Shown here: positions 1-64,000 of the stretch, piece after piece
Position numbering within the stretch: the stretch's first letter is position 1
Layout of the letters: the number at the start of each line of letters is the position of its first letter
DNA from: Actinomycetota bacterium
GTDB taxonomy: Bacteria > Actinomycetota > Thermoleophilia > Miltoncostaeales > Miltoncostaeaceae
Length of the DNA: 64,000 bases
NCBI GenBank assembly: GCA_963169235.1
Contig: CAUJCX010000015.1
Coordinates: 1 to 64,000, forward strand
Direction: 5' to 3'
Notes under the pieces: model-generated
The model's database searches: none
The model's input: only the letters and a program-made list of their open reading frames with translations
Told to the model about the DNA's origin: nothing
Position numbers and translations under genes: made by a program

Positions 1-605
1 CGCGCCAGGTGGCCCACGCGCCCGAAGATGTAGAACGTGCGGGCCACGTTCTTCGGCATCTCGTGCGTCTTGGAGTACTCGTCGAAGTCGCGGCTGATCG
101 CGAGCTTCGCCTGGTACGCGCCCACGCCGATGAACACCAGGCCGGCGAGCACGATGAGCAGGCGCCCGGCCGGCCACGTCATCACGTCGGCGGCGATGCT
201 CTTCGGCGGAGTCTTCTTGGCGGCGCCGATCAGCGTGGTCACCGCCATGCCCAGAAACAGCGTGTACGCCAGGCCGCTGGCCACGGCCGCCACGCGCTCG
301 CCGGTTGAGTAGCTGCCCTGCTCGGGGGTGCGGCCCACCGCGGCCTGCACGAACCGCCACACGGCGTAGCCCAGCAGGCCGACGGCGAGGGCCGTCACCA
401 GTACCTTGCCCAGCGGCTTCTCGAGCAGCTCGGCGATGGCTCCTTGCTGGTTCGGGGCGTGCTCGGCCGTGTGGTTGCGGGCAAGCCCGAACGCCAGCAC
501 CCCGATGAGCACGTAGATGAGGCCGCGCGACACGTACCCTGCGCGTGCCAGCGCCTCGAATGCACGCGAACGGCTGAAGTCACGAACTGAGGTTTCGGCG
601 GTCAT
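1..605 (-). CDS. DUF1206 family membrane protein (3' end outside window)
   Basis: Reading the minus strand from an ATG at 605 gives an uninterrupted frame that runs off the left edge, so about 201 residues are visible and the C-terminus is missing. The protein alternates short basic/acidic segments with hydrophobic stretches (around residues 25-42, 68-88, 108-126 and 148-165). This repeated two-helix pattern, with the opening SRAFEALARAGYVSRGLIY, is characteristic of DUF1206 integral membrane proteins of actinobacteria and proteobacteria, whose role is unknown. It is divergent from the lipid kinase at 672, separated by 66 bp that must hold both promoters. Family assignment is from recognised sequence pattern only. 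Confidence 0.75.
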   Translation of the reverse strand, partial: MTAETSVRDFSRSRAFEALARAGYVSRGLIYVLIGVLAFGLARNHTAEHAPNQQGAIAELLEKPLGKVLVTALAVGLLGYAVWRFVQAAVGRTPEQGSYSTGERVAAVASGLAYTLFLGMAVTTLIGAAKKTPPKSIAADVMTWPAGRLLIVLAGLVFIGVGAYQAKLAISRDFDEYSKTHEMPKNVARTFYIFGRVGHLA

Positions 606-671
606 GAGTGCTACCTGTCGTGTCGGCGGGACAGATTGGGCGGATCAACGTACGCGGACGGGAGAACGGTC

Positions 672-1571
672 ATGAGTGAGGGCGTCATCGCGGTGGTCGG
701 GCACTCCGGCAAGACGTTCGGCGAGGGGCTGGACGGCCTGCGCGACGCGCTGGCCGCGCGTGGCGTCAGCGACCCGTTGTGGCTGGTGGTCGACGACGGG
801 GCGCTGCTCACCGACAAGGCCCGCGAGGCGGTCGACAAGGGGGCCGACCTGGTGATCACGTGGGGCGGCGACGGCACCGTGCAGTGCTGCGCCGACGCGC
901 TGGCCGGATCGGGCGTGCCCATGGCCATCATGCCCGCGGGCACCGCCAACCTGCTGGCCGCCAATCTGGGGGTGCCGCAGGACATCGACGAGGCCCTCGA
1001 CATCGCGCTGGACGGGCGCCGCGTGAAGCTTGACGTCGGACGCGCCAACGGCGAGGTGTTCGCCGTGATGGCGGGCGCCGGCATGGACGCGCTGGTCATC
1101 GGCGGGGCCGACGACGACGTGAAGGCCAAGATCGGCCGCCTGGCGTACATCGCATCGGCCGCCAAGAGCGTGCGGGCCGACCCGTTCGTCGCCGAGATCG
1201 AGATCGACGGCGAGCAGTTCTTCTCGGGCGAGGCCACGTGCGTGCTGCTGGGCAACGTGGGCGAGTTGTTCGGCGGCCTTCAGCCCTTCCCCGACGCGCA
1301 ACCCGACGACGGCCGCCTGGAGGTGGGCGTCGTCACCGCCGACGGCACGCTGCAATGGCTGCGCACCATGGCCCGCGCGGTCGCGGGCCGGGCCGCCGAG
1401 TCGCCCGACGTCGACGAGACCACGTTCACGCGGCGCGGCACCATCCGCTTCGACCGCGACGTCGAGTTCGAGCTCGACGGCAACGAGCGCGGAGCGGTGC
1501 GCGAGATCGACCTCGAGGTGGATCCCGGGGCGCTGGTGGTGTGCGCGCCGACCCGTCAACAGGAGTCCTGA
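672..1571 (+). CDS. Diacylglycerol kinase family lipid kinase (YegS/LCB5 type)
   Basis: Soluble protein of 299 residues predicted to phosphorylate a lipid such as diacylglycerol with ATP. The catalytic-domain signature is clear: a GGDGTV nucleotide loop near residue 75, then MPAGTANLLAANLG, the usual N/D-rich loop of DAGK_cat proteins, and a C-terminal domain ending with the ELDGNERG motif seen in this family. An in-frame ATG exists at 636, but the ATG at 672 is preceded by GGGAGAA at a reasonable distance and removes a poorly conserved 12-residue extension, so 672 is preferred. The stop overlaps by 16 bp the stop region of the convergent PAP2 phosphatase, which is the type of enzyme that reverses its reaction. 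Confidence 0.85.
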   Translation: MSEGVIAVVGHSGKTFGEGLDGLRDALAARGVSDPLWLVVDDGALLTDKAREAVDKGADLVITWGGDGTVQCCADALAGSGVPMAIMPAGTANLLAANLGVPQDIDEALDIALDGRRVKLDVGRANGEVFAVMAGAGMDALVIGGADDDVKAKIGRLAYIASAAKSVRADPFVAEIEIDGEQFFSGEATCVLLGNVGELFGGLQPFPDAQPDDGRLEVGVVTADGTLQWLRTMARAVAGRAAESPDVDETTFTRRGTIRFDRDVEFELDGNERGAVREIDLEVDPGALVVCAPTRQQES

Positions 1572-2353
1572 GCGGGCGCGTCGGTCACGGGGGCGGCGGC
1601 GGCATCGTCGCCCCGGTCGCGCGCGCGGCGACGGCTCACCACCACCGCCGCGCGGGTCGCCATCAACGCGATGGCGATGCAGCCGATGCCCACCAGCGTG
1701 CCCGATGCGACGTCGGTGGGATGGTGCATGCCGCGCATCATCCGCGACAGCATCACGATGGCGGGTAGCGCGACGGCCAGCACCCACAGCACCCGCAGCC
1801 GGGGCCAGCGCGAGGCCAGCACCAGCACCAGGCCCGCGTACACGGCCACCGACGCGCCCGTGTGACCCGACGGGAAGCTCTGGTCCATAGGCAGTTGCGG
1901 GTCGAGGCGGGTCACGTCGGGGCGCTCGCGCGACACGGTGAGGGTGGCGATCCGGTACACGGCCAGCTCGGCGGCCCCCGCCGCCACCATGAACGCCGCC
2001 ACCTGGAACCTCTTCAGCACCAGGGCCACCAGCGACACCAGCAGCACCACCGCGGGCAGCACCGGGGCGTCACCCACCAGCGAGCCGATGTTGGTGAGGT
2101 GGTTGACCCGGGCCGAGCGCAGCTCGGTCAGCTCGCGCACCACCCGCTCGTCGGGGCTCTCAAGACCCGCCGGCAGCAGCACATGCACCAGCAGCACTCC
2201 CCAGAGGATCGTCACCACCGTCAGCACCACGATGCCCAGCAGCAGACCGATGAACCACACGGCGGCGGGATGCAGGCGCCCGAGGGCGGCGGCGACGCGG
2301 CGGGCCGGGCCGTCGCCCTCGCGCGGCTCCAGTACGGGGATGTCGTTGATCAT
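1556..2353 (-). CDS. PAP2-family membrane phosphatase
   Basis: Integral membrane phosphatase of 265 residues. The three PAP2 signature motifs are visible in order: SRERPD (motif 1, with the leading lysine not obvious), SFPSGHTG (motif 2) and SRMMRGMHHPTDV (motif 3), the last two holding the catalytic histidines. Six hydrophobic helices surround them. Such enzymes dephosphorylate phosphatidate, phosphatidylglycerophosphate or undecaprenyl-pyrophosphate on the outer membrane face; the substrate cannot be read from sequence. The ATG at 2353 overlaps the stop codon of the upstream paralogue by 4 bp (ATGA), which indicates translational coupling. It converges on the diacylglycerol-kinase-type gene. 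Confidence 0.85.
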   Translation of the reverse strand: MINDIPVLEPREGDGPARRVAAALGRLHPAAVWFIGLLLGIVVLTVVTILWGVLLVHVLLPAGLESPDERVVRELTELRSARVNHLTNIGSLVGDAPVLPAVVLLVSLVALVLKRFQVAAFMVAAGAAELAVYRIATLTVSRERPDVTRLDPQLPMDQSFPSGHTGASVAVYAGLVLVLASRWPRLRVLWVLAVALPAIVMLSRMMRGMHHPTDVASGTLVGIGCIAIALMATRAAVVVSRRRARDRGDDAAAAPVTDAPAQDSC

Positions 2354-3129
2354 CGTCCCAGCCTCCAGTGTGTGACGCGGCGGTTGATGCCTTCGGGGGC
2401 GTGCATCTTCAGCAGGCCGCGGCCGAAGAGGATGGCGCAGGCCGCGAACCACGCCCATCCCACGGCGAGGCCCGCGACGACGTCCGAGAACCAGTGGACG
2501 CCCAGCATCACGCGGGTGGAGGCCACGGCCAGGGCGACGGCGACGGCGGCGGCGCCCAGTGCGCGCCGCCACCGCCACGACATGCTGCGGGCCACCACCA
2601 GGGCTGCGGCGGCGTAGAACGCGGCCGCCGTGGCTGAGTGACCGCTGGGAAACGACGGCCCCAGCGCCGCGGCCTCCTCCACGATGGCGGGGCGCGCCCG
2701 GTCGGCGATCAGCTTGAGGATGTTGGTGAGCGCCGACACGCCCAGGGCGGCGGCCAGCAAGAACGGCGCGGCCCAGCGGTTGGGCCGGCGCACCATGTCC
2801 ACGACCGCCACCACGACGCCCACGATGATGGTGTCGACGGTGTCGGCCAGGTCGGTGACCCAGTGCAGCACCCGGTCGCTGGTGGGCGTGGCGACGCGGC
2901 GTCCCCACTCGTTGGCGCTCGAGTCGAGGTGGCGCAAGGCGTCCGAGTGGCGCATCGCGAGCCACGCGACCGCCAGCACCATCGCGCCCGCCACGATTAC
3001 CGCGGCCGCGGCCGTCAGCAGCACGCCCGACGCCACGCCCGGGCCGCGTCGGCGGGTGATGAAGCTGCGCATCGCGCCGTGGGGCGCCGTGCTCGCCTCG
3101 GGACGCAGCATCGCCGGGAAACGGCCCAC
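2350..3129 (-). CDS. PAP2-family membrane phosphatase, upstream paralogue
   Basis: Second PAP2 protein, 259 residues from a GTG at 3129. Motifs: KLIADRARP, SFPSGHSATAAAF and STRVMLGVHWFSDV, a complete canonical set including the motif-1 lysine that its downstream partner lacks. The start is uncertain. The frame stays open upstream for 22 codons and would encode a hydrophobic run beginning IPYLVVLVAATC, i.e. a plausible membrane helix, but that extension has no ATG, GTG or TTG before the in-frame stop. The annotated GTG therefore lies inside what looks like coding sequence. Together with the downstream gene it forms a two-gene operon. Confidence 0.82.
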   Translation of the reverse strand: MGRFPAMLRPEASTAPHGAMRSFITRRRGPGVASGVLLTAAAAVIVAGAMVLAVAWLAMRHSDALRHLDSSANEWGRRVATPTSDRVLHWVTDLADTVDTIIVGVVVAVVDMVRRPNRWAAPFLLAAALGVSALTNILKLIADRARPAIVEEAAALGPSFPSGHSATAAAFYAAAALVVARSMSWRWRRALGAAAVAVALAVASTRVMLGVHWFSDVVAGLAVGWAWFAACAILFGRGLLKMHAPEGINRRVTHWRLGR

Positions 3130-3337
3130 CAGCCACCAGCCGATGAGCGCCCCACACGTCGCCGCGACCAGGACAACCAGGTATGGGATGCGTCACCCGC
3201 TTCCGGTCCGCGATGCTGGGCGCACACTGTGACGCCGCCGCAACATCTTGGCGCGGAAAACCGCCGAAAAGTGGTGTTCGGAGCGGTAAAGATGCGGCGC
3301 GGGCGGGATCGCGGGAGCGTCGTATGATCCCCGCACC

Positions 3338-5140
3338 ATGGCGACGAACGACGATTTCCCCGAGCTCGACGCCCCGGTCGACGGCGACACACCGGACGGC
3401 GTCCCCGACATCCTGGTGGGCCCGGTGCAGCGCTTCCGCGGTGCCGGGGGCGAGGCCACCGTGTTCCTGGAGCTCAGCGCGGCGTGCGAGGTGGAGCTGC
3501 GCGCCGGCGGTGACGACCCCGTCACCACGCGGGCGCGCACGTGGGAGCTGCGCGGGCACCACTACGTGCTGCTGATGGTGAGCGGCCTGCCCGACGACCG
3601 CGCCGTGCCGTACGAGGTGTGGCTGGGCGACACGCTGGTGTGGCCCGACCCGGCGCGCGACCACCCGCCCAGCGTGTTCGCGCCGCCCGCCGACCATCGC
3701 CTGCGCCTGTCGTTCGGGTCGTGCCGTGAGCTGGGCCCGTACGACGAGGACGGGCTCGACCAGTGGGGCGCCGACGCCCTGGTGGGGCTCTCCCGCCGGC
3801 TGCAGAGCAGCGACCACGGCGACTTCCCGCACCTGCTTCTGCACCTGGGCGACCAGGTGTACGCCGACGAGCCGTCGCCCGACATCGCCGACCGCCTGCG
3901 CGAGCTGCACCGCGACATCCACGACGACGCCCGCGAGGAGATCCGCAACTTCGAGGAGTACACGTGGCTGTACCACACCACGTGGATGCACCCCGACGTG
4001 CGCTGGCTGCTGTCGACGGTGCCCAACGCCATGATCCTCGACGACCACGACCTGCGCGACGACTGGAACACGTCGGCGTCGTGGCGGCGGGATGTGCAGA
4101 CCCAGCCGTGGTGGCGCGACCGCGTCATCGGCGGGCTGGCGTCGTACTGGGTCTACCAGCACATCGGCAACCTGTCGCCCGCCGAGCTGCACGACGACCC
4201 GGTGTTCGCGGCCGTCACCACGCAGCCCCCCGACGAGGCGTGGGACACGCTCGAGCAGTACGCGTGGAGGGCCGACACCGAGCCCGACTCGGCGCGCTGG
4301 TCGTTCGCCCGCGACCTGGGCCCCGCGCGCCTGCTGGTGGTCGACTCGCGTTGCTCGCGGGTGCTCGACCCGCCCGAGCAGCGCGCGCTGGTGGACGACG
4401 TGGAGTGGGCGTGGCTGCGCGAGCGGGCGCTGGCGGCCACCGACACCCGCCATGTGCTGATCGCGACCACGCTGCCGGTGTTCCTGCCGTACGGCGTGCA
4501 CCACCTGGAGACGTGGAACGAGGCCGTGTCGACCGGGGCGTGGGGACGGGCGTGCGCGTGGGCGGGCGAGCACATCCGCCAGGCGGTCGACCTGGAGCAC
4601 TGGCCGGCGTACCACCGGTCGTTCGTCGCGATGGTCGACCTGCTGGGCGACCTGGTGCGCCGCCCCGACCCTCCCGCCAGCATCCTGATGATGTCGGGTG
4701 ACGTGCACTTCTCGTACACGGCCCGCGTCGAGCTGCTGGACGCCCCCATGGACCGCACCGCCGTGCACCAGCTGGTGCAGTCGCCCATGCGCAACGCGCT
4801 GCCCAAGGTGATGGTGGGCGCGTTCTGGACGTTCCAGACGTGGCTGTCGGCGCAGGTGCTGCGCCCGTTGCCGCGGCTGGCCGGGGTGGGCGACCCAGCG
4901 GCGCACTGGCGCTTCGACGGACCGCTGGAGTTCGAGAACGGCGTGATGACGGTGCATCTGGACGACGACCGCGCCGACGTGGTGGTGAGCCGCGCCCGCG
5001 TGGACGACGACGGCCGCGAGTACCTCATCGACACGGCCACGAAGAAGCTCACCACGCCGCTGCCCCCGGCGCGTCCACGCTGGGCGGCGCTGCGGCGGGC
5101 GGCTCGGGCGGTGGCCCGCAAGGTCCGTCGCGGGGCGTGA
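3338..5140 (+). CDS. PhoD-like metallophosphatase
   Basis: Protein of 600 residues with a PhoD/alkaline-phosphatase-D-like fold. Supporting motifs: SFGSCRELG near residue 127, the LLLHLGDQVYADE metal site near 165, ILDDHDLRDDWN near 233, LLVVDSRCSR, and MMSGDVHFSY near 450, which together give the metal-binding Asp, His and Asn residues of the calcineurin-like superfamily. No signal peptide or twin-arginine motif is visible, so unlike classical PhoD it appears cytoplasmic. The start ATG follows a TATGAT -10-like hexamer by nine bases and has no Shine-Dalgarno sequence. Substrate unknown; phosphodiesters are typical for the family. Confidence 0.82.
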   Translation: MATNDDFPELDAPVDGDTPDGVPDILVGPVQRFRGAGGEATVFLELSAACEVELRAGGDDPVTTRARTWELRGHHYVLLMVSGLPDDRAVPYEVWLGDTLVWPDPARDHPPSVFAPPADHRLRLSFGSCRELGPYDEDGLDQWGADALVGLSRRLQSSDHGDFPHLLLHLGDQVYADEPSPDIADRLRELHRDIHDDAREEIRNFEEYTWLYHTTWMHPDVRWLLSTVPNAMILDDHDLRDDWNTSASWRRDVQTQPWWRDRVIGGLASYWVYQHIGNLSPAELHDDPVFAAVTTQPPDEAWDTLEQYAWRADTEPDSARWSFARDLGPARLLVVDSRCSRVLDPPEQRALVDDVEWAWLRERALAATDTRHVLIATTLPVFLPYGVHHLETWNEAVSTGAWGRACAWAGEHIRQAVDLEHWPAYHRSFVAMVDLLGDLVRRPDPPASILMMSGDVHFSYTARVELLDAPMDRTAVHQLVQSPMRNALPKVMVGAFWTFQTWLSAQVLRPLPRLAGVGDPAAHWRFDGPLEFENGVMTVHLDDDRADVVVSRARVDDDGREYLIDTATKKLTTPLPPARPRWAALRRAARAVARKVRRGA

Positions 5141-5258
5141 CGGCAGACGGCGTCCGGCCAGCCCCCGTCTCTGGAACGGGCGGCGCCCGCATGCGAGTCT
5201 GTGGGCACCACCAGGGGACGACCCTGAACGAAAGCCTCACTCGCGGAAGGACACACCC

Positions 5259-5387
5259 GTGAAGAAGCTCTTTCGGTTGCTGAAGCTGGCGACCGCGGCG
5301 TTCGCCGCATTCAAGGCATACGAGGCGTGGCGCGGCACGTCGAAGGGCGACAACCGCGACGCATCGGGCCCCGGGGGATACCGGTGA
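5259..5387 (+). CDS. Small basic protein (42 aa), function unknown
   Basis: A short frame from GTG 5259 preceded by GGAAGG at good spacing. It encodes a basic N-terminus, one amphipathic or hydrophobic helix (about residues 5-20, rich in Ala, Leu and Phe), then a polar glycine-rich tail ending GPGGYR. Its TGA overlaps the GTG of the next gene (GTGA), which supports both being genuine and co-translated. I do not recognise a family. Confidence 0.6.
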   Translation: MKKLFRLLKLATAAFAAFKAYEAWRGTSKGDNRDASGPGGYR

Positions 5388-5638
5388 GCCCCCTGGTCGA
5401 GATCGGCCACCCCGACGTCGACGTGGGTGCTGAGGCCGATCGCATCACCGCCGCGCTCAAGGAGGGCGGGCTGACGGTGACGTCGCCGCTGTCGCCCGCC
5501 ACCGTGCGGGTGGGGGTCGACTCGGCTGGTCTCGACGACGACGCGCTGCAGACCCGGGTGGAGCAACTGCTCGACGATGCATTCCCGGCGTTCGTCGGGA
5601 TGAACGGTTTCTACGCCAAGGTGGTGGGGAACGCGTGA
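5384..5638 (+). CDS. Hypothetical small protein (84 aa)
   Basis: Read from GTG 5384, which overlaps the upstream stop by 4 bp; an ATG further upstream would duplicate the other small gene in a second frame and is less likely. The product is acidic, mixed alpha/beta in appearance, with no membrane segment or recognisable motif. The residues VEIGHPDVDVGAEADR and a C-terminal FVGMNGFYAKVVGN are its most distinctive parts. Coupled with the 42-residue gene and probably co-transcribed. Function unknown. Confidence 0.6.
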   Translation: MSPLVEIGHPDVDVGAEADRITAALKEGGLTVTSPLSPATVRVGVDSAGLDDDALQTRVEQLLDDAFPAFVGMNGFYAKVVGNA

Positions 5639-5723
5639 CCCGCGTCTGCCCCGGCACCGGCGTACGATGGGCCCGACTCCACGCGCGTCGCGCGTGGCGA
5701 GGCTCCACAGAAGGAGGGACGTG

Positions 5724-6188
5724 ATGGCAGAACTCCCCGTAGCCCAGCTGAGCGACTGGGTCGAGCAGACCGGCCGCACTCTCACCGGGAAGGCCCGGCG
5801 CCGCGACGCCGCCGACGTGGCGCGCGCGTTCACCCATGCGGTGCGCGACCTCGACCGCGGTAGCGTGAAGCGCCTGACGCAGCGGGTCGCCCACGACGAT
5901 GATTTGCGCGACGCACTGGCCACGCTCACCGGCTCACTGCGCGACGTCGGCTCGAAGACCCCCGCCGTCACGCGCAAGGTGGCCGACACCGCCGTCCGCG
6001 ACCGGCGCGTGGGGCGTCTGGGCATGCTGGTGGCCGCCGCGGCCGTTGCGGCGCTGGTGCTGCGCGCGCTGATGCGCCGCCGCTCCGCCGGCGACCCGGC
6101 CGCCGTGTTCGATGCGCACATCTCGTCGAACGGCGCCGCCTCGCACGTACACGCAGACGACGCCGAGGTGGGCGAACCGTCCGCATGA
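5724..6188 (+). CDS. Hypothetical single-pass membrane protein (154 aa)
   Basis: Start chosen at ATG 5724 because a strong AAGGAGG (5711-5717) sits just upstream; a GTG directly before it (5721) is a weaker alternative. The N-terminal 95 residues are helical and polar, one hydrophobic segment lies near residues 97-115 (LGMLVAAAAVAALVLRAL), followed by an arginine cluster and a short acidic tail. The positive-inside rule would place the helical domain outside or make this a membrane anchor; orientation is not certain. No family recognised. Confidence 0.6.
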   Translation: MAELPVAQLSDWVEQTGRTLTGKARRRDAADVARAFTHAVRDLDRGSVKRLTQRVAHDDDLRDALATLTGSLRDVGSKTPAVTRKVADTAVRDRRVGRLGMLVAAAAVAALVLRALMRRRSAGDPAAVFDAHISSNGAASHVHADDAEVGEPSA

Positions 6189-6243
6189 CGCTGTGACACG
6201 GTGCGGGCTCCGGGCCCGCACCGCACGCGGCTGGCTCCCTGGC

Positions 6244-6271
6244 TCAAGGCAGTTGCGCATCGGACCGATGG
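6244..6271 (+). promoter_or_regulatory. Weak sigma28-like promoter candidate upstream of GGDEF-EAL gene
   Basis: TCAAG (6244-6248), 15 bases, then ACCGATGG (6264-6271). This resembles the sigma28/WhiG consensus TAAAG...GCCGATAA with the same spacing as the CHAP-gene site near 39.7 kb, but the -10 matches only in the CCGAT core. Tentative. Confidence 0.3.
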
Positions 6272-6355
6272 GGATACGACGTCCTCCACCGTCGACCGGC
6301 GCGCCATCACCGGCGAGCGGACCGTCTCGCGCCGCCGTCTCCCGGGAGCGCTGCA

Positions 6356-8713
6356 CTGACCCTGACCCCCACAGTAGTTACGGTATTCGCCCTTGCGCTG
6401 GGGGCGCTGGCGCTGGTGGTCTGGGGGCTCGTCGACCGGCGCCGCTCTCCGGCGTCCCCGTACGTCCTGATGCACGCCTGTGCGTCGCTGGTGGTGGCGT
6501 GCGCGCTGGGGGGCGCCGCGGCGGCACGCGATACGACGCTGCGCGAGGTCATCTGGTCGGGGACGGTGCTGGGTCTCGCGGTCATCGGGCCGGCGTTCTA
6601 CGCGGCGGTCGCCTCGTGGGTGGGGGCACCCGCCCTGCGCTCGCGCGTCGGCCGGGCGGTGGCGTGGAGCCCCGTCGTGGTCGTCAGCTGCCTCGTGGCG
6701 ACGAACCCGTGGCACCGCGGGCTGTGGACCACGGCCATGATGCGCCAGCAGGCCCCGGGCGAGGTGCTCGACCTCGACTCCACGCCGTTGTCGACGGCCG
6801 CGTACCTGTTGCCGGGCCTCTGCGCGCTGGCGGCGCTGGGCCTGGTGGGGGTCGCGTTCATCACGGCGCCACGCCTCTACCGCGGTGGGCTGATCACGCT
6901 GGCGCTGGGCGTCGCCGTGTCCGTCGCGCTCGGCGTCCCGTCCACGCTCCCCGGGGGCGAGCCGCTGCGTTCATGCGTCGGGATGCTGGGGCTGCAGGCC
7001 AGCACCGCCGCGCTGCTTTTGTGCATGCGCCGCCACCCCATCGTGGTGCAGCGCTACGGCTTCCGCCAGGCCACCCGCGACACCGTGGTCGAGCTGATGA
7101 GCGAGGGCGTGGTGGTGATCGACTCGACGGGCCTCATCGTCGACCAGAACCCCGCAGCCACGGGCCTTCTGGAGCTTCCCCACACGCTGGTGGGGGCGTA
7201 CTACGACCGGGCCCTCCCGGAGTGGCTGTGCCACCAGGTGGCGGAGGCCGGCGCCACCCCTGCGACCATCTCGCGCACCGTCGAGAGCGGCAGCACGCTC
7301 GATCTCACGGTGACGCGGGTGGGGGGCGAGGGCCCTGGATCCGAGGTCATCGTGGTCATCCGCGACGGGTCGGCCCGGGCGCGCGCGGAGGCCCGCCTCG
7401 AGCAGATGGCGCACCGTGACGCGCTGACGGGCCTTCCCAACCGGGCGCGCCTCGACGTGGAGATCGCCCGTCGCATCGTGGGCGACAACCAGGTCGCGTT
7501 CATGCTGCTCGACCTCAACGGCTTCAAGGCCGTCAACGACACGTACGGCCACGGCAGCGGTGATCAACTGCTGCGCGAGGCCGCGCTGCGGTTGAAAGAC
7601 TGCGGCATCCCCGGGGCGTTCGTGGCGCGGCTGGGCGGCGACGAGTTCGTGGTGATGGCCCCGTACCGTGACGAGCGGCACGCCCGCCGGCTGGCCGACC
7701 GGGTGGCGTCCATCTTCGACCGCGACATCGCCGCCGTCGGCCACGGGCTGCGCATCACCGCCAGCGTCGGCCTGGCCCTGGCGCCCCACCACGCCCACGA
7801 CATCCTGCGCTGCGCCGACGTGGCGATGTACCAGGCCAAGGCGAGCCCCGGGCGGGTGGTCGTGTACGACCCCGCCACCGACCCCAACACGCCCGAGCGC
7901 CTGCGGCACCTGTCCGACCTGCGGGGTGCGGTGGCGCGCGACGAGCTGGTGCTGCACTACCAGCCCGTCTACGACCTGCAGCGTGAGCGCACCGCCGGGG
8001 TGGAGGCCCTGGTGCGCTGGAACCACCCCACCCGGGGGCTTCTGTACCCCGCGGACTTCCTGGGTGAGATCGACGAGGCGGGCATCGGGCGCGACCTCGC
8101 CCGCTGGGTCATCCGCCGCTGCCTGGCCGACCGCGCCGCGTGGCCCGTGGGACCCGACGGCTTCCAGGTGGCGTTCAACCTCAGCGCCCGCGACCTGGCC
8201 GATCAGGACCTCATCGACGACGCCCTCGCGATGCTGGGCGACAGCGGCCTGGAGCCCGCCGACGTGATCGTGGAGGTCACCGAGACGGTGTTCCTCGACA
8301 CGGCCATCGACACCGCGGCCAACCGCAGCATCCGCCGCCTGCGTAAGGCCGGGGTGCGGCTGGTGCTGGACGACTTCGGCACGGGTCACGCGCCGGTGAC
8401 GATGCTGCGCGACCTACGCGGCAGCGTCGCCAAGATCGGCGGGGTGTTCGTGGTGCAGATGCGCGCCGACGCCGACGACCTGGCCCTGGTGAAGGGCCTG
8501 GCCGAGCTGGCGTTGCACCTCAACTACGCGGTGCTGGCCGAATGGGTCGAGGACGAGGAGACGCTGGAGCTGGTGCGCGACATGGGGTGCCGTTTCGTGC
8601 AGGGGTTCCACATCGCGCGTCCGATGCCCAACGAGAGCCTGGTGGCGTGGATGCGCGGCGACGCCCGCCGCACGGCCGCCGCGTCCGACCGCCTGGGGGC
8701 CACCGGGACGTGA
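6356..8713 (+). CDS. 7TM-PAS-GGDEF-EAL c-di-GMP signalling protein
   Basis: Membrane sensor expected to make and/or degrade cyclic di-GMP. Order: a seven-helix N-terminal sensory region (about residues 1-220), a PAS-like domain (about 240-345), GGDEF with an intact LGGDEF near residue 425, and EAL with EALVRW near 549 and DDFGTG near 671. In the EAL domain the usual KIDRSF is KIGGVF and AEGVET is AEWVED; metal-binding Glu, Asn and Asp residues are kept, so activity is uncertain. The first ATG/GTG-type start in frame (GTG 6416) would remove the first membrane helix. The CTG at 6356 follows GGGAG by seven bases and restores a full first helix, so a CTG start is proposed. Confidence 0.85.
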   Translation: MTLTPTVVTVFALALGALALVVWGLVDRRRSPASPYVLMHACASLVVACALGGAAAARDTTLREVIWSGTVLGLAVIGPAFYAAVASWVGAPALRSRVGRAVAWSPVVVVSCLVATNPWHRGLWTTAMMRQQAPGEVLDLDSTPLSTAAYLLPGLCALAALGLVGVAFITAPRLYRGGLITLALGVAVSVALGVPSTLPGGEPLRSCVGMLGLQASTAALLLCMRRHPIVVQRYGFRQATRDTVVELMSEGVVVIDSTGLIVDQNPAATGLLELPHTLVGAYYDRALPEWLCHQVAEAGATPATISRTVESGSTLDLTVTRVGGEGPGSEVIVVIRDGSARARAEARLEQMAHRDALTGLPNRARLDVEIARRIVGDNQVAFMLLDLNGFKAVNDTYGHGSGDQLLREAALRLKDCGIPGAFVARLGGDEFVVMAPYRDERHARRLADRVASIFDRDIAAVGHGLRITASVGLALAPHHAHDILRCADVAMYQAKASPGRVVVYDPATDPNTPERLRHLSDLRGAVARDELVLHYQPVYDLQRERTAGVEALVRWNHPTRGLLYPADFLGEIDEAGIGRDLARWVIRRCLADRAAWPVGPDGFQVAFNLSARDLADQDLIDDALAMLGDSGLEPADVIVEVTETVFLDTAIDTAANRSIRRLRKAGVRLVLDDFGTGHAPVTMLRDLRGSVAKIGGVFVVQMRADADDLALVKGLAELALHLNYAVLAEWVEDEETLELVRDMGCRFVQGFHIARPMPNESLVAWMRGDARRTAAASDRLGATGT

Positions 8714-8859
8714 CCGTCAGCGACGTTTGTCCCGGCTGAACGATGCGCCGGGACGCGACCGCTGATGGGTTGCGCATTGCGGGCAATCCCGGGCGGCGGA
8801 CGCGGTGAAACCGTCACCGTCCGTTGCATCACAACACTTTGCCCGCGCGATGGTCTCGT

Positions 8860-8871
8860 TAAGATCGTGTC
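8860..8871 (+). promoter_or_regulatory. Leaderless promoter -10 before oxidase subunit II
   Basis: TAAGAT (8860-8865) lies exactly six bases before the ATG at 8872, and no Shine-Dalgarno sequence is present. Transcription would begin at or next to the start codon. Confidence 0.55.
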
Positions 8872-9396
8872 ATGAACGGGACACTCTTCTTCATCACGAT
8901 CCTCTACTCGATCGTGACCGTCATCGGCGTGGCCGTCTACTTCGTCGTCATCGCTTCGACCAAACGTGGTCGAAGGGAAGGCGGCGGCGAGGCGCCCATC
9001 GCCAGCATGCACCGCGCGGAGCCCTGGTGGGCCGTGTTCGCGCTGGTGGTGGTCACGGTCCTCTTCTTCGGCACGCTCGCGGGCGTGCCGTGGCTCAACC
9101 GCGCGAAGGCCGACGCGACGGTCAACGTCAAGGCCCTCCAGTTCGTCTTCGTCATGCAGCCCGCCACCGTCAAGGCGGGCAACGTCGATTTCAAGGTGAC
9201 GTCCGACGACGTCAGCCACGGCTTCGGCCTGTTCGACCCTGACGGCAAGATGGTCAGTCAGATCCAGGTGGTGCCCGGCGTCACCTCGACGCTCTCGACC
9301 AAGCTCACCAAGACCGGCAAGTACAAGATCCTCTGCTTCGAGTACTGCGGGGTCGGGCACGCCCAGATGATCGGCCAATTCGAGGTGACCAAGTGA
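8872..9396 (+). CDS. Heme-copper oxidase subunit II (CuA)
   Basis: Protein of 174 residues. Two membrane helices (about 5-27 and 48-70) precede an extracytoplasmic cupredoxin domain carrying the CuA ligands: a His in DDVSHGFGLF and the C-x3-C-x3-H-x2-M set in CFEYCGVGHAQM. The short length and lack of a cytochrome c fusion resemble ba3/B-type oxidases rather than the classical aa3 subunit II. It receives electrons from cytochrome c and passes them to subunit I. The TGA overlaps the GTG of subunit I by 4 bp, so the two are translationally coupled. Confidence 0.9.
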   Translation: MNGTLFFITILYSIVTVIGVAVYFVVIASTKRGRREGGGEAPIASMHRAEPWWAVFALVVVTVLFFGTLAGVPWLNRAKADATVNVKALQFVFVMQPATVKAGNVDFKVTSDDVSHGFGLFDPDGKMVSQIQVVPGVTSTLSTKLTKTGKYKILCFEYCGVGHAQMIGQFEVTK

Positions 9397-11003
9397 CCGC
9401 CACGCACGAGCACATCTCCGTCATGCCGGCGGGCACCCTGCCGTACGACGACGCCCCCGTGCTGAACGCGGCCGACGTCGCCCGCACCGAGGCCCTCACC
9501 CGGCGCTTCTGGTGGACCTCGACGCTGTTCCTGGTGATCGCGGGCCTCCTGGGCCTCATCCTGCGCAGCTATCAGGCCGAGATCATCTCGCTGCCGGGCA
9601 ACCAGACCGACCAGGCGAACCTCTGGTACGCCCTGATGACCGCCCACGGCCTCGGCGCGTTCGTCGCGTGGGCCGCGTTCTTCCTGATGGGAAGCATGCT
9701 GTGGCTGCTGATGCGCCTGGGCTTCCCCCTGCGTACGTACGTGTTCGCCGAGCTCTCGTACTGGACGATGGTGCTGGGCACGCTGGGCATCGTCATCTCG
9801 ACTCTGCTGATGCGGTTCGCCGGCTCGTGGGTGGCGCTCTACCCGCTGCCGTTCCACTCGCAGGGGCGCTGGACCAGCGCCGCCACCGGCGTGTTCTCGG
9901 CGTCCGTGCTGCTGGCCGGCGTCAGCATCATCACGTGGTGCGTCGCGCTGATCATCTCGGTCACCGGCCCCGCCATCAGCGGCGAGCAGAAGACGGGCTG
10001 GTTCGGCCGTCTGGGCCTGGCGCTGGGCTTCGGCTACCTGTGGCCCAGCCGCTTCAAGGCCGACCGCGAGGTGCCGTACCCGATCATCCCCATCACCGTG
10101 ATCGGCATCAACATGTTCTTCATGACGCTGCCGTTCGCGCTGCTCTTGGTGCTGATGCTGGTGCAGGTGTTCGACTCGTCGTTCTCCACCGACCCCCAGC
10201 TGGCCAAGAACCTCCTGTGGGCGTTCGGGCACCCCGTCGTCTACCTGCTGCTGTTCCCCGTGGTCGCGGCGCTCTACTACTTCATCCCGCGCTACGCGAA
10301 GCGGCCATTGGTGTTCGGCAAGGTGGTGGTGCTCGCCTGGACCATCGGCCTGCTGGCCAACATGTTCCTGTGGGCTCACCACATGTACATGGACTACCCG
10401 GACGGCTCGGCTCAGAGCTTCCTCAACATGACGCACGAGCCGATCACGTTCGCGATCACCCTGCCGTCGGCGCTCAGCCTGTTCGGGCTGGCGTGCACCA
10501 TGTGGCGCTCCGACTTCGAGTGGAGCCCCGGGTCGCTGTTCATGATCGCGGGCATCGTCGGCTGGCTCAGCGCCGGCTTCCAGGGCGTGCTGAACGCCAC
10601 CATCCAGTTCAACGTGGTGCTTCACAACACGCTGTGGGTGGTGGGGCACTTCCACCACATGGCCCTCCTGGCCATGGGCATGGTGATCTTCGGCATCTTC
10701 TACGCCGGGGTCCCCACGCTGCTCAAGCGCGAGCTGTACAGCGAGAAGCTGGCCAAGATCCACTTCTGGGGCATGCTGATCGGCGGCTACGGCTGGGTGA
10801 TCTGCTGGCTCGGACAGGGACTCGACGGCGCCCCGCGTCGCTGGGACCTCCTGCCCGACGGCTTCGGCTGGCAGATCTGGACCGAGCTGTCCATCCCGTT
10901 CATGATCGTGCTCGCGCTGTCGATCCTGACCGGCCTGTACAACATCGTCCGCACGGCGATGAGCTCGCCCTGGCGGGTGAAGGAGGGCGTGACCAGGGTC
11001 TGA
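9393..11003 (+). CDS. Heme-copper oxidase subunit I
   Basis: Catalytic oxygen-reducing subunit, 536 residues with about twelve or more membrane helices. Visible heme and copper ligands: His in AHGLGAFVAW (low-spin heme), WAFGHPVVYLLLFP (CuB His and cross-linked Tyr; HPVVY rather than the HPEVY of A-type enzymes), WAHHMYMD (the CuB His pair), and VVGHFHHM (heme ligands). The altered HPEVY motif and compact size suggest a B-family oxidase. It couples O2 reduction to proton pumping. GTG start overlaps the subunit II stop. No subunit III, heme A synthase or assembly factor lies nearby. Confidence 0.92.
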   Translation: MTATHEHISVMPAGTLPYDDAPVLNAADVARTEALTRRFWWTSTLFLVIAGLLGLILRSYQAEIISLPGNQTDQANLWYALMTAHGLGAFVAWAAFFLMGSMLWLLMRLGFPLRTYVFAELSYWTMVLGTLGIVISTLLMRFAGSWVALYPLPFHSQGRWTSAATGVFSASVLLAGVSIITWCVALIISVTGPAISGEQKTGWFGRLGLALGFGYLWPSRFKADREVPYPIIPITVIGINMFFMTLPFALLLVLMLVQVFDSSFSTDPQLAKNLLWAFGHPVVYLLLFPVVAALYYFIPRYAKRPLVFGKVVVLAWTIGLLANMFLWAHHMYMDYPDGSAQSFLNMTHEPITFAITLPSALSLFGLACTMWRSDFEWSPGSLFMIAGIVGWLSAGFQGVLNATIQFNVVLHNTLWVVGHFHHMALLAMGMVIFGIFYAGVPTLLKRELYSEKLAKIHFWGMLIGGYGWVICWLGQGLDGAPRRWDLLPDGFGWQIWTELSIPFMIVLALSILTGLYNIVRTAMSSPWRVKEGVTRV

Positions 11004-11026
11004 CCCTGCACGACCCACGCGGTTCC

Positions 11027-11065
11027 CGGGGCCGGCTCACGCACGCGATGCGGGAGCCGGCCCCG
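11027..11065 (+). terminator. Strong hairpin downstream of oxidase subunit I
   Basis: A perfect 12-bp stem, CGGGGCCGGCTC (11027-11038) with GAGCCGGCCCCG (11054-11065), loop 15 bases. No T-run follows, so it may be a GC-type terminator or an attenuator that lowers expression of the next membrane gene relative to the oxidase. Confidence 0.6.
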
Positions 11066-11103
11066 ATGTGTTATCCCCCTCGTACCGGACAGGGAGGGCT
11101 GCC

Positions 11104-11565
11104 GTGCGCCCCGTGATCACCCACATCCCCCATTACGCCCTGGCGCTGGCGCTGGTGGTGCTCTACTTCTGGATGGAGCGGGCCGAGCGCCGCAACGAGC
11201 AGGCGGCCCGCGAGCGCGGCGAGCTGTCCGACGACGCGGTGGCCGGCCCCAAGGCCCAGCAGGCCCTGGGCCTGCTGGTGGGGGTGGGCCTCATCACGTC
11301 GGTCGGGGCGCTGCTATGGCACTCCAGCCGCAGCGAGCTACCGGGGTGGAGCCTGGTGCTGACGTACGTCGGCGTGGGGCTGGTGGCCGCGCTGTGGGCG
11401 GCGTGGTCGGTGCCGCGGCGCCTTCCCACCGCCGTCGCCCAGCGCATGGGCGCCGTCGGTCGCATCGTCGTGCGCAGCGTGGTGTGGCTGGTGCTGGCGT
11501 GGGGCGTGTTCTTCGCGGGCATGCTGCTGTCGCAGGGCGTGGTGCTGCCCGGCACGCCCCACTAG
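11104..11565 (+). CDS. Small membrane protein next to oxidase genes (153 aa)
   Basis: Start at GTG 11104, preceded by GGGAGG at six bases. Four hydrophobic helices are apparent (about residues 8-24, 58-76, 84-102 and 124-145) with a charged cytoplasmic loop after the first. The C-terminal helix pattern (FFAGMLLSQGVVLPGTPH) is unusual. Position directly after subunits II and I suggests an accessory or small oxidase subunit, but this is inference from context only; no family motif is recognised. Confidence 0.6.
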   Translation: MRPVITHIPHYALALALVVLYFWMERAERRNEQAARERGELSDDAVAGPKAQQALGLLVGVGLITSVGALLWHSSRSELPGWSLVLTYVGVGLVAALWAAWSVPRRLPTAVAQRMGAVGRIVVRSVVWLVLAWGVFFAGMLLSQGVVLPGTPH

Positions 11566-11582
11566 CGGGCGGCAGGCGGGCG

Positions 11583-11729
11583 CTACCGCTCCCGCCACCA
11601 CGTGAACGCGCGCAAACGCGGGTCGTTCAGGCGGCGGAACACGTTGCTGGCGCAGTGCAGCTCGCCGCCGGACAGCGTGTGCGTCACCGCGAGACCGACC
11701 GCTTTACGACGTGGCGACAGATGCGACAC
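11583..11729 (-). CDS. Possible 48-aa basic protein
   Basis: Minus-strand frame from GTG 11729 encoding a basic peptide ending RAFTWWRER, with a Cys-containing middle (GGELHCASNVFRRL). It is supported by a coherent amino-acid composition and a GGGG stretch eight bases upstream, and it fills the otherwise empty gap between two genes. No known family; it could be spurious. Confidence 0.3.
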   Translation of the reverse strand: MSHLSPRRKAVGLAVTHTLSGGELHCASNVFRRLNDPRLRAFTWWRER

Positions 11730-11755
11730 GAAACCCCGTCAGGGGCGCCGCGCCC

Positions 11756-12319
11756 TCAGGACGCGGCGTCGTCCCGCGGCGGGTCTTTGCGCGTGCTGCG
11801 CAGCTCGTCTGCCAGGCGGTCGGCGCGCCGGGACGAGCGGTGGCGCATCACCATCTGGTACCGCCAGAACACGAACCCGATGGCGGCGACGACGGCACCC
11901 ACCAGCGAGGCGCCGCGGAACGCGGGGGCCTCGACGTCGAGGATGCGCTCACCCGCGTGGGCGGCGTTGCCCGTGCCCACCACGATCGACAGCGTCATCA
12001 GGTTGGGTGCGGCCAGCACCAGCGCGACGATCGCGCCCGCGATCCACACCTTGTACGGCCACCGGGGGCGCATCGCGAACCACAGCGCCATCAGCGGCAG
12101 CAGGGTGAACACGAAGCCGTAAAAGAGGCCCAGGCCGATGCCTGAGGTCATGCGTCCGTCGGCCTGCCCGCCCACCGTCTGCGCCCACTCGCGCGGCACG
12201 ACGGCCGACGCGATGAGCGCCACCACCAGCACCACCACCAAGCCGATGGCGACCACCAGGATGCGGCGGGGCCAGTTGACGTGGCGGATCTCGCGGGGCG
12301 GGGGCGCGGCGTCAGTCAT
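11756..12319 (-). CDS. Hypothetical multi-pass membrane protein (187 aa)
   Basis: From ATG 12319 with GAGAGGAT upstream. Four strongly hydrophobic helices (about residues 19-42, 65-82, 88-110 and 136-153), a cytoplasmic proline-rich N-terminus and a basic Arg-rich C-terminal tail. Its composition resembles actinobacterial proteins annotated loosely as permeases, but no transport motif is visible. It lies 36 bp downstream of the amidase gene on the same strand and is probably co-transcribed with it. Confidence 0.6.
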   Translation of the reverse strand: MTDAAPPPREIRHVNWPRRILVVAIGLVVVLVVALIASAVVPREWAQTVGGQADGRMTSGIGLGLFYGFVFTLLPLMALWFAMRPRWPYKVWIAGAIVALVLAAPNLMTLSIVVGTGNAAHAGERILDVEAPAFRGASLVGAVVAAIGFVFWRYQMVMRHRSSRRADRLADELRSTRKDPPRDDAAS

Positions 12320-12355
12320 GGCGGCATCCTCTCACGCCCGTCCGCGGCGGCGCTG

Positions 12356-13117
12356 TCACCGCGCGGGCAGCTTGCCGCGGCGGCGCAGGTAGTCGATGAC
12401 GCCGTCGGCGACCGCCCCGGCGACCAGGTCGGTGCGCGACAGGAACGCGTCGTCGGCGCCGCCGGCGCCGCACTCCACCAGCACGCGCGCGGCGGTGCGG
12501 GTGCGGTAGAAGCCGTAGAAGTACTGCATGCGGGTGTTGCCACGGCGGGCGACGACGCCCCCGAACGGCGCGGTGGCCCCGTTGGCGCGCACGTGCACGG
12601 CGCCCAGCCGCGTCGAGACGAACCGGGCCAGCGAGAGGGAGCGGCGCTCGACGACGGGCGTCACCCGGGTGGCCTTGCGGTGGGGCGCGCTGTCCGAGTA
12701 CGGCCGGGGGCTGCCCGTCCCGGAGCCCTCCCCGTGGTAGTAGTTCTCGCCGCGGGTCGGGTCGGAGACCGCGTAGCCCACGGCGGCCTGGCCGCCCGGT
12801 GAGTCGTGGTGGATGCTGATGAACACCTGCCCGCGTGCGCCCCACGGCGTCACCCGGCCCGGCGTGTGGCGGGCATCGGCGCCCGCGGCCCGCAGCCGCT
12901 TCTCGACCGCCGCCGCCACCCGCCGGTTGAAATCGACCTCGCCGAACGGTCCGGCCGACGTGCCCGTGCTGGCGAGGTAGCCGGGCTCGCGCGGGGACTC
13001 GTGCCCGGCCTGCACCCACACCAGCGGTGCCGCGGCGGACGCCACCGACGGGACGGCGACGGCCGTGGCGGCGGTGAGGGTGACGGTGACGGAGGCGAGG
13101 AACGACGGGCGGCGCAT
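12356..13117 (-). CDS. Secreted N-acetylmuramoyl-L-alanine amidase (Amidase_3)
   Basis: A Sec signal peptide (basic start, hydrophobic run, cleavage near SVASAAA) leads into a zinc amidase domain. Metal and catalytic residues are visible in order: His and Glu in VQAGHESP, His in FISIHHDS, and the catalytic Glu in VLVECGAGG near the C-terminus. It cleaves the bond between MurNAc and the stem peptide during wall remodelling. At 253 residues it has no extra wall-binding repeats. Divergent from the dehydrogenase gene at 13188, with 70 bp between them. Confidence 0.85.
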   Translation of the reverse strand: MRRPSFLASVTVTLTAATAVAVPSVASAAAPLVWVQAGHESPREPGYLASTGTSAGPFGEVDFNRRVAAAVEKRLRAAGADARHTPGRVTPWGARGQVFISIHHDSPGGQAAVGYAVSDPTRGENYYHGEGSGTGSPRPYSDSAPHRKATRVTPVVERRSLSLARFVSTRLGAVHVRANGATAPFGGVVARRGNTRMQYFYGFYRTRTAARVLVECGAGGADDAFLSRTDLVAGAVADGVIDYLRRRGKLPAR

Positions 13118-13175
13118 GCGGTGCTCCGAAAGTGGGGTGCGACTCGATGACGGTACACGCTCCCGGGCGACGCAC

Positions 13176-13187
13176 TAAGCTCGGGTG
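13176..13187 (+). promoter_or_regulatory. Leaderless promoter -10 before 3-hydroxyacyl-CoA dehydrogenase gene
   Basis: TAAGCT (13176-13181), six bases, then ATG 13188. This spacing favours the ATG over the GTG at 13185 as the true start. Confidence 0.5.
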
Positions 13188-14093
13188 ATGCAGGTCTCCG
13201 GCGGACACACACCCCAGGTGGTCGCGGTGCTCGGCACGGGCGCCATGGCGCCCGAGATCGCCGTGGCCTGTGCGGGGGCCGGCTACGAGACCCTCATCCT
13301 GGGCCGCGACGCCGCCCGGGCCGAGGCGGCCGCCGAGTGGTGCCGCACGTTTGTCACCGACGCGACGGTCACGTCCGGGCTCATCGACGAGCCGCAGCTG
13401 TCGGGCGTCGACCTGGTGATCGAGACCATCGTGGAGGACCTCGCGGTCAAGCACGACGTGCTGGCGCGCGTGGAGGCGTGGTGCACGCCGGGCACCCCGA
13501 TCGTCACCAACACGTCCAGCCTCACCATCGCCCGCCTGGCCGAGTGCCTCCAGCGTCCCGACCACTTCGCCGGACTGCACTTCCTGAAGCCGGCCCACCT
13601 CACGGGCGTCGTGGAGGTGATCCCCGGTCCCGACACGGGCGCCGAGGTGATCGCGGTGCTGCGCCACTTCGTGGACACGCTGGGCAAGACCCCGCTGAAC
13701 GTGCGGCGCGACGTGCCGGGCTTCATCTGGAACCGCATCCAGTTCGCCGTGCTGCGGGAGTGCCTGCACATGGTCGACCAGGGGGTGGCCGACCCCGCCG
13801 ACATCGACGCGGCCGTCTGCGACGGCCTGGCCCCCCGCTGGGTCGCCGCCGGGCCGCTGGCCACCGCCGACCTGGGCGGCCTCGAGACGTTCCGGCGGGT
13901 CAGCGCGCAGCTGTTCCCGCACCTCGCGCGCGAGACCGACGTGTCGGACGAGCTGACGCGCCGCGCCGACGACGGCGGGCGCTTCGCCCCCTGGACGGCC
14001 GGCGATGCCGAGGCCGTCGCGGCCCTGCGCGCCCACGCCCTGGAGGCCGGGCGGCGCATCGCGGCCGAGCGCCGGGAGATCTCCCCGCCGTGA
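13188..14093 (+). CDS. 3-hydroxyacyl-CoA dehydrogenase family protein
   Basis: NAD-dependent dehydrogenase of 301 residues. The Rossmann start VVAVLGTGAMAPEIAVACAGAG carries the dinucleotide loop in GTGAMAPE. Further family marks are the catalytic-region VTNTSSL, then LHFLKP where HADH usually has HFFNP, and a C-terminal helical dimerisation domain with VPGFIWNRIQ. It would oxidise a 3-hydroxyacyl-CoA or a related hydroxy acid such as carnitine; the exact substrate is unclear. Its stop overlaps the GTG of the isomerase-like gene, so the pair probably forms one catabolic unit. Confidence 0.8.
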   Translation: MQVSGGHTPQVVAVLGTGAMAPEIAVACAGAGYETLILGRDAARAEAAAEWCRTFVTDATVTSGLIDEPQLSGVDLVIETIVEDLAVKHDVLARVEAWCTPGTPIVTNTSSLTIARLAECLQRPDHFAGLHFLKPAHLTGVVEVIPGPDTGAEVIAVLRHFVDTLGKTPLNVRRDVPGFIWNRIQFAVLRECLHMVDQGVADPADIDAAVCDGLAPRWVAAGPLATADLGGLETFRRVSAQLFPHLARETDVSDELTRRADDGGRFAPWTAGDAEAVAALRAHALEAGRRIAAERREISPP

Positions 14094-14920
14094 GGTGGTC
14101 GGCGCACCTCAGCACGCTGTTCCAGGACGTCCCCGCGAAGGCGCGCCCGCAGGCGGCCGCCGCGGCCGGGTTCGCGTACGTCGAGACGTGGTGGCCGCCC
14201 GATCCCGACCCGGTGTCGTGGGCCGAGCTGGTCAACGCCGCCGGTTTGCGGGCCGCCTGCGTCAACGCCGACGGAGGCGACCTGGCGGCCGGGGAGCGCG
14301 GCTACTGCGCCGTGCCCGAACGGCGCGACGACGTGGTGGTGGCGGCCACGGCGGCGGCCCGGACGGTGACGGCGTGCGGCGGGCGGCTGGTGAACCTGCT
14401 GGTGGGGCGCGAACGCGACGGCGTCGAGACGCAGGACGCCCTCGGGATCGCCGTCGAGGCGGTGCGCGCCGCGGCCGACGCCGTGGCACCGCTGGGCGCC
14501 GAGCTGGTGATCGAGCACCTCAACCCCGTCGACGTGTCCGGCCCGCTGCTTGCCACCCCCGCCGCCGCCGACGCGTTCGTGAGGTCGGTCGCCCGCGACA
14601 ACGTGTCGGTGCTGTTCGACGCGTACCACGCCGCCGCCGCAGGCCTCGACGTGGTCGATGCGCTCGCCGCCGTCACGTCGCGCGTCGGCCACGTGCAGTA
14701 CGCCGACCACCCCGGCCGCGGGGCGCCGGGCAGCGGGCGCGTGTCGCTTGAGGCCCTGGTGGCGGCCCTCGTCGCCCGCGGCTACGACGGCGCCATCGGG
14801 CTGGAGTTCATCCCGGCGCCCGATTCCGGGAACGGGCTCGACGCCCTCGGCGACGTACACCCCGCGCTGCCCTTTCCCTCCCCGCCGCGCGATCCCGCAA
14901 CGCCGGCACGCACGGCCTGA
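14090..14920 (+). CDS. Hydroxypyruvate isomerase-like TIM-barrel protein
   Basis: Protein of 276 residues in the xylose-isomerase-like/AP-endonuclease-2 barrel superfamily, most like hydroxypyruvate isomerase and OtnI. Metal and catalytic residues are visible: Glu in VIEHLNP, Asp and His in LFDAYHA, His in VGHVQYADHPGR, and Glu in IGLEFIPA. The opening HLSTLFQDVPAKARPQAAA is typical of this branch. GTG start overlaps the preceding stop (GTGA). Pairing with a hydroxyacyl/hydroxyacid dehydrogenase suggests a small sugar-acid route. Confidence 0.78.
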   Translation: MRWSAHLSTLFQDVPAKARPQAAAAAGFAYVETWWPPDPDPVSWAELVNAAGLRAACVNADGGDLAAGERGYCAVPERRDDVVVAATAAARTVTACGGRLVNLLVGRERDGVETQDALGIAVEAVRAAADAVAPLGAELVIEHLNPVDVSGPLLATPAAADAFVRSVARDNVSVLFDAYHAAAAGLDVVDALAAVTSRVGHVQYADHPGRGAPGSGRVSLEALVAALVARGYDGAIGLEFIPAPDSGNGLDALGDVHPALPFPSPPRDPATPARTA

Positions 14921-15099
14921 CGTCCGCAGCGGCCGGTGCGGGCATCGGCCCGGCGCTGGCATTCGCCCCGGTGGTGCGGCACGATAGCGTCGCCGTCGCA
15001 TCTCCATAACATTCACGTGTTTGCATCGTCCGCCCAGCGCGCCGCGCGGCTCGCCTCCTGCCCTCGAACGCCCGTGGCACGGGCCGGTGACGCCCGCTG

Positions 15100-17463
15100 A
15101 TGGAGGGCCATCACCTGATCGCAGCGCTGTCGGCGGTTGCCACCGCGGCCGCGTGTGCCATGGGCATCCGGGCGTACCTGCGCGGCGGCACGCGGCGCCG
15201 GGGACCCGCCGGGAGCATCACGTCGGCCGAGCGCACCAGCCGCTGGTTCGCCGTGGTCGCCATCGGCCTGGCCGGATGGTCGTTCGCCACCCTGGTGTCG
15301 GTGCTCAGCACCGACCCCAACGTGAAGCTGTCCGTCATCACGGTGAAGGTGACGCTGATGACCGTGGTGCCGTTCTCGTTGTGGTGGTGGGCCATGCGGG
15401 TCACGGGGTGGAGGCAGGCCTTCGGCCGCGGCCTGCCCCTCCTGATCGCGCTACCCGGGGTCGGCCCCGCCCTGTGGATGTGGTTCGGTGACCCCGGCCA
15501 GCTGATGTTCACGTCGCTGGACGCGCCGTCCGACCACCGGCCCGTGCACTACGAGCTGGGCGCGCTGGGCGTGATCCACATCGCCTGGGTCTACCTGATG
15601 TCGGGCCTGGCGTTCGCGTCGTTTCTGTGGCTGGCGCAGGCCGTTCCGCGGCGCCTGCGCCGGTGGGGGTACGTGACGGCCGCGTCGTTCTCGCTGCCCG
15701 TGGCCGCCAACATCGTCACCATCGCCGGGCTCCCGGACTCGGCCGGGCACGACACCACGGTCGTCGGCATGACCGTGATGATCTTCACGCTGTGGGTGGG
15801 CACCGAGCGCCTGCACGTGGTCGACCACTCCATCGCGGTGCTGCCCATCGCCCGCGACGAGGTGGTGGAGTCGATGAGCGAGGGCGTGGTGGTGCTCGAC
15901 GACAGCGCGCGCCTCTTGGACCTCAACCCCGCGGGAGCGGCCATCCTGGCCATCGACGGCCACGGCGGCGCCGTCGCCGACGACGTGCTGCCCGGCTGGA
16001 GCGACCGTCAGCCCGAGCAGCAGACGTGGGAGTTCAGCGCCCCTGGGGCCGACCCGCCGCGCGTCATCGAGGCCCGGGTGGAATCACTGGGCACGCGCCG
16101 CGACAACACCGGCACCCTGGTGCTGCTGCGCGACATCACCCGGCAGCGCAACGCCCAGGCGGCCCTCGAGCGCAGCGTCGCCCAGCACGTGCACGCGTCG
16201 CGCCACGACCCCCTCACCGGCCTGCCCAACCGCGTCCTCCTGTTCAGCGAGCTGCGCTCGGCGCTGAGCCCGTCGGGCAACGGGTGCGCGCTGTTCATCC
16301 TCGACCTCAACGGCTTCAAGGGGCTCAACGACACGTTCGGGCACCGCTCGGGCGACCGGGTGCTGCGCGACCTCGCCGGTCGCCTGGAGGTCGCCCTCGA
16401 GAAGGACGTGCTGATCGCGCGCCTGGGTGGGGACGAGTTCGCGGTGCTCGCGCCGCACGCCGACGGTGACGGGCTGGCGGCGCTGGCCGAGCGGGTGCTG
16501 GGGGCGTTCCGCGCCCCGTTCCGCGTTGCCACCACCGACGTGCAGATCAGCTGCAGCGTCGGGGTGGCGCTGGGGCCCGAGCACGGGCGGGACGCCGACG
16601 ACCTGGTGCACGCAGCCGACGTCGCGATGTACCACGCCAAGCGCAGCTCCAGCCGCTGGGCCGCGTACGAGCCCGGGCTCGACGCCCGCCGGCCCGAGCA
16701 GCTGATTCTGCGCCACGACCTGCAGCGGGCGCTGGGGGCGTCCGAGCTGGTGCTGCACTTCCAGCCGCTGGCGGCCCCCAACGGCCGCATCAGCGGGGCG
16801 GAGGCCCTGGTGCGCTGGCAGCACCCCGCACGAGGGCTCCTGATGCCCGATCAGTTCCTGCCGGTGATCGAGGACACCGAGCTGATCCGCCACCTCACCG
16901 ATACGGTGATGGACCTCGCGCTGGCCCAGTTGCGCCGCTGGGGCGATCCCGAGTTCCGCGTGGCGGTCAACCTGTCGTCTCTCGACATGCGCGACCGCGA
17001 CCTGCCCGACCGCGTGGCGGCCGCGCTGGAGCGCCACGGGGTCGAACCGCGCCTGCTGACGCTGGAGATCAGCGAGAACGCCCTGTGGGGATCCGGCCTG
17101 GGCGAGGCACAGCTTGATCGCCTGCGGGAGGGCGGCGTGCGCGTGGCGCTCGACGACTTCGGCACCGGCATGGCCCCCCTGTCGTCGCTGCGCGACCTGC
17201 CCGTGGACGAGCTCAAGATCGACCGCTCGTTCGTGCACGCCATGGCCGACGACCCCCGCGACGCGGCGCTGGTGGGCGGGCTCATCCGCCTGGGCCACGA
17301 CCTGGGCCTGACCGTGGTGGCGGAGGGGGTGGAGACCCGCGGGGAGGCGGCGCTCCTGGGCGGCCTGGGCTGCGACCTGCTGCAGGGGTACCTCATCGGC
17401 CGCCCCGCCGAGGCGGGCGACGAGCCGCCCACCTCGGCGGACGCCGACACCCGGGACGCGTAG
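15100..17463 (+). CDS. 7TM-PAS-GGDEF-EAL c-di-GMP signalling protein, canonical paralogue
   Basis: Paralogue of the protein starting at 6356, 787 residues. Seven N-terminal helices (about 1-220), PAS-like region (225-330), GGDEF with LGGDEF near residue 442, and EAL with [10 protein letters not shown] near 567. Here the EAL domain is canonical: [30 protein letters not shown] and [10 protein letters not shown] are all present, so phosphodiesterase activity is likely. The start ATG has only a weak upstream signal. A GGCACGATAGCG sequence about 110 bp upstream could be a -10. The two paralogues allow comparison of a normal and a drifting EAL domain in one genome. Confidence 0.9.
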
Positions 17464-17531
17464 CCGGCGAAGCACGAAGGGGGCGGAACCCGCGAAACGA
17501 GCGTGGTTTCGTGTCGGAGCGTGGTGCGCGA

Positions 17532-17537
17532 TAGACT
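17532..17537 (+). promoter_or_regulatory. Probable -10 element for ahcY
   Basis: TAGACT in a GCGATAGACTT context, leaving a leader of about 80 bases before the ATG at 17624. No convincing -35 was seen. Confidence 0.35.
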
Positions 17538-17623
17538 TCTCGGTCGTCGCCCGCCATTCGCGTGCCGGTGCGGCACGTCCCGGTTCAACCGCCGCGCATC
17601 GCCCGGCACCCCTCGGAGGCTGC

Positions 17624-19078
17624 ATGACCACTTCTTCGTCCGCGCAGGCCGACTTCAAGGTCGCCGACTTGTCCCTGGCCGACTTCGGTCGCAAGGAGAT
17701 CCGCCTCGCGGAGCACGAGATGCCCGGGCTGATGGCGCTGCGCGAGGAGTACGCCGACAGCCTGCCGCTGAAGGGCGCCCGCATCACCGGGTCCCTGCAC
17801 ATGACGGTGCAGACCGCCGTGCTCATCGAGACGCTGGTCGCCCTGGGCGCCGAGGTGCGCTGGTGCTCGTGCAACATCTTCTCCACGCAGGACCACGCCG
17901 CGGCCGCCATCGCCGTGGGCCCGTTCGGCACCGTCGACGAGCCCAAGGGCGTGCCGGTGTACGCGTGGAAGGGCGAGACGCTGGAGGAGTACTGGTGGTG
18001 CACCGAGCAGGTGCTGCTGTGGCCCGACGGTGGCGGCCCCAACATGATCCTCGACGACGGTGGCGACGCGACGCTGCTGGTGCACAAAGGCGTCGAGTTC
18101 GAGGCCGCGGGCGCCGTGCCCGACGCGGGCACGACCGATTCCGACGAGTTCCGCATCATCCTCGACGTGCTGCGCCGCTCGCTGCGTGAGGACCCGTCGC
18201 GGTGGACCAACGTGGCCAAGGAGATCAAGGGCGTCACCGAGGAGACCACGACGGGCGTCCACCGCCTGTACCAGCGGGCCGTGGCCGGTGGTCTGCTGTT
18301 CCCCGCGATCAACGTCAACGACTCGGTCACCAAGTCGAAGTTCGACAACCTGTACGGCTGCCGTCACTCGCTGATCGACGGCATCAACCGCGCGACCGAC
18401 GTGATGATCGGCGGCAAGACGGCCGTGGTGTGCGGCTTCGGCGACGTGGGCAAGGGCTGCTCCGAGTCGCTGCGCGCCCAGGGCGCCCGGGTGATCGTGA
18501 CCGAGATCGACCCCATCTGCGCGCTGCAGGCCGCGATGCAGGGCTACCAGGTGGCCACGCTCGACGACGTGGTGGAGTCGGCCGACATCTTCATCACCGC
18601 CACCGGGAACAAGGGCATCATCACGGCCGCCGACATGGCCCGCATGAAGCACCAGGCCATCGTGGGCAACATCGGCCATTTCGACAACGAGATCGACATG
18701 GCCGGCCTCGAGAAGCTGGACGGGGCCTCGAAGATCGAGATCAAGCCCCAGGTCGACGAGTGGACGTTCGCGGACGGCCACTCGATCATCATCCTCAGCG
18801 AGGGGCGCCTGCTGAACCTGGGCAACGCGACGGGACACCCGTCGTTCGTGATGTCCAACTCGTTCAGCAACCAGGTGATCGCCCAGGTGGAGCTGTTCAC
18901 GAAGACCGACGACTACGAGCGTCAGGTCTACGTGCTGCCGAAGCACCTCGACGAGAAGGTCGCGCGCCTGCACCTGGACGCGCTGGGGGCCCGCCTGACG
19001 ACGCTCAGCGAGGAGCAGGCCGACTACATCGGCGTGCCCGTCGAGGGGCCGTTCAAGCCCGACCACTACCGCTACTAG
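17624..19078 (+). CDS. ahcY: S-adenosyl-L-homocysteine hydrolase
   Basis: Full-length enzyme of 484 residues that splits S-adenosylhomocysteine into homocysteine and adenosine, clearing the product inhibitor of methyltransferases. Diagnostic segments: [18 protein letters not shown], the [15 protein letters not shown] active-site region, the NAD-binding [24 protein letters not shown], and the conserved C-terminus [15 protein letters not shown] lies seven bases before the ATG. It stands between two c-di-GMP genes with no other methyl-cycle gene next to it. Confidence 0.97.
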
Positions 19079-19087
19079 CGGCGCCGC

Positions 19088-19130
19088 GGCGCGGGAGGCC
19101 TCGGCCCCCCGCGCCGCCCGGGCAACCGGG
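19088..19130 (+). terminator. ahcY terminator hairpins
   Basis: GGCGCGGG (19088-19095) pairs with CCCGCGCC (19108-19115), with an inner GGCC/GGCC pair. A second small hairpin, CCCGG-GCAA-CCGGG, follows directly. No T-run, as is common in very high-GC genomes. Confidence 0.6.
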
Positions 19131-19146
19131 TTCCCGACCTGCGGGA

Positions 19147-19159
19147 TACACTGGTTCGC
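19147..19159 (+). promoter_or_regulatory. Leaderless promoter -10 before nitronate monooxygenase
   Basis: TACACT (19147-19152) ends seven bases before ATG 19160, and no Shine-Dalgarno sequence is present. Confidence 0.5.
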
Positions 19160-20248
19160 ATGTCTGAGCACCTGTGTGACCTGCTGAAGATCCGCTATCC
19201 CGTGCTGCTGGCCGGTATGGCCGGTGGCCCGACCACCCCCGAACTGGTCGCGGCCGTCTCGCGCGGCGGCGGCCTGGGCGTGTTCGGCATCAACGGCATG
19301 ACCACCGACGCGGTGCGGGCGGCGGTCGCCACGGCGGTGGAGGCCGCCGGCGGCGCACCGGTGGGGGTGAACGTGCTGCTGGCCGGGCCCACCGAGCCCA
19401 CCACCGACGACACCGCCCTCACCGAGGGGCTGCGCGGGGTCCGCATCTGCTTCGGTCTGGAGGCGCCCATGCTGCCGCCCGCCGCGGCGCCGCGCACCGC
19501 GGCCGCCGACCTCGTGGCCGCCGCCCTCGAGGCCGGGGCGTCCGTGGTGTCGGTGGGGCTGGGCGACCCGACGCCCGTGGTCGACGTCGCCCGGGCCGCG
19601 GGCGCGCCCGTCGTCGCGATGGTCACCACCGCCGCGGAGGCCGAGCGCGTGGTGGCGTCCGGGGCCGACGTGGTGGTCGCGCAAGGGTGGGAGGCCGGCG
19701 GGCACCGCTCCACGTTCCTGTCCGGGCCCGGCGACGATCTGCCCTCCATCGGCACGTTCGCGCTGGTGCCGCAGGTGGTGCGCGCCGTGTCGGTGCCCGT
19801 GGTCGCCGCCGGGGGCGTGATGGACGGGGCCGGCATCGCCGCCGCCCTGTGCCTGGGCGCCCAGGGCGTGCAGATGGGCACCCGCTTCCTGGGTACCCGC
19901 CAGTCGGGCATCTCGGAGGCCTACCGTGAGCGCCTGCGCGCCGCCGGTGACGACTCCACCCGCATCACCCGTGGCGTCTCGGGGCGGCCGGCCCGCGGCA
20001 TCCCCAACACGCTCACCCGCACCCTCGACGAGACCGGCCACCTGGGCTGGCCCCGCCAGGCGGCGGCCATCGCCGACGTGCGCCGCGCCGCGGTCGCCGC
20101 CGACGACCCCGAGCACTTCCCCCTGTGGGGCGGCCAGAACGCCGGGGCGACGGCGCGTGAGCCCGACGACGCCGAGCACCTTGTGGCCACGCTCATGCAC
20201 GACGCCCGCGACACCCTGCGCCGCACAGGGGCATCACTGCCGGGCTGA
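19160..20248 (+). CDS. Nitronate monooxygenase family flavoenzyme
   Basis: FMN-binding TIM-barrel protein of 362 residues related to 2-nitropropane dioxygenase. Visible marks: N-terminal RYPVLLAGMAGGPTTPELVAA, the central VAQGWEAGGHRS containing the family's His, then VPVVAAGGVMDGAGIAAAL and GAQGVQMGTRFLGT for FMN phosphate binding. It would oxidise alkyl nitronates or a related toxic metabolite. The TGA shares one base with a downstream in-frame ATG, but the next gene probably begins later at its own promoter. Confidence 0.85.
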   Translation: MSEHLCDLLKIRYPVLLAGMAGGPTTPELVAAVSRGGGLGVFGINGMTTDAVRAAVATAVEAAGGAPVGVNVLLAGPTEPTTDDTALTEGLRGVRICFGLEAPMLPPAAAPRTAAADLVAAALEAGASVVSVGLGDPTPVVDVARAAGAPVVAMVTTAAEAERVVASGADVVVAQGWEAGGHRSTFLSGPGDDLPSIGTFALVPQVVRAVSVPVVAAGGVMDGAGIAAALCLGAQGVQMGTRFLGTRQSGISEAYRERLRAAGDDSTRITRGVSGRPARGIPNTLTRTLDETGHLGWPRQAAAIADVRRAAVAADDPEHFPLWGGQNAGATAREPDDAEHLVATLMHDARDTLRRTGASLPG

Positions 20249-20295
20249 TGACGCGGACGAAGGGCGCAGAACTCAACTCCCGGGCGTCGCCGCAC

Positions 20296-20307
20296 GATAG
20301 TGGGGGT
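20296..20307 (+). promoter_or_regulatory. Leaderless promoter -10 before CHASE-GGDEF gene
   Basis: GATAGT (20296-20301), six bases, then GTG 20308. This supports the GTG as start in place of the ATG at 20248. Confidence 0.45.
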
Positions 20308-23076
20308 GTGTCCAGGGGACGTATCGCAGTTGCCCTCCTGACGATCATCACGGCGCTGGTCGCGTCGCTGGTCGCCGCCTTCGTGGTGCACCGGGCGCAA
20401 ACCAGCCGTCAGGAGCTCGAACGGGACCGTGCCATCGCGGCGGCCTCGGCGCGAGTGGCTGCGATCATGGACCTCCACATGGGCACGGTGGCGGGCCTCC
20501 AGGGCCTGTTCGAGGCGTCCGAGGGCGTCACCGAACGCGAGTTCACCGCCTACACGCGGTTTGCGTTCAACGACCCCGCGCTGGACGCCCTGTCGCTGCA
20601 CGAGGCGGTCCCCTCCGCCGCGGTGCCCGCCTGGACGCGGCGCAACGGCCTGCCCATCGTCGACCTCGAGGGCAAGCGCGTGGCCGCCGCGAGGCCCGCC
20701 ATCCACTACGTCATCAAATACATCGCGTCGGCGCGCCCGGACCACATGGGCAAGGGCTTCGACTCGAACAGCGACCCGTTGCGCAGCCGCGCGATCTCGG
20801 CCGCGGTGGCCCTGGACGCGCCCCAGGCGACGCTGCCGGTGACCCTGGCCAGCAGCCACCAGCCGGGCGTGGTGATCTACGCGCCCGTCCGGGGCCTGCA
20901 CCCCGGCCACCCCGAGCTGGTGGACGTCGTCAGCGCGATGGTGGGCACCACCGAGCTGGCCAGCGAGGTCACCAGCGTGCTGCCCAGCGGCTCGCGCGTG
21001 CACATCACCGACGACGGACGCCTGGTGGCCGGTGAGGCGCTGCCCGGGGGCGGTGCCCACCGACGGCTCTCGGTCGCCGGCCGGCTGTGGGACATCCACA
21101 TCCAGCTGCCCGCGGCCGGCGGTGACATCACCGCGCTCGCGATCGCGGGTGGTGGCATCACCGCGGCGCTGATGGGCCTGTGGGTGCTGCTCCTGACGAT
21201 CCGTCGCCAGCGCTACACCATGCAGCAGCTCGACCTGCAGACCGAAGCCCGTGACCGCGCCGAGTCGGGCCTGCGGGCGAGCGAGAACCACCTGCGCACC
21301 CTGGTGTCCGACGTGCCGACGGGCCTGTTCACCATCGACGGGGAGGGCCGCGTCGTCACCGCGAACCCCGCGTGGTGCGCGCTCACCGGGCGCGACGGCG
21401 ACGGGCTGGCCGGCGTGCACTGGAGCGACATGGTGGCACCGGACGACCACGACCGCGCGGCCGAGTCGATCGCGGCCGGCGAGTCGGCCGTGTTCCGCAT
21501 CCGGCGCCCGTCGGGGGACGTGCGCTGGGTCAACTGCAGCATGTCACCCACGTACGGCGCCGACGGGGAGGTCTCGGGCGCCATCGGCTTCATGGCCGAC
21601 GTCACCGACCGTCGCACCGAACAGCTGCGCATCGCGCGCTCGGAGGAGCGCATGCGCAGCATCGTGGGCGCCATGACGGACGCCATCGTGGTGACCGACG
21701 GCGACGGCACCATCCTGTGGTCGAACCCCGCCGCCCAAGCCGTGTTCGGGTACGACGACGTCGAGCTGCTCAGCATGGCCATCGGCGGGCTGTTCGCGGA
21801 GGAGGGCGCCGACGACCCCGACTTCTTCGCCGACCGCCTCGCCGCCCACGGCCTGCTGGCCGGTGACCTGGGCTTCGCCATCCGGGGCCGGGGCGCGGAC
21901 GGCCGCGAGATCCCGCTTGAGGTGCGCGTGCAGCCCCACGCGCTCGGCGAGAGCGAAGGCTTCACGGTAGTGCTGCGCGACCTCACGCAGCATGTCGAAT
22001 CCGAGCGGGCCGCCGAGCAGCGGGCGCTCGAGCAGGAAGCGTTGCGCAGCCTCGCGACCCTGGTGGCCCAGCAGGTGTCCGTGGAAGCGGCCGCCGCCGC
22101 CACCATCGAGAAGGCCGGATGGACGGCGCGCGCGACGTACGCCATGGTCGTGGAGTTCACGCTGCCCGACCACGGCGAGCTGCGCGCGGTGTGGCCGTCG
22201 GCGGGTGGCACCACGCTGGACGTCGGCGACGAGCTCCGCCTTCACGACTGCGTGCCGCTGGAGGCCCTGCGCGACCACGGCGTCGCACAGCACGTGTGGG
22301 ACGGCGAGGCCTGGTGGCTGCGCAGCCCGCTGCCGTCGCTGGGCACCACGCTGGCCCTGCCGATCATCGTGGACGACGTGGTGTGGGGCGCGCTGGTGGT
22401 GGCGTGCGGCCCGCACGTCAGCGTCATCGACACCGAGGCGCTGATGGAGCACTTCGCCAGCCTTCTGGGCATGGCGGTGTCGGCCGCCGAACAGCGCGCG
22501 CAGCTGGCGCGGCTGGCGTCCACCGACGACCTCACGGGGCTGGCCAACCGCCGCGCCTTCACCCGCCAGCTGGAGGTGGAGATCGAGCGCGCCCGCCGCT
22601 ACGCGCGTCCCCTGTCGCTGGTGCTGTTCGACCTCGACCACTTCAAGGCCGTCAACGACACGCACGGCCACGCCGTCGGCGACCAGGTGCTCACCGCCGT
22701 GGCCAACCGCGTCGGCCGCGGTGTCCGGGCGGGCGAGATGCTGGCGCGCGTGGGCGGCGAGGAGTTCGCGTGGATCCTGCCGGAGGCCGACAGCCAGGGG
22801 GCGTCCCGCGCCGCCGAGCGCGCCCTGGAGGCGCTGCGGGGCACGACGCACGGCGCCGCCGGCATCGTCACCGCGTCGATGGGCGTCGCCCAGCTGGCGG
22901 GCCCGGAGGACGATCTGTCGATGCTGTACCGGCGTGCCGACGACGCGCTGTACGAGGCGAAGGCCGGCGGGCGCGACCGCTATCGCGTGGCCCCGCCGCC
23001 GTCGCCCGAGGCGGCTACTCCGCCGGACCCAACCGCGACCGCGTCGCGTCCGCCAGGGCCGCCCGCAGCTCATTGA
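20308..23076 (+). CDS. CHASE-PAS-PAS-GAF-GGDEF diguanylate cyclase
   Basis: Membrane diguanylate cyclase of 922 residues from GTG 20308 (942 if ATG 20248 is used). A first membrane helix, an extracytoplasmic CHASE domain (about 40-230, with GLQGLFEASEGVTEREF and ASARPDHMGKGFD), a second helix near 275, two PAS domains (about 330-575), a GAF-like region (590-735) and a C-terminal GGDEF with VGGEEF near 815. Canonical DDLTGLANRRAF and FDLDHFKAVNDTHGH are present, and there is no EAL domain, so it should only synthesise c-di-GMP in response to an external ligand. Its end overlaps the convergent aminotransferase gene by 62 bp. Confidence 0.9.
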   Translation: MSRGRIAVALLTIITALVASLVAAFVVHRAQTSRQELERDRAIAAASARVAAIMDLHMGTVAGLQGLFEASEGVTEREFTAYTRFAFNDPALDALSLHEAVPSAAVPAWTRRNGLPIVDLEGKRVAAARPAIHYVIKYIASARPDHMGKGFDSNSDPLRSRAISAAVALDAPQATLPVTLASSHQPGVVIYAPVRGLHPGHPELVDVVSAMVGTTELASEVTSVLPSGSRVHITDDGRLVAGEALPGGGAHRRLSVAGRLWDIHIQLPAAGGDITALAIAGGGITAALMGLWVLLLTIRRQRYTMQQLDLQTEARDRAESGLRASENHLRTLVSDVPTGLFTIDGEGRVVTANPAWCALTGRDGDGLAGVHWSDMVAPDDHDRAAESIAAGESAVFRIRRPSGDVRWVNCSMSPTYGADGEVSGAIGFMADVTDRRTEQLRIARSEERMRSIVGAMTDAIVVTDGDGTILWSNPAAQAVFGYDDVELLSMAIGGLFAEEGADDPDFFADRLAAHGLLAGDLGFAIRGRGADGREIPLEVRVQPHALGESEGFTVVLRDLTQHVESERAAEQRALEQEALRSLATLVAQQVSVEAAAAATIEKAGWTARATYAMVVEFTLPDHGELRAVWPSAGGTTLDVGDELRLHDCVPLEALRDHGVAQHVWDGEAWWLRSPLPSLGTTLALPIIVDDVVWGALVVACGPHVSVIDTEALMEHFASLLGMAVSAAEQRAQLARLASTDDLTGLANRRAFTRQLEVEIERARRYARPLSLVLFDLDHFKAVNDTHGHAVGDQVLTAVANRVGRGVRAGEMLARVGGEEFAWILPEADSQGASRAAERALEALRGTTHGAAGIVTASMGVAQLAGPEDDLSMLYRRADDALYEAKAGGRDRYRVAPPPSPEAATPPDPTATASRPPGPPAAH

Positions 23077-23821
23077 GCCGCCGGCCGTCCGTCGGCCACT
23101 GAGCGACGTCGAGCACCTCGCGGATGGCCTGCGACTCCATCACCGACGAGATCAGCATGGCCGCGTCGGCGTCGGCCATCTGAGACAGGGTCCGCTCGCG
23201 CACCTCCAGCGTGGTCACCTCGCCGATGAGGCGGCGCGTGAGCGAGTCGAGGATGCCGCGCTCGAGCGGCGGCGCGCACAGGGTCTCGCCCTCGAGCCAC
23301 ACGAACGACGACGTGGGCGCCTCGAGCACGGCGTCGTCGTCGGCGTCCACGAACAGCGCCTCGTCGGCGCCGGCGGCCTGTGCCCGGCGGTGGGCCTGCA
23401 TGTTGGCGGCGTACGACAGCGTCTTCGCGTGTGACAAGAGGGGCGTGGGCCGGTGCTGCTGCGCCGCCAGCGTCCACGAGCCCGACGTGTCGATGAGGGG
23501 CTCCTCGCGCAGCACGCGCCGGCCCCCGCGCGTGAGGATGACGCGCACGCCGCAGTCGGGCGACGCCGTCCCCGCGACGAAGCGGTTGAGGTCGTCGGCC
23601 ACGGTCGCGCGGTCGAAGTCCAGGGCGATCTCCTGGCACGAACGCTGCATCCGGTCGAGGTGAGCACCCGGCGTGCGCAGCGCGCGGCCGTACGCCCGCA
23701 GGCCCTCGAAGACGCCGTCGCCACGCACGAGGCCGTCGTCGAGGGGGATGGACGCGACGTCCCCGGGGGGCACGAAATCGCCGTCGATCATGAGGGCGCG
23801 GGACGGGGCGGTGTCGGTCAT
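23015..23821 (-). CDS. Class IV aminotransferase
   Basis: PLP enzyme of 268 residues, fold type IV (branched-chain aminotransferase, D-amino acid aminotransferase or aminodeoxychorismate lyase group). Signatures: GDGVFEGLRAYG near the start, the PLP lysine in HAKTLSYAANMQAH, DADDDAVLEAPTSSFVW, and LERGILDSLTRR. The size fits aminodeoxychorismate lyase or a short BCAT; the specific reaction cannot be fixed. A GGGAGG is correctly placed upstream of the ATG. It begins 47 bp after the M15 peptidase gene on the same strand. Confidence 0.82.
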   Translation of the reverse strand: MTDTAPSRALMIDGDFVPPGDVASIPLDDGLVRGDGVFEGLRAYGRALRTPGAHLDRMQRSCQEIALDFDRATVADDLNRFVAGTASPDCGVRVILTRGGRRVLREEPLIDTSGSWTLAAQQHRPTPLLSHAKTLSYAANMQAHRRAQAAGADEALFVDADDDAVLEAPTSSFVWLEGETLCAPPLERGILDSLTRRLIGEVTTLEVRERTLSQMADADAAMLISSVMESQAIREVLDVAQWPTDGRRLNELRAALADATRSRLGPAE

Positions 23822-23868
23822 GTGGCCTCCCAGGTGGTGACGGGTTCGTACGACGAGGCGCGGCGGGG

Positions 23869-24513
23869 TCAGCCGCCGACGGAGAAGTGCTGGTAGTCCT
23901 TGATGCCGTTCCAGCGGCCCCCCCACTGCAGACCGACCGCGTCGAACGCGGCCACCATGGGCCCGCCCTCGACGGCCATGCCGGGGCGCACGCGGGTGCG
24001 GTCGAGGAACGGGACGCTGGCGCGGTGCGACGTGCTCCCCCCCGACACGTACGGGTTCTCGATGGGGTTGACGTCGATGGCGCGCCCGTACGCGTGCTGC
24101 GACCAGCGCGACGAGCCCGTGGCCGCGCGGCAGTTGAACGCCGACGTGTTGTCGGCCTCGATCGAGCGGAAGTCGTCCCCGCCGTACGCCTCGATGGGGC
24201 GCATGCGGCGGATGGGCACCCCGGCCTCGTACATCAGGCGGAACGCGCGCAGCACCCGCGCGGCGACGTCGACGTTCACCACCACGATGCCGCGCCGCGT
24301 GCGGCCGCGGAAATCGTGGTGGGTCACCACCACGCGGCGCAGGCGGTTGAGCGGCACGGGGCATCCGGGGCGCCACACCGACGGGGTCATCCGCTGTTTC
24401 ACCACCGCCGGCAGCGGGGAGACACCGCCGCGGAACGCGGGGGCGGCAGCGGCCGGGAGGGACGCGGCGCCGACCGCTACTGCGGCCGCCACGAGGGTGC
24501 GGGTGATCGCCAT
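23869..24513 (-). CDS. Secreted M15-family D-alanyl-D-alanine carboxypeptidase-like peptidase
   Basis: Signal peptide (residues 1 to about 24, ending AAAAPAF) followed by a zinc peptidase domain of the M15 type. Metal ligands and active-site residues are visible in SSRWSQHAYGRAIDVNP (His, Asp) and in WGGRWNGIKDYQHFSV (Asp, His) at the C-terminus. The expected role is trimming of peptidoglycan stem peptides. The frame is open far upstream, but composition changes there; ATG 24513 gives the signal peptide and sits six bases after a TATCCT -10. Confidence 0.83.
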   Translation of the reverse strand: MAITRTLVAAAVAVGAASLPAAAAPAFRGGVSPLPAVVKQRMTPSVWRPGCPVPLNRLRRVVVTHHDFRGRTRRGIVVVNVDVAARVLRAFRLMYEAGVPIRRMRPIEAYGGDDFRSIEADNTSAFNCRAATGSSRWSQHAYGRAIDVNPIENPYVSGGSTSHRASVPFLDRTRVRPGMAVEGGPMVAAFDAVGLQWGGRWNGIKDYQHFSVGG

Positions 24514-24525
24514 CGGCGCAGGATA
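24514..24525 (-). promoter_or_regulatory. Leaderless promoter -10 before M15 peptidase
   Basis: On the minus strand TATCCT (24525-24520) precedes the ATG at 24513 by six bases, with no ribosome binding site. Confidence 0.5.
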
Positions 24526-24969
24526 GACCGAAACCCGCCCCGGCTCGCGGATGGCGCGGCCGCGGGGCGCCGCAGACCAGGCGCCGCCTGCGGGTGGTTT
24601 CTCCGCCGTATCCGTGTAAACCACCGATGACGCGGCCCCAGGGTGGGCTACCGTGGTTGGTGCAGTAACCGTTACTTGACACGTCACCATCGCAATGCCG
24701 CCCATCGGCGACCAGCGCTCGATAGGCAGCGGCGCACCGCAGAAAATCGCGCCCGAAGCGCCACGTGGGCCACTGAGACGGAGCATGTACTCCGAGCGGA
24801 CTTGCGTCATGCGGACCCTGCGCTCTGGAGCGTGGTCGGCAGGAAAACCGGTCAAGGACCGGGCGATGGTCACAGCGTCTCGTAATCGATCGGAGGCTAC
24901 ATCCGACCGAGGGGTATATGAGCAGTAACACGTAGCGGGTCCTGGCAATGCCCGGAGGACGGGCGGAAA
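24526..24969. other. Lower-GC intergenic region with inverted repeats, no gene recognised
   Basis: About 440 bases between the histidine kinase stop and the M15 promoter, visibly poorer in GC than its surroundings. It contains GGTGGTTT...AAACCACC (near 24593-24624), a 13-bp palindrome AGTAAC-c-GTTACT (24664-24676), a second GCAGTAAC at 24922-24929, and a nested hairpin at its left-transcribed end. Frames crossing it have atypical codon use. A structured RNA or a regulatory region is possible; I could not match it to a known RNA class. Confidence 0.4.
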
Positions 24970-24980
24970 CTAGGACCCGC
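24935..24980. terminator. Nested hairpin at the histidine kinase 3' end
   Basis: Outer stem GCGGGTCCT (24935-24943) with AGGACCCGC (24972-24980), nine perfect pairs; inner stem GCCCG/CGGGC with loop GAGGA. The kinase stop codon lies inside the right arm. On the plus strand TCTTTCT follows, so it could end transcription in either direction. Confidence 0.5.
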
Positions 24981-26346
24981 GTCTTTCTGCGTCCCCGTCG
25001 GCACCGGCCCCCACCGGCAGGCTCAGCACGAACTCGGCCCCTCCGCCCGCGGCGTCGTGCACGTCGACCGTGCCGCCGTGTGCCCGCGCCACCTGCTGCA
25101 CGATCGCCAGGCCCAGGCCGGAGCCCTCCCGGCCGCGGGCGTCGTCGGCCCGCCAGAAGCGCGCGAACACGCGCGGCTTGTCGACGTCGGCGATGCCCGC
25201 GCCGTGGTCGCGCACGCGCACCGTGCCGTCCGCGACGTGCACCTCCACCGGGCCCGCGCCGTGCCGCACCGCGTTCTCGACCAGGTTGCCGAGCGCGCGC
25301 TCGAGGGCCGTGGCGTCGGCCACCACGTGCGCGGGGGAGGCCGCGACCACGAAGTCGATGCCGGGGTGGTGCACCCGCGCACGCGCGACCACGTCGTGTG
25401 CCAGCTCGTCCAGGCGCAGGGGCTCCGCGTGGGCCGCGGGCCGCTCGCCCCGGGTCAGCTCCACCAGATCGGCCACCAGCCGCCCGAACCCGTCGATCTG
25501 GGCCGCGACGTCGCGGGCGATGCCGCGACGCTCCTGCGGCGGGATCTCGACGCCCGAGGCCAGCAGCTCGGCGTTGGTGCGCAGCGCGGCCAGCGGCGTG
25601 CGCAGCTCGTGGGACGCGTCCGCGACGAGCTGTTCCTGGGCGGTGCGCGCCTGATCGAGGCTCTCCAGCATGTCGTTGAACGTGCCGGCCAGGCGGGCGG
25701 GCTCGTCGTGCCCGGTGACGGGCACCCGGTGGGTGAGGTCGCGGGTGCGGGCCACGTGCTCGAGGCTCTCGGTGAGGCGCGTGACGGGGCGCACGCCGCG
25801 GGCCGCGACCAGCGCGCCCAGCACGGCCGAGAACGCGACGCCGGCCAGCGAGACCACCAGCAGCCGGTTGCGCAGCCGGGTGAGGTTGGCGTCCACCTCG
25901 TCGAGCGGGCGGGCCACCTGCAGCGCCATGCCGCTTCCCACCGGGACGGCCAGCACCCGCAGACGGGTGCCGGAGACGGTCACCTCGGAGTATCCGCCCG
26001 CCCCGCCCGCGGCGGCGCGACGTGCCTGCGCGTCGACGGGGATCGCGTCCTGCCCGACCGGCAGCCGCAGCGTCTCGCCGCGCACATCGACAAGCTGGCG
26101 GAACACGCCGGGGCCGCCGAACCGCCCGGCCTCGGGGCCACCGAACGGCCCCCCGCCGCGGCCCTCGCCCCTGTCGCCGCCGTGCGCCAGGTCGCGCAGG
26201 GCCCCGTTGGCCCGGTCGGCCAGGTCGCGGTCGATCTGGCCGCGCAGGGTGCTGCGGGTGGTCAGGTACGCGGCCGTCGACACCGCGACGACGGCGAGGG
26301 TCACGGCCAGGGCCGCCACCAGCGCGATGCGCGCGCGCAGGCTCAC
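24970..26346 (-). CDS. Sensor histidine kinase
   Basis: Membrane sensor kinase of 458 residues. First helix about 8-30, an extracytoplasmic region of about 130 residues holding an unusual Gly-rich stretch (GEGRGGGPFGGP), second helix near 165-185, HAMP, then HisKA with the phospho-accepting His in ASHELRTPLAAL near residue 245 and a HATPase domain with N box (LVENAVRHG), RVRDHGAGI and GSGLGLAIV. The GTG at 26346 overlaps the response regulator stop by 4 bp, so the pair is coupled. Signal unknown; the neighbouring secreted protein may be its target or ligand. Confidence 0.92.
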   Translation of the reverse strand: MSLRARIALVAALAVTLAVVAVSTAAYLTTRSTLRGQIDRDLADRANGALRDLAHGGDRGEGRGGGPFGGPEAGRFGGPGVFRQLVDVRGETLRLPVGQDAIPVDAQARRAAAGGAGGYSEVTVSGTRLRVLAVPVGSGMALQVARPLDEVDANLTRLRNRLLVVSLAGVAFSAVLGALVAARGVRPVTRLTESLEHVARTRDLTHRVPVTGHDEPARLAGTFNDMLESLDQARTAQEQLVADASHELRTPLAALRTNAELLASGVEIPPQERRGIARDVAAQIDGFGRLVADLVELTRGERPAAHAEPLRLDELAHDVVARARVHHPGIDFVVAASPAHVVADATALERALGNLVENAVRHGAGPVEVHVADGTVRVRDHGAGIADVDKPRVFARFWRADDARGREGSGLGLAIVQQVARAHGGTVDVHDAAGGGAEFVLSLPVGAGADGDAERRGS

Positions 26347-27023
26347 GGCTTCAGCACGTACCCGGCGCCGCGCACGGTGTGGATCTGGCGGGTGCCGCCG
26401 CCGGCCTCGAGCTTGCGGCGCAGGTAGCCCACGTACACCTCCACGCCGTTGGAGCTCGTCTGCGCGTCCACCCCCCACACGCGGTCGAGCATCTGCGTAC
26501 GGCTGAGGACGCGCCCCACGTTGCGCATGAACAGCTCCAAGAGGCGCATCTCGGTGCGGGTCAGCTCCAGCGGCGCGTCGCCCCGGCGCGCTTCGAGCGT
26601 GTCGAGGTCGAGCACCAGGTCGCCCGCCTCGAGGCGGGCATCGCCGGACGTGGGATCACCCAGGTTGCGGCGCAGCAGCGCCCGCACGCGCGCCAAAAGC
26701 TCGGCCAGCGCGAACGGCTTCACCAGGTAGTCGTCGGCGCCCGCGTCGAGGCCGGCGACGCGGTCCTCCACGGTGCTGCGTGCCGTCAGCATCAGCACGG
26801 GCACCGGCAGGGCCTCGGCTCGCACCACGCGGCAGACGTCGAGCCCCGACATGTCGGGCAGGTTGACGTCCAGCACGATCGCGTCAGGCGCGCCGCGGGC
26901 CTTGTGGATGCCCCCGGCCCCGTCGGCCGCCAGCTCGACCGCGTATCCATGCGCGCGCAGGGCCCGGTCGAGCGACGTGGCGACCCGGGGGTCGTCCTCC
27001 ACCACCAGAATGCGGGCGGGCAT
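26343..27023 (-). CDS. OmpR-family response regulator
   Basis: DNA-binding regulator of 226 residues. Receiver domain 1 to about 115 with acidic pocket (VVEDD), phosphorylated Asp in VLDVNLPDMSG near 51, TAR switch region and Lys in LVKPFALAEL; winged-helix domain to the end with the typical ELTRTEMRLLELFMRNVGRV and a C-terminal VRGAGYVL. It should bind tandem direct repeats. It directly precedes and overlaps its kinase. A 19-codon frame (27083-27024) ends at TAG immediately before this ATG and may be a leader peptide. Confidence 0.93.
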   Translation of the reverse strand: MPARILVVEDDPRVATSLDRALRAHGYAVELAADGAGGIHKARGAPDAIVLDVNLPDMSGLDVCRVVRAEALPVPVLMLTARSTVEDRVAGLDAGADDYLVKPFALAELLARVRALLRRNLGDPTSGDARLEAGDLVLDLDTLEARRGDAPLELTRTEMRLLELFMRNVGRVLSRTQMLDRVWGVDAQTSSNGVEVYVGYLRRKLEAGGGTRQIHTVRGAGYVLKP

Positions 27024-27096
27024 CTACGCGGTGCGCCGGGCGGCGGCGGTGGGCGCGCGGCGGTCGGTCGGGAGGTCGTTCATGCGCGGTGGCATC

Positions 27097-27130
27097 GTAT
27101 CCGGCCCGGGCGTGGGACCGGGCCGGATAC
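27097..27130 (-). terminator. Perfect 13-bp hairpin between secreted protein and response regulator
   Basis: GTATCCGGCCCGG (27097-27109) pairs with CCGGGCCGGATAC (27118-27130), with an eight-base loop. It follows the stop of the secreted-protein gene and probably ends or attenuates that transcript before the two-component genes. Confidence 0.65.
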
Positions 27131-27139
27131 GCCGGGGCG

Positions 27140-27748
27140 TCAGGGCGTGGTGCCGCCCCCACCGGGGCCCATCGGGCCTCCGGGCATGAAGCCGTGGCCA
27201 CCGTGGTGACCGCGGCCGCCGCCGCCGAAGCCGAAGCCGGCACCGTCGGCGGGCATCGCGTCGAAGCGCTTCAGCATGGCGTCGGCCTGGGCCTGGGTGA
27301 TGAGCCCGGCGTCCACCTGCCCCTTGAGCGACGCGGCCAGGCGGGCCCGCGCCTGCGCCTTGAGGGTCTTCTCGAGCGTCCCGTCCGCCGCGGCCTTCTT
27401 CAGCGCGTCCGCCTGGGCCTGGGTGAGGCGGCCGGACGCCACCTGCTCGTCGAGGCCGGCCACGAACACGGCGGTGCGGGCCTTCTTCTCGGCGGCCTGC
27501 AGGTCGGCCACGCTGACTCCGAGCTCCTTCGCCAGCGCCGTCTCGTATGCGGTGCGGTCGGCGCTGCGGTCGGCGGCCCGCGCGCGGCTGGCCGCGGTGG
27601 CCGTGGCGCTGGGCGTGGTCGCGGTGGCGGTGGCGGCGGTGACGGTCTTCGTCGCGCCGGTGACGGTGGGCACGGCGATCAGCGCGCCGGTGCCGAGCAC
27701 GGCGACGGCGCTGGTGGCCGCGAGGCCGAGGCGGGTGGAACGCTGCAT
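27140..27748 (-). CDS. Secreted protein with helical repeats and glycine-rich tail
   Basis: Start at ATG 27748 with AAGGAGAT upstream. A signal peptide (RSTRLGLAATSAVAVLGTG...) is followed by a Thr/Ala-rich linker, then helical units that include two similar motifs, GRLTQAQADALKKAA and GLITQAQADAMLKRF. The C-terminus is Gly/His/Met-rich and could bind metal. Residues 202. The family is not firmly recognised; short G-x-[IL]-T-Q-x-Q-A-D repeats occur in several exported actinobacterial proteins. It lies upstream of a two-component system and downstream of a perfect tandem-repeat operator candidate, so it may be part of that regulon. Confidence 0.7.
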   Translation of the reverse strand: MQRSTRLGLAATSAVAVLGTGALIAVPTVTGATKTVTAATATATTPSATATAASRARAADRSADRTAYETALAKELGVSVADLQAAEKKARTAVFVAGLDEQVASGRLTQAQADALKKAAADGTLEKTLKAQARARLAASLKGQVDAGLITQAQADAMLKRFDAMPADGAGFGFGGGGRGHHGGHGFMPGGPMGPGGGGTTP

Positions 27749-27800
27749 GGGGTGGATCTCCTTGGGTGCGGTGACTGCCTGACACCCCAAGCATCGGTGG

Positions 27801-27822
27801 CGACCCTGAGACGACCCTGAGA
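27801..27822 (-). promoter_or_regulatory. Tandem 11-bp direct repeat, candidate response-regulator operator
   Basis: CGACCCTGAGA occurs twice back to back (27801-27811 and 27812-27822). An 11-bp period equals one helical turn, the geometry used by OmpR/PhoB-type regulators. The site is 53 bases upstream of the secreted protein ATG and near the regulator encoded downstream. Confidence 0.55.
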
Positions 27823-27845
27823 CCCGTGTGAGGGTTGCCCGCGGG

Positions 27846-29825
27846 CTACCGCCGCGCGGCGGCCCGTGCGGGCGGCGACTCCAGCAAGAGCGCCCACGTC
27901 ACCGGGCCCGCGACGCCGTCGGGTTGCAGGCCGCGGGAGGCCTGGAACGCGCGCACGGCCGAGCGCGTCTGGGCCTTGAAGTAGCCCGTGATGGGGACGG
28001 GGTTGCCCCAGGCCCGCAGGCGCATCTGCAGCCACACCACCTGGTCGCCGTGCTTGCGCAGCTTCAGCGTGGGGTACTGGCGGCTGGTGACCGCGTCGGC
28101 GCACTGCACGGGGCGGCCCAGCGACGGCCACTGCGACGGGCGGGTCTCCTGGAAGCTCCAGTACGACGCACCCGGCCAGCCGTACGCGGCGGCCAGGCAA
28201 CGGAACCGCACCAGGTCACGGGGCACCTCCCGCTCGTACGTGCCCGCGATGGGGGCGATGGGCACGCCGTACACCGAGTTGCTCACCGCGGTGCGCACGA
28301 CGGCCCGGTCGACGGCCTGCCGGAACGCGCCCCAATAGATCTGGGGCATCGTGACGTCGGCGCCGTTGGGCCCTCCCAGGAACGCCGAGTACGGGAAGCG
28401 CGGGTGGTAGTCGACGTACGCGAAGCTGGTGAGCGCCACCGGGTAGTCGCGCCCCACCAGGCGGCGCAGCTCGGCCATGTAGCGGCGCGCGGCCGTGTAC
28501 GTGCGGCCCTGGTAGCGGCCCTCGAACTCGCTCTCGGCGTCCACCACGAAGCAGTCGGCCCCGGCCTTGACGGCGCGCGCCGCGGTGCGTGCCTCCTGTA
28601 CGGGCCGGCGCCCGTAGATGTACTGCCACGCGCACACCCGTAGCCCGGCGGCCTTGAACGTGCCGATGGAGCGGTCGAACTGCGGCCAGTAGCGCACCCC
28701 GTCGCCCGACTTCACGAACACGGTGCGCATGCCGAACGTGGTGGCCTGCGTCACCACGTTGTCGACGTCACCCGGGCGCTTGAGCTCCCACACCCACGTG
28801 CCCAGGCCGCGAAACGGCGAGTCGTCGCCCGACAGCGCGTCGGGGTCGTCGGGGCGGGAGATCGGCGACGTGTTCAGCGGACAGCGGTCGGCCAGCCCCC
28901 AGACGGTGCGCACCTCGACGGGGATGCGCGGGCATCCCTGGCCGCCGACGTCGCCCACCACCGTCCACCCGCCCGGAGGCGTGCGGCTGAACAAGAGCGG
29001 GTCGGACGACACCCCGGGGAACCGGGCCAGCGCCCAGTCGCGCCCCTGGAACGTGGCGGCCTGGGTGGTGCCGGGCACCGGTGGGATGGCCTTGGTGGAC
29101 CCCTTGCGGTCGGCCGCCGCGTACGCACGAGCCAGGTCGGCGCGCAGCGCGTCGTCGACGCCCTTGGCCTGCGCTCCGGCCGGGTCGGGGCGGTCGGGCT
29201 GGCGCAGCGCCAGCCGGCCCACCAGCGACGCCACGGACGGGTCGGGCTGCTGCCCCGCGGTCGCCTGGCTCTCGATGCCGTACGTCCACTGGCCCAGCGT
29301 CGCCAGCGCCACCGTGCGCAGGCCGCCGGCCGAGTCGGCGGTGACGATGAGACGCGCGCCCGCCGGGTCGGACAGTTCGATCACCGTCTGCGTGGCGGTG
29401 TCCGAGCGCACCCGCAGCGCCCAGCGCATGGCCTCTGCACCGCGGCGCGCGGCGCTGGGCGTCGCGAACTGCACGGCCCATGCGCGCAGCGTGGGCGCCC
29501 CCGGCTGGTCGTACGACTGCGCCACGCCGCCCACCATCTGGGACGACGCGAGGCGCGCCTCGGCCTCCGGCCGCGTGCGCTCCGACGCCGCCAGCAGCGG
29601 GTCGAGCACCTGCGCGGGCGTGGCCAGCGCCGTGATCGCGCCGGCCGTGCGGGGCGAGACCCACGCGGGGTCGAGCACCCGTAGGGCCGCGTCGGCGGGC
29701 GCGGACGTCGCGGGCTCCGGCGCCGCCGCGGGCGGCGGGGTGACGGTGACGGGGACCGTCTGCGCGGCGGCGCCGGCCGCGGTGACGGCGAGGACTCCTG
29801 CCAGGAGGGGAGCGAGGGCACGCAT
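27846..29825 (-). CDS. Large secreted protein: glycosidase-like barrel plus peptidoglycan-binding domain
   Basis: Exported protein of 659 residues. Signal peptide ending near AAGAAAQT, a Pro/Ala linker, an N-terminal region of about 270 residues with alternating Ala-rich helices and strands, then from about residue 330 a TIM-barrel-like segment (GLGTWVWEL, TVFVKSGDG, ADCFVVDAESEFEGRY, YPVALTSFAYVDYH, TMPQIYW) resembling glycoside-hydrolase-like barrels. The last 65 residues are a PG_binding_1 domain (GDQVVWLQMRLRAWGNP...VRAFQASRGLQPDGVAGPVTW). The DAESE acid pair is a possible catalytic site. Probably acts in the cell wall; substrate unknown. Confidence 0.72.
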   Translation of the reverse strand: MRALAPLLAGVLAVTAAGAAAQTVPVTVTPPPAAAPEPATSAPADAALRVLDPAWVSPRTAGAITALATPAQVLDPLLAASERTRPEAEARLASSQMVGGVAQSYDQPGAPTLRAWAVQFATPSAARRGAEAMRWALRVRSDTATQTVIELSDPAGARLIVTADSAGGLRTVALATLGQWTYGIESQATAGQQPDPSVASLVGRLALRQPDRPDPAGAQAKGVDDALRADLARAYAAADRKGSTKAIPPVPGTTQAATFQGRDWALARFPGVSSDPLLFSRTPPGGWTVVGDVGGQGCPRIPVEVRTVWGLADRCPLNTSPISRPDDPDALSGDDSPFRGLGTWVWELKRPGDVDNVVTQATTFGMRTVFVKSGDGVRYWPQFDRSIGTFKAAGLRVCAWQYIYGRRPVQEARTAARAVKAGADCFVVDAESEFEGRYQGRTYTAARRYMAELRRLVGRDYPVALTSFAYVDYHPRFPYSAFLGGPNGADVTMPQIYWGAFRQAVDRAVVRTAVSNSVYGVPIAPIAGTYEREVPRDLVRFRCLAAAYGWPGASYWSFQETRPSQWPSLGRPVQCADAVTSRQYPTLKLRKHGDQVVWLQMRLRAWGNPVPITGYFKAQTRSAVRAFQASRGLQPDGVAGPVTWALLLESPPARAAARR

Positions 29826-29896
29826 GGCGGCCAACGTAACAGCGCTTCTTCGTTGTTCTGTGAAGGCCCGGTACGAGGACCGTGCCGAGGGCCCGC

Positions 29897-30739
29897 TCAG
29901 GCCGGCGGCGGCAGGTCCATGGTGAGCCGCGCGACGGCCCCGTAGTCCTGGGCCGGGTCGACCGTGAGCATCTGCGCCATCGCCAGCTCGCCGAACGGCA
30001 TCGGGGCGTCGTCGAGCCCCAGCGCGTGGCCGAGGTCCTTGCACAGGTTCGCCGCCGTGAAGCCGGGACGGTGATCCCCCTGCAACACGCGGGGGAAGAG
30101 GTTCTCGAGCTGCCATGAGTTCGCGGTGGCCCCCATCAGCACGTCGCGCACCAGCCCGGGTTCGATCCCGGCCCGCTGCCCCAGCGCCAGCGCCTCCGCC
30201 GTCGCGGAGCTGATGACGCCCACGAGGAGGTTGTTCACCAACTTCACGACGAGGCCTGCCCCGACCGGTCCGCAATGGGTGCGGCGGGCGGGGTCGCCGA
30301 TCGCGTCGAGCAGCGGCGCCGCCCGGTCGAGAGCCTCCGCGTCCCCGCCGCACATGATCGCCAGCGTGCCCGCCTCCGCGCCGGCGGGGCCGCCGCTGAC
30401 GGGGCAGTCGACGTACGCGACCCCGGCCTTCGCGCAGCGCGCCGCGATGCGGCGGGCGACGGCCGGGGCGATGGTGCTGAGGTCGACGACCAGGCCGGGG
30501 TGGTCGCCGACGGCCAGCACGTCGTCCACCACCTGCGCGCTGTCCGCGCTGTCGGTGACGCACAGGCACACGGCCTCGCGGCCCGCGACGGCCTGCGCCA
30601 GGTCGTCCACGACGGGGGCGTCGACGCCGGTGACGCGACGCGGATCGCGCGCGAACACGGCCACGTCGTGCCCTGCGGCGACGAGGCGGGCCACCATCCA
30701 CCGGCCCATCAGGCCGGCTCCCACGAATGCGACTCTCAT
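29897..30739 (-). CDS. NAD(P)-dependent beta-hydroxyacid dehydrogenase
   Basis: Protein of 280 residues in the 3-hydroxyisobutyrate dehydrogenase/GarR family. The N-terminal VAFVGAGLMGRWM is the dinucleotide site, followed by the substrate-binding DCPVSGGPAGAEAGTL and the catalytic Lys in GAGLVVKLVNNLL. Start placed at ATG 30739, which begins the Rossmann fold and lies six bases from TATGAA; upstream in-frame ATGs add 17 to 37 residues without family support. It likely oxidises a short hydroxyacid such as 3-hydroxyisobutyrate or tartronate semialdehyde's reduced form. Confidence 0.83.
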   Translation of the reverse strand: MRVAFVGAGLMGRWMVARLVAAGHDVAVFARDPRRVTGVDAPVVDDLAQAVAGREAVCLCVTDSADSAQVVDDVLAVGDHPGLVVDLSTIAPAVARRIAARCAKAGVAYVDCPVSGGPAGAEAGTLAIMCGGDAEALDRAAPLLDAIGDPARRTHCGPVGAGLVVKLVNNLLVGVISSATAEALALGQRAGIEPGLVRDVLMGATANSWQLENLFPRVLQGDHRPGFTAANLCKDLGHALGLDDAPMPFGELAMAQMLTVDPAQDYGAVARLTMDLPPPA

Positions 30740-30751
30740 GTCGTATTCATA
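30740..30751 (-). promoter_or_regulatory. Leaderless promoter -10 before beta-hydroxyacid dehydrogenase
   Basis: Minus-strand TATGAA (30751-30746), six bases, ATG at 30739. Confidence 0.4.
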
Positions 30752-31046
30752 CGGCACCGCGTCGCCGGCTGCGCGGCCCGAGGGGTGGGGATCGCTCATC
30801 GCGAGGCCGCCGGCGTCCGGTGCGGCGTACTCGCTCGGCGCGCCATGCACTGTGCCCTAGTGCCAGCGTGCCGAATGCGGTGCACTTCGAGCGATCCCGC
30901 ACGTGAAGTTTCTCGCAGTTTTCACACCTCGTCCCCTCCCCACGCGGATGGTACGCGGCCCCGGGAACTGGACGTTCGTGCAGGATGCCCATGGCATGGC
31001 CGCGAAGGCAACACGTGGCCCGCCGTGCTTGCATCTGCCTGGTGAC
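30752..31046. other. Divergent intergenic region
   Basis: Nearly 300 bases between divergent genes. Part of it (about 30890-30940) is AT-richer, with TTTCTCGCAGTTTTC. It must contain the BrkB-family promoter. A plus-strand frame open from 30903 is in phase with the BrkB-family gene, but its residues do not resemble the family. Nothing else recognised. Confidence 0.4.
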
Positions 31047-32036
31047 ATGTCCGACCCGACCACCCGCACCCGTGTGACCGCGCCCGACGGCGGTGGCACC
31101 GCGCCGCCCGAACAGGCGGCGACCGAGGCCGCGGCGCGCCCGCGGCGGCGTCCGCTGGTGGTGCGCGTGGTGCGCACGCTGTGGCACCTGATCGTGGGGA
31201 CGACCAAACGCTCGCAGCGCGACCAGGTGACGGGGCTCGCGAGCCAGTTCGCCTACAACGCGTTCATCGCGACGGTGCCGCTGTTCATCGTGATCATCTC
31301 GGCCGTGGCCGTGCTGGGCGGAAAGGACGCGGCCGACCGCATCCAGACCACGTACGAGGAGCAGATCCCCGAGGCGTACCAGACGATCCTGCACGACGTG
31401 CTGCGCTCGGCGGCGTCCAACACGGGGCGCGCGGCCGTGTTCCTGGTGCTGGGTTCCATCGGCGCCCTGTACCTGGTGGGCAACGCCATCGGGGCGCTCA
31501 TCACCGGGCTCGACCGGGCCGCCGACGTGCGCCACCGGGGCTGGGTGCGGGGCAAGGTGGTGGGCATCGCGTTCGCGACGCTGTGGAGCGCCCTCATGAC
31601 GTTCGTGAACGGCGCGCTCCTGGTGGGCCAGAACGTCATCGAGTGGCTGGGCGACCGCTACGAACTGGAAAGCGGCACCGTGCGGCGCATGAGCGACCTG
31701 TGGTTCCCCATCGTGGTGCTGATGCTGCTGGCCATGGTGTGGATCCTGTACCGCTACGGCCCCAACGACCCCGAGCGCGCGCACCGCGCGTACACGCTGG
31801 GCGTGCTGGTGGCCAGCATCGGCACCATCGGCTTCACGCAGGTGTTCGCGAAGTACCTGTCGATGTTCGACAGCTTCGAGGTGTACGGCACGCTGGCGAC
31901 CATCGTGGTGTACCTGACGTTCCTGTGGGCCATCGGCGTGGTGCTGCTGGTGGGCGCCGAGGTGAACCAGGAGTTCCGCCACCTGCGCGGCCGCGCGCCC
32001 CGGCGGGCGGAGTCCGCGGGCGACACCTCGGTCTGA
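31047..32036 (+). CDS. YihY/BrkB-family membrane protein
   Basis: Integral membrane protein of 329 residues with six hydrophobic helices. Family marks: an N-terminal amphipathic stretch HLIVGTTKRSQRDQV, LASQFAYNAFIATVPLFIVI (first helix with the conserved polar residues), the central LYLVGNAIGALITGLDRA, IVVLMLLAMVWILYRYGP and a C-terminal LTFLWAIGVVLLVGAEVNQEF. Formerly annotated as ribonuclease BN, this family is now treated as a membrane protein of unclear transport role. ATG 31047 is chosen because upstream sequence in frame is not family-like. Confidence 0.85.
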   Translation: MSDPTTRTRVTAPDGGGTAPPEQAATEAAARPRRRPLVVRVVRTLWHLIVGTTKRSQRDQVTGLASQFAYNAFIATVPLFIVIISAVAVLGGKDAADRIQTTYEEQIPEAYQTILHDVLRSAASNTGRAAVFLVLGSIGALYLVGNAIGALITGLDRAADVRHRGWVRGKVVGIAFATLWSALMTFVNGALLVGQNVIEWLGDRYELESGTVRRMSDLWFPIVVLMLLAMVWILYRYGPNDPERAHRAYTLGVLVASIGTIGFTQVFAKYLSMFDSFEVYGTLATIVVYLTFLWAIGVVLLVGAEVNQEFRHLRGRAPRRAESAGDTSV

Positions 32037-32046
32037 GCCGCCGCGG

Positions 32047-32859
32047 TCAGGTCTGGCAGGTCGGGCACCAGTACGTGGTGCGGTTGTCGTCGCCCTGGCC
32101 GCGTGAACGCACCGGCGTGCCGCAGCGGCGGCACTGCTCGCGGGCCCGCCGGTACACCCACTTCTCACCCCGCGGGCGCCCCCACACCCGGCCCGGCGGG
32201 TCGTACGTGGTGATGGAGCCGGGCTCGGCCACGCCGCGGTGCAGCAGGTCGCACGCGATGGTGCCGATGGCGGCGGCCTCGGCGTCGGTGAGCGACCCCA
32301 CCGGCCGCCACGGGTCCACGCCGGCCAGGAACAGCGTCTCGCTCTTGTAGACGTTGCCGATGCCGGCCACGACGCGCTGGTCCATGACCGCCTCGCCCAC
32401 CTCGCGGCCCGGGTCGATGGCGCGCAGGGCGGCCACCGTGTCGCCGGCGGGATCGGTGGCCTGGTGAAGCAGGTCGGGTCCCAGCGCGCGGATGCCCGGC
32501 GGCAGCGGCTCACCGGGCTCCAGCAGCCGGATGCCCTGGCACGAGTAGAGCACTGCCGTCGCGTGGTCGAACCGCAGCATCAGCGTGAGGCCGGTGGAAC
32601 GCACGGGCCGGCCTGCGGGCACCAGGCGCCACACCCCGGTCATGCGCAGGTGCGTGTGCAGCACCCGGCCGCTGGCGAAGCGCATCAGGTGGTGCTTGCC
32701 CCGGGCCTCGGCGCCGGTGACGGCGTCGCCCTCGAGGCGCCCGGGGATGCCGAGGGCGAGCGCACGCGGGTCGCGCGAGCGGGCCTCGCGCACGACGTGG
32801 CCCGTCAGCCGCTCTTGCCACAGCCCCGCGTTGCGGTGGCTGACGTGTCCCTCAGGCAC
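32047..32859 (-). CDS. nei: Fpg/Nei-family DNA glycosylase (endonuclease VIII type)
   Basis: Base-excision repair glycosylase/AP lyase of 270 residues. After Met removal the catalytic Pro and Glu are in MPEG; the H2TH domain contains VVAGIGNVYKSE; the C-terminal zinc finger is complete (CRRC and CPTC). The absence of the MPELPEVE start argues for a Nei rather than Fpg/MutM enzyme. It removes oxidised pyrimidines and cleaves the strand. Its start overlaps the lhr stop by 8 bp, so it is the second gene of an lhr-nei operon; the same pairing is known in mycobacteria. Confidence 0.88.
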   Translation of the reverse strand: MPEGHVSHRNAGLWQERLTGHVVREARSRDPRALALGIPGRLEGDAVTGAEARGKHHLMRFASGRVLHTHLRMTGVWRLVPAGRPVRSTGLTLMLRFDHATAVLYSCQGIRLLEPGEPLPPGIRALGPDLLHQATDPAGDTVAALRAIDPGREVGEAVMDQRVVAGIGNVYKSETLFLAGVDPWRPVGSLTDAEAAAIGTIACDLLHRGVAEPGSITTYDPPGRVWGRPRGEKWVYRRAREQCRRCGTPVRSRGQGDDNRTTYWCPTCQT

Positions 32860-35800
32860 GGGCGATCACCCCGCCCAGGTCGCGCCGGAAGCCCGCGTCC
32901 AGCAGGCGGTCCTCCCACGGGCCGCCCACGACGGGCACGCCATCCACGCGCTCCGGGCGCACCTTGCGGGCGCGGTCGGCGACGGCCCACTGGGCCAGGG
33001 CCCGCAGGGCGTCGTCGTGGTCGTGATCGTCGGTGGCGGCGAACGTCACCAGGCCGCGACCACCCCGCTCGACGTACACCAGCGGGCGCCCTCCCAGCGT
33101 GACCACGTGGGCGCCGAACACCCGCGACGGGGCGCGCCGACCCCGGTGCGGGGGCCACGGCACAGCTGCCCCGTACACCTGCGCCGGGTCGGCCGCACCC
33201 AGCACCAGCGGCACGGGCGTCGCGGGCTGGTCGCGCAGCCGGTCGACCGCGCCGGACACCGCGAACTGGGCGCCTCCCAGGCCGTCCACGAAGTAGCCGC
33301 GGCGGCACGCGCCCGTAACCTCCATCTGGGCGAACGCGGGGTAGACGCCCGCGAACCCGCCGGGCACGCCCTCCGCCAGCACGGCTCCGCGGGTGACGAC
33401 GCCGTAGCGCTCCAGCAGCGTCTCGGCCACGGCGTGGGCGCGCTCGGAGGCCGCCGGGGCCCGCGCGTACAACGGGGCCGTCGCCAGCCAGCGGCCCGCC
33501 ACGACCGCCCGGTTGGTGCGCGACGAGCGCAGGCGGGCGTGTCCCCGGCGGGTGCCCCGCGACGCCGGGGTGGACGATTGCAGGCGCTTGGGGGCGCGCA
33601 GGGGCGCCCACAGGTCGTTGGCGACGTGGCCGCTCCACACCAGCGACCAGAGGGCCGCGAACGCGTCGTCGGCGGCCAGCCCGCAGGCGTCCACCAGGTC
33701 GTCCCAGAACATCGGCCCGTGCTCCAGGGCGCCCACGAGCGCCGTGGCCGGCGCGTCGCCGGGGGGAGCGGGCGGGGCGGGGGCCAGCAGCGGCGCGTCC
33801 TCACGCAGGTACAGGGCCACCCGGCCGCCGGCGGTGGCGCCGGCCCCCAGCCAGCGCACCTGGCCCTCGGCCAGCAGCTGGTCGAGCCAGGCCGGGGAGT
33901 ACGCGCCCAGGCGGCGCGGGAACACCTCGCCCTCCCACTGCGCGGGCGGCAGCGGCACGCCCTGCAGCGTCGCGATGACGTCGCGCAGGGCGTCCGGGCC
34001 ACCGGCCGAGCCGGGCCGGTCGACGCGCTGCCAGGCGGGCACGAACGAGGCCAGCGCCGCGTGGTCGACGGCTTCCACCTCGGCCCGCAGTGCGGCCATG
34101 CTAGCGCGGCGCAGGCGACGCAGCACGTCGGCGTCGCACCACTCGTCGCCCACTCCCCCGGGGCGCATGTGCCCGTCCACCAGCGTGCCGCGCTCGCGCA
34201 ACCGGGTCAGCACGGCGTCGGCGGCGCCGGGGGCGATGCCCAGGCGCGCGGCGACGTCGGCGGTGGTGAACGGGCCGTGGGTGCGGGCGTAGCGCGCCAC
34301 CAGCCCGGCCAGGGCGTCGTCGGCGGGCTCGAGCAACGCGGCCGGGAGGCCGGCGGGCGGCATGACGCCCAGGCCGTCGCGGTAGCGGGCGACGTCCTCG
34401 GCCGTCACCCAGCGTTCCTCGCCCGCCACGCGGATGCGCGCCGCCCGCCGCTCGGCCTCCAGGCCGCCCAGCACGTCGTGGGCGGTGGCGGGGGCGTCCA
34501 TGCGGGCGGCCACCTCGGCCTGGGTGAGGTCGCCGACCCGGCGCAGCACGTCGTGCACCGCGTCGGCGTGCCGGGCGCGGGTGCGCTCGGACAGGTGCTG
34601 CAGGTCGTCCTCCACCTGCCCGATGGCGTCGGCGTCCAGCAGGTCGCGCATGCCCTCGTCGCCCAGCAGCTCGCGCAGCAGGTCGCGGTCGAGGGCCAGC
34701 GCCTGCGCCCGGCGTTCGGCGACGGGGGCGTCGTCCTCGTACATGTACGTGGCGACGTACTCGAACATGAGGCTGGCCGTGAACGGCGACGGCCGGTCGG
34801 TGTCGGCGACCACGACGCTGATCTCGCGCCGCGCGACCCCGTCCAGCAGGGCGCGCAGGGCGGGCAGGTCGAACCAGTCGTTGAGGCACTCCCGGTACGT
34901 CTCGAGGATCACCGGGAAGCTGCCGAAGCGGCGGGCCACCTGCAGAAGCGCGGACGCGCGCAGGCGCTGCTGCCACAGCGGCGTGCGCTGTCCCGGGCGG
35001 CGGCGGGGGATGAGGAGGGCGCGCCCGGCGTTCTCGCGGAAGCGGGCCCCGAACAGGGCGCTTGCGGCCAGCTCGCCGATGACCAGCTCGTCCACCTCGC
35101 CGGCCTCCAGCAGCACCCACGACACGTCGGGCGGTTCGTCGGTCTCGGGCATGTGCAGCGCGATGCCGTCGTCGCTCCAGATGGGGTGCACCTCTGCACC
35201 GGTCTGCTCGCGGATGCGGGCGGCCAGCGCCATGGCCCAGGGGGCGTGGACGCGGGCGCCGAACGGGCTCAGCAGGCACAGCCGCCAGTCGCCGATCTCG
35301 TCGCGGAAGCGCTCCACCACGATGGTGCGGTCGCTGGGGACGGCGCCGGTGGCCGCCGCCTGGTCGTGCACATAGCGCACCAGGTTCTCGGCGGCGCGAT
35401 GGTCGAAGCGGCTCTCGGACGCGAGCCGGGCGCGGGCCTCGGCGGGGTCGGCGGCGAGCAGCTCGCGGGCCAGGCGGCCGACGGCGCGTCCCAGCTCGGC
35501 GGGGCGTCCGACGCCCTCGCCCCTCCAGAACGGCACGGCCCCGGGCGCCCCGGGCGCGGGCGACACCAGCACCCGGTCGTGCGTGACCTGCTCGATGCGC
35601 CAGGTGGACGCGCCCAGCATGAACGTCTGCCCGGGACGCGCCTCGTACACCATCTCCTCGTCCAGCTCGCCCACGCGCGTGGAGCCGTCGGCCAGGAACA
35701 CGCCGTAGAGGCCCCGGTCGGGGATGGTGCCGGCGTTCTGCACCGCCAGCTGCCGGATGCCGGGACGCCCCCGCACCACGTCGGCGGCGCGGTCCCACGC

Positions 35801-37300
35801 CAGGCGCGGGCGCAGCTCGGCGAACTCGTCCGACGGATACCGGCCCGACAGCATGTCGAGCACGCCGTCGAACTGCTCGCGGGAGATCTCGGCGAACGGG
35901 TACGCGCCGCGCACCACGGCCAGCATGTCGGGCACGTGCCACTCGCGGTCGACGCTCATGGCCACCAGCTGCTGGGCCAGCACGTCCAGCGTCAGCCGGG
36001 GGACGGTGGTGGGCTCGATGTCGCCCGTCGCCATGCGCGGCACCACGGCGGCGCACTCCAGGAGGTCGCCGCGGAACTTGGGGAAGATGCGCCCGCGGCT
36101 GGTGCGGCCCACGCCGTGGCCCGCCCGGCCCACGCGCTGGATGCCGGCCGCGACGCTGTGGGGGCTCTCCACCTGCACCACCAGGTCGATCGCGCCCATG
36201 TCGATGCCCAGCTCGAGGCTGCTGGTGGCCACCAGCGCGGGCAGCCGTCCCTGCTTGAGCGCCTCCTCGATGAGCACGCGCTGCTCGCGGGCCAGCGAGC
36301 CGTGGTGGGCACGGGCGATCTCGGCGTCGGCCAGCTCGTTGAGGCGCAGCGCCAGGCGCTCCGCCAGGCGGCGGTTGTTGACGAACACCAGCGTCGACGT
36401 GTGGGCCTGGATGAGCTCGAGGATGCGGGGGTACATCGACGGCCAGATGGACGCGGCCGTGGTGGTCTCGGACCCCGCCACCGCCGCGTGCACGTCGGCG
36501 ATGCGCTCGGGCCCGCCGGCGGTGACGTCGGCGAGGTCGTCGACCGGGACGATCACCTCGAGGTCCATCTGCTTGGGCGTCGATGCGTCCGCGATGGCGA
36601 CCGGGCGCGGCTGGCCGTCCGCCCCGTTTCCCGCGAGGAAGCGCGCCACCTCCGACAACGGCCGTTGCGTCGCCGACAGGCCGATGCGCTGCACCGGCCC
36701 GCCACCCGCCGCGGCGACGCACTCCTCGAGGCGCTCGAGGCTGAGGGCCAGGTGCGAGCCGCGCTTGGTGCCCGCCACCGCGTGGATCTCGTCGACGATC
36801 ACCGTGCCCACGTCGGCCAGGATCTCCCGTCCGCGTGAGGTCAGCAGCAGGTAGAGGCTCTCGGGGGTGGTGATGAGGATGTCGGGCGGGGTGCGCAGCA
36901 TCCGCTGGCGCTCCACCTGGGGCGTGTCGCCCGTGCGCACCGCCACCCGCAGCGCGGGCAGATCGCGCCCGGCGCGGCGGGCCGCGTCGGCCAGGCCGGC
37001 GAGGGGGCCGGTGAGGTTGCGCTCGACGTCGTAGTTGAGGGCCTTCAGCGGTGACACGTACAGCACCCGCTTCGCCGGCCGGTCGTCCAGGCGGGCGGCC
37101 ATCAGCCGGTCGATGGCCCACATGAACGCGGCCAACGTCTTACCGGAGCCCGTGGGCGCCAGGATCAGCGTGTTCTCGCCCGCGGCGATGTGCGGCCACC
37201 CGGTGGACTGCGCGGCCGTCGGGGCCTCGAACGCGCGGCCGAACCAGTCGCGCGTGAGCGGGTGGAACGGCGCGAGCGGGTCGGGGGCGCCGTCGGTCAT
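32852..37300 (-). CDS. lhr: Large ATP-dependent helicase Lhr
   Basis: Superfamily 2 DNA helicase of 1482 residues, the size of full-length actinobacterial Lhr. Core motifs: Walker A in APTGSGKTLAAF near residue 51, DEIH in VIVDEIHAVAG near 165, GLSATQRPL, then in RecA2 VFVNNRRLAERLA, GSLAREQR, ATSSLELGIDMG and QRVGRAGHG. The long C-terminal portion is the Lhr-specific winged-helix and C-terminal extension. It unwinds 3'-tailed DNA and RNA:DNA hybrids in repair. The frame is open upstream of 37300, but ATG 37300 gives the family N-terminus and follows TATCCT by six bases. Confidence 0.93.
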   Translation of the reverse strand: MTDGAPDPLAPFHPLTRDWFGRAFEAPTAAQSTGWPHIAAGENTLILAPTGSGKTLAAFMWAIDRLMAARLDDRPAKRVLYVSPLKALNYDVERNLTGPLAGLADAARRAGRDLPALRVAVRTGDTPQVERQRMLRTPPDILITTPESLYLLLTSRGREILADVGTVIVDEIHAVAGTKRGSHLALSLERLEECVAAAGGGPVQRIGLSATQRPLSEVARFLAGNGADGQPRPVAIADASTPKQMDLEVIVPVDDLADVTAGGPERIADVHAAVAGSETTTAASIWPSMYPRILELIQAHTSTLVFVNNRRLAERLALRLNELADAEIARAHHGSLAREQRVLIEEALKQGRLPALVATSSLELGIDMGAIDLVVQVESPHSVAAGIQRVGRAGHGVGRTSRGRIFPKFRGDLLECAAVVPRMATGDIEPTTVPRLTLDVLAQQLVAMSVDREWHVPDMLAVVRGAYPFAEISREQFDGVLDMLSGRYPSDEFAELRPRLAWDRAADVVRGRPGIRQLAVQNAGTIPDRGLYGVFLADGSTRVGELDEEMVYEARPGQTFMLGASTWRIEQVTHDRVLVSPAPGAPGAVPFWRGEGVGRPAELGRAVGRLARELLAADPAEARARLASESRFDHRAAENLVRYVHDQAAATGAVPSDRTIVVERFRDEIGDWRLCLLSPFGARVHAPWAMALAARIREQTGAEVHPIWSDDGIALHMPETDEPPDVSWVLLEAGEVDELVIGELAASALFGARFRENAGRALLIPRRRPGQRTPLWQQRLRASALLQVARRFGSFPVILETYRECLNDWFDLPALRALLDGVARREISVVVADTDRPSPFTASLMFEYVATYMYEDDAPVAERRAQALALDRDLLRELLGDEGMRDLLDADAIGQVEDDLQHLSERTRARHADAVHDVLRRVGDLTQAEVAARMDAPATAHDVLGGLEAERRAARIRVAGEERWVTAEDVARYRDGLGVMPPAGLPAALLEPADDALAGLVARYARTHGPFTTADVAARLGIAPGAADAVLTRLRERGTLVDGHMRPGGVGDEWCDADVLRRLRRASMAALRAEVEAVDHAALASFVPAWQRVDRPGSAGGPDALRDVIATLQGVPLPPAQWEGEVFPRRLGAYSPAWLDQLLAEGQVRWLGAGATAGGRVALYLREDAPLLAPAPPAPPGDAPATALVGALEHGPMFWDDLVDACGLAADDAFAALWSLVWSGHVANDLWAPLRAPKRLQSSTPASRGTRRGHARLRSSRTNRAVVAGRWLATAPLYARAPAASERAHAVAETLLERYGVVTRGAVLAEGVPGGFAGVYPAFAQMEVTGACRRGYFVDGLGGAQFAVSGAVDRLRDQPATPVPLVLGAADPAQVYGAAVPWPPHRGRRAPSRVFGAHVVTLGGRPLVYVERGGRGLVTFAATDDHDHDDALRALAQWAVADRARKVRPERVDGVPVVGGPWEDRLLDAGFRRDLGGVIARA

Positions 37301-37312
37301 CCCGGAAGGATA
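37301..37312 (-). promoter_or_regulatory. Leaderless promoter -10 before lhr
   Basis: Minus-strand TATCCT (37312-37307), six bases, ATG 37300; the same hexamer and spacing precede the M15 peptidase and clpS-like genes. Confidence 0.5.
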
Positions 37313-37457
37313 GCGAGGCGAACGTGTGTTTGGCGACAGGGCGGGTCCTCCTTGGCGGACGGGCGCCGTTCCGCCGTCGTGAGCGAGAGGGCATCGCGGA
37401 GAGCCGCCGCCACGCAGTGGGTGCGTCGCGACATGATGTGTGGACGGTGAGTGAGGG

Positions 37458-37485
37458 TAAAGGGTTGTGCCTGTGGTACCGACAT
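37458..37485 (+). promoter_or_regulatory. Possible sigma28-like promoter for the HicAB cassette
   Basis: TAAAG (37458-37462), 15 bases, ACCGACAT (37478-37485). It resembles the sites at 63.6 kb and 39.7 kb and would give a leader of about 35 bases before the well-marked start at 37528. The -10 is imperfect at both ends. Confidence 0.35.
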
Positions 37486-37527
37486 GATTGGATGGTGGCG
37501 ATGGTGTGGCGCAAAAGGAGGGCAGGA

Positions 37528-38040
37528 GTGGGTGTCTTTGAGGAAGCTCTCGCGGAGGCCAAGCTCTCTGAGCGGAAAGCGCGAGAGGGGCTTGAGGATG
37601 CGGAATCAAAGGCGCGCTCTCTCGCGGCGGAGATCCAGCGACTCCAGCATTTGATCTCGAGCTTGGAGAGCGTGGTGATGCCCGCTGCCATTCAGGATGT
37701 GGGGGCTCGCCGGGCTCGAGCCAGTGGTGTGCAGAGGTCCGATGAACCTCTCACTTCGCCGCCGTTCCGCATGGGCGGTGAGGGCGTCAGGGTCGCGCGG
37801 CCTGGGCTCATGCAGTTCTTGAGAGAGGCGTTGTATGAGAAGGGGCGATTGACCCTTGATGACGCGGAGCGTCTTGTCCGGGCCGATCCGCGCTTCGCGC
37901 ACACCAAGGCTTCGAGAAATACGATGTCTGCGCGATTTAGCAAACTCGTGACAGATAAGCACGCGGTGCGCGTCGCTGATGGTGTCTACGAGGCGGTATC
38001 GGGCGAGGGTGTGGCGGTCGACCGCACCGGGCGGACGTGA
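37528..38040 (+). CDS. Coiled-coil protein preceding hicA (170 aa), unknown
   Basis: The start is decided by an excellent AAGGAGG (37515-37521) six bases before GTG 37528. Residues 1-50 form a strongly predicted coiled coil (FEEALAEAKLSERKARE..., LAAEIQRLQHLISSLES). A linker follows, then a C-terminal domain of about 70 residues (MQFLREALYEKGRLTLDDAE...MSARFSKLVTDKHAVRVADG) that looks like a winged helix. GC content and third-position GC are lower than in neighbouring genes, which suggests transfer. It ends one base before the hicA ATG, so the three genes form one transcription unit. It may be a regulator or third component of the toxin system. No family recognised. Confidence 0.7.
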   Translation: MGVFEEALAEAKLSERKAREGLEDAESKARSLAAEIQRLQHLISSLESVVMPAAIQDVGARRARASGVQRSDEPLTSPPFRMGGEGVRVARPGLMQFLREALYEKGRLTLDDAERLVRADPRFAHTKASRNTMSARFSKLVTDKHAVRVADGVYEAVSGEGVAVDRTGRT

Positions 38041-38041
38041 G

Positions 38042-38227
38042 ATGAAAGTCCGGGAGGCCATCAGCATCATCGAGGCGGACGGCTGGTGTTTCGCGCGCCA
38101 GCGCGGAAGCCACAGGCAGTACCGCCACCCCACAAAGCCCGGACAGGTGACCGTCTCCGGCGCTCTCGGTTCGGACCTCAAGCCCAAGACGTTCGCGAGC
38201 ATCATCAAGCAGGCGGGGTTGCGCTAG
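38042..38227 (+). CDS. hicA: HicA-type mRNA interferase toxin
   Basis: Protein of 61 residues with the HicA double-stranded-RNA-binding-like fold. Family marks: KVREAISIIEADGW at the N-terminus, then RQRGSHRQYRHP with the catalytic His in the GSH motif, and the C-terminal KPKTFASIIKQAGL. It would cleave mRNA and stop growth when free of HicB. The ATG comes one base after the TGA of the coiled-coil gene. Intact, no truncation. Confidence 0.9.
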   Translation: MKVREAISIIEADGWCFARQRGSHRQYRHPTKPGQVTVSGALGSDLKPKTFASIIKQAGLR

Positions 38228-38237
38228 TCTGGGGCGT
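38225..38237 (+). promoter_or_regulatory. Internal leaderless promoter for hicB
   Basis: TAGTCT (38225-38230), which includes the hicA stop TAG, ends seven bases before the hicB ATG. It could supply antitoxin independently of toxin. Confidence 0.4.
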
Positions 38238-38450
38238 ATGCGCGAGTACCTAGTCATCTTCGAGACGGGCGATGCTCCCGGCGTCAGCGCCTACGTACCG
38301 GACCTTCCCGGCTGCGTCGCGGCCGGAGAGACAAGGGCCGAAGTTGCCCAACTCATCCGCGAAGCGATTGCCTTTCACATCGAGGGCCTCATGGCCGAGG
38401 GCGACCGCGTGCCGCCGCCCAGCACCAGCGCGGAGATGATCGCCGCCTGA
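38238..38450 (+). CDS. hicB: HicB-type antitoxin
   Basis: Protein of 70 residues with the RNase-H-like HicB fold: YLVIFETGDAPGVSAYVPDLPGCVAAGET, then EVAQLIREAIAFHIEGLMAEG and a short tail ending AEMIAA. It lacks the extra C-terminal ribbon-helix-helix or HTH domain that many HicB proteins use for autoregulation, so DNA binding may fall to another protein, possibly the upstream coiled-coil/winged-helix-like partner. It neutralises HicA by direct binding. Confidence 0.88.
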   Translation: MREYLVIFETGDAPGVSAYVPDLPGCVAAGETRAEVAQLIREAIAFHIEGLMAEGDRVPPPSTSAEMIAA

Positions 38451-39084
38451 CGCAGCGCGATGACGGCGCAGGTGCGGCTCGTGGGTCTTCACACGGAGCG
38501 GTGGGGCCGTCCTCACCGTCGTTGAATGCACGCTTGCGAGACGCAGAGCGGCGTCGCGCCCCATCAGGACGGGCGCGGTGCACCGTGGCCACCAGCTTCC
38601 TTCCGCGCGCCCACGGGGCGCTTGCTTTCGCTCTCCGAGGCGGCTCCCTTGGTCTGCACCCCCCACGACGACCACGGACCCTCCCCACGCCGAGGACACC
38701 CGGACCCGCACGACATGAAGGACGCACCGTCGTCTGGCTCTGGAAGGGGGTGTGGGTTGCACACCGCGCTCACACCGCGGGGCCGCAATGGAGCTCGGTG
38801 ATGGCACCAGAACACTGGCGCCTCGATCTGCACCACCAACGGTCGCTGGCGGTTGCCGTCTCCGCGCAAGAGGGAACGCGAGTCCTCCATCCCGAGGTCG
38901 TCCCAGAAGTGAGCGTGCGAGCGCGGGTGCGGTGCCGGTTCGGAACACGGGCCACCCGCACGGAATGCGGGGAAGCCCCCCAGAGGGGGGTGGACGGAAC
39001 CCCACGCCGGACGTACGGTTGGCACCCTCATCATTCGCGGGTGAGGGTTCTCCTTCCCGTCGTCGCCCACAGGGGATCGGTCAC
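38451..39084. other. Intergenic region of about 630 bp with no recognised gene
   Basis: Frames here are mutually overlapping, lack ribosome binding sites and show no family motif. Structures seen: a perfect 6-bp hairpin CCCCCC-AGA-GGGGGG (38976-38990) and ACCCTCA...TGAGGGT (39024-39030 with 39042-39048) followed by TTCTCCTTCCC, just upstream of the gene at 39085. The segment may be a decayed insertion next to the hicAB cassette. Confidence 0.4.
39024..39048 (+). promoter_or_regulatory. Leader hairpin upstream of secreted protein gene
   Basis: ACCCTCA (39024-39030) pairs with TGAGGGT (39042-39048), with a pyrimidine-rich tail (TTCTCCTTCCC) and 36 bases to the ATG. It could be a terminator of an upstream transcript or a leader regulator. 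Confidence 0.35.
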
Positions 39085-39600
39085 ATGCGCCGCACCATCG
39101 CCACCGCCACCGCACTCGCCACCGCCGGGCTCGCCGCCGTCGCCGCGGCGCCCGCCCAGGCGAAGGCCCCGAACCTGATCGCGCACTACAACGTGCAGAG
39201 CGTGAAGTGCGTCCCGGCGGCGGGTGGCACGGTGCGTGCACAGGTGCGGGTGCGGATGACGGTGGTGAACTACCACGGCCTGCGCGGGCTCGATTGGGCG
39301 AAGCACATGGTGATGAAGGCGCGGCTCATCCCCACGACGTCCGGCCTCAACATCACGCGCCCGTGGCGCCAGTGGAAGACCCCGTACCTGACGCAGGACA
39401 AGCGGCATGCCTACGACATCATGGTGACCACCGACAACGTCAGCCCCACGGCCGACTGGAAGGTGCAGATCAAGATGGTGTGGGACCGGGGCGCGCCGGT
39501 GCCGGACGTGGTGAAGGAGACCACCCGCCGGTTCAACGGCAGCTGCCAGGGCGCCACCACCCTCGACCCGGCACCGGCGCAGCCGAGCCTCAACGGCTGA
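39085..39600 (+). CDS. Secreted hypothetical protein (171 aa)
   Basis: A clear Sec signal peptide (RRTIATATALATAGLAAVAAAPAQAKA, cleavage near residue 25) precedes a soluble domain rich in beta-strand patterns, with two Cys (VKCVP and GSCQG) that may form one disulfide. The segment YHGLRGLDWAKHMVMKARLIPT and the Trp-rich RPWRQWKTPYLTQ are distinctive. Family not recognised. AGGGGAT lies at Shine-Dalgarno distance. Confidence 0.65.
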   Translation: MRRTIATATALATAGLAAVAAAPAQAKAPNLIAHYNVQSVKCVPAAGGTVRAQVRVRMTVVNYHGLRGLDWAKHMVMKARLIPTTSGLNITRPWRQWKTPYLTQDKRHAYDIMVTTDNVSPTADWKVQIKMVWDRGAPVPDVVKETTRRFNGSCQGATTLDPAPAQPSLNG

Positions 39601-39612
39601 TCGACGCGGTGC

Positions 39613-39652
39613 GGGCGGGCGATCCGCGCCCGCCCCGGTCGCCGCGCGACCG
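39613..39652 (+). terminator. Double hairpin after secreted protein gene
   Basis: GGGCGGGC (39613-39620) with GCCCGCCC (39628-39635), followed at once by CGGTCGC-CGC-GCGACCG (39636-39652). It separates the secreted protein gene from the CHAP gene promoter. Confidence 0.55.
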
Positions 39653-39669
39653 GCGGTGCTCCGCCTCCC

Positions 39670-39697
39670 TCAAGTCGGGTCCCCCGGATGCCGACAA
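39670..39697 (+). promoter_or_regulatory. Sigma28-like promoter before flagellar-type CHAP gene
   Basis: TCAAG (39670-39674), 15 bases, GCCGACAA (39690-39697), then 11 bases to the ATG at 39709. It closely matches the flagellar sigma28/WhiG -10 GCCGATAA. The downstream protein has a flagellar-type N-terminus, so regulation and product agree. Confidence 0.5.
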
Positions 39698-39708
39698 GGC
39701 GGACGGAT

Positions 39709-40419
39709 ATGAGCACTCAGATCAGCGACGTCGGCGGCCTCGACAGCACCCTGTCCCGGATCCGTGAGATCCAGGCCATGGGGCAGCCCGTGCCGACCGG
39801 ACCCACACAGACCGTGACCACGTCGGCGTTCGCGCAGCAGCTCGCGACGGCCCAGGCGGCGTCCCCCACGGCGGCGTCCACGCCGGGGCTCGACTCCCTG
39901 ACCACGAACCCCGCCGCCATCACGTCCATGGGCCTCACGCCCACCGGCACCGGCAGCGCCACGGGCCAGCAGATCGCCGCCCTCGCCACCGCCGAGCTGG
40001 GCGTGCGCGAGCAGCCGCCCGGGTCCAACAACGGCGCCCGCATCGCCGAGTACCGCACCGCCACCCAGGGCGCCGGCGTCGGCCCCTGGTGCTCCTACTT
40101 CGTGTCGTGGGTCGCCGCGCAGGCCGGCGCGCCCATCGGTCCCGACGGCCGCGGCGAGGGCTGGGTGCCCAACGTCGAGCGGTGGGGCAAGGACACCGGC
40201 CGCTGGATCGCCCCCAACTCCGGCGTCAGCGCCCAGGTGGGCGACGCCATCATCTTCGACCGCAACGGCGACGGCCTCACCGACCACATCGGCATCGTCA
40301 CGGCCGTGCGGCCGGACGGCGGCGTCGAGACCGTCGAGGGCAACTCCTCCGACGCCGTGTCGAAGCGCAGCTACGGGGCCGGTCAGTGGACCGGGCTCGT
40401 GCGCATCGCCCCCGCCTAG
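39709..40419 (+). CDS. CHAP-domain peptidoglycan hydrolase with flagellar-type N-terminus
   Basis: Protein of 236 residues. The N-terminus (DVGGLDSTLSRIREIQ, later TSAFAQQLATAQ) resembles the short pattern at the start of muramidase/CHAP proteins encoded in actinobacterial flagellar operons. The C-terminal CHAP domain has the catalytic Cys in PWCSYFVSWVAAQAG, His in DHIGIVTAV and Asn/Glu in VEGNSSD. It cleaves peptide bonds in peptidoglycan, perhaps to let a flagellum pass. No Sec signal is visible, as expected for export through the flagellar route. Its TAG stop lies inside the target duplication of the adjacent IS. Confidence 0.78.
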   Translation: MSTQISDVGGLDSTLSRIREIQAMGQPVPTGPTQTVTTSAFAQQLATAQAASPTAASTPGLDSLTTNPAAITSMGLTPTGTGSATGQQIAALATAELGVREQPPGSNNGARIAEYRTATQGAGVGPWCSYFVSWVAAQAGAPIGPDGRGEGWVPNVERWGKDTGRWIAPNSGVSAQVGDAIIFDRNGDGLTDHIGIVTAVRPDGGVETVEGNSSDAVSKRSYGAGQWTGLVRIAPA

Positions 40420-40420
40420 T
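40415..40420. repeat. Target site duplication of IS, left copy
   Basis: CCTAGT, identical to 41465-41470. It fits the NCTAGN target reported for IS481 and supplies the stop codons of the CHAP gene (plus strand) and of the transposase (minus strand). Confidence 0.85.
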
Positions 40421-41360
40421 TGTAGTGACCCGGTAGGTCGTTTACGCGGCTGATGGGTGGGGCGCCGAGGGCGGTGTGGTGGCGGTGATGGTTGTACATG
40501 TGCAGCCAGTCGGCCAGGGCGGCGGTTCGTGTGGGGTTGTCTGGCCAGGCTCGGGCGTAGGCCCATTCGTCGAGGAAGGTGCGGTGGAACCGTTCGACTT
40601 TGCCGTTGATCTGGGGTGAGTAGGGCGGGATCCGCCAGTGGCGGGCGCCTTGGGTGGTGAGCGCGGTTTGGAATCGGTCGCACAGGTACGCCTTGGCGTT
40701 GTCGGTCATCACGCCGGTGACGCTGATGCCGTGGCGGGCAAAGAACGTGGTGGCTCGCCGCCAGAACGCGACGCAGGTATCGGCGCGTTCATCAGGGTGG
40801 ATCTCGCTGTAGGCAAGCCGGGAGTAGTCATCGACTGCGGAGTGGATGAAGTCCCAACCCGGGCGGCGCGTGCGGTGGGGTCGGTGCCCACGGCCGTGGA
40901 TGCGCCATCCGCCGCCGTCGGGGACCCGCCCCAGTTTCTTGACATCGATATGCACCAACTCGCCTGGCCGGGCGCGTTCATAGCGGCGGATCACGCGACC
41001 TGTCGGGCGGTCCATCCACACCAACCGGTTCAGGCCAAGCCGGCACAGCACCCGGTGCACCGTCGAGGCCGCAACACCAAGGCGTGCACCGATCCTGACC
41101 GGGCCCAGTTTCAGTGTCCGACGAAGTTCCTCGATCGCCGCCTCCACCCCGGCCGGGCTGCGGTGGGGGCACGAATGCGGCCGACTTGAGCGGTCCACAA
41201 GGCCCGCCTCACCCTCCATCCGCCACCGCCGCCACCACTTGTAGGCGGTCGGACGCGACACCCCCATCTCCGCGGCGACGTGAGCCACCGCACGACCCGC
41301 TTCGATCCTCATCACCAACGTGAGCCGACCAACCGGCGTAAGCCGAGCGTTACCGTGCAC
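40416..41360 (-). CDS. IS481-family transposase
   Basis: Intact DDE transposase of 314 residues from GTG 41360, with AGGAGG well placed upstream. N-terminal helix-turn-helix (VGRLTLVMRIEAG, GVSRPTAYKWWRRW), then the integrase core: first Asp in LVHIDVKKLGRV, second in VTGVMTDNAKAY, Glu in INGKVERFHRTFLDEW. No frameshift or stop. The last codons run through the left terminal repeat, and the TAG stop is contributed by the CTAG of the flanking target sequence, not by the element itself. The intact ORF, repeats and duplication suggest recent movement. Confidence 0.93.
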   Translation of the reverse strand: MHGNARLTPVGRLTLVMRIEAGRAVAHVAAEMGVSRPTAYKWWRRWRMEGEAGLVDRSSRPHSCPHRSPAGVEAAIEELRRTLKLGPVRIGARLGVAASTVHRVLCRLGLNRLVWMDRPTGRVIRRYERARPGELVHIDVKKLGRVPDGGGWRIHGRGHRPHRTRRPGWDFIHSAVDDYSRLAYSEIHPDERADTCVAFWRRATTFFARHGISVTGVMTDNAKAYLCDRFQTALTTQGARHWRIPPYSPQINGKVERFHRTFLDEWAYARAWPDNPTRTAALADWLHMYNHHRHHTALGAPPISRVNDLPGHYN

Positions 41361-41464
41361 CAGTGAGCCTCCTGGTTCTGAGCGTGGTTTCTAGACAGCT
41401 CCACACTCGCCCAGGGGGCTCACCTCATGCCAGACCACCGTCAACAACGTCCGTGGTCACTACA
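40421..41464 (-). mobile_element. IS481-family insertion sequence (1044 bp)
   Basis: Boundaries are set by terminal inverted repeats, TGTAGTGACCCGG at the left and, read inward from the right end, TGTAGTGACCACGG, and by the 6-bp CCTAGT duplication outside both. The element carries one transposase gene. Before insertion, the CHAP gene and the GNAT gene ended convergently on the same CTAG. The duplication regenerated a full stop codon for each, so neither protein changed. Confidence 0.92.
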
Positions 41465-41470
41465 CCTAGT
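41465..41470. repeat. Target site duplication of IS, right copy
   Basis: CCTAGT; contains the TAG stop (read on the minus strand) of the GNAT gene. Confidence 0.85.
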
Positions 41471-41795
41471 CCTTTCCGCCCACGCCGTACGCGGCCCGCT
41501 GGGCCTCGGGAACCAGGTCGGCGTACTCCGCGTGCGTGCGGATGTACTTCGCGATCGCCGGGCACATGGGCAGCACGTGCAGCCCCTCCGCGCGGGTCTG
41601 GTCGAGTGCGGCGGTGATGAGCACGGTCGCGAGGCCCCGCCCCTGAAACGCCGGGTCCACCTCGGTGTGGGGCATCGCGCGCACGTCGTGGTTGTCGCGG
41701 TACGTGATCATGCCGGCGGGCTGGCCATCGACGGTCAGCGCGAAGCGGTCGTCGCGCTTGGTCACCACGACATCGGCCTGAGGCGAGTCGGTCAT
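41466..41795 (-). CDS. GNAT-family N-acetyltransferase (short YjdJ-like type)
   Basis: Short acetyltransferase of 109 residues. The core pattern DDRFALTVDGQPAGMITY, then MPHTEVDPAFQGRGLATVLI (acetyl-CoA pyrophosphate loop QGRGLA), and LPMCPAIAKYIRTHAEY is characteristic of the small GCN5-related family (PF14542-like). CAGGAGA lies at good distance from ATG 41795. Substrate unknown. The stop codon sits in the IS target duplication. Confidence 0.85.
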   Translation of the reverse strand: MTDSPQADVVVTKRDDRFALTVDGQPAGMITYRDNHDVRAMPHTEVDPAFQGRGLATVLITAALDQTRAEGLHVLPMCPAIAKYIRTHAEYADLVPEAQRAAYGVGGKD

Positions 41796-41996
41796 CGGGT
41801 CTCCTGACGGGTGTGGGGACGGGCCCCGAGCATCGCACGTCCGCGTCGCCCGGGACGCTGGCGCGCACGGTCGGGCCGGGCGAGAGCGTGAACGACCGCC
41901 GACCTGGAGGACCCCGGGTGGATCCTCGGTCCCGGCACGTCTCGCGTCACCGCCGGCGCCTCGGAGCCCGCGTCGAGCCTCGCCCCCTCCGCGGGG

Positions 41997-42008
41997 TATC
42001 CTTGCGCC
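41997..42008 (+). promoter_or_regulatory. Leaderless promoter -10 before clpS-like gene
   Basis: TATCCT (41997-42002), six bases, ATG 42009; no Shine-Dalgarno sequence. Confidence 0.5.
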
Positions 42009-42299
42009 ATGGCGACCATCGACCCCACCACCCTCGAACGCCCCCGCACCGGCTATGGCACCGGCCTGGGAGGCCCGGCCAACATCATCGTGCTGAACGA
42101 CGACCACAACACGTTCGACGGCGTCGCCGCGGCGCTGGCGGGCGTGCTGCCGGGCGTGTCGTTCGAGAAGGGCATGGGCTTCGCCAACGAGATCCACCAG
42201 CGCGGGCAGGCCCGCGTCTGGAGCGGCCAGCGTGAACCGGCCGAGCTGTACTGGGAGCAGCTCGACGCCGCCGGGCTCACCATGGCCCCCCTCGAGTAG
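42009..42299 (+). CDS. clpS: ClpS-like Clp protease adaptor
   Basis: Protein of 96 residues. The ClpS core is seen in ANIIVLNDDHNTFDGVAAAL (the NDD...NTF motif that forms the N-degron pocket rim) and in the following helices with FANEIHQRGQARVWSGQREPAELYWEQL. ClpS presents N-end-rule substrates to ClpAP or ClpCP. The NDDHNTF motif has His where many have Tyr/Val/Phe. No clp protease gene is adjacent. Confidence 0.85.
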   Translation: MATIDPTTLERPRTGYGTGLGGPANIIVLNDDHNTFDGVAAALAGVLPGVSFEKGMGFANEIHQRGQARVWSGQREPAELYWEQLDAAGLTMAPLE

Positions 42300-42318
42300 C
42301 GGCCGGCGGGGCGGAGCC

Positions 42319-43956
42319 GTGCGCGACGCCTGCGATTGGTTGCTGCGCGCGCTGGCCGACGAAGGCATCGACCGCCTGTTCGGCAACCCCGGCAGCACCG
42401 AGCTGCCGCTGATGGACGCCCTCGGCCGCCAGGATGCCGTGCGCTACGTGCTGGGCCTGCACGAGGGCGCCGTGGTGGGCATGGCCGACGGGTGGGCGCA
42501 GGCGACGGGGCGCACCGCGGCCGTCAACCTGCACGTCACGCCCGGCCTCGCCAACGGCCTCGCGGGCATCCTCAACGCCCGCCGGGCACGCGTGCCGATG
42601 CTGGTGACCGTCGGCACCCAGCACACCGCCCTCGCCGACGCCGACCCGTTCCTGGGCGGCGACATCGTCGCCATGGCCCGCGGAGTCGCGGCCCACGCGG
42701 TGGAGGCCTCCACCGTCGCCGAGCTGCCGGAGATGCTGCGCGAGTGCCTGCGCATCGCGCGCACCGCGCCGCGCGGGCCGGTGGTGCTGGGGCTGCCGCT
42801 CGACGTGCAGACGGCCGCCGCGCCCCCGCCCCACGTGCCGGGGCCTCGTCCAGCGCCGGCCGCTGCGGAGCCCGCCGCCGTGGCGGCGATCGTGGAGGCC
42901 CTCGCGGCCGCCCGCGCGCCGGTGGTGGTGGCGGGCGACGAGCTGGCCCGCTCGGACGCCGGGGAGGCGCTGGCGCGCGTCGCCGCTCGCCTGGGAGCGC
43001 CCGTGTGGGGCGAGCCGCACGCGGGCCGCGCGCCCGTCCCGTGGAACCACCCGGCGTGGCGGGGCTACCTACCCCCGTTGGGCGACGCCATCCGCGCGGC
43101 GCTCGACGGGCACGACGTGGTGCTGGCGGTCGGCTGCCCGGTGTTCCGCGTGTTCGGCCACTCCGACGGCCCGCTGGTGCCGCCGGGCTGCCGCCTCCTG
43201 CACGCCGACTCCGACGCGGCCGGCCTGGGTCGCAACGTCGCGCCCGCCGTCGGGGTGCACGCCGACCCGGCCGCGTTCGTCGCCGCACTGGCCGCCCGGC
43301 TGGGCGACCTGCCGCCCGCGACCGAGCGCCTGGCCCGCGTGGTCGCCGCCAACGCCGCCCGCCGCCGCGACGCGCTGCGCGCGGCCCTGGCGGCGCGACC
43401 CGGCATCGCGCCGGGACGCCTCAGCCGGGCGGTCGCCGCGTCGGTGCGGCCGGGCGACATGCTGGTGGACGAGAGCCTCACGTCGGGACGGTGGCTGCGG
43501 CGGCTGCCCGCCGGCCGGCGCCGGGGCAACTGGCTGGCCCACCGCGGCAGCGCCCTCGGCTGGGGCATGCCCGCCGCCGTCGGGGCCGCGCTGGCGCAAC
43601 CCGGGCGCCTGGTGGTGTGCCTGCAGGGCGACGGCAGCCTGGTGTTCGGCGCACCGGCCCTGTGGACCGCCGCCCGCCACGGCGCCCGGGTGGGCCTGGT
43701 GGTGGCCGACAACTCGGGCTACGAGATCCTGCGCGCCGGCCTGCGCACCCTCACGGGGCGGCCCGGCGACGCGTGGCCCGACATGGAGACCGCCGGGCTG
43801 GACCCCACCGGCCTCATCCGGGCGTTCGGCGTGCCCGTGGAGCGCGTGGACGAGGCCCGCCACCTGGACGCGGCCCTTGAGGACCTGAGGCGGCGCACGC
43901 ACGACGGCCCCGCGGCCCTGGTGGTGCGGGTCACCCCGGAGGCGCCTCGGGCGTGA
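42319..43956 (+). CDS. Thiamine diphosphate-dependent decarboxylase, benzoylformate decarboxylase-like
   Basis: TPP enzyme of 545 residues. N-terminal Pyr domain with catalytic Glu in FGNPGSTELPLMDAL and LGLHEGAVVGMADGWAQATG, a central domain, and the PP domain with the Mg/TPP motif from GDGSLVFGAPAL to VVADNSGYEIL. The GNPGSTE and LHEGA patterns are those of benzoylformate decarboxylase and related 2-keto acid decarboxylases rather than acetolactate synthase. Start placed at GTG 42319; the frame is open to 42232 but overlaps clpS. It ends 26 bp inside the convergent lipoate-ligase-like gene. Confidence 0.82.
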   Translation: MRDACDWLLRALADEGIDRLFGNPGSTELPLMDALGRQDAVRYVLGLHEGAVVGMADGWAQATGRTAAVNLHVTPGLANGLAGILNARRARVPMLVTVGTQHTALADADPFLGGDIVAMARGVAAHAVEASTVAELPEMLRECLRIARTAPRGPVVLGLPLDVQTAAAPPPHVPGPRPAPAAAEPAAVAAIVEALAAARAPVVVAGDELARSDAGEALARVAARLGAPVWGEPHAGRAPVPWNHPAWRGYLPPLGDAIRAALDGHDVVLAVGCPVFRVFGHSDGPLVPPGCRLLHADSDAAGLGRNVAPAVGVHADPAAFVAALAARLGDLPPATERLARVVAANAARRRDALRAALAARPGIAPGRLSRAVAASVRPGDMLVDESLTSGRWLRRLPAGRRRGNWLAHRGSALGWGMPAAVGAALAQPGRLVVCLQGDGSLVFGAPALWTAARHGARVGLVVADNSGYEILRAGLRTLTGRPGDAWPDMETAGLDPTGLIRAFGVPVERVDEARHLDAALEDLRRRTHDGPAALVVRVTPEAPRA

Positions 43957-44698
43957 ACACCACGCCGTGGCGGCGGTGCAGCTGGTCGTCCACCGCGGCC
44001 ACCACCCGCGCGTGGTCCAGCCCCGTGCCCGCCATGCGCTCCCCGAGGGCCTCGGCCAGGAACATGCGCACCGACATGTCGGGCTCCACCAGCGACGCCA
44101 GCGTCGCGACGTCGGCGTCGCGCAGGATGCCGCACTGGAACAGCGTGCCGGTGCGCCGCCGCGCCTGCGACAGGCCCACGACCTTGCGCCCGGCGGCGTC
44201 CACCACCTCGAACGGGGACAGTCCGCCGTAGCACGTGCGCCGGGCCGCGACGGACGCGGGGTCGGTGGCGCGGGCCGCCGCGCGGGCCTCGTCGATGCCC
44301 GCCACGCGCACCACGGCGCCGAGCCCCTCCAACGCGGCGGCCACCGCCTCGCCCAGCCAGCGGTACGCCTGCGTCACGTCCGTCCCGGCCAACGGGTGGC
44401 CGGGCGGCAGCACGACGTCCAGCGACAGCAGATCGGCGTCCCACAGCACCGGGGCGCCGCCCGAGCGCCGCTCGGCCACCGCGATGCCCCGCGCCCGCGC
44501 GAAGTCCTCACCAACGGGGTCCGGGCGCCCGGAGCGTCCCCGCACCAGGACGGGGCGGGTGACGGTCGACCACGACGCCACCGGGGCATCGCCCGGCGAC
44601 ATCGTCTCAAGCAAACGCACCGGCAGGGACACGGCGTCGCCGGGTTCGCGCGCCGCCGGGCCCAGGCGCCGCCATGCCTCGGCCGGCGGCGCCGTCAT
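43931..44698 (-). CDS. Lipoate-protein ligase A-like protein
   Basis: Protein of 255 residues in the biotin/lipoate A/B protein ligase superfamily. Marks: RSGGAPVLWDADLLSLDVVLP, where RRxGGG-x-V-x-H is usual (here the His position is replaced), the region TCYGGLSPFEVVDAAGRKVVGLSQARRR with the catalytic-type Lys in GRKVVG, and LFQCGIL. It would attach or transfer lipoate or octanoate. It lies 10 bp downstream of the Kgd gene, whose product has two lipoyl domains, so Kgd is the probable acceptor. This functional link is inference. Confidence 0.75.
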   Translation of the reverse strand: MTAPPAEAWRRLGPAAREPGDAVSLPVRLLETMSPGDAPVASWSTVTRPVLVRGRSGRPDPVGEDFARARGIAVAERRSGGAPVLWDADLLSLDVVLPPGHPLAGTDVTQAYRWLGEAVAAALEGLGAVVRVAGIDEARAAARATDPASVAARRTCYGGLSPFEVVDAAGRKVVGLSQARRRTGTLFQCGILRDADVATLASLVEPDMSVRMFLAEALGERMAGTGLDHARVVAAVDDQLHRRHGVVFTPEAPPG

Positions 44699-44708
44699 CG
44701 CGGGGTCG

Positions 44709-47700
44709 CTACGCCTTCCGCGGCGTGAGGGCGTCGACGAGGATGCGCTCCTGCTCGGCCTGGTGGGCCTGCGGGTAACCCTCGCTGGGGCTGGCCCGAC
44801 GCTCGCGTCCGACGTACCCGAGCGTGACGTTCTCGGGCAGGCACGTCGTCCGGATGCGGGTGTCCATGAACTCCCACGCCCCCATGTTGGCGGGCTCCTC
44901 CTGCGTCCACAGCACGGTGGTGAGGTTGGGGTACGACGCGAACAGGTCCTCGATCTCCTGGCGCGGGAACGGGTACATCATCTCCACGCGGGCGACCGCC
45001 AGGTCGGTGCGGGCGGCGCGCAGCGCGTGTGCCTGCAGCTCGTGGTAGATCTTGCCGGTGCACAGCACCACGCTGGTGACCTTGGCGCGGTCGGTCACCG
45101 TGGGGTCGTCGATGACCCACTGGAACGCGCCGTTCACCAGCTCGTCCAGGGTGGACGCCGCCGCCTTCGCGCGCAGGAGGCTCTTGGGGGTGAACAGGAT
45201 CAGCGGGCGCTGCTTCTCGCTGAGCGCCTGCTTGCGCAACAGGTGGTAGTACTGGGCGGCGGTGCTGCAGTTGGCGACGCGGATGTTGTCCTCGGCGGCC
45301 AGTTGCAGGAACCGCTCGATGCGGGCCGACGAGTGCTCGGGGCCGTTGCCCTCGTAGCCGTGGGGCAGCAGCAGCGTCAGGCGCGACCGCTCGCCCCACT
45401 TGGCGCGGCCCGACACGATGAACTGGTCGATCATGATCTGGGCGCCGTTGGCGAAGTCGCCGTACTGCGCCTCCCACAGCACCAGGGCGTTGGTGGCCCG
45501 CGTGGAGTAGCCGTACTCGAAGCCCATCGCGGCGGCCTCGGACAGTGGGCTGTTGTGCAGCTCGAACGTCGCCTTCGCGTCGTTGAGGTTCATCATCGGC
45601 ACGTACACGCGGCCCGTGCGCGGCGTCCACGTCTCGCCCTCGCCCACGTCGTGCAGCTCGAGGTGACGCTGGCTGAACGTGCCGCGGCCGGAGTCCTGGC
45701 CGGTGAGGCGGATCGGAACGCCATCCACCAGCAGCGACGCGAAGGCCAGCGCCTCGGCGTGCGCCCAGGCGATGCCGCCCTCGGGGCCCATCACGCCGCG
45801 GCGGCGCTCGAGCTGCGGCTTGAGCTTGGGGTGGATGGTGAAGCTGCTGGGCACCGTGATGAGCTGCTCGTTGAGGTCGAGCAGCACCTCGGCGGGCGGG
45901 TTGGGCGGCAGCGGGGTGTTGGGGTTGCGCTGCGTCACCGGCTCCTCGGGCGTCTCCGGCTTGCCCTGGCTGGTGACCCGGTGGTGGGCCTCGGTCATCT
46001 CGGCCTCGGCCTGCTCCACCAGCGCGGTGAACTCCTCCTCGGTGAGGAGGCCGTACATGATCAGCTCGTTGCCGTAGATGCGCGACACCGGCGGGTGGGC
46101 CTTGATGGTGCGCGTCATCACGGGCTGCGTGTAGGCGGGCTCGTCCACCTCGTTGTGGCCCAGGCGGCGGTAGCCGATGATGTCGATCAGCACGTCGCGG
46201 TGGAACGCCTGGCGGAACGCCACGGCCAGGCGGCCGGCGGTGAGGCAGGCCTCCACGTCGTCGGCGTTGACGTGGATGATCGGGATGTCGAACCCGCGGG
46301 CCAGGTCGGACGCGCTGTCGGTCGACCGCGAGCTCATCGGGTCGGTGGTGAAGCCGATCTGGTTGTTGGCGATGATGTGGATGGTGCCGCCCGTGGTGTA
46401 GCCGGCGAGCGCCTGCAGGTTGAGCGTCTCGGCGACCACGCCCTGGCCGGGGAACGCGGCGTCGCCGTGGATCAGCACCGGCGCGGCGATCTTGGGGTCC
46501 ACCTCGAACTCGGCTCCGTGGCGGACGCTCTGGCGGGCGCGGGTGGAGCCCTCGGCCACCGCGTTCACCTGCTCGAGGTGGCTCGGGTTGGCGGCCAGCG
46601 ACACCGTGACGCGGTGCCCGTTGTGCGTGTCGAACGTGCCCTCCGCGCCGAGGTGGTACTTCACGTCGCCCGCGGTCTTGACGAAGTCGGAGTCCTCCTC
46701 CTCGCTCGAGAACTCCATGTGGCCCTCGAACTCGGCCAGGATGGACTCCACCGGGCGGCCCACGACGTGCGTGATGAAGCTGAGGCGGCCGCGGTGGGCC
46801 ATGCCCAGCACGACCTCCTCGCAGCCCGCCTCGCCCAGCAGGTCGATGATCTCGTCGGCCAGCGGCACGGTGACGTCGACGCCCTCGATGGAGAACGTCT
46901 TCTGGCCCAGGTACTGGCGGCGCAGGAAGCGCTCGAACGCGTCCACCTGGATGAGGCGCTTCAGCACGCCCATCTTGCGGGCCGGCGGCAGGGCGTTGGC
47001 CATGTCGCTCGACTCGATGTGCTGGTGCCACCAGCGGCGCACCTCGTGCGACGTGATGTGCTCCACCTCGTACGCGATGTTGCCCGAGTAGGCGGACTGC
47101 AGGTTGGGCAGCGCGGCCAGGAAGCTCTCGCCCGACACGCGCATGCGCAGCACCGACGCGGGGATGCGCGCCATCGCCTCGGGCGTGAGGCCGTAAAAGG
47201 TGGGGTCAAGGGCGGGGTCGCCGGGAGGCGGCGAGCCCAGCGGGTCGAGCGTCGCGGCCAGGTGGCCGTGGCTGCGGGTGGCGCGGATGACCGAGTTGGC
47301 CGCGGCGACCCAGCGCAGCAGCTGGTCGAGGTCGCCGTCGGCGGGTGCGCCGGAGCTTCCGGGTGCGGACGGGGTGGGCACGGCCGGTGCGGACGCGGCC
47401 ACGGGAGCGGGCGCCGCGGCGGGCACGGGCACCGCGGGCGCGAGGCCCAGGCTCTGGCGGATCTCGCTGTAGAACTCGTCGCCGCCCTCGAGCAGCGCGT
47501 CGATGGAGGCCAGGAAGCCGCCACTCTCGGCGCCCTGGATGACCCGGTGGTCATACGTGGACGTCATGGTCATGACCTTCTCGACGCCCAGCTGCGACAG
47601 CGCCTGCTTGTCGGCCTTGCCGAAGCCGACGGGGAACGCGATGGAGCCGGTGGCGACGATGGTGCCCTGCAGCGCCATGAGGCGGGGTACCGACGACACC

Positions 47701-49136
47701 GTGCCCAGGCCACCCGGGTTGGTCAGCGTGATGCTGGCCCCGCGCAGCTCGTCGGGGGACAGGTCGCCCGAGCGGGTGCGCTTCACCAGGTCGTCGTACG
47801 CGTCGCGGAAGCCCTTGAAGCCCAGCGCGTCGGCGTTCTTGACCACCGGCACCATCAGCGAGCGCGAGCCGTCCTTGCGCTCGACGTCCACCGCGAGGCC
47901 CAGGTTCACCTGGCCGCGGCGCAGCGCGTACGGCTTGCCGTCGCGGCGCTCGAAGCCCGTGTTCATCACCGGCCACTGCGCGGCGGCCTTGATGATGGCC
48001 CACGCCACGAGGTGGGTGAACGACAGCTTCTCCTTGCGCCCCGCCGCGGCGAGGTCCTCGTTGATCTGGCGACGCGACGCGTCCAGGAGGCCCACGCCCA
48101 GCGTGCGGAAGCTGGTCGCGGTGGGCACCGTGAGGCTGTTGTCCATGTAGTTGGTGAGCACCGCGGCGGGGCCCTTGAGCAGCACGCCCTCCTCGCCCGA
48201 CCCGGGCGCCGCCGGGGCGGCGGGGGCCGGGGTGCCTGCGGCGGGCGGCGTGCCCGCGCCCTTCGCGGCGGCCGCCACGTCGTCCTTGCGCACCATTCCG
48301 CCCGAACCGGAGCCGGTGACGCCGGCCAGGTCGACGCCCTCCTTGGCGGCCAGGCGGCGGGCCACCGGCGTGGCGGGGCCGCCGCCGCCGGCGTCGGCGG
48401 GGGCCGGGGCGGAACCCTGGGCGGGCGCCGGGGAAGCGGCGGGCGCGGCCGGGGCGGCGGCCCCGTCGCCGACGGCGATGTAGCCCAGGGCCTGGGTGAT
48501 CTCGAACGTCTCGCCGTCGGGGACGGCGATGCTGTGCAGCACGCCGGACACGGGGGACGGCACCGCGGTGTCCACCTTGTCGGTGGAGATCTCCAGCAGG
48601 TCGTCGTTCTGGTTCACGCTGTCGCCGGGCGCACGGAACCACTCGATGACCGTGCCCTCGACCACCGACTCCATCTCGGGCAGCACGATGGCCACCAGCT
48701 TCTGGTCACCGGACGCGGGCGGCGCGCCGTCGCCGGTGGGACGTCCCTGCTCCTGCGGCAGCGGCTGGCCCACGGCCTCGGCCTCGGGCGCGTCGGCGGG
48801 CTGCGCCCCGCGCCTGCCGGCGGGCTCGGACGCCTCCTCGGCGCCGCCGTCCTCGGCCGGGGCCGCCGGGGCGGGCGCCGCGCCGTCGAGGCTCATCTCG
48901 GCCAGCACGCCGCCGACCTCGACGGTGTCGCCCTCGCCGGCCACCAGCTTGGTCACCACGCCGGCGACGGGGGCCGGTACCTCCACGTCCACCTTGTCGG
49001 TGGTCATCTCAAGCAGGATGTCGCCCGACGCGACCGTGTCACCCTCGGCGACGCGCCACTCGGTGATGGTCCCCTCCGTAACCGACTCACCCAGATCGGG
49101 GAGCAGGACGCGGTACGGCTGGGTGTCGGCAGACAC
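44709..49136 (-). CDS. kgd: Fused lipoyl-E2-E1 2-oxoglutarate dehydrogenase/decarboxylase (Kgd type)
   Basis: Giant protein of about 1475 residues. Order: lipoyl domain 1 (DKV lysine near residue 48), lipoyl domain 2 (near 187), a peripheral-subunit-binding region (TPVARRLAAKEGVDL, about 255-290), E2 succinyltransferase domain (about 325-560, YDHRVIQGAESGGF), then E1o TPP domain (LGMAHRGRLSF, HGDAAFPGQGVV, HIIANNQIGFTT, HGYEGNGPEHSSAR). The mycobacterial Kgd/SucA and corynebacterial OdhA proteins have E2 core plus E1 without lipoyl domains, so this version is more complete. AGGAG is followed by an ATG at zero spacing and by GTG 49136 at six bases; the GTG is preferred. Confidence 0.93.
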   Translation of the reverse strand: MSADTQPYRVLLPDLGESVTEGTITEWRVAEGDTVASGDILLEMTTDKVDVEVPAPVAGVVTKLVAGEGDTVEVGGVLAEMSLDGAAPAPAAPAEDGGAEEASEPAGRRGAQPADAPEAEAVGQPLPQEQGRPTGDGAPPASGDQKLVAIVLPEMESVVEGTVIEWFRAPGDSVNQNDDLLEISTDKVDTAVPSPVSGVLHSIAVPDGETFEITQALGYIAVGDGAAAPAAPAASPAPAQGSAPAPADAGGGGPATPVARRLAAKEGVDLAGVTGSGSGGMVRKDDVAAAAKGAGTPPAAGTPAPAAPAAPGSGEEGVLLKGPAAVLTNYMDNSLTVPTATSFRTLGVGLLDASRRQINEDLAAAGRKEKLSFTHLVAWAIIKAAAQWPVMNTGFERRDGKPYALRRGQVNLGLAVDVERKDGSRSLMVPVVKNADALGFKGFRDAYDDLVKRTRSGDLSPDELRGASITLTNPGGLGTVSSVPRLMALQGTIVATGSIAFPVGFGKADKQALSQLGVEKVMTMTSTYDHRVIQGAESGGFLASIDALLEGGDEFYSEIRQSLGLAPAVPVPAAAPAPVAASAPAVPTPSAPGSSGAPADGDLDQLLRWVAAANSVIRATRSHGHLAATLDPLGSPPPGDPALDPTFYGLTPEAMARIPASVLRMRVSGESFLAALPNLQSAYSGNIAYEVEHITSHEVRRWWHQHIESSDMANALPPARKMGVLKRLIQVDAFERFLRRQYLGQKTFSIEGVDVTVPLADEIIDLLGEAGCEEVVLGMAHRGRLSFITHVVGRPVESILAEFEGHMEFSSEEEDSDFVKTAGDVKYHLGAEGTFDTHNGHRVTVSLAANPSHLEQVNAVAEGSTRARQSVRHGAEFEVDPKIAAPVLIHGDAAFPGQGVVAETLNLQALAGYTTGGTIHIIANNQIGFTTDPMSSRSTDSASDLARGFDIPIIHVNADDVEACLTAGRLAVAFRQAFHRDVLIDIIGYRRLGHNEVDEPAYTQPVMTRTIKAHPPVSRIYGNELIMYGLLTEEEFTALVEQAEAEMTEAHHRVTSQGKPETPEEPVTQRNPNTPLPPNPPAEVLLDLNEQLITVPSSFTIHPKLKPQLERRRGVMGPEGGIAWAHAEALAFASLLVDGVPIRLTGQDSGRGTFSQRHLELHDVGEGETWTPRTGRVYVPMMNLNDAKATFELHNSPLSEAAAMGFEYGYSTRATNALVLWEAQYGDFANGAQIMIDQFIVSGRAKWGERSRLTLLLPHGYEGNGPEHSSARIERFLQLAAEDNIRVANCSTAAQYYHLLRKQALSEKQRPLILFTPKSLLRAKAAASTLDELVNGAFQWVIDDPTVTDRAKVTSVVLCTGKIYHELQAHALRAARTDLAVARVEMMYPFPRQEIEDLFASYPNLTTVLWTQEEPANMGAWEFMDTRIRTTCLPENVTLGYVGRERRASPSEGYPQAHQAEQERILVDALTPRKA

Positions 49137-49175
49137 AAACATCTCCTGGCTGATTCGATGGCCCGGGTCAACGGG

Positions 49176-49189
49176 GGTGCGTATGCACC
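49176..49189. promoter_or_regulatory. Inverted repeat upstream of kgd
   Basis: GGTGC-GTAT-GCACC, 40 bases upstream of the kgd start. A second palindrome, TTCAC-GTG-GTGAA, lies at 49270-49282 in the same divergent region. Possible operators; the regulator is unknown. Confidence 0.3.
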
Positions 49190-49415
49190 GTTTCGGGTGG
49201 CGCCGACTAGGGGTTCTAACACGTCTTGCCCGAAAAGGCCGAAGACTTCACACCCCCGCGTGCAGGTTGTTCACGTGGTGAAAGGCGTACGTCATGTGAT
49301 CGGCGTCCGGTCACCGCGTCCGGCCCGTCGGCGGCGCGCGTCGCCGGCACCGTCCCGGGTGTGTTTCGTGACGCCGGCGTCACCGTCCGGACGTGTTGCG
49401 GAGTGCGGGTCACGC

Positions 49416-49443
49416 TATCGTCCCATCATGCGCACTAATGGGA
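49416..49443 (+). promoter_or_regulatory. Leaderless promoter and overlapping inverted repeat of the lysR gene
   Basis: TATCGT (49416-49421), six bases, ATG 49428. The inverted repeat TCCCAT (49421-49426) with ATGGGA (49438-49443), 11 bases apart, covers the start codon and has the T-N11-A geometry of LysR binding sites, suggesting autorepression. Confidence 0.4.
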
Positions 49444-50369
49444 TGCGGGGCGTCGAGATGCGGCATCTCGTGGCGCTCGATGCGATCGCCACCCACGGCG
49501 GTTTCGGCGCCGCGGCGCTGGCCCTCGGCTACACCCAGTCGGCCGTGAGCCAGCAGATCGCGACGCTCGAGAAGCGGCTGGGCGAGCGCCTGGTCGAGCG
49601 CGGCGGCGGCGCGCACCGCATCGCGTTCACGCCCGCCGGCGTCCTCCTGTGCCGCCACGCCCGCGAGATGGTGCGTTCGATGGCGGTGCTCGACGCCGAC
49701 CTGGCCGCCCTCGACGGAAACCGGCAACGCTCGTTGCGCGTGGGCGTGTTCCAGAGCGCCGGGGCCCGCATCATCCCGCACGTGATGGCCCAGCTGGCCG
49801 GTGGCGACGTGGGCCTCGACGTGTCGTTCGCCAACCAGGAGGCGATGGGCGACATCGTGGGGCCCCTGGCCTCGGGCGAGCTCGACATCGCGTTCACGCA
49901 CCTGCCGCGCGCCGACGCCGAGCTGGCCACCATGTGGGTGCTGGACGACCCCTGGTTCCTGGTGGTCGCGGCCGACCATCCGCTGGCGTCGCGCCCGGTG
50001 CTGACCCCCGCGCAGGTCGCCGCCGAGCGCGTGCTGGGCTACGACTCGTGTCAGGCGCGGGTGGCGATGGACCGCGAGATGGAGGGCGCGGGCGCGCCCG
50101 TCAGGTACACGTCGTGCACCGACGACAACGGCATGCTGCAGGGCCTGGCGGCGGCCGGCGTGGGCCACGCGCTGATGCCCCTTCTGTCGATCGATCCGTT
50201 CGACTCGCGGGTGGTGGCCGTGCCCATCGACGGCGTGTCGCCGCGCCAGATCGGCCTGGCCTGGCATCCCCGCCGCGCGCTGCCGGAGGGGGTCGCCCCG
50301 TTCGTGGAGGCCACCCGCACGGCGTGCGCGGCCCTCCGTCCCACCGCACAGGAGCGGCTCGCCTCGTGA
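49428..50369 (+). CDS. LysR-family transcriptional regulator
   Basis: Protein of 313 residues. The N-terminal winged helix is typical: MRHLVALDAIATHGGFGAAALALGYTQSAVSQQIATLEKRLG is split over residues 11-52 (key parts LGYTQSAVSQQI and EKRLGERLVER). The C-terminal two-lobed effector domain contains LRVGVFQSAGARIIPHVM and ELDIAFTHLP. ATG 49428 is chosen for the -10 spacing; ATG 49443 is an alternative. Its stop overlaps the GTG of the dsbB-like gene, placing the regulator inside the operon rather than divergent from it, which is unusual for this family. Confidence 0.9.
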   Translation: MRTNGMRGVEMRHLVALDAIATHGGFGAAALALGYTQSAVSQQIATLEKRLGERLVERGGGAHRIAFTPAGVLLCRHAREMVRSMAVLDADLAALDGNRQRSLRVGVFQSAGARIIPHVMAQLAGGDVGLDVSFANQEAMGDIVGPLASGELDIAFTHLPRADAELATMWVLDDPWFLVVAADHPLASRPVLTPAQVAAERVLGYDSCQARVAMDREMEGAGAPVRYTSCTDDNGMLQGLAAAGVGHALMPLLSIDPFDSRVVAVPIDGVSPRQIGLAWHPRRALPEGVAPFVEATRTACAALRPTAQERLAS

Positions 50370-50935
50370 TCGATTTCGGTGTCGCGCTGCTGGCAGCGCT
50401 GGGGATCGTGGGCCAGCTGGCCATCGCGGCCCTGGTGGTGGGCATCGTCGCGTGGTTCGTGCGCCCCGCGTCGCGCCAGGCGCTCGCGGGCATGCGCCAG
50501 ACCATCGGCGCGGCCGGCGTGTGGCTGGCCTGGACCGTCACCCTGGTGGCGATGCTGGGCAGCCTGTGGCTGTCGAACGGGGCCCACTTCATCCCGTGCC
50601 ACCTGTGCTGGTTGCAGCGCTACGCGATGTACCCGCTGGTGGTGGTGCTGATCGTGGTCGCGCTGGCGCGCCGCTGGTGGCTGACGCTCGCGGCGATGGC
50701 GTTCCCGCTGGTGGGCATGGGCATCTCGGCGTGGCACGTGTGGGTGGAGAACCACCCGGGCGACGCCACCGCGTCGTGCCGCAAGGGCGTGCCGTGCTCG
50801 GTGAAGTGGATCGAGGAGTACGGCTACATCACCATCCCGGTGCTCGCGGGCACGGCGTTCGTGCTGATCGCGCTGCTGCTGGGCATCGTGGCGTTCTGGC
50901 AGCGGTCGCAGCGCTCGGTGGAGGGCGCAGGATGA
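50366..50935 (+). CDS. dsbB: DsbB-like disulfide bond formation protein
   Basis: Membrane protein of 189 residues with five hydrophobic helices. Redox Cys pairs are visible: CHLC in the first extracytoplasmic loop (IPCHLCWLQRYAMYP) and a second pair in SCRKGVPCSVKW. This is the DsbB/BdbC layout, which reoxidises a DsbA-like thiol oxidase using quinone. No dsbA-like gene is next to it. GTG start overlaps the lysR stop (GTGA), and its own TGA overlaps the next ATG (ATGA), so the three genes are coupled. Confidence 0.87.
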   Translation: MIDFGVALLAALGIVGQLAIAALVVGIVAWFVRPASRQALAGMRQTIGAAGVWLAWTVTLVAMLGSLWLSNGAHFIPCHLCWLQRYAMYPLVVVLIVVALARRWWLTLAAMAFPLVGMGISAWHVWVENHPGDATASCRKGVPCSVKWIEEYGYITIPVLAGTAFVLIALLLGIVAFWQRSQRSVEGAG

Positions 50936-52080
50936 CCCGCGCGACGGTGCGCACCATCGCCGCGCTCGCGTGCGCCGTGACGCTGGCGTTCGCCGCGGCG
51001 GCCTGCTCGGGCGGCGACGAGGCCGGCACCACGCAACCTCCGCAGCTTCCCACCACGGCGGCGACCCCCCGGGCGGCCGTCGCGATCCAGGACGACCGGC
51101 TGGTGAACCTCGACACGCCCGTCGCGGAGCGGATCCCCATGATCGCGGCCACCGGCGCGTCGATGGCCCGCATCGACGTGTTCTGGAAGGACGTGGCGCC
51201 CACGCGCCCGGCCGACCCCACCGACCCGGCCGACCCCGCGTACCGCCTCGACCAGATCGTCACCGGCCTGGCGGCCCACGATGTCCAGCCGATCCTGGCG
51301 GTGTTCAACGCGCCCGAGTGGGCCAGCGGCACCACCACCGTCACCCCGGCCATGCCGTACAACTCCGTGCCCCCCGACCCGGAGGCGTTCGGGCAGTTCA
51401 TGCAGGCCGTGTCCGCCCGCTACTCCGGCGACTTCACGCACGGGGGCAAGAAGCTGCCGCGGGTGCGGTTCTGGGAGCTGTGGAACGAGCCCAACCAGGG
51501 CATCTTCCTGCAGCCCAAGGGCGGCACCGAGGCGTGGCTCAACACGTACGCGGGGATGGTGAAGAAGGGGTACGCGGCGGTGAAGCGCGGCGGCGGCAAG
51601 GACACCGTGGTGCTGGTGGGGGCGACGGGGCCGCGCGGCAAGACGGGCCCGAAGGCGGTGGGGGCGAAGGACTGGCTCAACGGCATCGTCGCGCGCGACC
51701 TGCCGATGGACGCGTACAGCCAGCACATCTATCCCGCGGCCGCGCCGCGCGACGTGACGCCCGCCGTGCCCAGCTGGGCGACCCTGCCCGACCTGATGGA
51801 CATCCTGCACGCGTGGCGTCCCGGCGCCGACGTGTACATCACCGAGGCCGGGTACACCACGGCGCCCACGCCCTACCGCAAGGTGGCGGTGACCGAGGAC
51901 CAGCAGGCCCAGTACCTGCGCGACATGTTCTCGCTCGAGCTGACCCACGACCCACACGTGAAGGCGGTGGTGTGGTTCAACCTGCAGGACAACCCCAACT
52001 GGCCCGCCGGCCTGGTGCGCGTGGACGGCTCCGAGAAGCCCAGCTACGCGGTTTTCAAGGAGATCGCCGCGGCCAAGTGA
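50932..52080 (+). CDS. Lipoprotein glycosidase (clan GH-A, GH39/GH5-like)
   Basis: Protein of 382 residues. A lipobox-type signal (LAFAAAACSG) predicts a lipid-anchored outer-face protein. A TIM barrel follows with the clan GH-A catalytic pair: acid/base Glu in FWELWNEPNQG near residue 185 and nucleophile Glu in VYITEAGYTT near 305, plus YSQHIYP. The substrate is probably a beta-linked glycan. It is the third gene of a coupled lysR-dsbB operon. The mature protein has few Cys beyond the lipid-attached one, so DsbB is not obviously needed for it. Confidence 0.85.
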   Translation: MTRATVRTIAALACAVTLAFAAAACSGGDEAGTTQPPQLPTTAATPRAAVAIQDDRLVNLDTPVAERIPMIAATGASMARIDVFWKDVAPTRPADPTDPADPAYRLDQIVTGLAAHDVQPILAVFNAPEWASGTTTVTPAMPYNSVPPDPEAFGQFMQAVSARYSGDFTHGGKKLPRVRFWELWNEPNQGIFLQPKGGTEAWLNTYAGMVKKGYAAVKRGGGKDTVVLVGATGPRGKTGPKAVGAKDWLNGIVARDLPMDAYSQHIYPAAAPRDVTPAVPSWATLPDLMDILHAWRPGADVYITEAGYTTAPTPYRKVAVTEDQQAQYLRDMFSLELTHDPHVKAVVWFNLQDNPNWPAGLVRVDGSEKPSYAVFKEIAAAK

Positions 52081-52089
52081 CGCCGCGCG

Positions 52090-52872
52090 CTACCCGGCGG
52101 GGTGGGCGCGCACGAACGTGGGGGCGTCGGGCGCCGACAGATGGGGGTCGTACCGGTAGCCCAGGCCCTCGAACTGCGGCAGGTGCGACGGGCGGGCGAT
52201 GCGCTCGCGCACCATCCACCCGGCCATCGCGCCGCGGGCGCGCTTGGCGTTGAAGCTGATGATCTTGGGCGCCGCGTCGCCCTTGCGGTCGAGGAACACG
52301 GGCGACACCACCCGGCGGCCCAGGACGTCGGGGTGGACGGCGCCGAAGTACTCCTTGGAGGCTAGGTTCACCAGTACGTCGGCGCCCGGGCTCTGGTCGA
52401 CGTCGTCGCGCAGGAGATCGGTGATGCGCTCGCCCCAGTAGGCGTACAGCGTGTCGCCGCGGGGCGTCGCCAGGCGCGTGCCCATCTCGAGGCGGTACGG
52501 GCGGATGGCGTCGAGGGGGCGCAGCACGCCGAACAGGCCGCTGATGATGCGCAGCGTCTTCTGGGCCTGGGTGTAGTCGCGCGTGGAGAACGTGGCGGGT
52601 GCGTCGAGGCCGCGGTACACGTCGCCGTCGAACGCCATCAGCGCGGCCCGCTCCTCGGCGGCGGCCTCGTCCCACTCGGCGTACCGGTGGGCGTTCAGCT
52701 GGGCCAGCGCGGGCGACAGCGACATCATCCGGGCGATCTCGGGCGCGGTCTTCGTGGCCATCAGCGCCACCAGCGCGTCGGCGTCGGCCTCCAGGCGCGG
52801 GCGCGTGGTGCGCCGGATCGCCGGGGGCGTGTGGAAGTCGAGCGACTTCGCGGGGGAGAGCACCGCGATCAT
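52090..52872 (-). CDS. yaaA: YaaA/UPF0246-family peroxide stress protein
   Basis: Protein of 260 residues of the DUF328 family. Family marks: the N-terminal MIAVLSPAKSLDF, ALMAFDGDVYRGLDA, LRIISGLFGVLRPLDAIRPYRLEMG, LVNLASKEYF, and NAKRARGAMAGWMV. In Escherichia coli YaaA limits free iron and DNA damage during peroxide stress. ATG 52872 begins the family N-terminus and lies six bases from a TATACA -10; 13 residues of upstream frame are ignored. Confidence 0.92.
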   Translation of the reverse strand: MIAVLSPAKSLDFHTPPAIRRTTRPRLEADADALVALMATKTAPEIARMMSLSPALAQLNAHRYAEWDEAAAEERAALMAFDGDVYRGLDAPATFSTRDYTQAQKTLRIISGLFGVLRPLDAIRPYRLEMGTRLATPRGDTLYAYWGERITDLLRDDVDQSPGADVLVNLASKEYFGAVHPDVLGRRVVSPVFLDRKGDAAPKIISFNAKRARGAMAGWMVRERIARPSHLPQFEGLGYRYDPHLSAPDAPTFVRAHPAG

Positions 52873-52884
52873 GCGCGGTGTATA
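52873..52884 (-). promoter_or_regulatory. Leaderless promoter -10 before yaaA
   Basis: Minus-strand TATACA (52884-52879), six bases, ATG 52872. Confidence 0.5.
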
Positions 52885-52912
52885 GCGCACCCCGCTCACG
52901 CGGGGCCGCACG

Positions 52913-52948
52913 TCAGCGGGCGTCCCGGGGTTCCGGGGCGCCCGCTGA
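52913..52948 (-). terminator. Terminator of DUF11 protein gene
   Basis: TCAGCGGGCG (52913-52922) pairs perfectly with CGCCCGCTGA (52939-52948), with a further CCCGG/CCGGG pairing inside. It lies just past the stop of the gene ending at 52963. Confidence 0.65.
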
Positions 52949-52962
52949 GGCGAGGAGCGTCG

Positions 52963-54765
52963 TCAGCCGGTGACGGCGGGCGTCGCCGGCTGCGTGGTGG
53001 TGTTGCGCACCGTCACGATGGTCGCGCGGGTGGACGCGCCCACGCGGGCGGCGTTCTCGGCCACGGCGGTGGCGGTGTTGGTGCGGGCGCCGGTGGCGTT
53101 GCGGTGGAGCACGAACGTCAGGCGCACGCTGCGGCTCGCGCCGGGGGCCATGCGCGGCACCGACACCACCACGCGGCCGCTCTGGAGCGACACGCCACGC
53201 GGGGTCGCGGCGAGGGCCATGGAGGCCGGCACGGTGTCGGTGATGACCACGCGGCGGGCGTTGACCCGGCCGATGTTGCTCACGCGGATGGTGTACGTGA
53301 CGCGCTCGCCGGCACGCACGACGCCCGGGCCGCGCTTGGTGATGGCGAGTCGCGTGCGCTCGGGGCGCTGGGTCGCCACGGCGACGGGCGCGGGCGCCGG
53401 CGTCACGACGGGCGTCTCGGCGGGGGACCCCGCGGGGGTCGCGTCGGGCGTCTTCGCGGCCACCGGGTCACCGGCCGGCTGCACCGGGGTGGACGTCGCC
53501 GGGTCGGGCGTCGGGGTGGTGCCGCCCTGGCCGCTGGACGTGGGCGGCGTGCAGTCGACCTGGGCGCCCTGCATGCGCTCGTCCATCACCATCTGCTTCA
53601 GCGTGCCGTCGGGCGTGGCCTTGGCGGTGAACGCGAACGCGGAGTGCGCGGGCATGTGCGCGATGGTCAGCGTGACGGTCGTGCCGTCGGCGCTCAGCTG
53701 CGGCGTGCCGACGCCGGTGGCGGCGGCGGTGAAGCCGTTGCCGTACAGGGCGCCCATGCCGCGGGGCGAGCCGGTGACGACCGCGCCGGGCGAGGCGAAC
53801 GTGAGGCCCTGCGCGGCCGTGGCCGTGAACGTGACGTTGGTGAGCTCGCGGTCGGTGCCGCCGTACAGGCGCACGTAGCGGCTGTCGCCCGAGCCCCAGC
53901 CGTCGGCGTTGGTCTCGCCGTCGGCGCCCGTCTTGATGCGGGCCGTGACGTCGGGGGCGCCCAGCGGGAACAGCGTGCGGCCCGCCAGCACGGTCTGGCA
54001 CACGCCGGCGGCGGGCACGGTGGGCGCGGCGGGCTGCGTGACGGCGCAGCCGGCACCCTCGGCGTACTTCGCCGTCAGGTTGGCGTCCACCAGGAAGTGG
54101 GCGTACTGGCCGGCCGCGTCCGGGGCGCCCGGGTTGGCCATGGCGGTGGTGCCGGTGAACGAGTAGATGCCCGCGCTCCCGGCGGGCAGCACGTCCCAGT
54201 GCAGCTCGAACCCGCCGTCTTTCACGGTGACGGTGGGGGCGGGCGCCTGCACGGTGAACCGCGCGTTGCCGTCGAAGCGGCGGTAGAGGTCCAGGTTCGT
54301 CATCGTCGGGGTCGACGGGGTGGCGACGCCGGCGGCGGTGTTGAGCGTCCAGTTGGCGGTGCCGGCCGACACCTTCACCGTCACGTCGTACATGGCGTGG
54401 TCGGTGGCGACGGGCAGGCGGTAGTTGATGGTCTGCCCGCTGAACCAGTGCTGCACCAGGAAGTGGCCGGGACCCTTGACGGCGGGGTACGCGTCACCGG
54501 GGGCGATCTCGTAGATGTAGCCGGCGTTCGAGTAGTCGGGGTACGCGCCGGACACGTCCGACTGGGCGTGCCACGCCACCGCGCACGCCTGAGTGTTGTT
54601 GCCGTTCAACGTGTACGGGTTGGTCGCGGACGCCGTGGACGTCATGCCTGCCAGCAGCGCGGCGGAGGCGCCGGCGACGGCGAGCGCCCGGCCGGGCCGT
54701 CCGGACGTCGCGACGTGGGCGACGCGACGGGCGAACGTGTGCTGGGCGTGGCTGCTGGAGCGCAA
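52963..54765 (-). CDS. Large secreted surface protein with DUF11 repeat
   Basis: Exported protein of 600 residues from a TTG start at 54765 (AAGGGGA upstream). Signal peptide with long basic N-region, cleavage near TSTASATN. The bulk is beta-rich with paired Cys (QACAVAW, GCAVTQ, VCQTVL). A Pro/Thr/Ala linker leads to a DUF11 domain near the C-terminus: ERVTYTIRVSNIGRVNARRVVITDTVP and ASRSVRLTFVLHR. No LPXTG, membrane anchor or wall-binding domain is visible at the C-terminus, so how it is retained is unclear. Probably a cell-envelope or extracellular protein. Confidence 0.75.
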   Translation of the reverse strand: MRSSSHAQHTFARRVAHVATSGRPGRALAVAGASAALLAGMTSTASATNPYTLNGNNTQACAVAWHAQSDVSGAYPDYSNAGYIYEIAPGDAYPAVKGPGHFLVQHWFSGQTINYRLPVATDHAMYDVTVKVSAGTANWTLNTAAGVATPSTPTMTNLDLYRRFDGNARFTVQAPAPTVTVKDGGFELHWDVLPAGSAGIYSFTGTTAMANPGAPDAAGQYAHFLVDANLTAKYAEGAGCAVTQPAAPTVPAAGVCQTVLAGRTLFPLGAPDVTARIKTGADGETNADGWGSGDSRYVRLYGGTDRELTNVTFTATAAQGLTFASPGAVVTGSPRGMGALYGNGFTAAATGVGTPQLSADGTTVTLTIAHMPAHSAFAFTAKATPDGTLKQMVMDERMQGAQVDCTPPTSSGQGGTTPTPDPATSTPVQPAGDPVAAKTPDATPAGSPAETPVVTPAPAPVAVATQRPERTRLAITKRGPGVVRAGERVTYTIRVSNIGRVNARRVVITDTVPASMALAATPRGVSLQSGRVVVSVPRMAPGASRSVRLTFVLHRNATGARTNTATAVAENAARVGASTRATIVTVRNTTTQPATPAVTG

Positions 54766-54948
54766 TGCTTCCCCTTCGTGAGCGTGAACCGTGTGCGCGC
54801 AACGGGGCCACCCCAGGGTGGGTCGTCCCGCCGGTCCCCACTCGGCTATTCGTAGGGCCGTCCTTAGCCCTGGGTACAGCCCACTTCTGGCGACCCGGGG
54901 CTTCCTTACCAGGCGCTTACAAACGGCCCGGCGCGGTTGGCCGACGGC

Positions 54949-55323
54949 CTACGTGATGTGGCTGGCGATCGCGCCGCAGCCGGCGAGCACCCACAACCCC
55001 AGCAACGACGCGGTGAGCCCCGGGGTAGACGCGACGCGCCACAGGGTGAGGCGGCAGCCGCGCATGCGGGTGATGCCCCAGATCACCAACGCGGCCAGCA
55101 CCCAGATGCCGACGACCCCGATCACGGCGTCGTCCCAGCGCATCCCGTCGGTGTCCTTGACGGGCATTTGGACCGAGGAGTAGACGCCCATCCCGACCAT
55201 CAGCGCGATCAGCACCAGGCGCAGCGGCAGGTCGCCGCGGGCCCCGGCCCGGGAGGGCGGGGCGGCCCCCGGGGGCGGTGGGAGCGGGGGCGGCGGTGGC
55301 GGCGGCGTGTGCGTCATCGTCAT
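54949..55323 (-). CDS. Proline-rich membrane protein (124 aa)
   Basis: N-terminus is a near-pure proline run (THTPPPPPPPLPPPP), followed by three hydrophobic helices (about residues 36-54, 70-90 and 103-122). ATG 55323 is chosen; a second in-frame ATG lies two codons later. No motif recognised. It lies upstream of the DUF11 gene on the same strand, but 183 bp separate them. Confidence 0.55.
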   Translation of the reverse strand: MTMTHTPPPPPPPLPPPPGAAPPSRAGARGDLPLRLVLIALMVGMGVYSSVQMPVKDTDGMRWDDAVIGVVGIWVLAALVIWGITRMRGCRLTLWRVASTPGLTASLLGLWVLAGCGAIASHIT

Positions 55324-55434
55324 CACCGTACCCCGCGCGGCATGGGGGCGTTTCGCGTCGGAACGCGGTTGCACGCGCGCACCCTCTGCCTCGTGTCGGT
55401 GCGCGTCGACCCCTCGGCGGGGTTCAATGGGGCC

Positions 55435-56118
55435 ATGGCCTCCTCACCACCGCGCGCCGCTCCCCGCACACCCGACCTGGCCCTGTTCGCCCGGGAGGTC
55501 GCCGATCCCCGGCGGGCCGCGATGCTGGGCGCCCTGATGGACGGGCGGGCGTGGACGGTGGGCGAGCTGGCGCGGGTGGCCGGCGTGGCCCGCAACACGG
55601 CCAGCGGCCACGTGGAGCGCCTGGTGGCCGCGGGCCTCGTCACCGCGACGCGGCAGGGGCGCCACCGCTACGTCACGCTGGCCGGCCAGCACGTGGCGGA
55701 CGCGCTGGAGGCGATGAGCCTGGTGGCGCCTGTCCGCCCCGCCGCGGGCCTGCGTGGCGTGCGCGCCGACGCCGAGCTGGCCGCCGCCCGCACGTGCTAC
55801 CGCCACCTGGCGGGTGCCCTGGGCGTGGCGCTGGCCGATCGCTGGCACGCGCACGGCCTGGTGACCGACGAGTGGGCGCTCACCCCCACCGGCCGGGCGT
55901 GGTGCGAGGACGTCGGCATCGACACGACGCCCGACCCGCGCCGGGGTCTGCTGCGCCCGTGCCTCGACTGGACCGAGCGCCGTCCCCACGCCGCGGGCCC
56001 GCTGGCCGACCGCCTGGCCGCCGCGGCGTTCGCCCGCGGCTGGATCGTGCGGGGCGTGCACCCGCGGGCCGTGGTGGTCACCCCGGAGGGCCGGCGCGCG
56101 CTGGGGCTTGGGGGGTGA
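55435..56118 (+). CDS. ArsR-like winged-helix transcriptional regulator
   Basis: Protein of 227 residues. Residues 12-100 form an ArsR-type winged helix (DPRRAAMLGALMDGRAWTVG, ARVAGVARNTASGHVERLVAAGLVTA, RQGRHRYVTL). The C-terminal 110 residues match the ligand-type region of longer ArsR/SmtB-like regulators with paired winged helices, including RTCYRHLAGALGVALADR, a pattern I associate with MarR/ArsR hybrids; metal-binding Cys pairs are absent, so a small organic ligand is more likely than a metal. Target unknown. Confidence 0.8.
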   Translation: MASSPPRAAPRTPDLALFAREVADPRRAAMLGALMDGRAWTVGELARVAGVARNTASGHVERLVAAGLVTATRQGRHRYVTLAGQHVADALEAMSLVAPVRPAAGLRGVRADAELAAARTCYRHLAGALGVALADRWHAHGLVTDEWALTPTGRAWCEDVGIDTTPDPRRGLLRPCLDWTERRPHAAGPLADRLAAAAFARGWIVRGVHPRAVVVTPEGRRALGLGG

Positions 56119-56161
56119 TGGGCCGAAGTCCCCCCGCCTACGCCGCGCTACTGCCGCAAGC

Positions 56162-56173
56162 TATAATCCGGGC
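56162..56173 (+). promoter_or_regulatory. Leaderless promoter with consensus -10 before vapB-like gene
   Basis: TATAAT (56162-56167), six bases, ATG 56174. A full consensus -10 in a very GC-rich context; no clear -35. Confidence 0.6.
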
Positions 56174-56440
56174 ATGCCCAGGGCTCAGAAGGTGATGATC
56201 TCGATGGACGAGGAGCTGCTGGCGCGCGTGGACCGTGAGGTCGCCAGCCGCCAGACCACGCGCAGCGCGTTCCTCCAAGAGGCGGCCCGTCGCGAGCTCG
56301 GCTGGCCCGACGCGGCAGTGATCGACGCGGCCCTCGAGCGTGGACGAGCCGCCCTGGCATCTGCCGGCGCCTTCGAGTCGGTCGATCTGGTGCGCGCGGA
56401 GCGCGACGGGCGGGATGAGCACGATCGACGTCGTCGCTGA
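56174..56440 (+). CDS. VapB-type antitoxin (ribbon-helix-helix)
   Basis: Protein of 88 residues. The N-terminal RHH DNA-binding fold is seen in KVMISMDEELLARVDREVASRQTTRSAFLQEAARREL, split here as strand KVMISMD and helices ELLARVDREVA and TRSAFLQEAARR. The C-terminal tail would wrap the toxin. Overlaps the PIN gene by 26 bp. As usual for such pairs, antitoxin comes first and probably represses its own promoter. Confidence 0.8.
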   Translation: MPRAQKVMISMDEELLARVDREVASRQTTRSAFLQEAARRELGWPDAAVIDAALERGRAALASAGAFESVDLVRAERDGRDEHDRRRR

Positions 56441-56855
56441 CGCCAACGTGGTCCTCAAGTGGTTTCACGCCTCGGGTGAGGAGGAGGTCGACGCGTCGCG
56501 CGCGTTGCTGGACGCGCACAGGGCACGGTCGGCGAGCGTGATGGTGCTGGACCTCACCGCGTACGAGGTCGGCAACGCGCTCTTGCGGGGACGGGCCCAG
56601 CTGGCCCCCGCGCGCGTGGACACGGTGCTCGGTGCGCTTCGCGACATCTGTCCGTCGGTCCACCTCGACGCGGACGACTGGCGATGCGCGACGGCACTCG
56701 CCTCCGACCACGAGCTCACCGTGTACGACGCCGCGTACGCCGCCGTCGCCCGCAACCGTGGAGCCGTGCTGGCCACCCTTGACCACGCGCTGCTGGCGGC
56801 AGGTCTGGGTGAGCGTCCCCGCGACGTGGCCGCCCGGCTGGCAGCGGACGGGTGA
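56415..56855 (+). CDS. VapC-type PIN-domain toxin
   Basis: PIN ribonuclease of 146 residues. Acidic catalytic residues: Asp in VVADANVVLKWF, Glu in LTAYEVGNALL, Asp in TVYDAAYAAVA and Asp in LATLDHALL. VapC toxins cleave tRNA or rRNA when antitoxin is lost. ATG 56415 is chosen within the antitoxin 3' end; an ATG at 56340 in the same frame would overlap the antitoxin too far. Intact module. Confidence 0.87.
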   Translation: MSTIDVVADANVVLKWFHASGEEEVDASRALLDAHRARSASVMVLDLTAYEVGNALLRGRAQLAPARVDTVLGALRDICPSVHLDADDWRCATALASDHELTVYDAAYAAVARNRGAVLATLDHALLAAGLGERPRDVAARLAADG

Positions 56856-57002
56856 GCCATCATCGCGGGGCGGCGCGGGATGGCGGCGCGCGGCGAGAAC
56901 CCGCCGTGGCGACCGGAACCCGAGTCCCCGCACGGTGCGGAGGTGTCCCCGCACGGTATCCCGGGGTACTTCGCAACCCGGGACGAACCGGCCCGGCGCA
57001 CG

Positions 57003-57029
57003 AAAAAGGGCCCTGTTTCCAGGGCCCTT
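57003..57029 (-). terminator. Intrinsic terminator of tRNA-fMet
   Basis: AAGGGCCCTG (57006-57015) pairs with CAGGGCCCTT (57020-57029); on the minus strand five T residues follow. One of the few classical U-tract terminators in this window. Confidence 0.8.
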
Positions 57030-57034
57030 CGGAG

Positions 57035-57108
<74 letters not shown>

Positions 57109-57175
57109 GCGGAGTAGGAACTATGCCACCGAACGCGGGGTCAGTCAAACCCTCCGGGCCGCCCCTTACCGGTCG

Positions 57176-57358
57176 CTAACGCAGGGCCAGGTAGATGACC
57201 AGGATGATCAGGATGCCCAGCACCGCGTACCCGTAGCGCAGGGCCTTGCGCCGCAGGTCGAACGTGGAGTTGTACGCCGACTTGGCGCGCGCGATCTCCT
57301 CGGGGTCCTTGAGGGGCGGCGGGAAGTCGTCGTCCTCGTCGGGAAAGCGGTTGGTCAT
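57176..57358 (-). CDS. Small single-pass membrane protein (60 aa)
   Basis: Acidic, proline-containing N-terminus (NRFPDEDDDFPPPLKDPEE), a basic stretch, and a C-terminal hydrophobic helix ending IILVIYLALR: a tail-anchored topology. ATG 57358 lies six bases after TAACGT. The pattern is coherent and conserved-looking, but I recognise no family. Confidence 0.65.
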   Translation of the reverse strand: MTNRFPDEDDDFPPPLKDPEEIARAKSAYNSTFDLRRKALRYGYAVLGILIILVIYLALR

Positions 57359-57370
57359 GCCGCGACGTTA
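57359..57370 (-). promoter_or_regulatory. Leaderless promoter -10 before the 60-aa membrane protein
   Basis: Minus-strand TAACGT (57370-57365), six bases, ATG 57358. Confidence 0.4.
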
Positions 57371-57435
57371 CCGCACCACGCCGTCGCCGGCATGCGCCGC
57401 GTGCGGGTGCGGGTGGCGACGGGGCCCCGCAACGA

Positions 57436-57465
57436 CGAAGGGGCCCCCGTGCGGGAGCCCCTTCG
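57436..57465 (-). terminator. Hairpin after sigma factor gene
   Basis: CGAAGGGGC (57436-57444) with GCCCCTTCG (57457-57465), nine pairs plus an inner CCC/GGG. It lies just past the sigma factor stop at 57491; symmetrical, so it may act in both directions. Confidence 0.6.
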
Positions 57466-57490
57466 CGATCGTGCGGTGTCTACGGGTGGC

Positions 57491-58573
57491 TTACGCCACG
57501 TCGCGCAGCTTCTGCGCCTCGGCCAGGGAGGCCAGCTTCTGCAGCGACTGGTTCTCGATCTGGCGGATGCGCTCGCGGGTGACGTTGAACGCGCGGCCCA
57601 CCTCGTCGAGCGTGCGCGGGTGCTCGCCGCCGAGGCCGTACCGCAGCTCCAGCACGCGACGCTCGCGGTAGCTCAGCGTCGCCAGCACCATCTGCAGGCC
57701 CTCCACGCGCATCGCGGAGGCAGCCGACGTCTCGGGGTCGGGGGCGCGGTCGTCCGCGAGGAACTGACCGAACTCCGACTCCTCGTCGTCGCCCACGGGC
57801 TTCTCGAGCGACACCGGCGTCTGCGCGCTGCGCTTGATCGACTCGATCTCGGGCTCGGGGAGCTTGATGGCGTCGGCGATCTCGGCGATCGTGGGCTCGC
57901 GGCCCAGCTCGCTGATGAGCTTGCGCTCAGCGCGGTTGATCTTGTTGAGCTTCTCCACCACGTGCACGGGCATGCGGATGGTGCGGCCCTTGTCGGCGAT
58001 GGCGCGGGCCACGGCCTGACGGATCCACCACGTCGCGTACGTCGAGAACTTGAAGCCCTTGCGGTAGTCGAACTTCTCGGCCGCACGCACCAGGCCCAGC
58101 GTGCCCTCCTGGATCAGGTCGAGGAACGCAAGCCCCTGGTTGCGGTAGTTCTTGGCGATCGACACCACCAGGCGGAGGTTGGCCTCCACCATGTGACGCT
58201 TGGCCTCCTGGTCACCCAGCTCGATGCGCTTGGCCAGCTCGACCTCCTGCTTGGCCGTCAGGAGCGGCACGCGCCCGACGTCCTTCAGGAACAGCTGCAG
58301 CGAGTCGGTGCTCGTCTCGGCCTTCAGGTTGATACGGCGAGGGCGCTCGGCCTCATCGGCCAGCTGCGCCATCTTCTCGCGCGCCTCGGCGTCCTCGAGC
58401 AAATCGATGCCCTGCTCGTCGAGGTGGCTGTAGAAGGCCTCGACGAACCCCGGCTCCATGTCCGCGCTCTCGACGGCCTGCGCCACCTCTTCGATGGAGA
58501 GGAAGCCCTGCTCCTGGCCACGAGCCACGAGGGCACGCATCTCTTCGTTCGCCACCACGTCCTTCACGGTCAC
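57491..58573 (-). CDS. RNA polymerase sigma factor, RpoD/SigA family
   Basis: Sigma70 factor of 360 residues. Region 1.2 (DSLQLFLKDVGRVPLLTAKQEVELAKRIE), region 2 with core-binding and -10 recognition (LRLVVSIAKNYRNQGLAFLDLIQEG and KFSTYATWWIRQAVARAIADKGR), region 3 (GREPTIAEIADAI) and region 4 (LSYRERRVLELRYGL, VTRERIRQIENQSLQKL). It has the size of a group 1/2 factor with a short 1.1 region. The start is decided by a perfect anti-16S match GGAGGTGAT seven bases before GTG 58573; the longer frame to 58597 would contain it. A sigma28-like promoter lies about 126 bases upstream. Confidence 0.95.
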   Translation of the reverse strand: MTVKDVVANEEMRALVARGQEQGFLSIEEVAQAVESADMEPGFVEAFYSHLDEQGIDLLEDAEAREKMAQLADEAERPRRINLKAETSTDSLQLFLKDVGRVPLLTAKQEVELAKRIELGDQEAKRHMVEANLRLVVSIAKNYRNQGLAFLDLIQEGTLGLVRAAEKFDYRKGFKFSTYATWWIRQAVARAIADKGRTIRMPVHVVEKLNKINRAERKLISELGREPTIAEIADAIKLPEPEIESIKRSAQTPVSLEKPVGDDEESEFGQFLADDRAPDPETSAASAMRVEGLQMVLATLSYRERRVLELRYGLGGEHPRTLDEVGRAFNVTRERIRQIENQSLQKLASLAEAQKLRDVA

Positions 58574-58854
58574 TACATCACCTCCGGTACACCACACATC
58601 GTGCGCACGACGACCCCTGCCGGTCCGCCGGCGTTACCTTCACCGCGGGGGTTGACCCAGCACCTTCGATGCCGGCTCCCAGCGGTTGCGGGACCCCCTT
58701 ATCGGCAGACGCGGCGAAACCTTTAGCCCTGACGGAGAATTTTTTCTCCGGGCACCGATTCGACCGTCTGCGTGCGCACGTCTCCATCCAATGATCGGAT
58801 GCTCTCATCCGGCGCTTAACGGCCAGTGAAGTGCGCGTTGCGGTTTTGCTCGGC
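58574..58854. other. Upstream region of the sigma factor gene
   Basis: About 280 bases with no gene. Contents seen: the Shine-Dalgarno of the sigma factor, a sigma28-like promoter at 58699-58725, and a hairpin GGAGAA-TTTT-TTCTCC near 58735-58750 that would form in either strand. The leader of about 120 bases is long for this genome and could carry regulation. Confidence 0.45.
58699..58725 (-). promoter_or_regulatory. Sigma28/WhiG-like promoter before sigma factor gene
   Basis: On the minus strand TAAAG (58725-58721), 14 bases beginning GTTT, then GCCGATAA (58706-58699). The -10 is an exact match to the flagellar sigma28 consensus and the spacing is the standard one. Confidence 0.6.
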
Positions 58855-58890
58855 CCCGCGGAGAGGCCGTCGGCGGCCTCTATCCGCGGG
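58855..58890 (-). terminator. Terminator overlapping TPR gene stop
   Basis: CCCGCGGA-GAGGCCG (58855-58869) pairs with CGGCCTC-TCCGCGGG (58874-58890) with a two-base bulge made by part of the stop codon. Fifteen pairs. Confidence 0.6.
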
Positions 58891-59599
58891 CCTGAGTCAG
58901 TCGCTCCAGCAGCATGCGCGCGGCCATCCCCAGGCGCGACCGGGGGTTGATCTCCACCGTGCGCTGCCACGCCTTCACCACGGCGTTGGGGTCGCGCGCG
59001 TACACCGACAGCATGCCCTGGTTGAACAGCACCAGCTGATCACGGGGCCGCTCGCGCGCCATCTTCGCCATCGCCGCCACCGCCCGCTTCTCCCCGGCCT
59101 TGCCCGACAGGAAGTCGAGGAACGTCATGCCCATCGTGGCGGCCGTGTCCCCGGGGGCCCGCTTGAGCGCCTCACGGAACGCCTGCTCGGCCGACGTGGT
59201 GTCACCCAGCGACATCTGGGCGCGTCCCAGCTCGACGTAGCGCCGCGCCGGCGCTCCCGGCGCGGCGGTCAGCTCGCGCAGGCGCACCACCTGCTGGGCC
59301 GCGTCCAGGTCGGCGATGCCGTCGGGCGGCGGCTGGTCGAGCGAGAGCGACAGCGGGGGAAGCTCGGCGGCGGGCGCGGGCGACTGCTGCGGACCGGGTG
59401 TCGTGGCGCCGGGGCCGACCTGCAGTGGGGCCCGCTGCACGGCCACCTCGGTGGGCTCCTTGTCGAGCGCCATCGCCATGCCCAGAAGGCCACCGCCGAC
59501 GACGGCCGCGGCGCCCGCGGCCAGCAGCACGCGCTTCAGCGGGGGCGTCGTGCGCCGCGAGGGGGTGTCGGGTGCGTCGGGGGCGTCGGGTTGCGGCAT
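58880..59599 (-). CDS. TPR-containing membrane-anchored protein
   Basis: Protein of 239 residues. Short polar N-terminus, one membrane helix (about 22-45, RVLLAAGAAAVVGGGLLGMAMAL), a Pro-rich linker, then TPR-like helices from about residue 110: RRYVELGRAQMSLGDTTSAEQAFREAL, MGMTFLDFLSGKAGEKRA, LVLFNQGMLSVYARDPNAVVKAWQRTVEINP. Similar anchored TPR proteins act as assembly scaffolds. Divergent from the pilT gene with 81 bp between, so the two could be related in pilus function, but this is only context. Confidence 0.7.
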   Translation of the reverse strand: MPQPDAPDAPDTPSRRTTPPLKRVLLAAGAAAVVGGGLLGMAMALDKEPTEVAVQRAPLQVGPGATTPGPQQSPAPAAELPPLSLSLDQPPPDGIADLDAAQQVVRLRELTAAPGAPARRYVELGRAQMSLGDTTSAEQAFREALKRAPGDTAATMGMTFLDFLSGKAGEKRAVAAMAKMARERPRDQLVLFNQGMLSVYARDPNAVVKAWQRTVEINPRSRLGMAARMLLERLTQARG

Positions 59600-59680
59600 C
59601 GCGTGAATGGTGGCGGTTGGAGGGGGTGATGGGCAAGGCGGGCCGGTGCCACGGGGGTCGACGGTCACCCTGCCGGGGTA

Positions 59681-60838
59681 ATGGCCGAGGCGAGCCGTGC
59701 CGATCCAACCAGCGTGTCCACATCCTCTCCCACCAACCGCCTGGACGCCCTGTTCGCGTACGGCGTTCACCGCGGCGCCAGCGACGTGCACCTCAAGGTG
59801 CCGTCCCGCCCCGCCATCCGCATCGACGGGTCGCTCGAGCCCATCGCCGACCACCCCCCCTTGCGTCCCGCCGACGTGAACGGCTTCGCCGACGACCTGT
59901 TCTCGCGGGTTCCGAGCAAGCGCGCCGAGTTCGAGGAGACGGGCGAGGCCGACCTGTCGTACGCATGCCCCGGCGTCGGCCGCTTCCGCGTCAACGTGTT
60001 CCGGCAGCGCGGCTCCGTGAGCATCGTGGCCCGCGTGGTGCCGTTCACCGTGCCGTCGCTCGACGACCTCGGCCTGCCGCCGGTGGTGTCGAAGCTGGCG
60101 CGTGAGGAGCGCGGCATCATCCTGGTCACCGGCACCACCGGCAGCGGCAAGAGCACCACGCTGGCGGCGATGATCGACCAGATGAACCGCACGTCCCACA
60201 AGCACGTGGTGACGATCGAGGACCCCATCGAGATCCTGCACACCGACCAGTTGTCGCTCATCAACCAGCGCGAGGTGGGCCTCGACACCGAGTCGTTCCA
60301 CAGCGCCCTGCGGCGGGTGCTGCGGCAGGACCCCGACGTCATCATGATCGGTGAGATCCGCGACGAGGTCACCATGGAGACCGCGCTCAGTGCGGCCGAG
60401 ACCGGCCACCTGGTGCTGTCGACCATGCACACGCTGGACGCCACCGAGACGGTCAACCGCGCCATCGGCTTCTTCCCGCTGCACCAGCAGGCGCAGGTGC
60501 GCACCATGCTGGCGTCCACGCTGCGCGGCGTCATCTCGCAGCGCCTCGTGCGCCGCAGCGACAGCAACGGCCGCGCCGCCGCCGTCGAGGCCCTGGTGAT
60601 GACGGGACGGGCACGCGACTTCATCGTGAACCCCGAGGACACGGGTCGGCTGCGCGAGGTCATCCGCGACGGCGACTTCTACGGCATGCAGACGTTCGAC
60701 CAGTCGCTGTTCGACCACGTCACGGCCGGGCGGGTGTCGCTGGACGACGCCGTGGCCGCCGCGGCCAGCCCGCACGACTTCCGGCTGATGCTCGAGAGCG
60801 GCGTCGCCCGGCGCACCGTGGGCGATTACGCCGCGTAG
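59681..60838 (+). CDS. pilT: Type IV pilus retraction ATPase PilT
   Basis: Secretion ATPase of 385 residues, the usual PilT size. Motifs: N-terminal LFAYGVHRGASDVHLKVPSRP, Walker A GTTGSGKSTTL near 155, Asp box TIEDPIEIL, Walker B MIGEIRDEVTMETAL, His box STMHTLDATE and the PilT-specific retraction motif region (AAAVEALVMTGRARDFI in place of the usual AIRNLIRE context). It drives pilus retraction for twitching or DNA uptake. No other pilus gene lies within the window, so the rest of the machinery must be elsewhere. Confidence 0.92.
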   Translation: MAEASRADPTSVSTSSPTNRLDALFAYGVHRGASDVHLKVPSRPAIRIDGSLEPIADHPPLRPADVNGFADDLFSRVPSKRAEFEETGEADLSYACPGVGRFRVNVFRQRGSVSIVARVVPFTVPSLDDLGLPPVVSKLAREERGIILVTGTTGSGKSTTLAAMIDQMNRTSHKHVVTIEDPIEILHTDQLSLINQREVGLDTESFHSALRRVLRQDPDVIMIGEIRDEVTMETALSAAETGHLVLSTMHTLDATETVNRAIGFFPLHQQAQVRTMLASTLRGVISQRLVRRSDSNGRAAAVEALVMTGRARDFIVNPEDTGRLREVIRDGDFYGMQTFDQSLFDHVTAGRVSLDDAVAAAASPHDFRLMLESGVARRTVGDYAA

Positions 60839-60922
60839 CCGGCACGCGCCCGGGTGGCCAACGTGAAACAGTGGGCGGATGGTGCGCGCGTCGGCACGGT
60901 TCGTCCTCCGCGGGGAGGGCCT

Positions 60923-62086
60923 GTGAGGGTCGTCCTGGCCTGCGGCTGGCCGCGCCCGCTCGGGGCCGTGATCCACACCGGCCGCCTGGCGCACGCGCTG
61001 GGCGAGGCGGGCACCGACATCCACGCGGTGGCCGCGCACCCGGCGCGGGGTCGTCCCGTGGAGGGCGGCATCCTGGTGCTGCCCGTCGACATCGAGGAAG
61101 GGCACGATCCGCTTGACGCCGCGCGCGCGGCGGGAGCGGCGCTGACGGCGGCCAGCCCCCTGTTCACGGGCGTCGACGTGGCCCACGCGCAGGACGCCGT
61201 CTCCGCCACCACGCTCATCGCGCTGCGCGAGCGCGGCGTCGTGGGAAGCGTCGTCACGACCGTCCACCACATCGCCACGCACGCCCGCGGACGGCTGGAG
61301 GACATGCAGCGCCACGCCATCCAGGAGTCGGACGCCGTGGTGTGCGCGTCGCAGTGGTGGGCCGACCTGATCCTCGACGAGTTCGGCGTCGAGGCCCACG
61401 TGGTGGCCCACGGCGTCGAGGGTGACCGCTTCACGGCGCCCCTGCTGGGCCGGCACGCGGCGGGCGAACGGTTCGGGTGGCACGACCGGCCCGCGGTGCT
61501 GTCGCTGGGCGGCGTGCAGCCGCGCAAGGGCAGCCGCGTGCTGCTGGAGGCGTTCGCGCGGTCGCGGGCGCGGCTGGGCGCCCGGGCGATCCTGGTGGTC
61601 GCCGGACCCGCCGAGCACGCCGACTACCGGGCCCGCTGGGCCGACGATGCCGAGCGCCTGGGCCTGCGCGTCACCCGCGGAGGCACGGCCGAGCCCACCA
61701 CCGACGTGCTGGAGGTGGGCGGCGTGTCGGCCGACGACATGCCGGGCCTCTACCGCGCGTGTGACGTGCTGGTGTCCCCGTCCACGCGGGAGGGGTTCGG
61801 ACTCTCGGCCATCGAGGCGGCGGCGTCCGGCATCCCCAACGTGGTGTCCGACCTGCCGGTGTTCCGCGAGCACTTCTCCGACGGCGACACCGCGCTGTTC
61901 GTGCCGGTGGGCGACACGCGCGAACTGGGCGTCGCGCTGATGCGCGCGCTCAACGACCGCGAGCTGCGCGGGCGCCTGGTGACCCGCGGCAAGGCGCTGG
62001 CGGCGGGCTTCACGTGGCAGCGCTGCGCCGCCGAGCACCGGGCCGTGTACGCGGAGGTGGCGCGCGCGGCGTCGTCCCGCGCGTGA
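60923..62086 (+). CDS. GT4-type glycosyltransferase
   Basis: GT-B fold glycosyltransferase of 387 residues. N-terminal domain with a Gly-containing loop (WPRPLGAVIHTGRLAHAL) and VVTTVHHIATHARGRLED; C-terminal domain with the nucleotide-sugar region LSLGGVQPRKGSRVLLEAF and the E-x7-E pair in TREGFGLSAIEAAASG. Start chosen at GTG 60923 because GGGGAGG is correctly placed; an upstream GTG at 60854 lacks one. It resembles the MSMEG_0565-type actinobacterial branch, but this cannot be confirmed without a search. Confidence 0.82.
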   Translation: MRVVLACGWPRPLGAVIHTGRLAHALGEAGTDIHAVAAHPARGRPVEGGILVLPVDIEEGHDPLDAARAAGAALTAASPLFTGVDVAHAQDAVSATTLIALRERGVVGSVVTTVHHIATHARGRLEDMQRHAIQESDAVVCASQWWADLILDEFGVEAHVVAHGVEGDRFTAPLLGRHAAGERFGWHDRPAVLSLGGVQPRKGSRVLLEAFARSRARLGARAILVVAGPAEHADYRARWADDAERLGLRVTRGGTAEPTTDVLEVGGVSADDMPGLYRACDVLVSPSTREGFGLSAIEAAASGIPNVVSDLPVFREHFSDGDTALFVPVGDTRELGVALMRALNDRELRGRLVTRGKALAAGFTWQRCAAEHRAVYAEVARAASSRA

Positions 62087-62104
62087 CGTGAGATACTGGC
62101 CGCC

Positions 62105-62437
62105 GTGCAGTGGATCCACGACAACCTCGTGCTGGTGGCGTTTCTCGTGGCGCTGGTCGCGATCCTCGCGGCCCTGGCGTACGCGGGCCTGAAGGGCTGG
62201 GCGCTGTACCGCGCCGCGAAGGCCGAGATGGGTCGCGTGACGCCGATCACCGACCAGCTGTCGCGCAGCGCCGCCGCGCTGCAGGCCCGCCAGGCCGAGT
62301 TGCCCCGCCGCCAGGCCGAGATCCAGGACACCGTCGCCTCCATCCAGCGGCACGGCCAGGTGCTGGGCGTGCTCGCGTCGCACGCCACCACGGCGCGGCG
62401 CACCCTGATGGGCCCGCTGCGCTACATCGGTCGCTAG
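62105..62437 (+). CDS. Small membrane protein with coiled coil (110 aa)
   Basis: N-terminal hydrophobic helix (about 7-28) followed by a long heptad-like helix (RAAKAEMGRVTPITDQLSRSAAALQARQAEL...QDTVASIQRHG). GTG start at 62105, seven bases after GATACT, no ribosome binding site. The layout resembles small DUF948-like membrane-anchored helices. Function unknown. Confidence 0.65.
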   Translation: MQWIHDNLVLVAFLVALVAILAALAYAGLKGWALYRAAKAEMGRVTPITDQLSRSAAALQARQAELPRRQAEIQDTVASIQRHGQVLGVLASHATTARRTLMGPLRYIGR

Positions 62438-62488
62438 GCGTCGCGCCCCGCGCGGCTCCTGCGAGTGGACGTCCGCCCGTTGGCCCTT

Positions 62489-62520
62489 GCGTATCCCGCT
62501 GCGTGCGTTGCGTGATACGC
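62489..62520 (+). terminator. Hairpin after coiled-coil membrane protein
   Basis: GCGTATC (62489-62495) pairs with GATACGC (62514-62520), with a further CGC/GCG inside. A modest terminator candidate. Confidence 0.4.
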
Positions 62521-62591
62521 CGGGGATGAGGTGGTCTCGAGGCGGGCCCCATCGTTCACGTCCGCCGCTGGCCTCACCGCCTGCCGACCCC

Positions 62592-62603
62592 TAACATCCC
62601 GTC
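62592..62603 (+). promoter_or_regulatory. Leaderless promoter -10 before 86-aa protein
   Basis: TAACAT (62592-62597), six bases, ATG 62604. Confidence 0.45.
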
Positions 62604-62864
62604 ATGGCGGGCGTCTCGAAGAGTTCCGACACGGACATCACCGGGCTGTCGGTGGCCGGGCTGGCCGCCGCGGTGCAGAGCGTCACCGACCCGCGCGACG
62701 AGCGCCGCCTCATCTACGCCAAGGGCGAGAACACCCGCCACGTGCGGCACGCGCAGGTGCTCGACCGCTGGCCGGTGCTGTCCGAGCCGTGGGCGCGCGG
62801 GGTCGAGAACGTGCGGCTGAGTCTCATCGACCGCACGCCCGGCGCGGCGACGTTCGGGCGCTGA
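62604..62864 (+). CDS. Hypothetical protein (86 aa)
   Basis: Soluble, basic, Arg-rich protein (TDPRDERRLIYAKGENTRHVRHAQVLDR in overlapping parts). No membrane segment, signal peptide or motif. Supported by the promoter-start spacing and coherent codon use. It ends 33 bases before tRNA-Leu. Confidence 0.55.
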   Translation: MAGVSKSSDTDITGLSVAGLAAAVQSVTDPRDERRLIYAKGENTRHVRHAQVLDRWPVLSEPWARGVENVRLSLIDRTPGAATFGR

Positions 62865-62897
62865 CCCCCGCGCCGCGGCGCTACGCTGCCGCTCGCG

Positions 62898-62982
62898 GCC
62901 GGAGTGGCGGAACTGGACAGACGCGGGGGACTTAAACTCCCCTGTCCCTCGGGGCGTGTGGGTTCGAGTCCCACCTCCGGCA
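62898..62982 (+). tRNA. tRNA-Leu (TAA)
   Basis: Class II tRNA of 85 bases with a long variable arm (TGTCCCTCGGGGCG region). Acceptor GCCGGAG pairs with CTCCGGC, anticodon loop CTTAAAC gives TAA, T arm GTGGG-TTCGAGT-CCCAC, discriminator A. CCA not encoded. Confidence 0.93.
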
Positions 62983-62993
62983 TCGCGGCCGCG

Positions 62994-63518
62994 TCAGAGG
63001 CCACCCATGCGGGTGCGCTCCCGCTGGATCATGTAGGCCTGCAGCCGCGCCACGACGGCGGCCGGGTCGGCGATGCCGTCGAACCGGAAGGCCGACTCCT
63101 GCACGTTGGTGCCCGCGGTGTCGAAGTCGACCGACCCCACGCCCAGCGCGCGCTCGAGGAACGTCTGGTTGGTGTTGACGTTCTGCACGCGGTCGATGTC
63201 GGTGGACTGCTCGGCCCGCGACAGGATGCCGCGCCGGATGTGGATGCGCTCGGTGGTGACGCGGTACGTCACCGCGTACCGGCGGATGAGGTCGCGCACG
63301 ATCACCGCCAGCAGCAGCACCAGGCTGATGAGCCACCACTTCCACACCGCCAGGCCCGTGTTGACGTCCATCGACGACAGCAGGCTGGCGGCGATGCCGG
63401 GCACCAGGGCGGGCACGCCCCACGTCAGGAAGAAACCGATGCTGGAGCGCGGCGACGGGCGCCCCGAGTACAGCACTTGCTCGCCTTGATGAAGCTCCAC
63501 CGGGCCTCCGTCCACCAT
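62994..63518 (-). CDS. PH-domain (bPH2/YdbT-like) membrane protein
   Basis: Protein of 174 residues. Two membrane helices (about 25-48 and 58-78) are followed by a bacterial PH-like domain: YRVTTERIHIRRGILSRAEQSTDIDRVQNVNTNQTFLERALGVGSVDFDTAG is the classical DUF304 pattern (key parts TTERIHIRRG, IDRVQNV, RALGVGSVDF). Role unknown, probably envelope-related. ATG 63518. Confidence 0.85.
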   Translation of the reverse strand: MVDGGPVELHQGEQVLYSGRPSPRSSIGFFLTWGVPALVPGIAASLLSSMDVNTGLAVWKWWLISLVLLLAVIVRDLIRRYAVTYRVTTERIHIRRGILSRAEQSTDIDRVQNVNTNQTFLERALGVGSVDFDTAGTNVQESAFRFDGIADPAAVVARLQAYMIQRERTRMGGL

Positions 63519-63630
63519 GTCGACGCGCGTTGCGTTGCGCTCGTGATCGTACCTGCGGCACGGGCGCCGCGAGCCGCCAAGTCACCACAGGGTCACGAAA
63601 TGCGACCGCGAACATCCCCCGAAGGGGGGG

Positions 63631-63657
63631 TAAAGGATTCCGGGTGCCTGCCGACAA
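63631..63657 (+). promoter_or_regulatory. Sigma28-like promoter before C-terminal partial gene
   Basis: TAAAG (63631-63635), 14 bases, GCCGACAA (63650-63657), one mismatch to the flagellar -10 GCCGATAA and ideal spacing. The gene at 63706 lies 48 bases downstream. Confidence 0.5.
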
Positions 63658-63705
63658 GTGCTGTGCACGCTCACCCCGATCCACCCCGCCCGAGGAGTTC
63701 ACCCG

Positions 63706-64000
63706 ATGTCGCTGCGCCGCCTCGCTCCCTCCGCCGACACGATCACCAGCGAGGCTCCCGCCGCCCGCACGTCGCGTCGTCGCAGCCGCGCGAAGCCGCG
63801 TCCGCCGCGTCCGCAGGCCGTGATCCTGGCCGAGCTGAAGGGCCTGGGCGGCCTGGTGCACGAGCAGGCGCTGATGGACGCCGGCGCCCAGCCGCAGGTG
63901 AGCCTGATCGAGTGGACCAACCGCCTCGCCGCCGAACTCCACACCGACGGCGTCGGCTCGCCGGCCACGTACCGCGACCTGCTGATGGGCATCGTCGGCG
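63706..64000 (+). CDS. Hypothetical protein (3' end outside window)
   Basis: Starts at ATG 63706 with GAGGAG upstream; 98 residues are visible and no stop is reached. The first 40 residues are basic and proline-rich (RTSRRRSRAKPRPPRPQ), followed by a mixed helical region (VILAELKGLGGLVHEQALMDAG). Family not recognised from this part. The sigma28-like promoter suggests a motility or development link. Confidence 0.55.
   Translation, partial: MSLRRLAPSADTITSEAPAARTSRRRSRAKPRPPRPQAVILAELKGLGGLVHEQALMDAGAQPQVSLIEWTNRLAAELHTDGVGSPATYRDLLMGIVG

What the first reader, a model, noticed from the sequence alone, without database searches (positions are those of the whole stretch)
40415..41470. IS481-family element inserted into a CTAG shared by two convergent stop codons, with both stops restored
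The 1044-bp element is flanked by CCTAGT on both sides. Removing it leaves ...GCCTAGTCC..., in which the CHAP gene (plus) ends with TAG and the GNAT gene (minus) ends with the TAG read from the same CTAG; the genes overlapped by 4 bp. The 6-bp duplication gave each gene its own copy of the stop, so the insertion is seamless for both proteins. Seen directly: the repeats, duplication and stop codons. Known: IS481 prefers NCTAGN targets. Inference: CTAG at overlapping convergent stops is a ready-made safe site for this family.
Basis: partly seen in the sequence, partly recalled or inferred. Interest (0 to 1): 0.6.

Follow-up and report, generated by a model that had tools for sequence, protein, structure and literature searches.

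The report
IS481 insertion at a shared stop
A small jumping gene (IS481 family) landed on the four-letter CTAG that ended two facing genes and duplicated it, so both genes and its own transposase each keep a stop codon; this is known behaviour for the family, and a survey here shows that its chromosomal insertions sit at gene ends more often than CTAG sites in general do.

Summary
A 1044-bp IS481-family element (40421-41464) has perfect 10-bp terminal repeats and is flanked by CCTAGT on both sides. With one copy removed, a CHAP gene (+) and a GNAT gene (-) share one CTAG as stop codon. A same-genus genome has the CHAP-GNAT pair adjacent, convergent and uninterrupted, although with a 4-nt gap and no CTAG.

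Target-supplied stops are already published for this family (PMC2516522, PMC6794481). I tested the 'safe site' idea on 76 CTAG insertions and 500 background CTAGs. Insertions at stop codons: 48/76, about 31 expected; the excess held in two separate sets and against random regions. Insertions at a shared convergent stop: 7/76, about 3 expected, but no more than their share of all stop-codon CTAGs (p = 0.28). The safe site is therefore any stop-codon CTAG. Fourteen Streptomyces plasmid insertions showed no preference, which points to selection more than targeting.

New side finding: the family's transposase leaders share a hairpin, supported by covariation, that buries the ribosome-binding site. 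This would suit an element sitting behind host genes. It has no Rfam entry.

The parts
40421..41464 (-). IS481-family insertion sequence, 1044 bp (strand of the transposase)
   Evidence: terminal repeats and target duplication; single copy in the genome
40415..40420 (.). left target duplication CCTAGT; its CTAG holds the CHAP stop (+) and the transposase stop (-)
41465..41470 (.). right target duplication CCTAGT; its CTAG holds the GNAT stop (-)
40421..40430 (.). terminal inverted repeat TGTAGTGACC (transposase 3' end)
41455..41464 (.). terminal inverted repeat GGTCACTACA (transposase 5' end)
40416..41360 (-). transposase, 314 aa, GTG start; DD(35)E residues present; last sense codon AAC spans the junction and the TAG lies wholly in target DNA
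   Evidence: NF033577 322 bits; Pfam rve/rve_3/LZ_Tnp_IS481; junction codon
41358..41434 (-). transposase leader hairpin; arms 41411-41423 (5') and 41363-41375 (3', contains the Shine-Dalgarno AGGAGG)
39709..40419 (+). CHAP-domain protein gene (start 39688 or 39709), stop TAG in the left CTAG
   Evidence: PF05257; full-length 70% identical relative in G011
41466..41795 (-). GNAT-type acetyltransferase gene, 109 aa, stop in the right CTAG
   Evidence: PF14542; 64% identical relative in G011

Best explanation
An IS481-family element transposed into an NCTAGN site formed by the overlapping stop codons of two convergent genes. The staggered cut duplicates six bases that contain the whole palindrome CTAG, so each side of the element keeps an intact TAG on each strand: left for CHAP, right for GNAT, and left again for the transposase, whose reading frame runs through its terminal repeat (ACA|NCTAG is read A-N-C, TAG). 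Neither host protein changes. The same outcome follows at any stop-codon CTAG, single or shared. In these GC-rich genomes CTAG is scarce and about a third of the survivors are stop codons, so a CTAG-seeking element often lands at a gene end. Most likely, purifying selection against insertions in genes and intergenic control regions raises the observed share to about 63%. Shown: structure, duplication, stops, enrichment. Inferred: staggered-cut mechanism, selection as the cause, and the 4-bp overlap in the ancestor.
For: Element structure and stops; family; uninterrupted convergent pair in the same genus with matching C-termini. Seven near-identical copies in Aquihabitans sp. G128, all in different NCTAGN sites with matching 6-bp duplications. 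Transposase stop supplied by the target CTAG in 44/46, 30/38 and 14/14 elements of three samples. Stop-codon CTAG enrichment: set 1 34/46 against 95/218, set 2 14/30 against 29/184; Mantel-Haenszel OR 3.7, p 2e-6, and OR 5.8, p 1e-4 with only random regions as background; robust to the gene-calling threshold. Intragenic sites depleted, 5/76 against 95/402. Insertions between convergent genes 37/71 against 109/378, p 3e-4. Host genes at five of the other six shared-stop sites have at least one Pfam-supported partner, both partners at four.
Against: The same-genus relative has no CTAG and no overlap at the junction, so the pre-insertion state rests on the duplication alone. Genes outside the window were called with a self-written codon-usage caller, not curated annotation. 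The selection explanation is not proven: intergenic CTAGs are also under-used relative to stop CTAGs (48:23 against 124:183), which targeting could equally give. Some elements have mismatched outer bases, so a few flanks may have been recombined; with matched duplications only, the stop enrichment holds (OR 3.3, p 6e-5) but the shared-stop excess does not (p 0.17).
Confidence: 0.9

Rival explanations
1. The transposase actively prefers CTAGs at gene ends (through transcription termination, supercoiling between convergent genes, or a host factor), beyond the CTAG sequence itself.
For: Excess of stop CTAGs over intergenic CTAGs (OR about 3); excess between convergent genes; in G299, 12 of 13 copies, nearly all one near-identical element, lie at stops.
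Against: Fourteen insertions on Streptomyces plasmids, where genes are more dispensable, show no preference (2/14 at stops against 3/29 background CTAGs; 3/14 inside genes). Intragenic depletion elsewhere fits selection.
Confidence: 0.2
2. No preference at all: the site is simply one of few CTAGs in the genome, and stop codons hold many of them.
For: Background CTAGs are 2- to 8-fold below Markov expectation in most genomes; 38 of 98 CTAGs in random regions are stop codons. One insertion in this window proves nothing by itself.
Against: 48/76 against about 31 expected by within-genome permutation, p < 0.0005, seen separately in two samples.
Confidence: 0.1
3. The element specifically exploits overlapping convergent stops as a privileged safe site.
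For: 7/76 insertions at shared stops against about 3 expected, p about 0.02; at least six further cases besides this window.
Against: Not over-used among stop CTAGs (7/48 against 11/124, p 0.28); 0/30 in the second sample; excess not significant with matched duplications only (p 0.17) or random background only (p 0.22); the count includes the discovery case.
Confidence: 0.12

Closest known systems
TnRErm46 / ISRe46 (IS481 family, Rhodococcus equi; PMC6794481)
   Same: NCTAGN duplication; CTAG supplies the transposase stop and, at some sites (parB), the stop of the target gene, which is not interrupted
   Different: a 6.9-kb transposon with cargo; single stops reported, no shared convergent stop described in the passages read
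ISLxc2 and ISLxx4 (IS481 family, Leifsonia xyli; PMC2516522)
   Same: NCTAGN target; transposase stop codons lie within the host insertion site, stated there to be known for other members of the family
   Different: other sequence; effect on host stops not discussed in the passages read
IS481-family copies of Aquihabitans sp. G128 (L045-L051)
   Same: 84% identical transposase, same ends TGTAGTGACC, same target and borrowed stop, same leader hairpin
   Different: seven copies; four at single stops, three intergenic, none at a shared stop
Large IS survey PMC9208149
   Same: reports that insertions between convergent genes are over-represented for IS481 among other families
   Different: no stop-codon or CTAG background analysis in the passages read
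IS200 leader stem-loop (described in PMC3196728); IS10 and IS50 by my own knowledge
   Same: works alike: a leader hairpin occludes the transposase ribosome-binding site, as the hairpin here is predicted to do
   Different: unrelated families; for IS481 the effect is predicted, not shown

Membership tests
IS481 family | transposase over the curated NF033577 cut-off | tested here: met
   322.5 bits against 224; IS3, IS630 and IS21 models all below their cut-offs
IS481 family | DDE catalytic triad with about 35 residues between the second D and E | tested here: met
   HIDVKK, TDNAKAY and NGKVERF in the translation; 35 residues between D and E by counting; rve domains
IS481 family | single ORF, about 1 kb, terminal repeats beginning TGT | tested here: met
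   1044 bp, TGTAGTGACC/GGTCACTACA
IS481 family | 6-bp NCTAGN target duplication | tested here: met
   CCTAGT on both sides; same pattern in relatives
IS481 family | transposase stop supplied by the target CTAG (reported for several members) | tested here: met
   stop at 40416-40418 complement; 44/46, 30/38 and 14/14 relatives
IS481 family | active transposition | not testable with these tools
   single copy in this genome; intact ORF and ends only
IS630 family (TA target) | TA duplication and transposase over the family cut-off | tested here: not met
   53.5 bits against 100; 6-bp duplication

The most novel reading that the evidence does not exclude
IS481-family elements carry a three-part low-harm, self-restrained design: a CTAG target that works as a gene-end finder in CTAG-poor genomes, a transposase gene with no stop codon of its own (its last residue and its stop are written by the target), and a family-wide, undescribed leader hairpin that buries the transposase ribosome-binding site and blocks translation of read-through transcripts from the host gene in front.
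Probability: 0.35. Interest if true: 0.5.

Novelty: new member of a known kind. Interest (0 to 1): 0.33.

Why it matters
It puts numbers on a long-known target rule: in GC-rich genomes a CTAG-seeking element sits at gene ends about one and a half times as often as CTAG placement alone predicts (48 against about 31 of 76), and the 6-bp duplication makes those landings harmless to the neighbouring proteins. The leader hairpin, if it works as predicted, would explain how an element that settles directly behind transcribed genes avoids being switched on by them.

Tried and rejected
Other copies of the element in its genome: none. Rfam: no family at the element and none at the leaders of six relatives. 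Consensus folding of 37 leaders aligned by sequence alone gave nothing, because the arms did not line up; per-sequence stems anchored on the Shine-Dalgarno and a 15-sequence alignment did. A second group alignment, A2, gives the same hairpin but is too conserved to add much covariation. Idea that shared convergent stops are specially preferred: tested, not supported beyond single stops. Idea that a loop promoter makes hairpin-free native transcripts: looked at by eye, no convincing -10/-35, dropped. Literature on an IS481 leader hairpin: none in the held library, which lacks most subscription journals.

Full report
Observation. The element occupies 40421-41464 (1044 bp), with ends TGTAGTGACC and GGTCACTACA, flanked by CCTAGT at 40415-40420 and 41465-41470. 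Its transposase (complement of 40416-41360, 314 aa) is IS481 family, 322 bits against a cut-off of 224, and it is the only copy in the genome. The CHAP gene ends with TAG at 40417-40419 and the GNAT gene with the complement of 41466-41468. With one CCTAGT removed they share CTAG and overlap by 4 bp.

What was missed. The transposase frame runs through its terminal repeat into the target...CAC TAC A|AC TAG. Its stop is the left CTAG as well, so the two CTAG copies serve three genes. The same junction reading, A-N-C then TAG, was found in all 76 surveyed elements (Ser 37, Thr 25, Ile 7, Asn 7), so the last residue of the transposase depends on the target. The transposase stop comes from the target in 44/46, 30/38 and 14/14 elements of three samples. 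Set 2 of the context survey was restricted to such elements. Target-supplied stops are already published: PMC2516522 for ISLxc2 and ISLxx4, and PMC6794481 for ISRe46, where CTAG also preserves the stop of the target gene parB.

Empty relative. In the one same-genus genome, G011, the GNAT and CHAP genes are adjacent, convergent and uninterrupted: GNAT stop TAA, four bases, CHAP stop. CHAP aligns over its full length (70%) and GNAT over residues 4-107 of 109 (64%), so the insertion truncated neither. G011 has no CTAG at the junction, so the 4-bp overlap before insertion is inferred from the duplication.

Survey. I collected IS481-family elements with CTAG on both sides: 46 from 17 genomes, then 30 from a second draw. 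For each I excised the element in a script, called genes with a codon-usage caller trained on that genome's loci, and classified the target CTAG. All other CTAGs in the same loci (402) and in 20 random regions (98) served as background. At stops: set 1 34/46 against 95/218 (p 2.9e-4); set 2 14/30 against 29/184 (p 3.3e-4). Stratified by genome, OR 3.7 (p 2e-6); with random regions only, OR 5.8 (p 1e-4). Within-genome permutation at four gene-calling thresholds gives 47-48 observed against 28-31 expected. Insertions inside genes are depleted, 5/76 against 95/402, and insertions between convergent genes are in excess, 37/71 against 109/378, in line with the family-level statement in PMC9208149.

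Shared convergent stops. Seven of 76 insertions, including this one, lie at a CTAG that ends two convergent genes, against about 3 expected (p about 0.02). At four of the other six sites both host genes have Pfam matches: TetR and zinc dehydrogenase, PhoD and PKD, TerC and GH26, acyltransferase and AlkZ-like. At a fifth one gene does (GH3). At the sixth the one protein tested had none. Among stop-codon CTAGs the shared ones are not over-used (7/48 against 11/124, p 0.28), none occurred in set 2 (none in its background either), and the excess is lost with matched duplications only. The safe site is a stop-codon CTAG of either kind.

Selection or targeting. On 14 Streptomyces plasmid loci insertions show no stop preference (2/14 against 3/29 CTAGs) and three lie inside genes. 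That fits purifying selection on chromosomes better than targeting, but the sample is small and not decisive.

Leader hairpin. In 37 diverse members the transposase leader folds into a long hairpin whose 3' arm holds the Shine-Dalgarno sequence: at least three of its four core bases pair upstream in 35/37, all four in 28/37, against 12/82 for host-gene leaders, which also have weaker stems. On a 15-sequence alignment the flanking pairs covary (A-U and G-C exchanges on both sides at four pairs; 94% of cells paired, against 28-58% when the partner is slid; 0 of 500 shuffles reach the covariation score). No Rfam family matches and no paper in the held library describes it. By analogy with IS200 (PMC3196728) it would block translation from read-through transcripts; this is inference. 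In this window GNAT is transcribed towards the transposase, so such read-through is expected.

Verdict. An ordinary, well-formed IS481 insertion at a neat site. The site logic is real, but it belongs to stop-codon CTAGs in general and is partly published. What the session adds is the quantified excess at gene ends and the conserved leader hairpin.

Noticed in passing
window 41358-41434 (-) and leaders of 37 relatives, e.g. L148:9398-9476, L164:10444-10525, L110:6359-6416: Family-wide leader hairpin that sequesters the transposase Shine-Dalgarno, with two-sided covariation and no Rfam match.
   Followed up: yes
window 41391-41394; leaders of L045, L148, L162, L164, L168: The apical part of the hairpin often carries a similar motif, roughly AGCTGTCTAGGAAC, which contains CTAG although CTAG is rare in these genomes; other members have CGAG, CTAA or CAAG there.
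   Followed up: no
junction codon of all 76 surveyed elements: The last residue of the transposase is set by the target base before CTAG: Ser 37, Thr 25, Ile 7, Asn 7.
   Followed up: yes
L098, L099, L101, L102, L105, L106, L107 (genome G299): Copies of one element whose outer duplication bases do not match; in all seven the base next to the left end is G, and in five only that base differs. Recombination between copies or a base carried from the donor could explain it.
   Followed up: partly
L202, L207 (Streptomyces plasmids): Annotated minus-strand genes (a NACHT protein, a hypothetical protein) run into the element and stop inside its end, so here the insertion was not seamless.
   Followed up: no
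L005 about 372-1340 (-): In the same-genus relative G011 an additional minus-strand gene lies between the clpS-like gene and the GNAT gene; in the window these two are adjacent. The gene was not identified.
   Followed up: no
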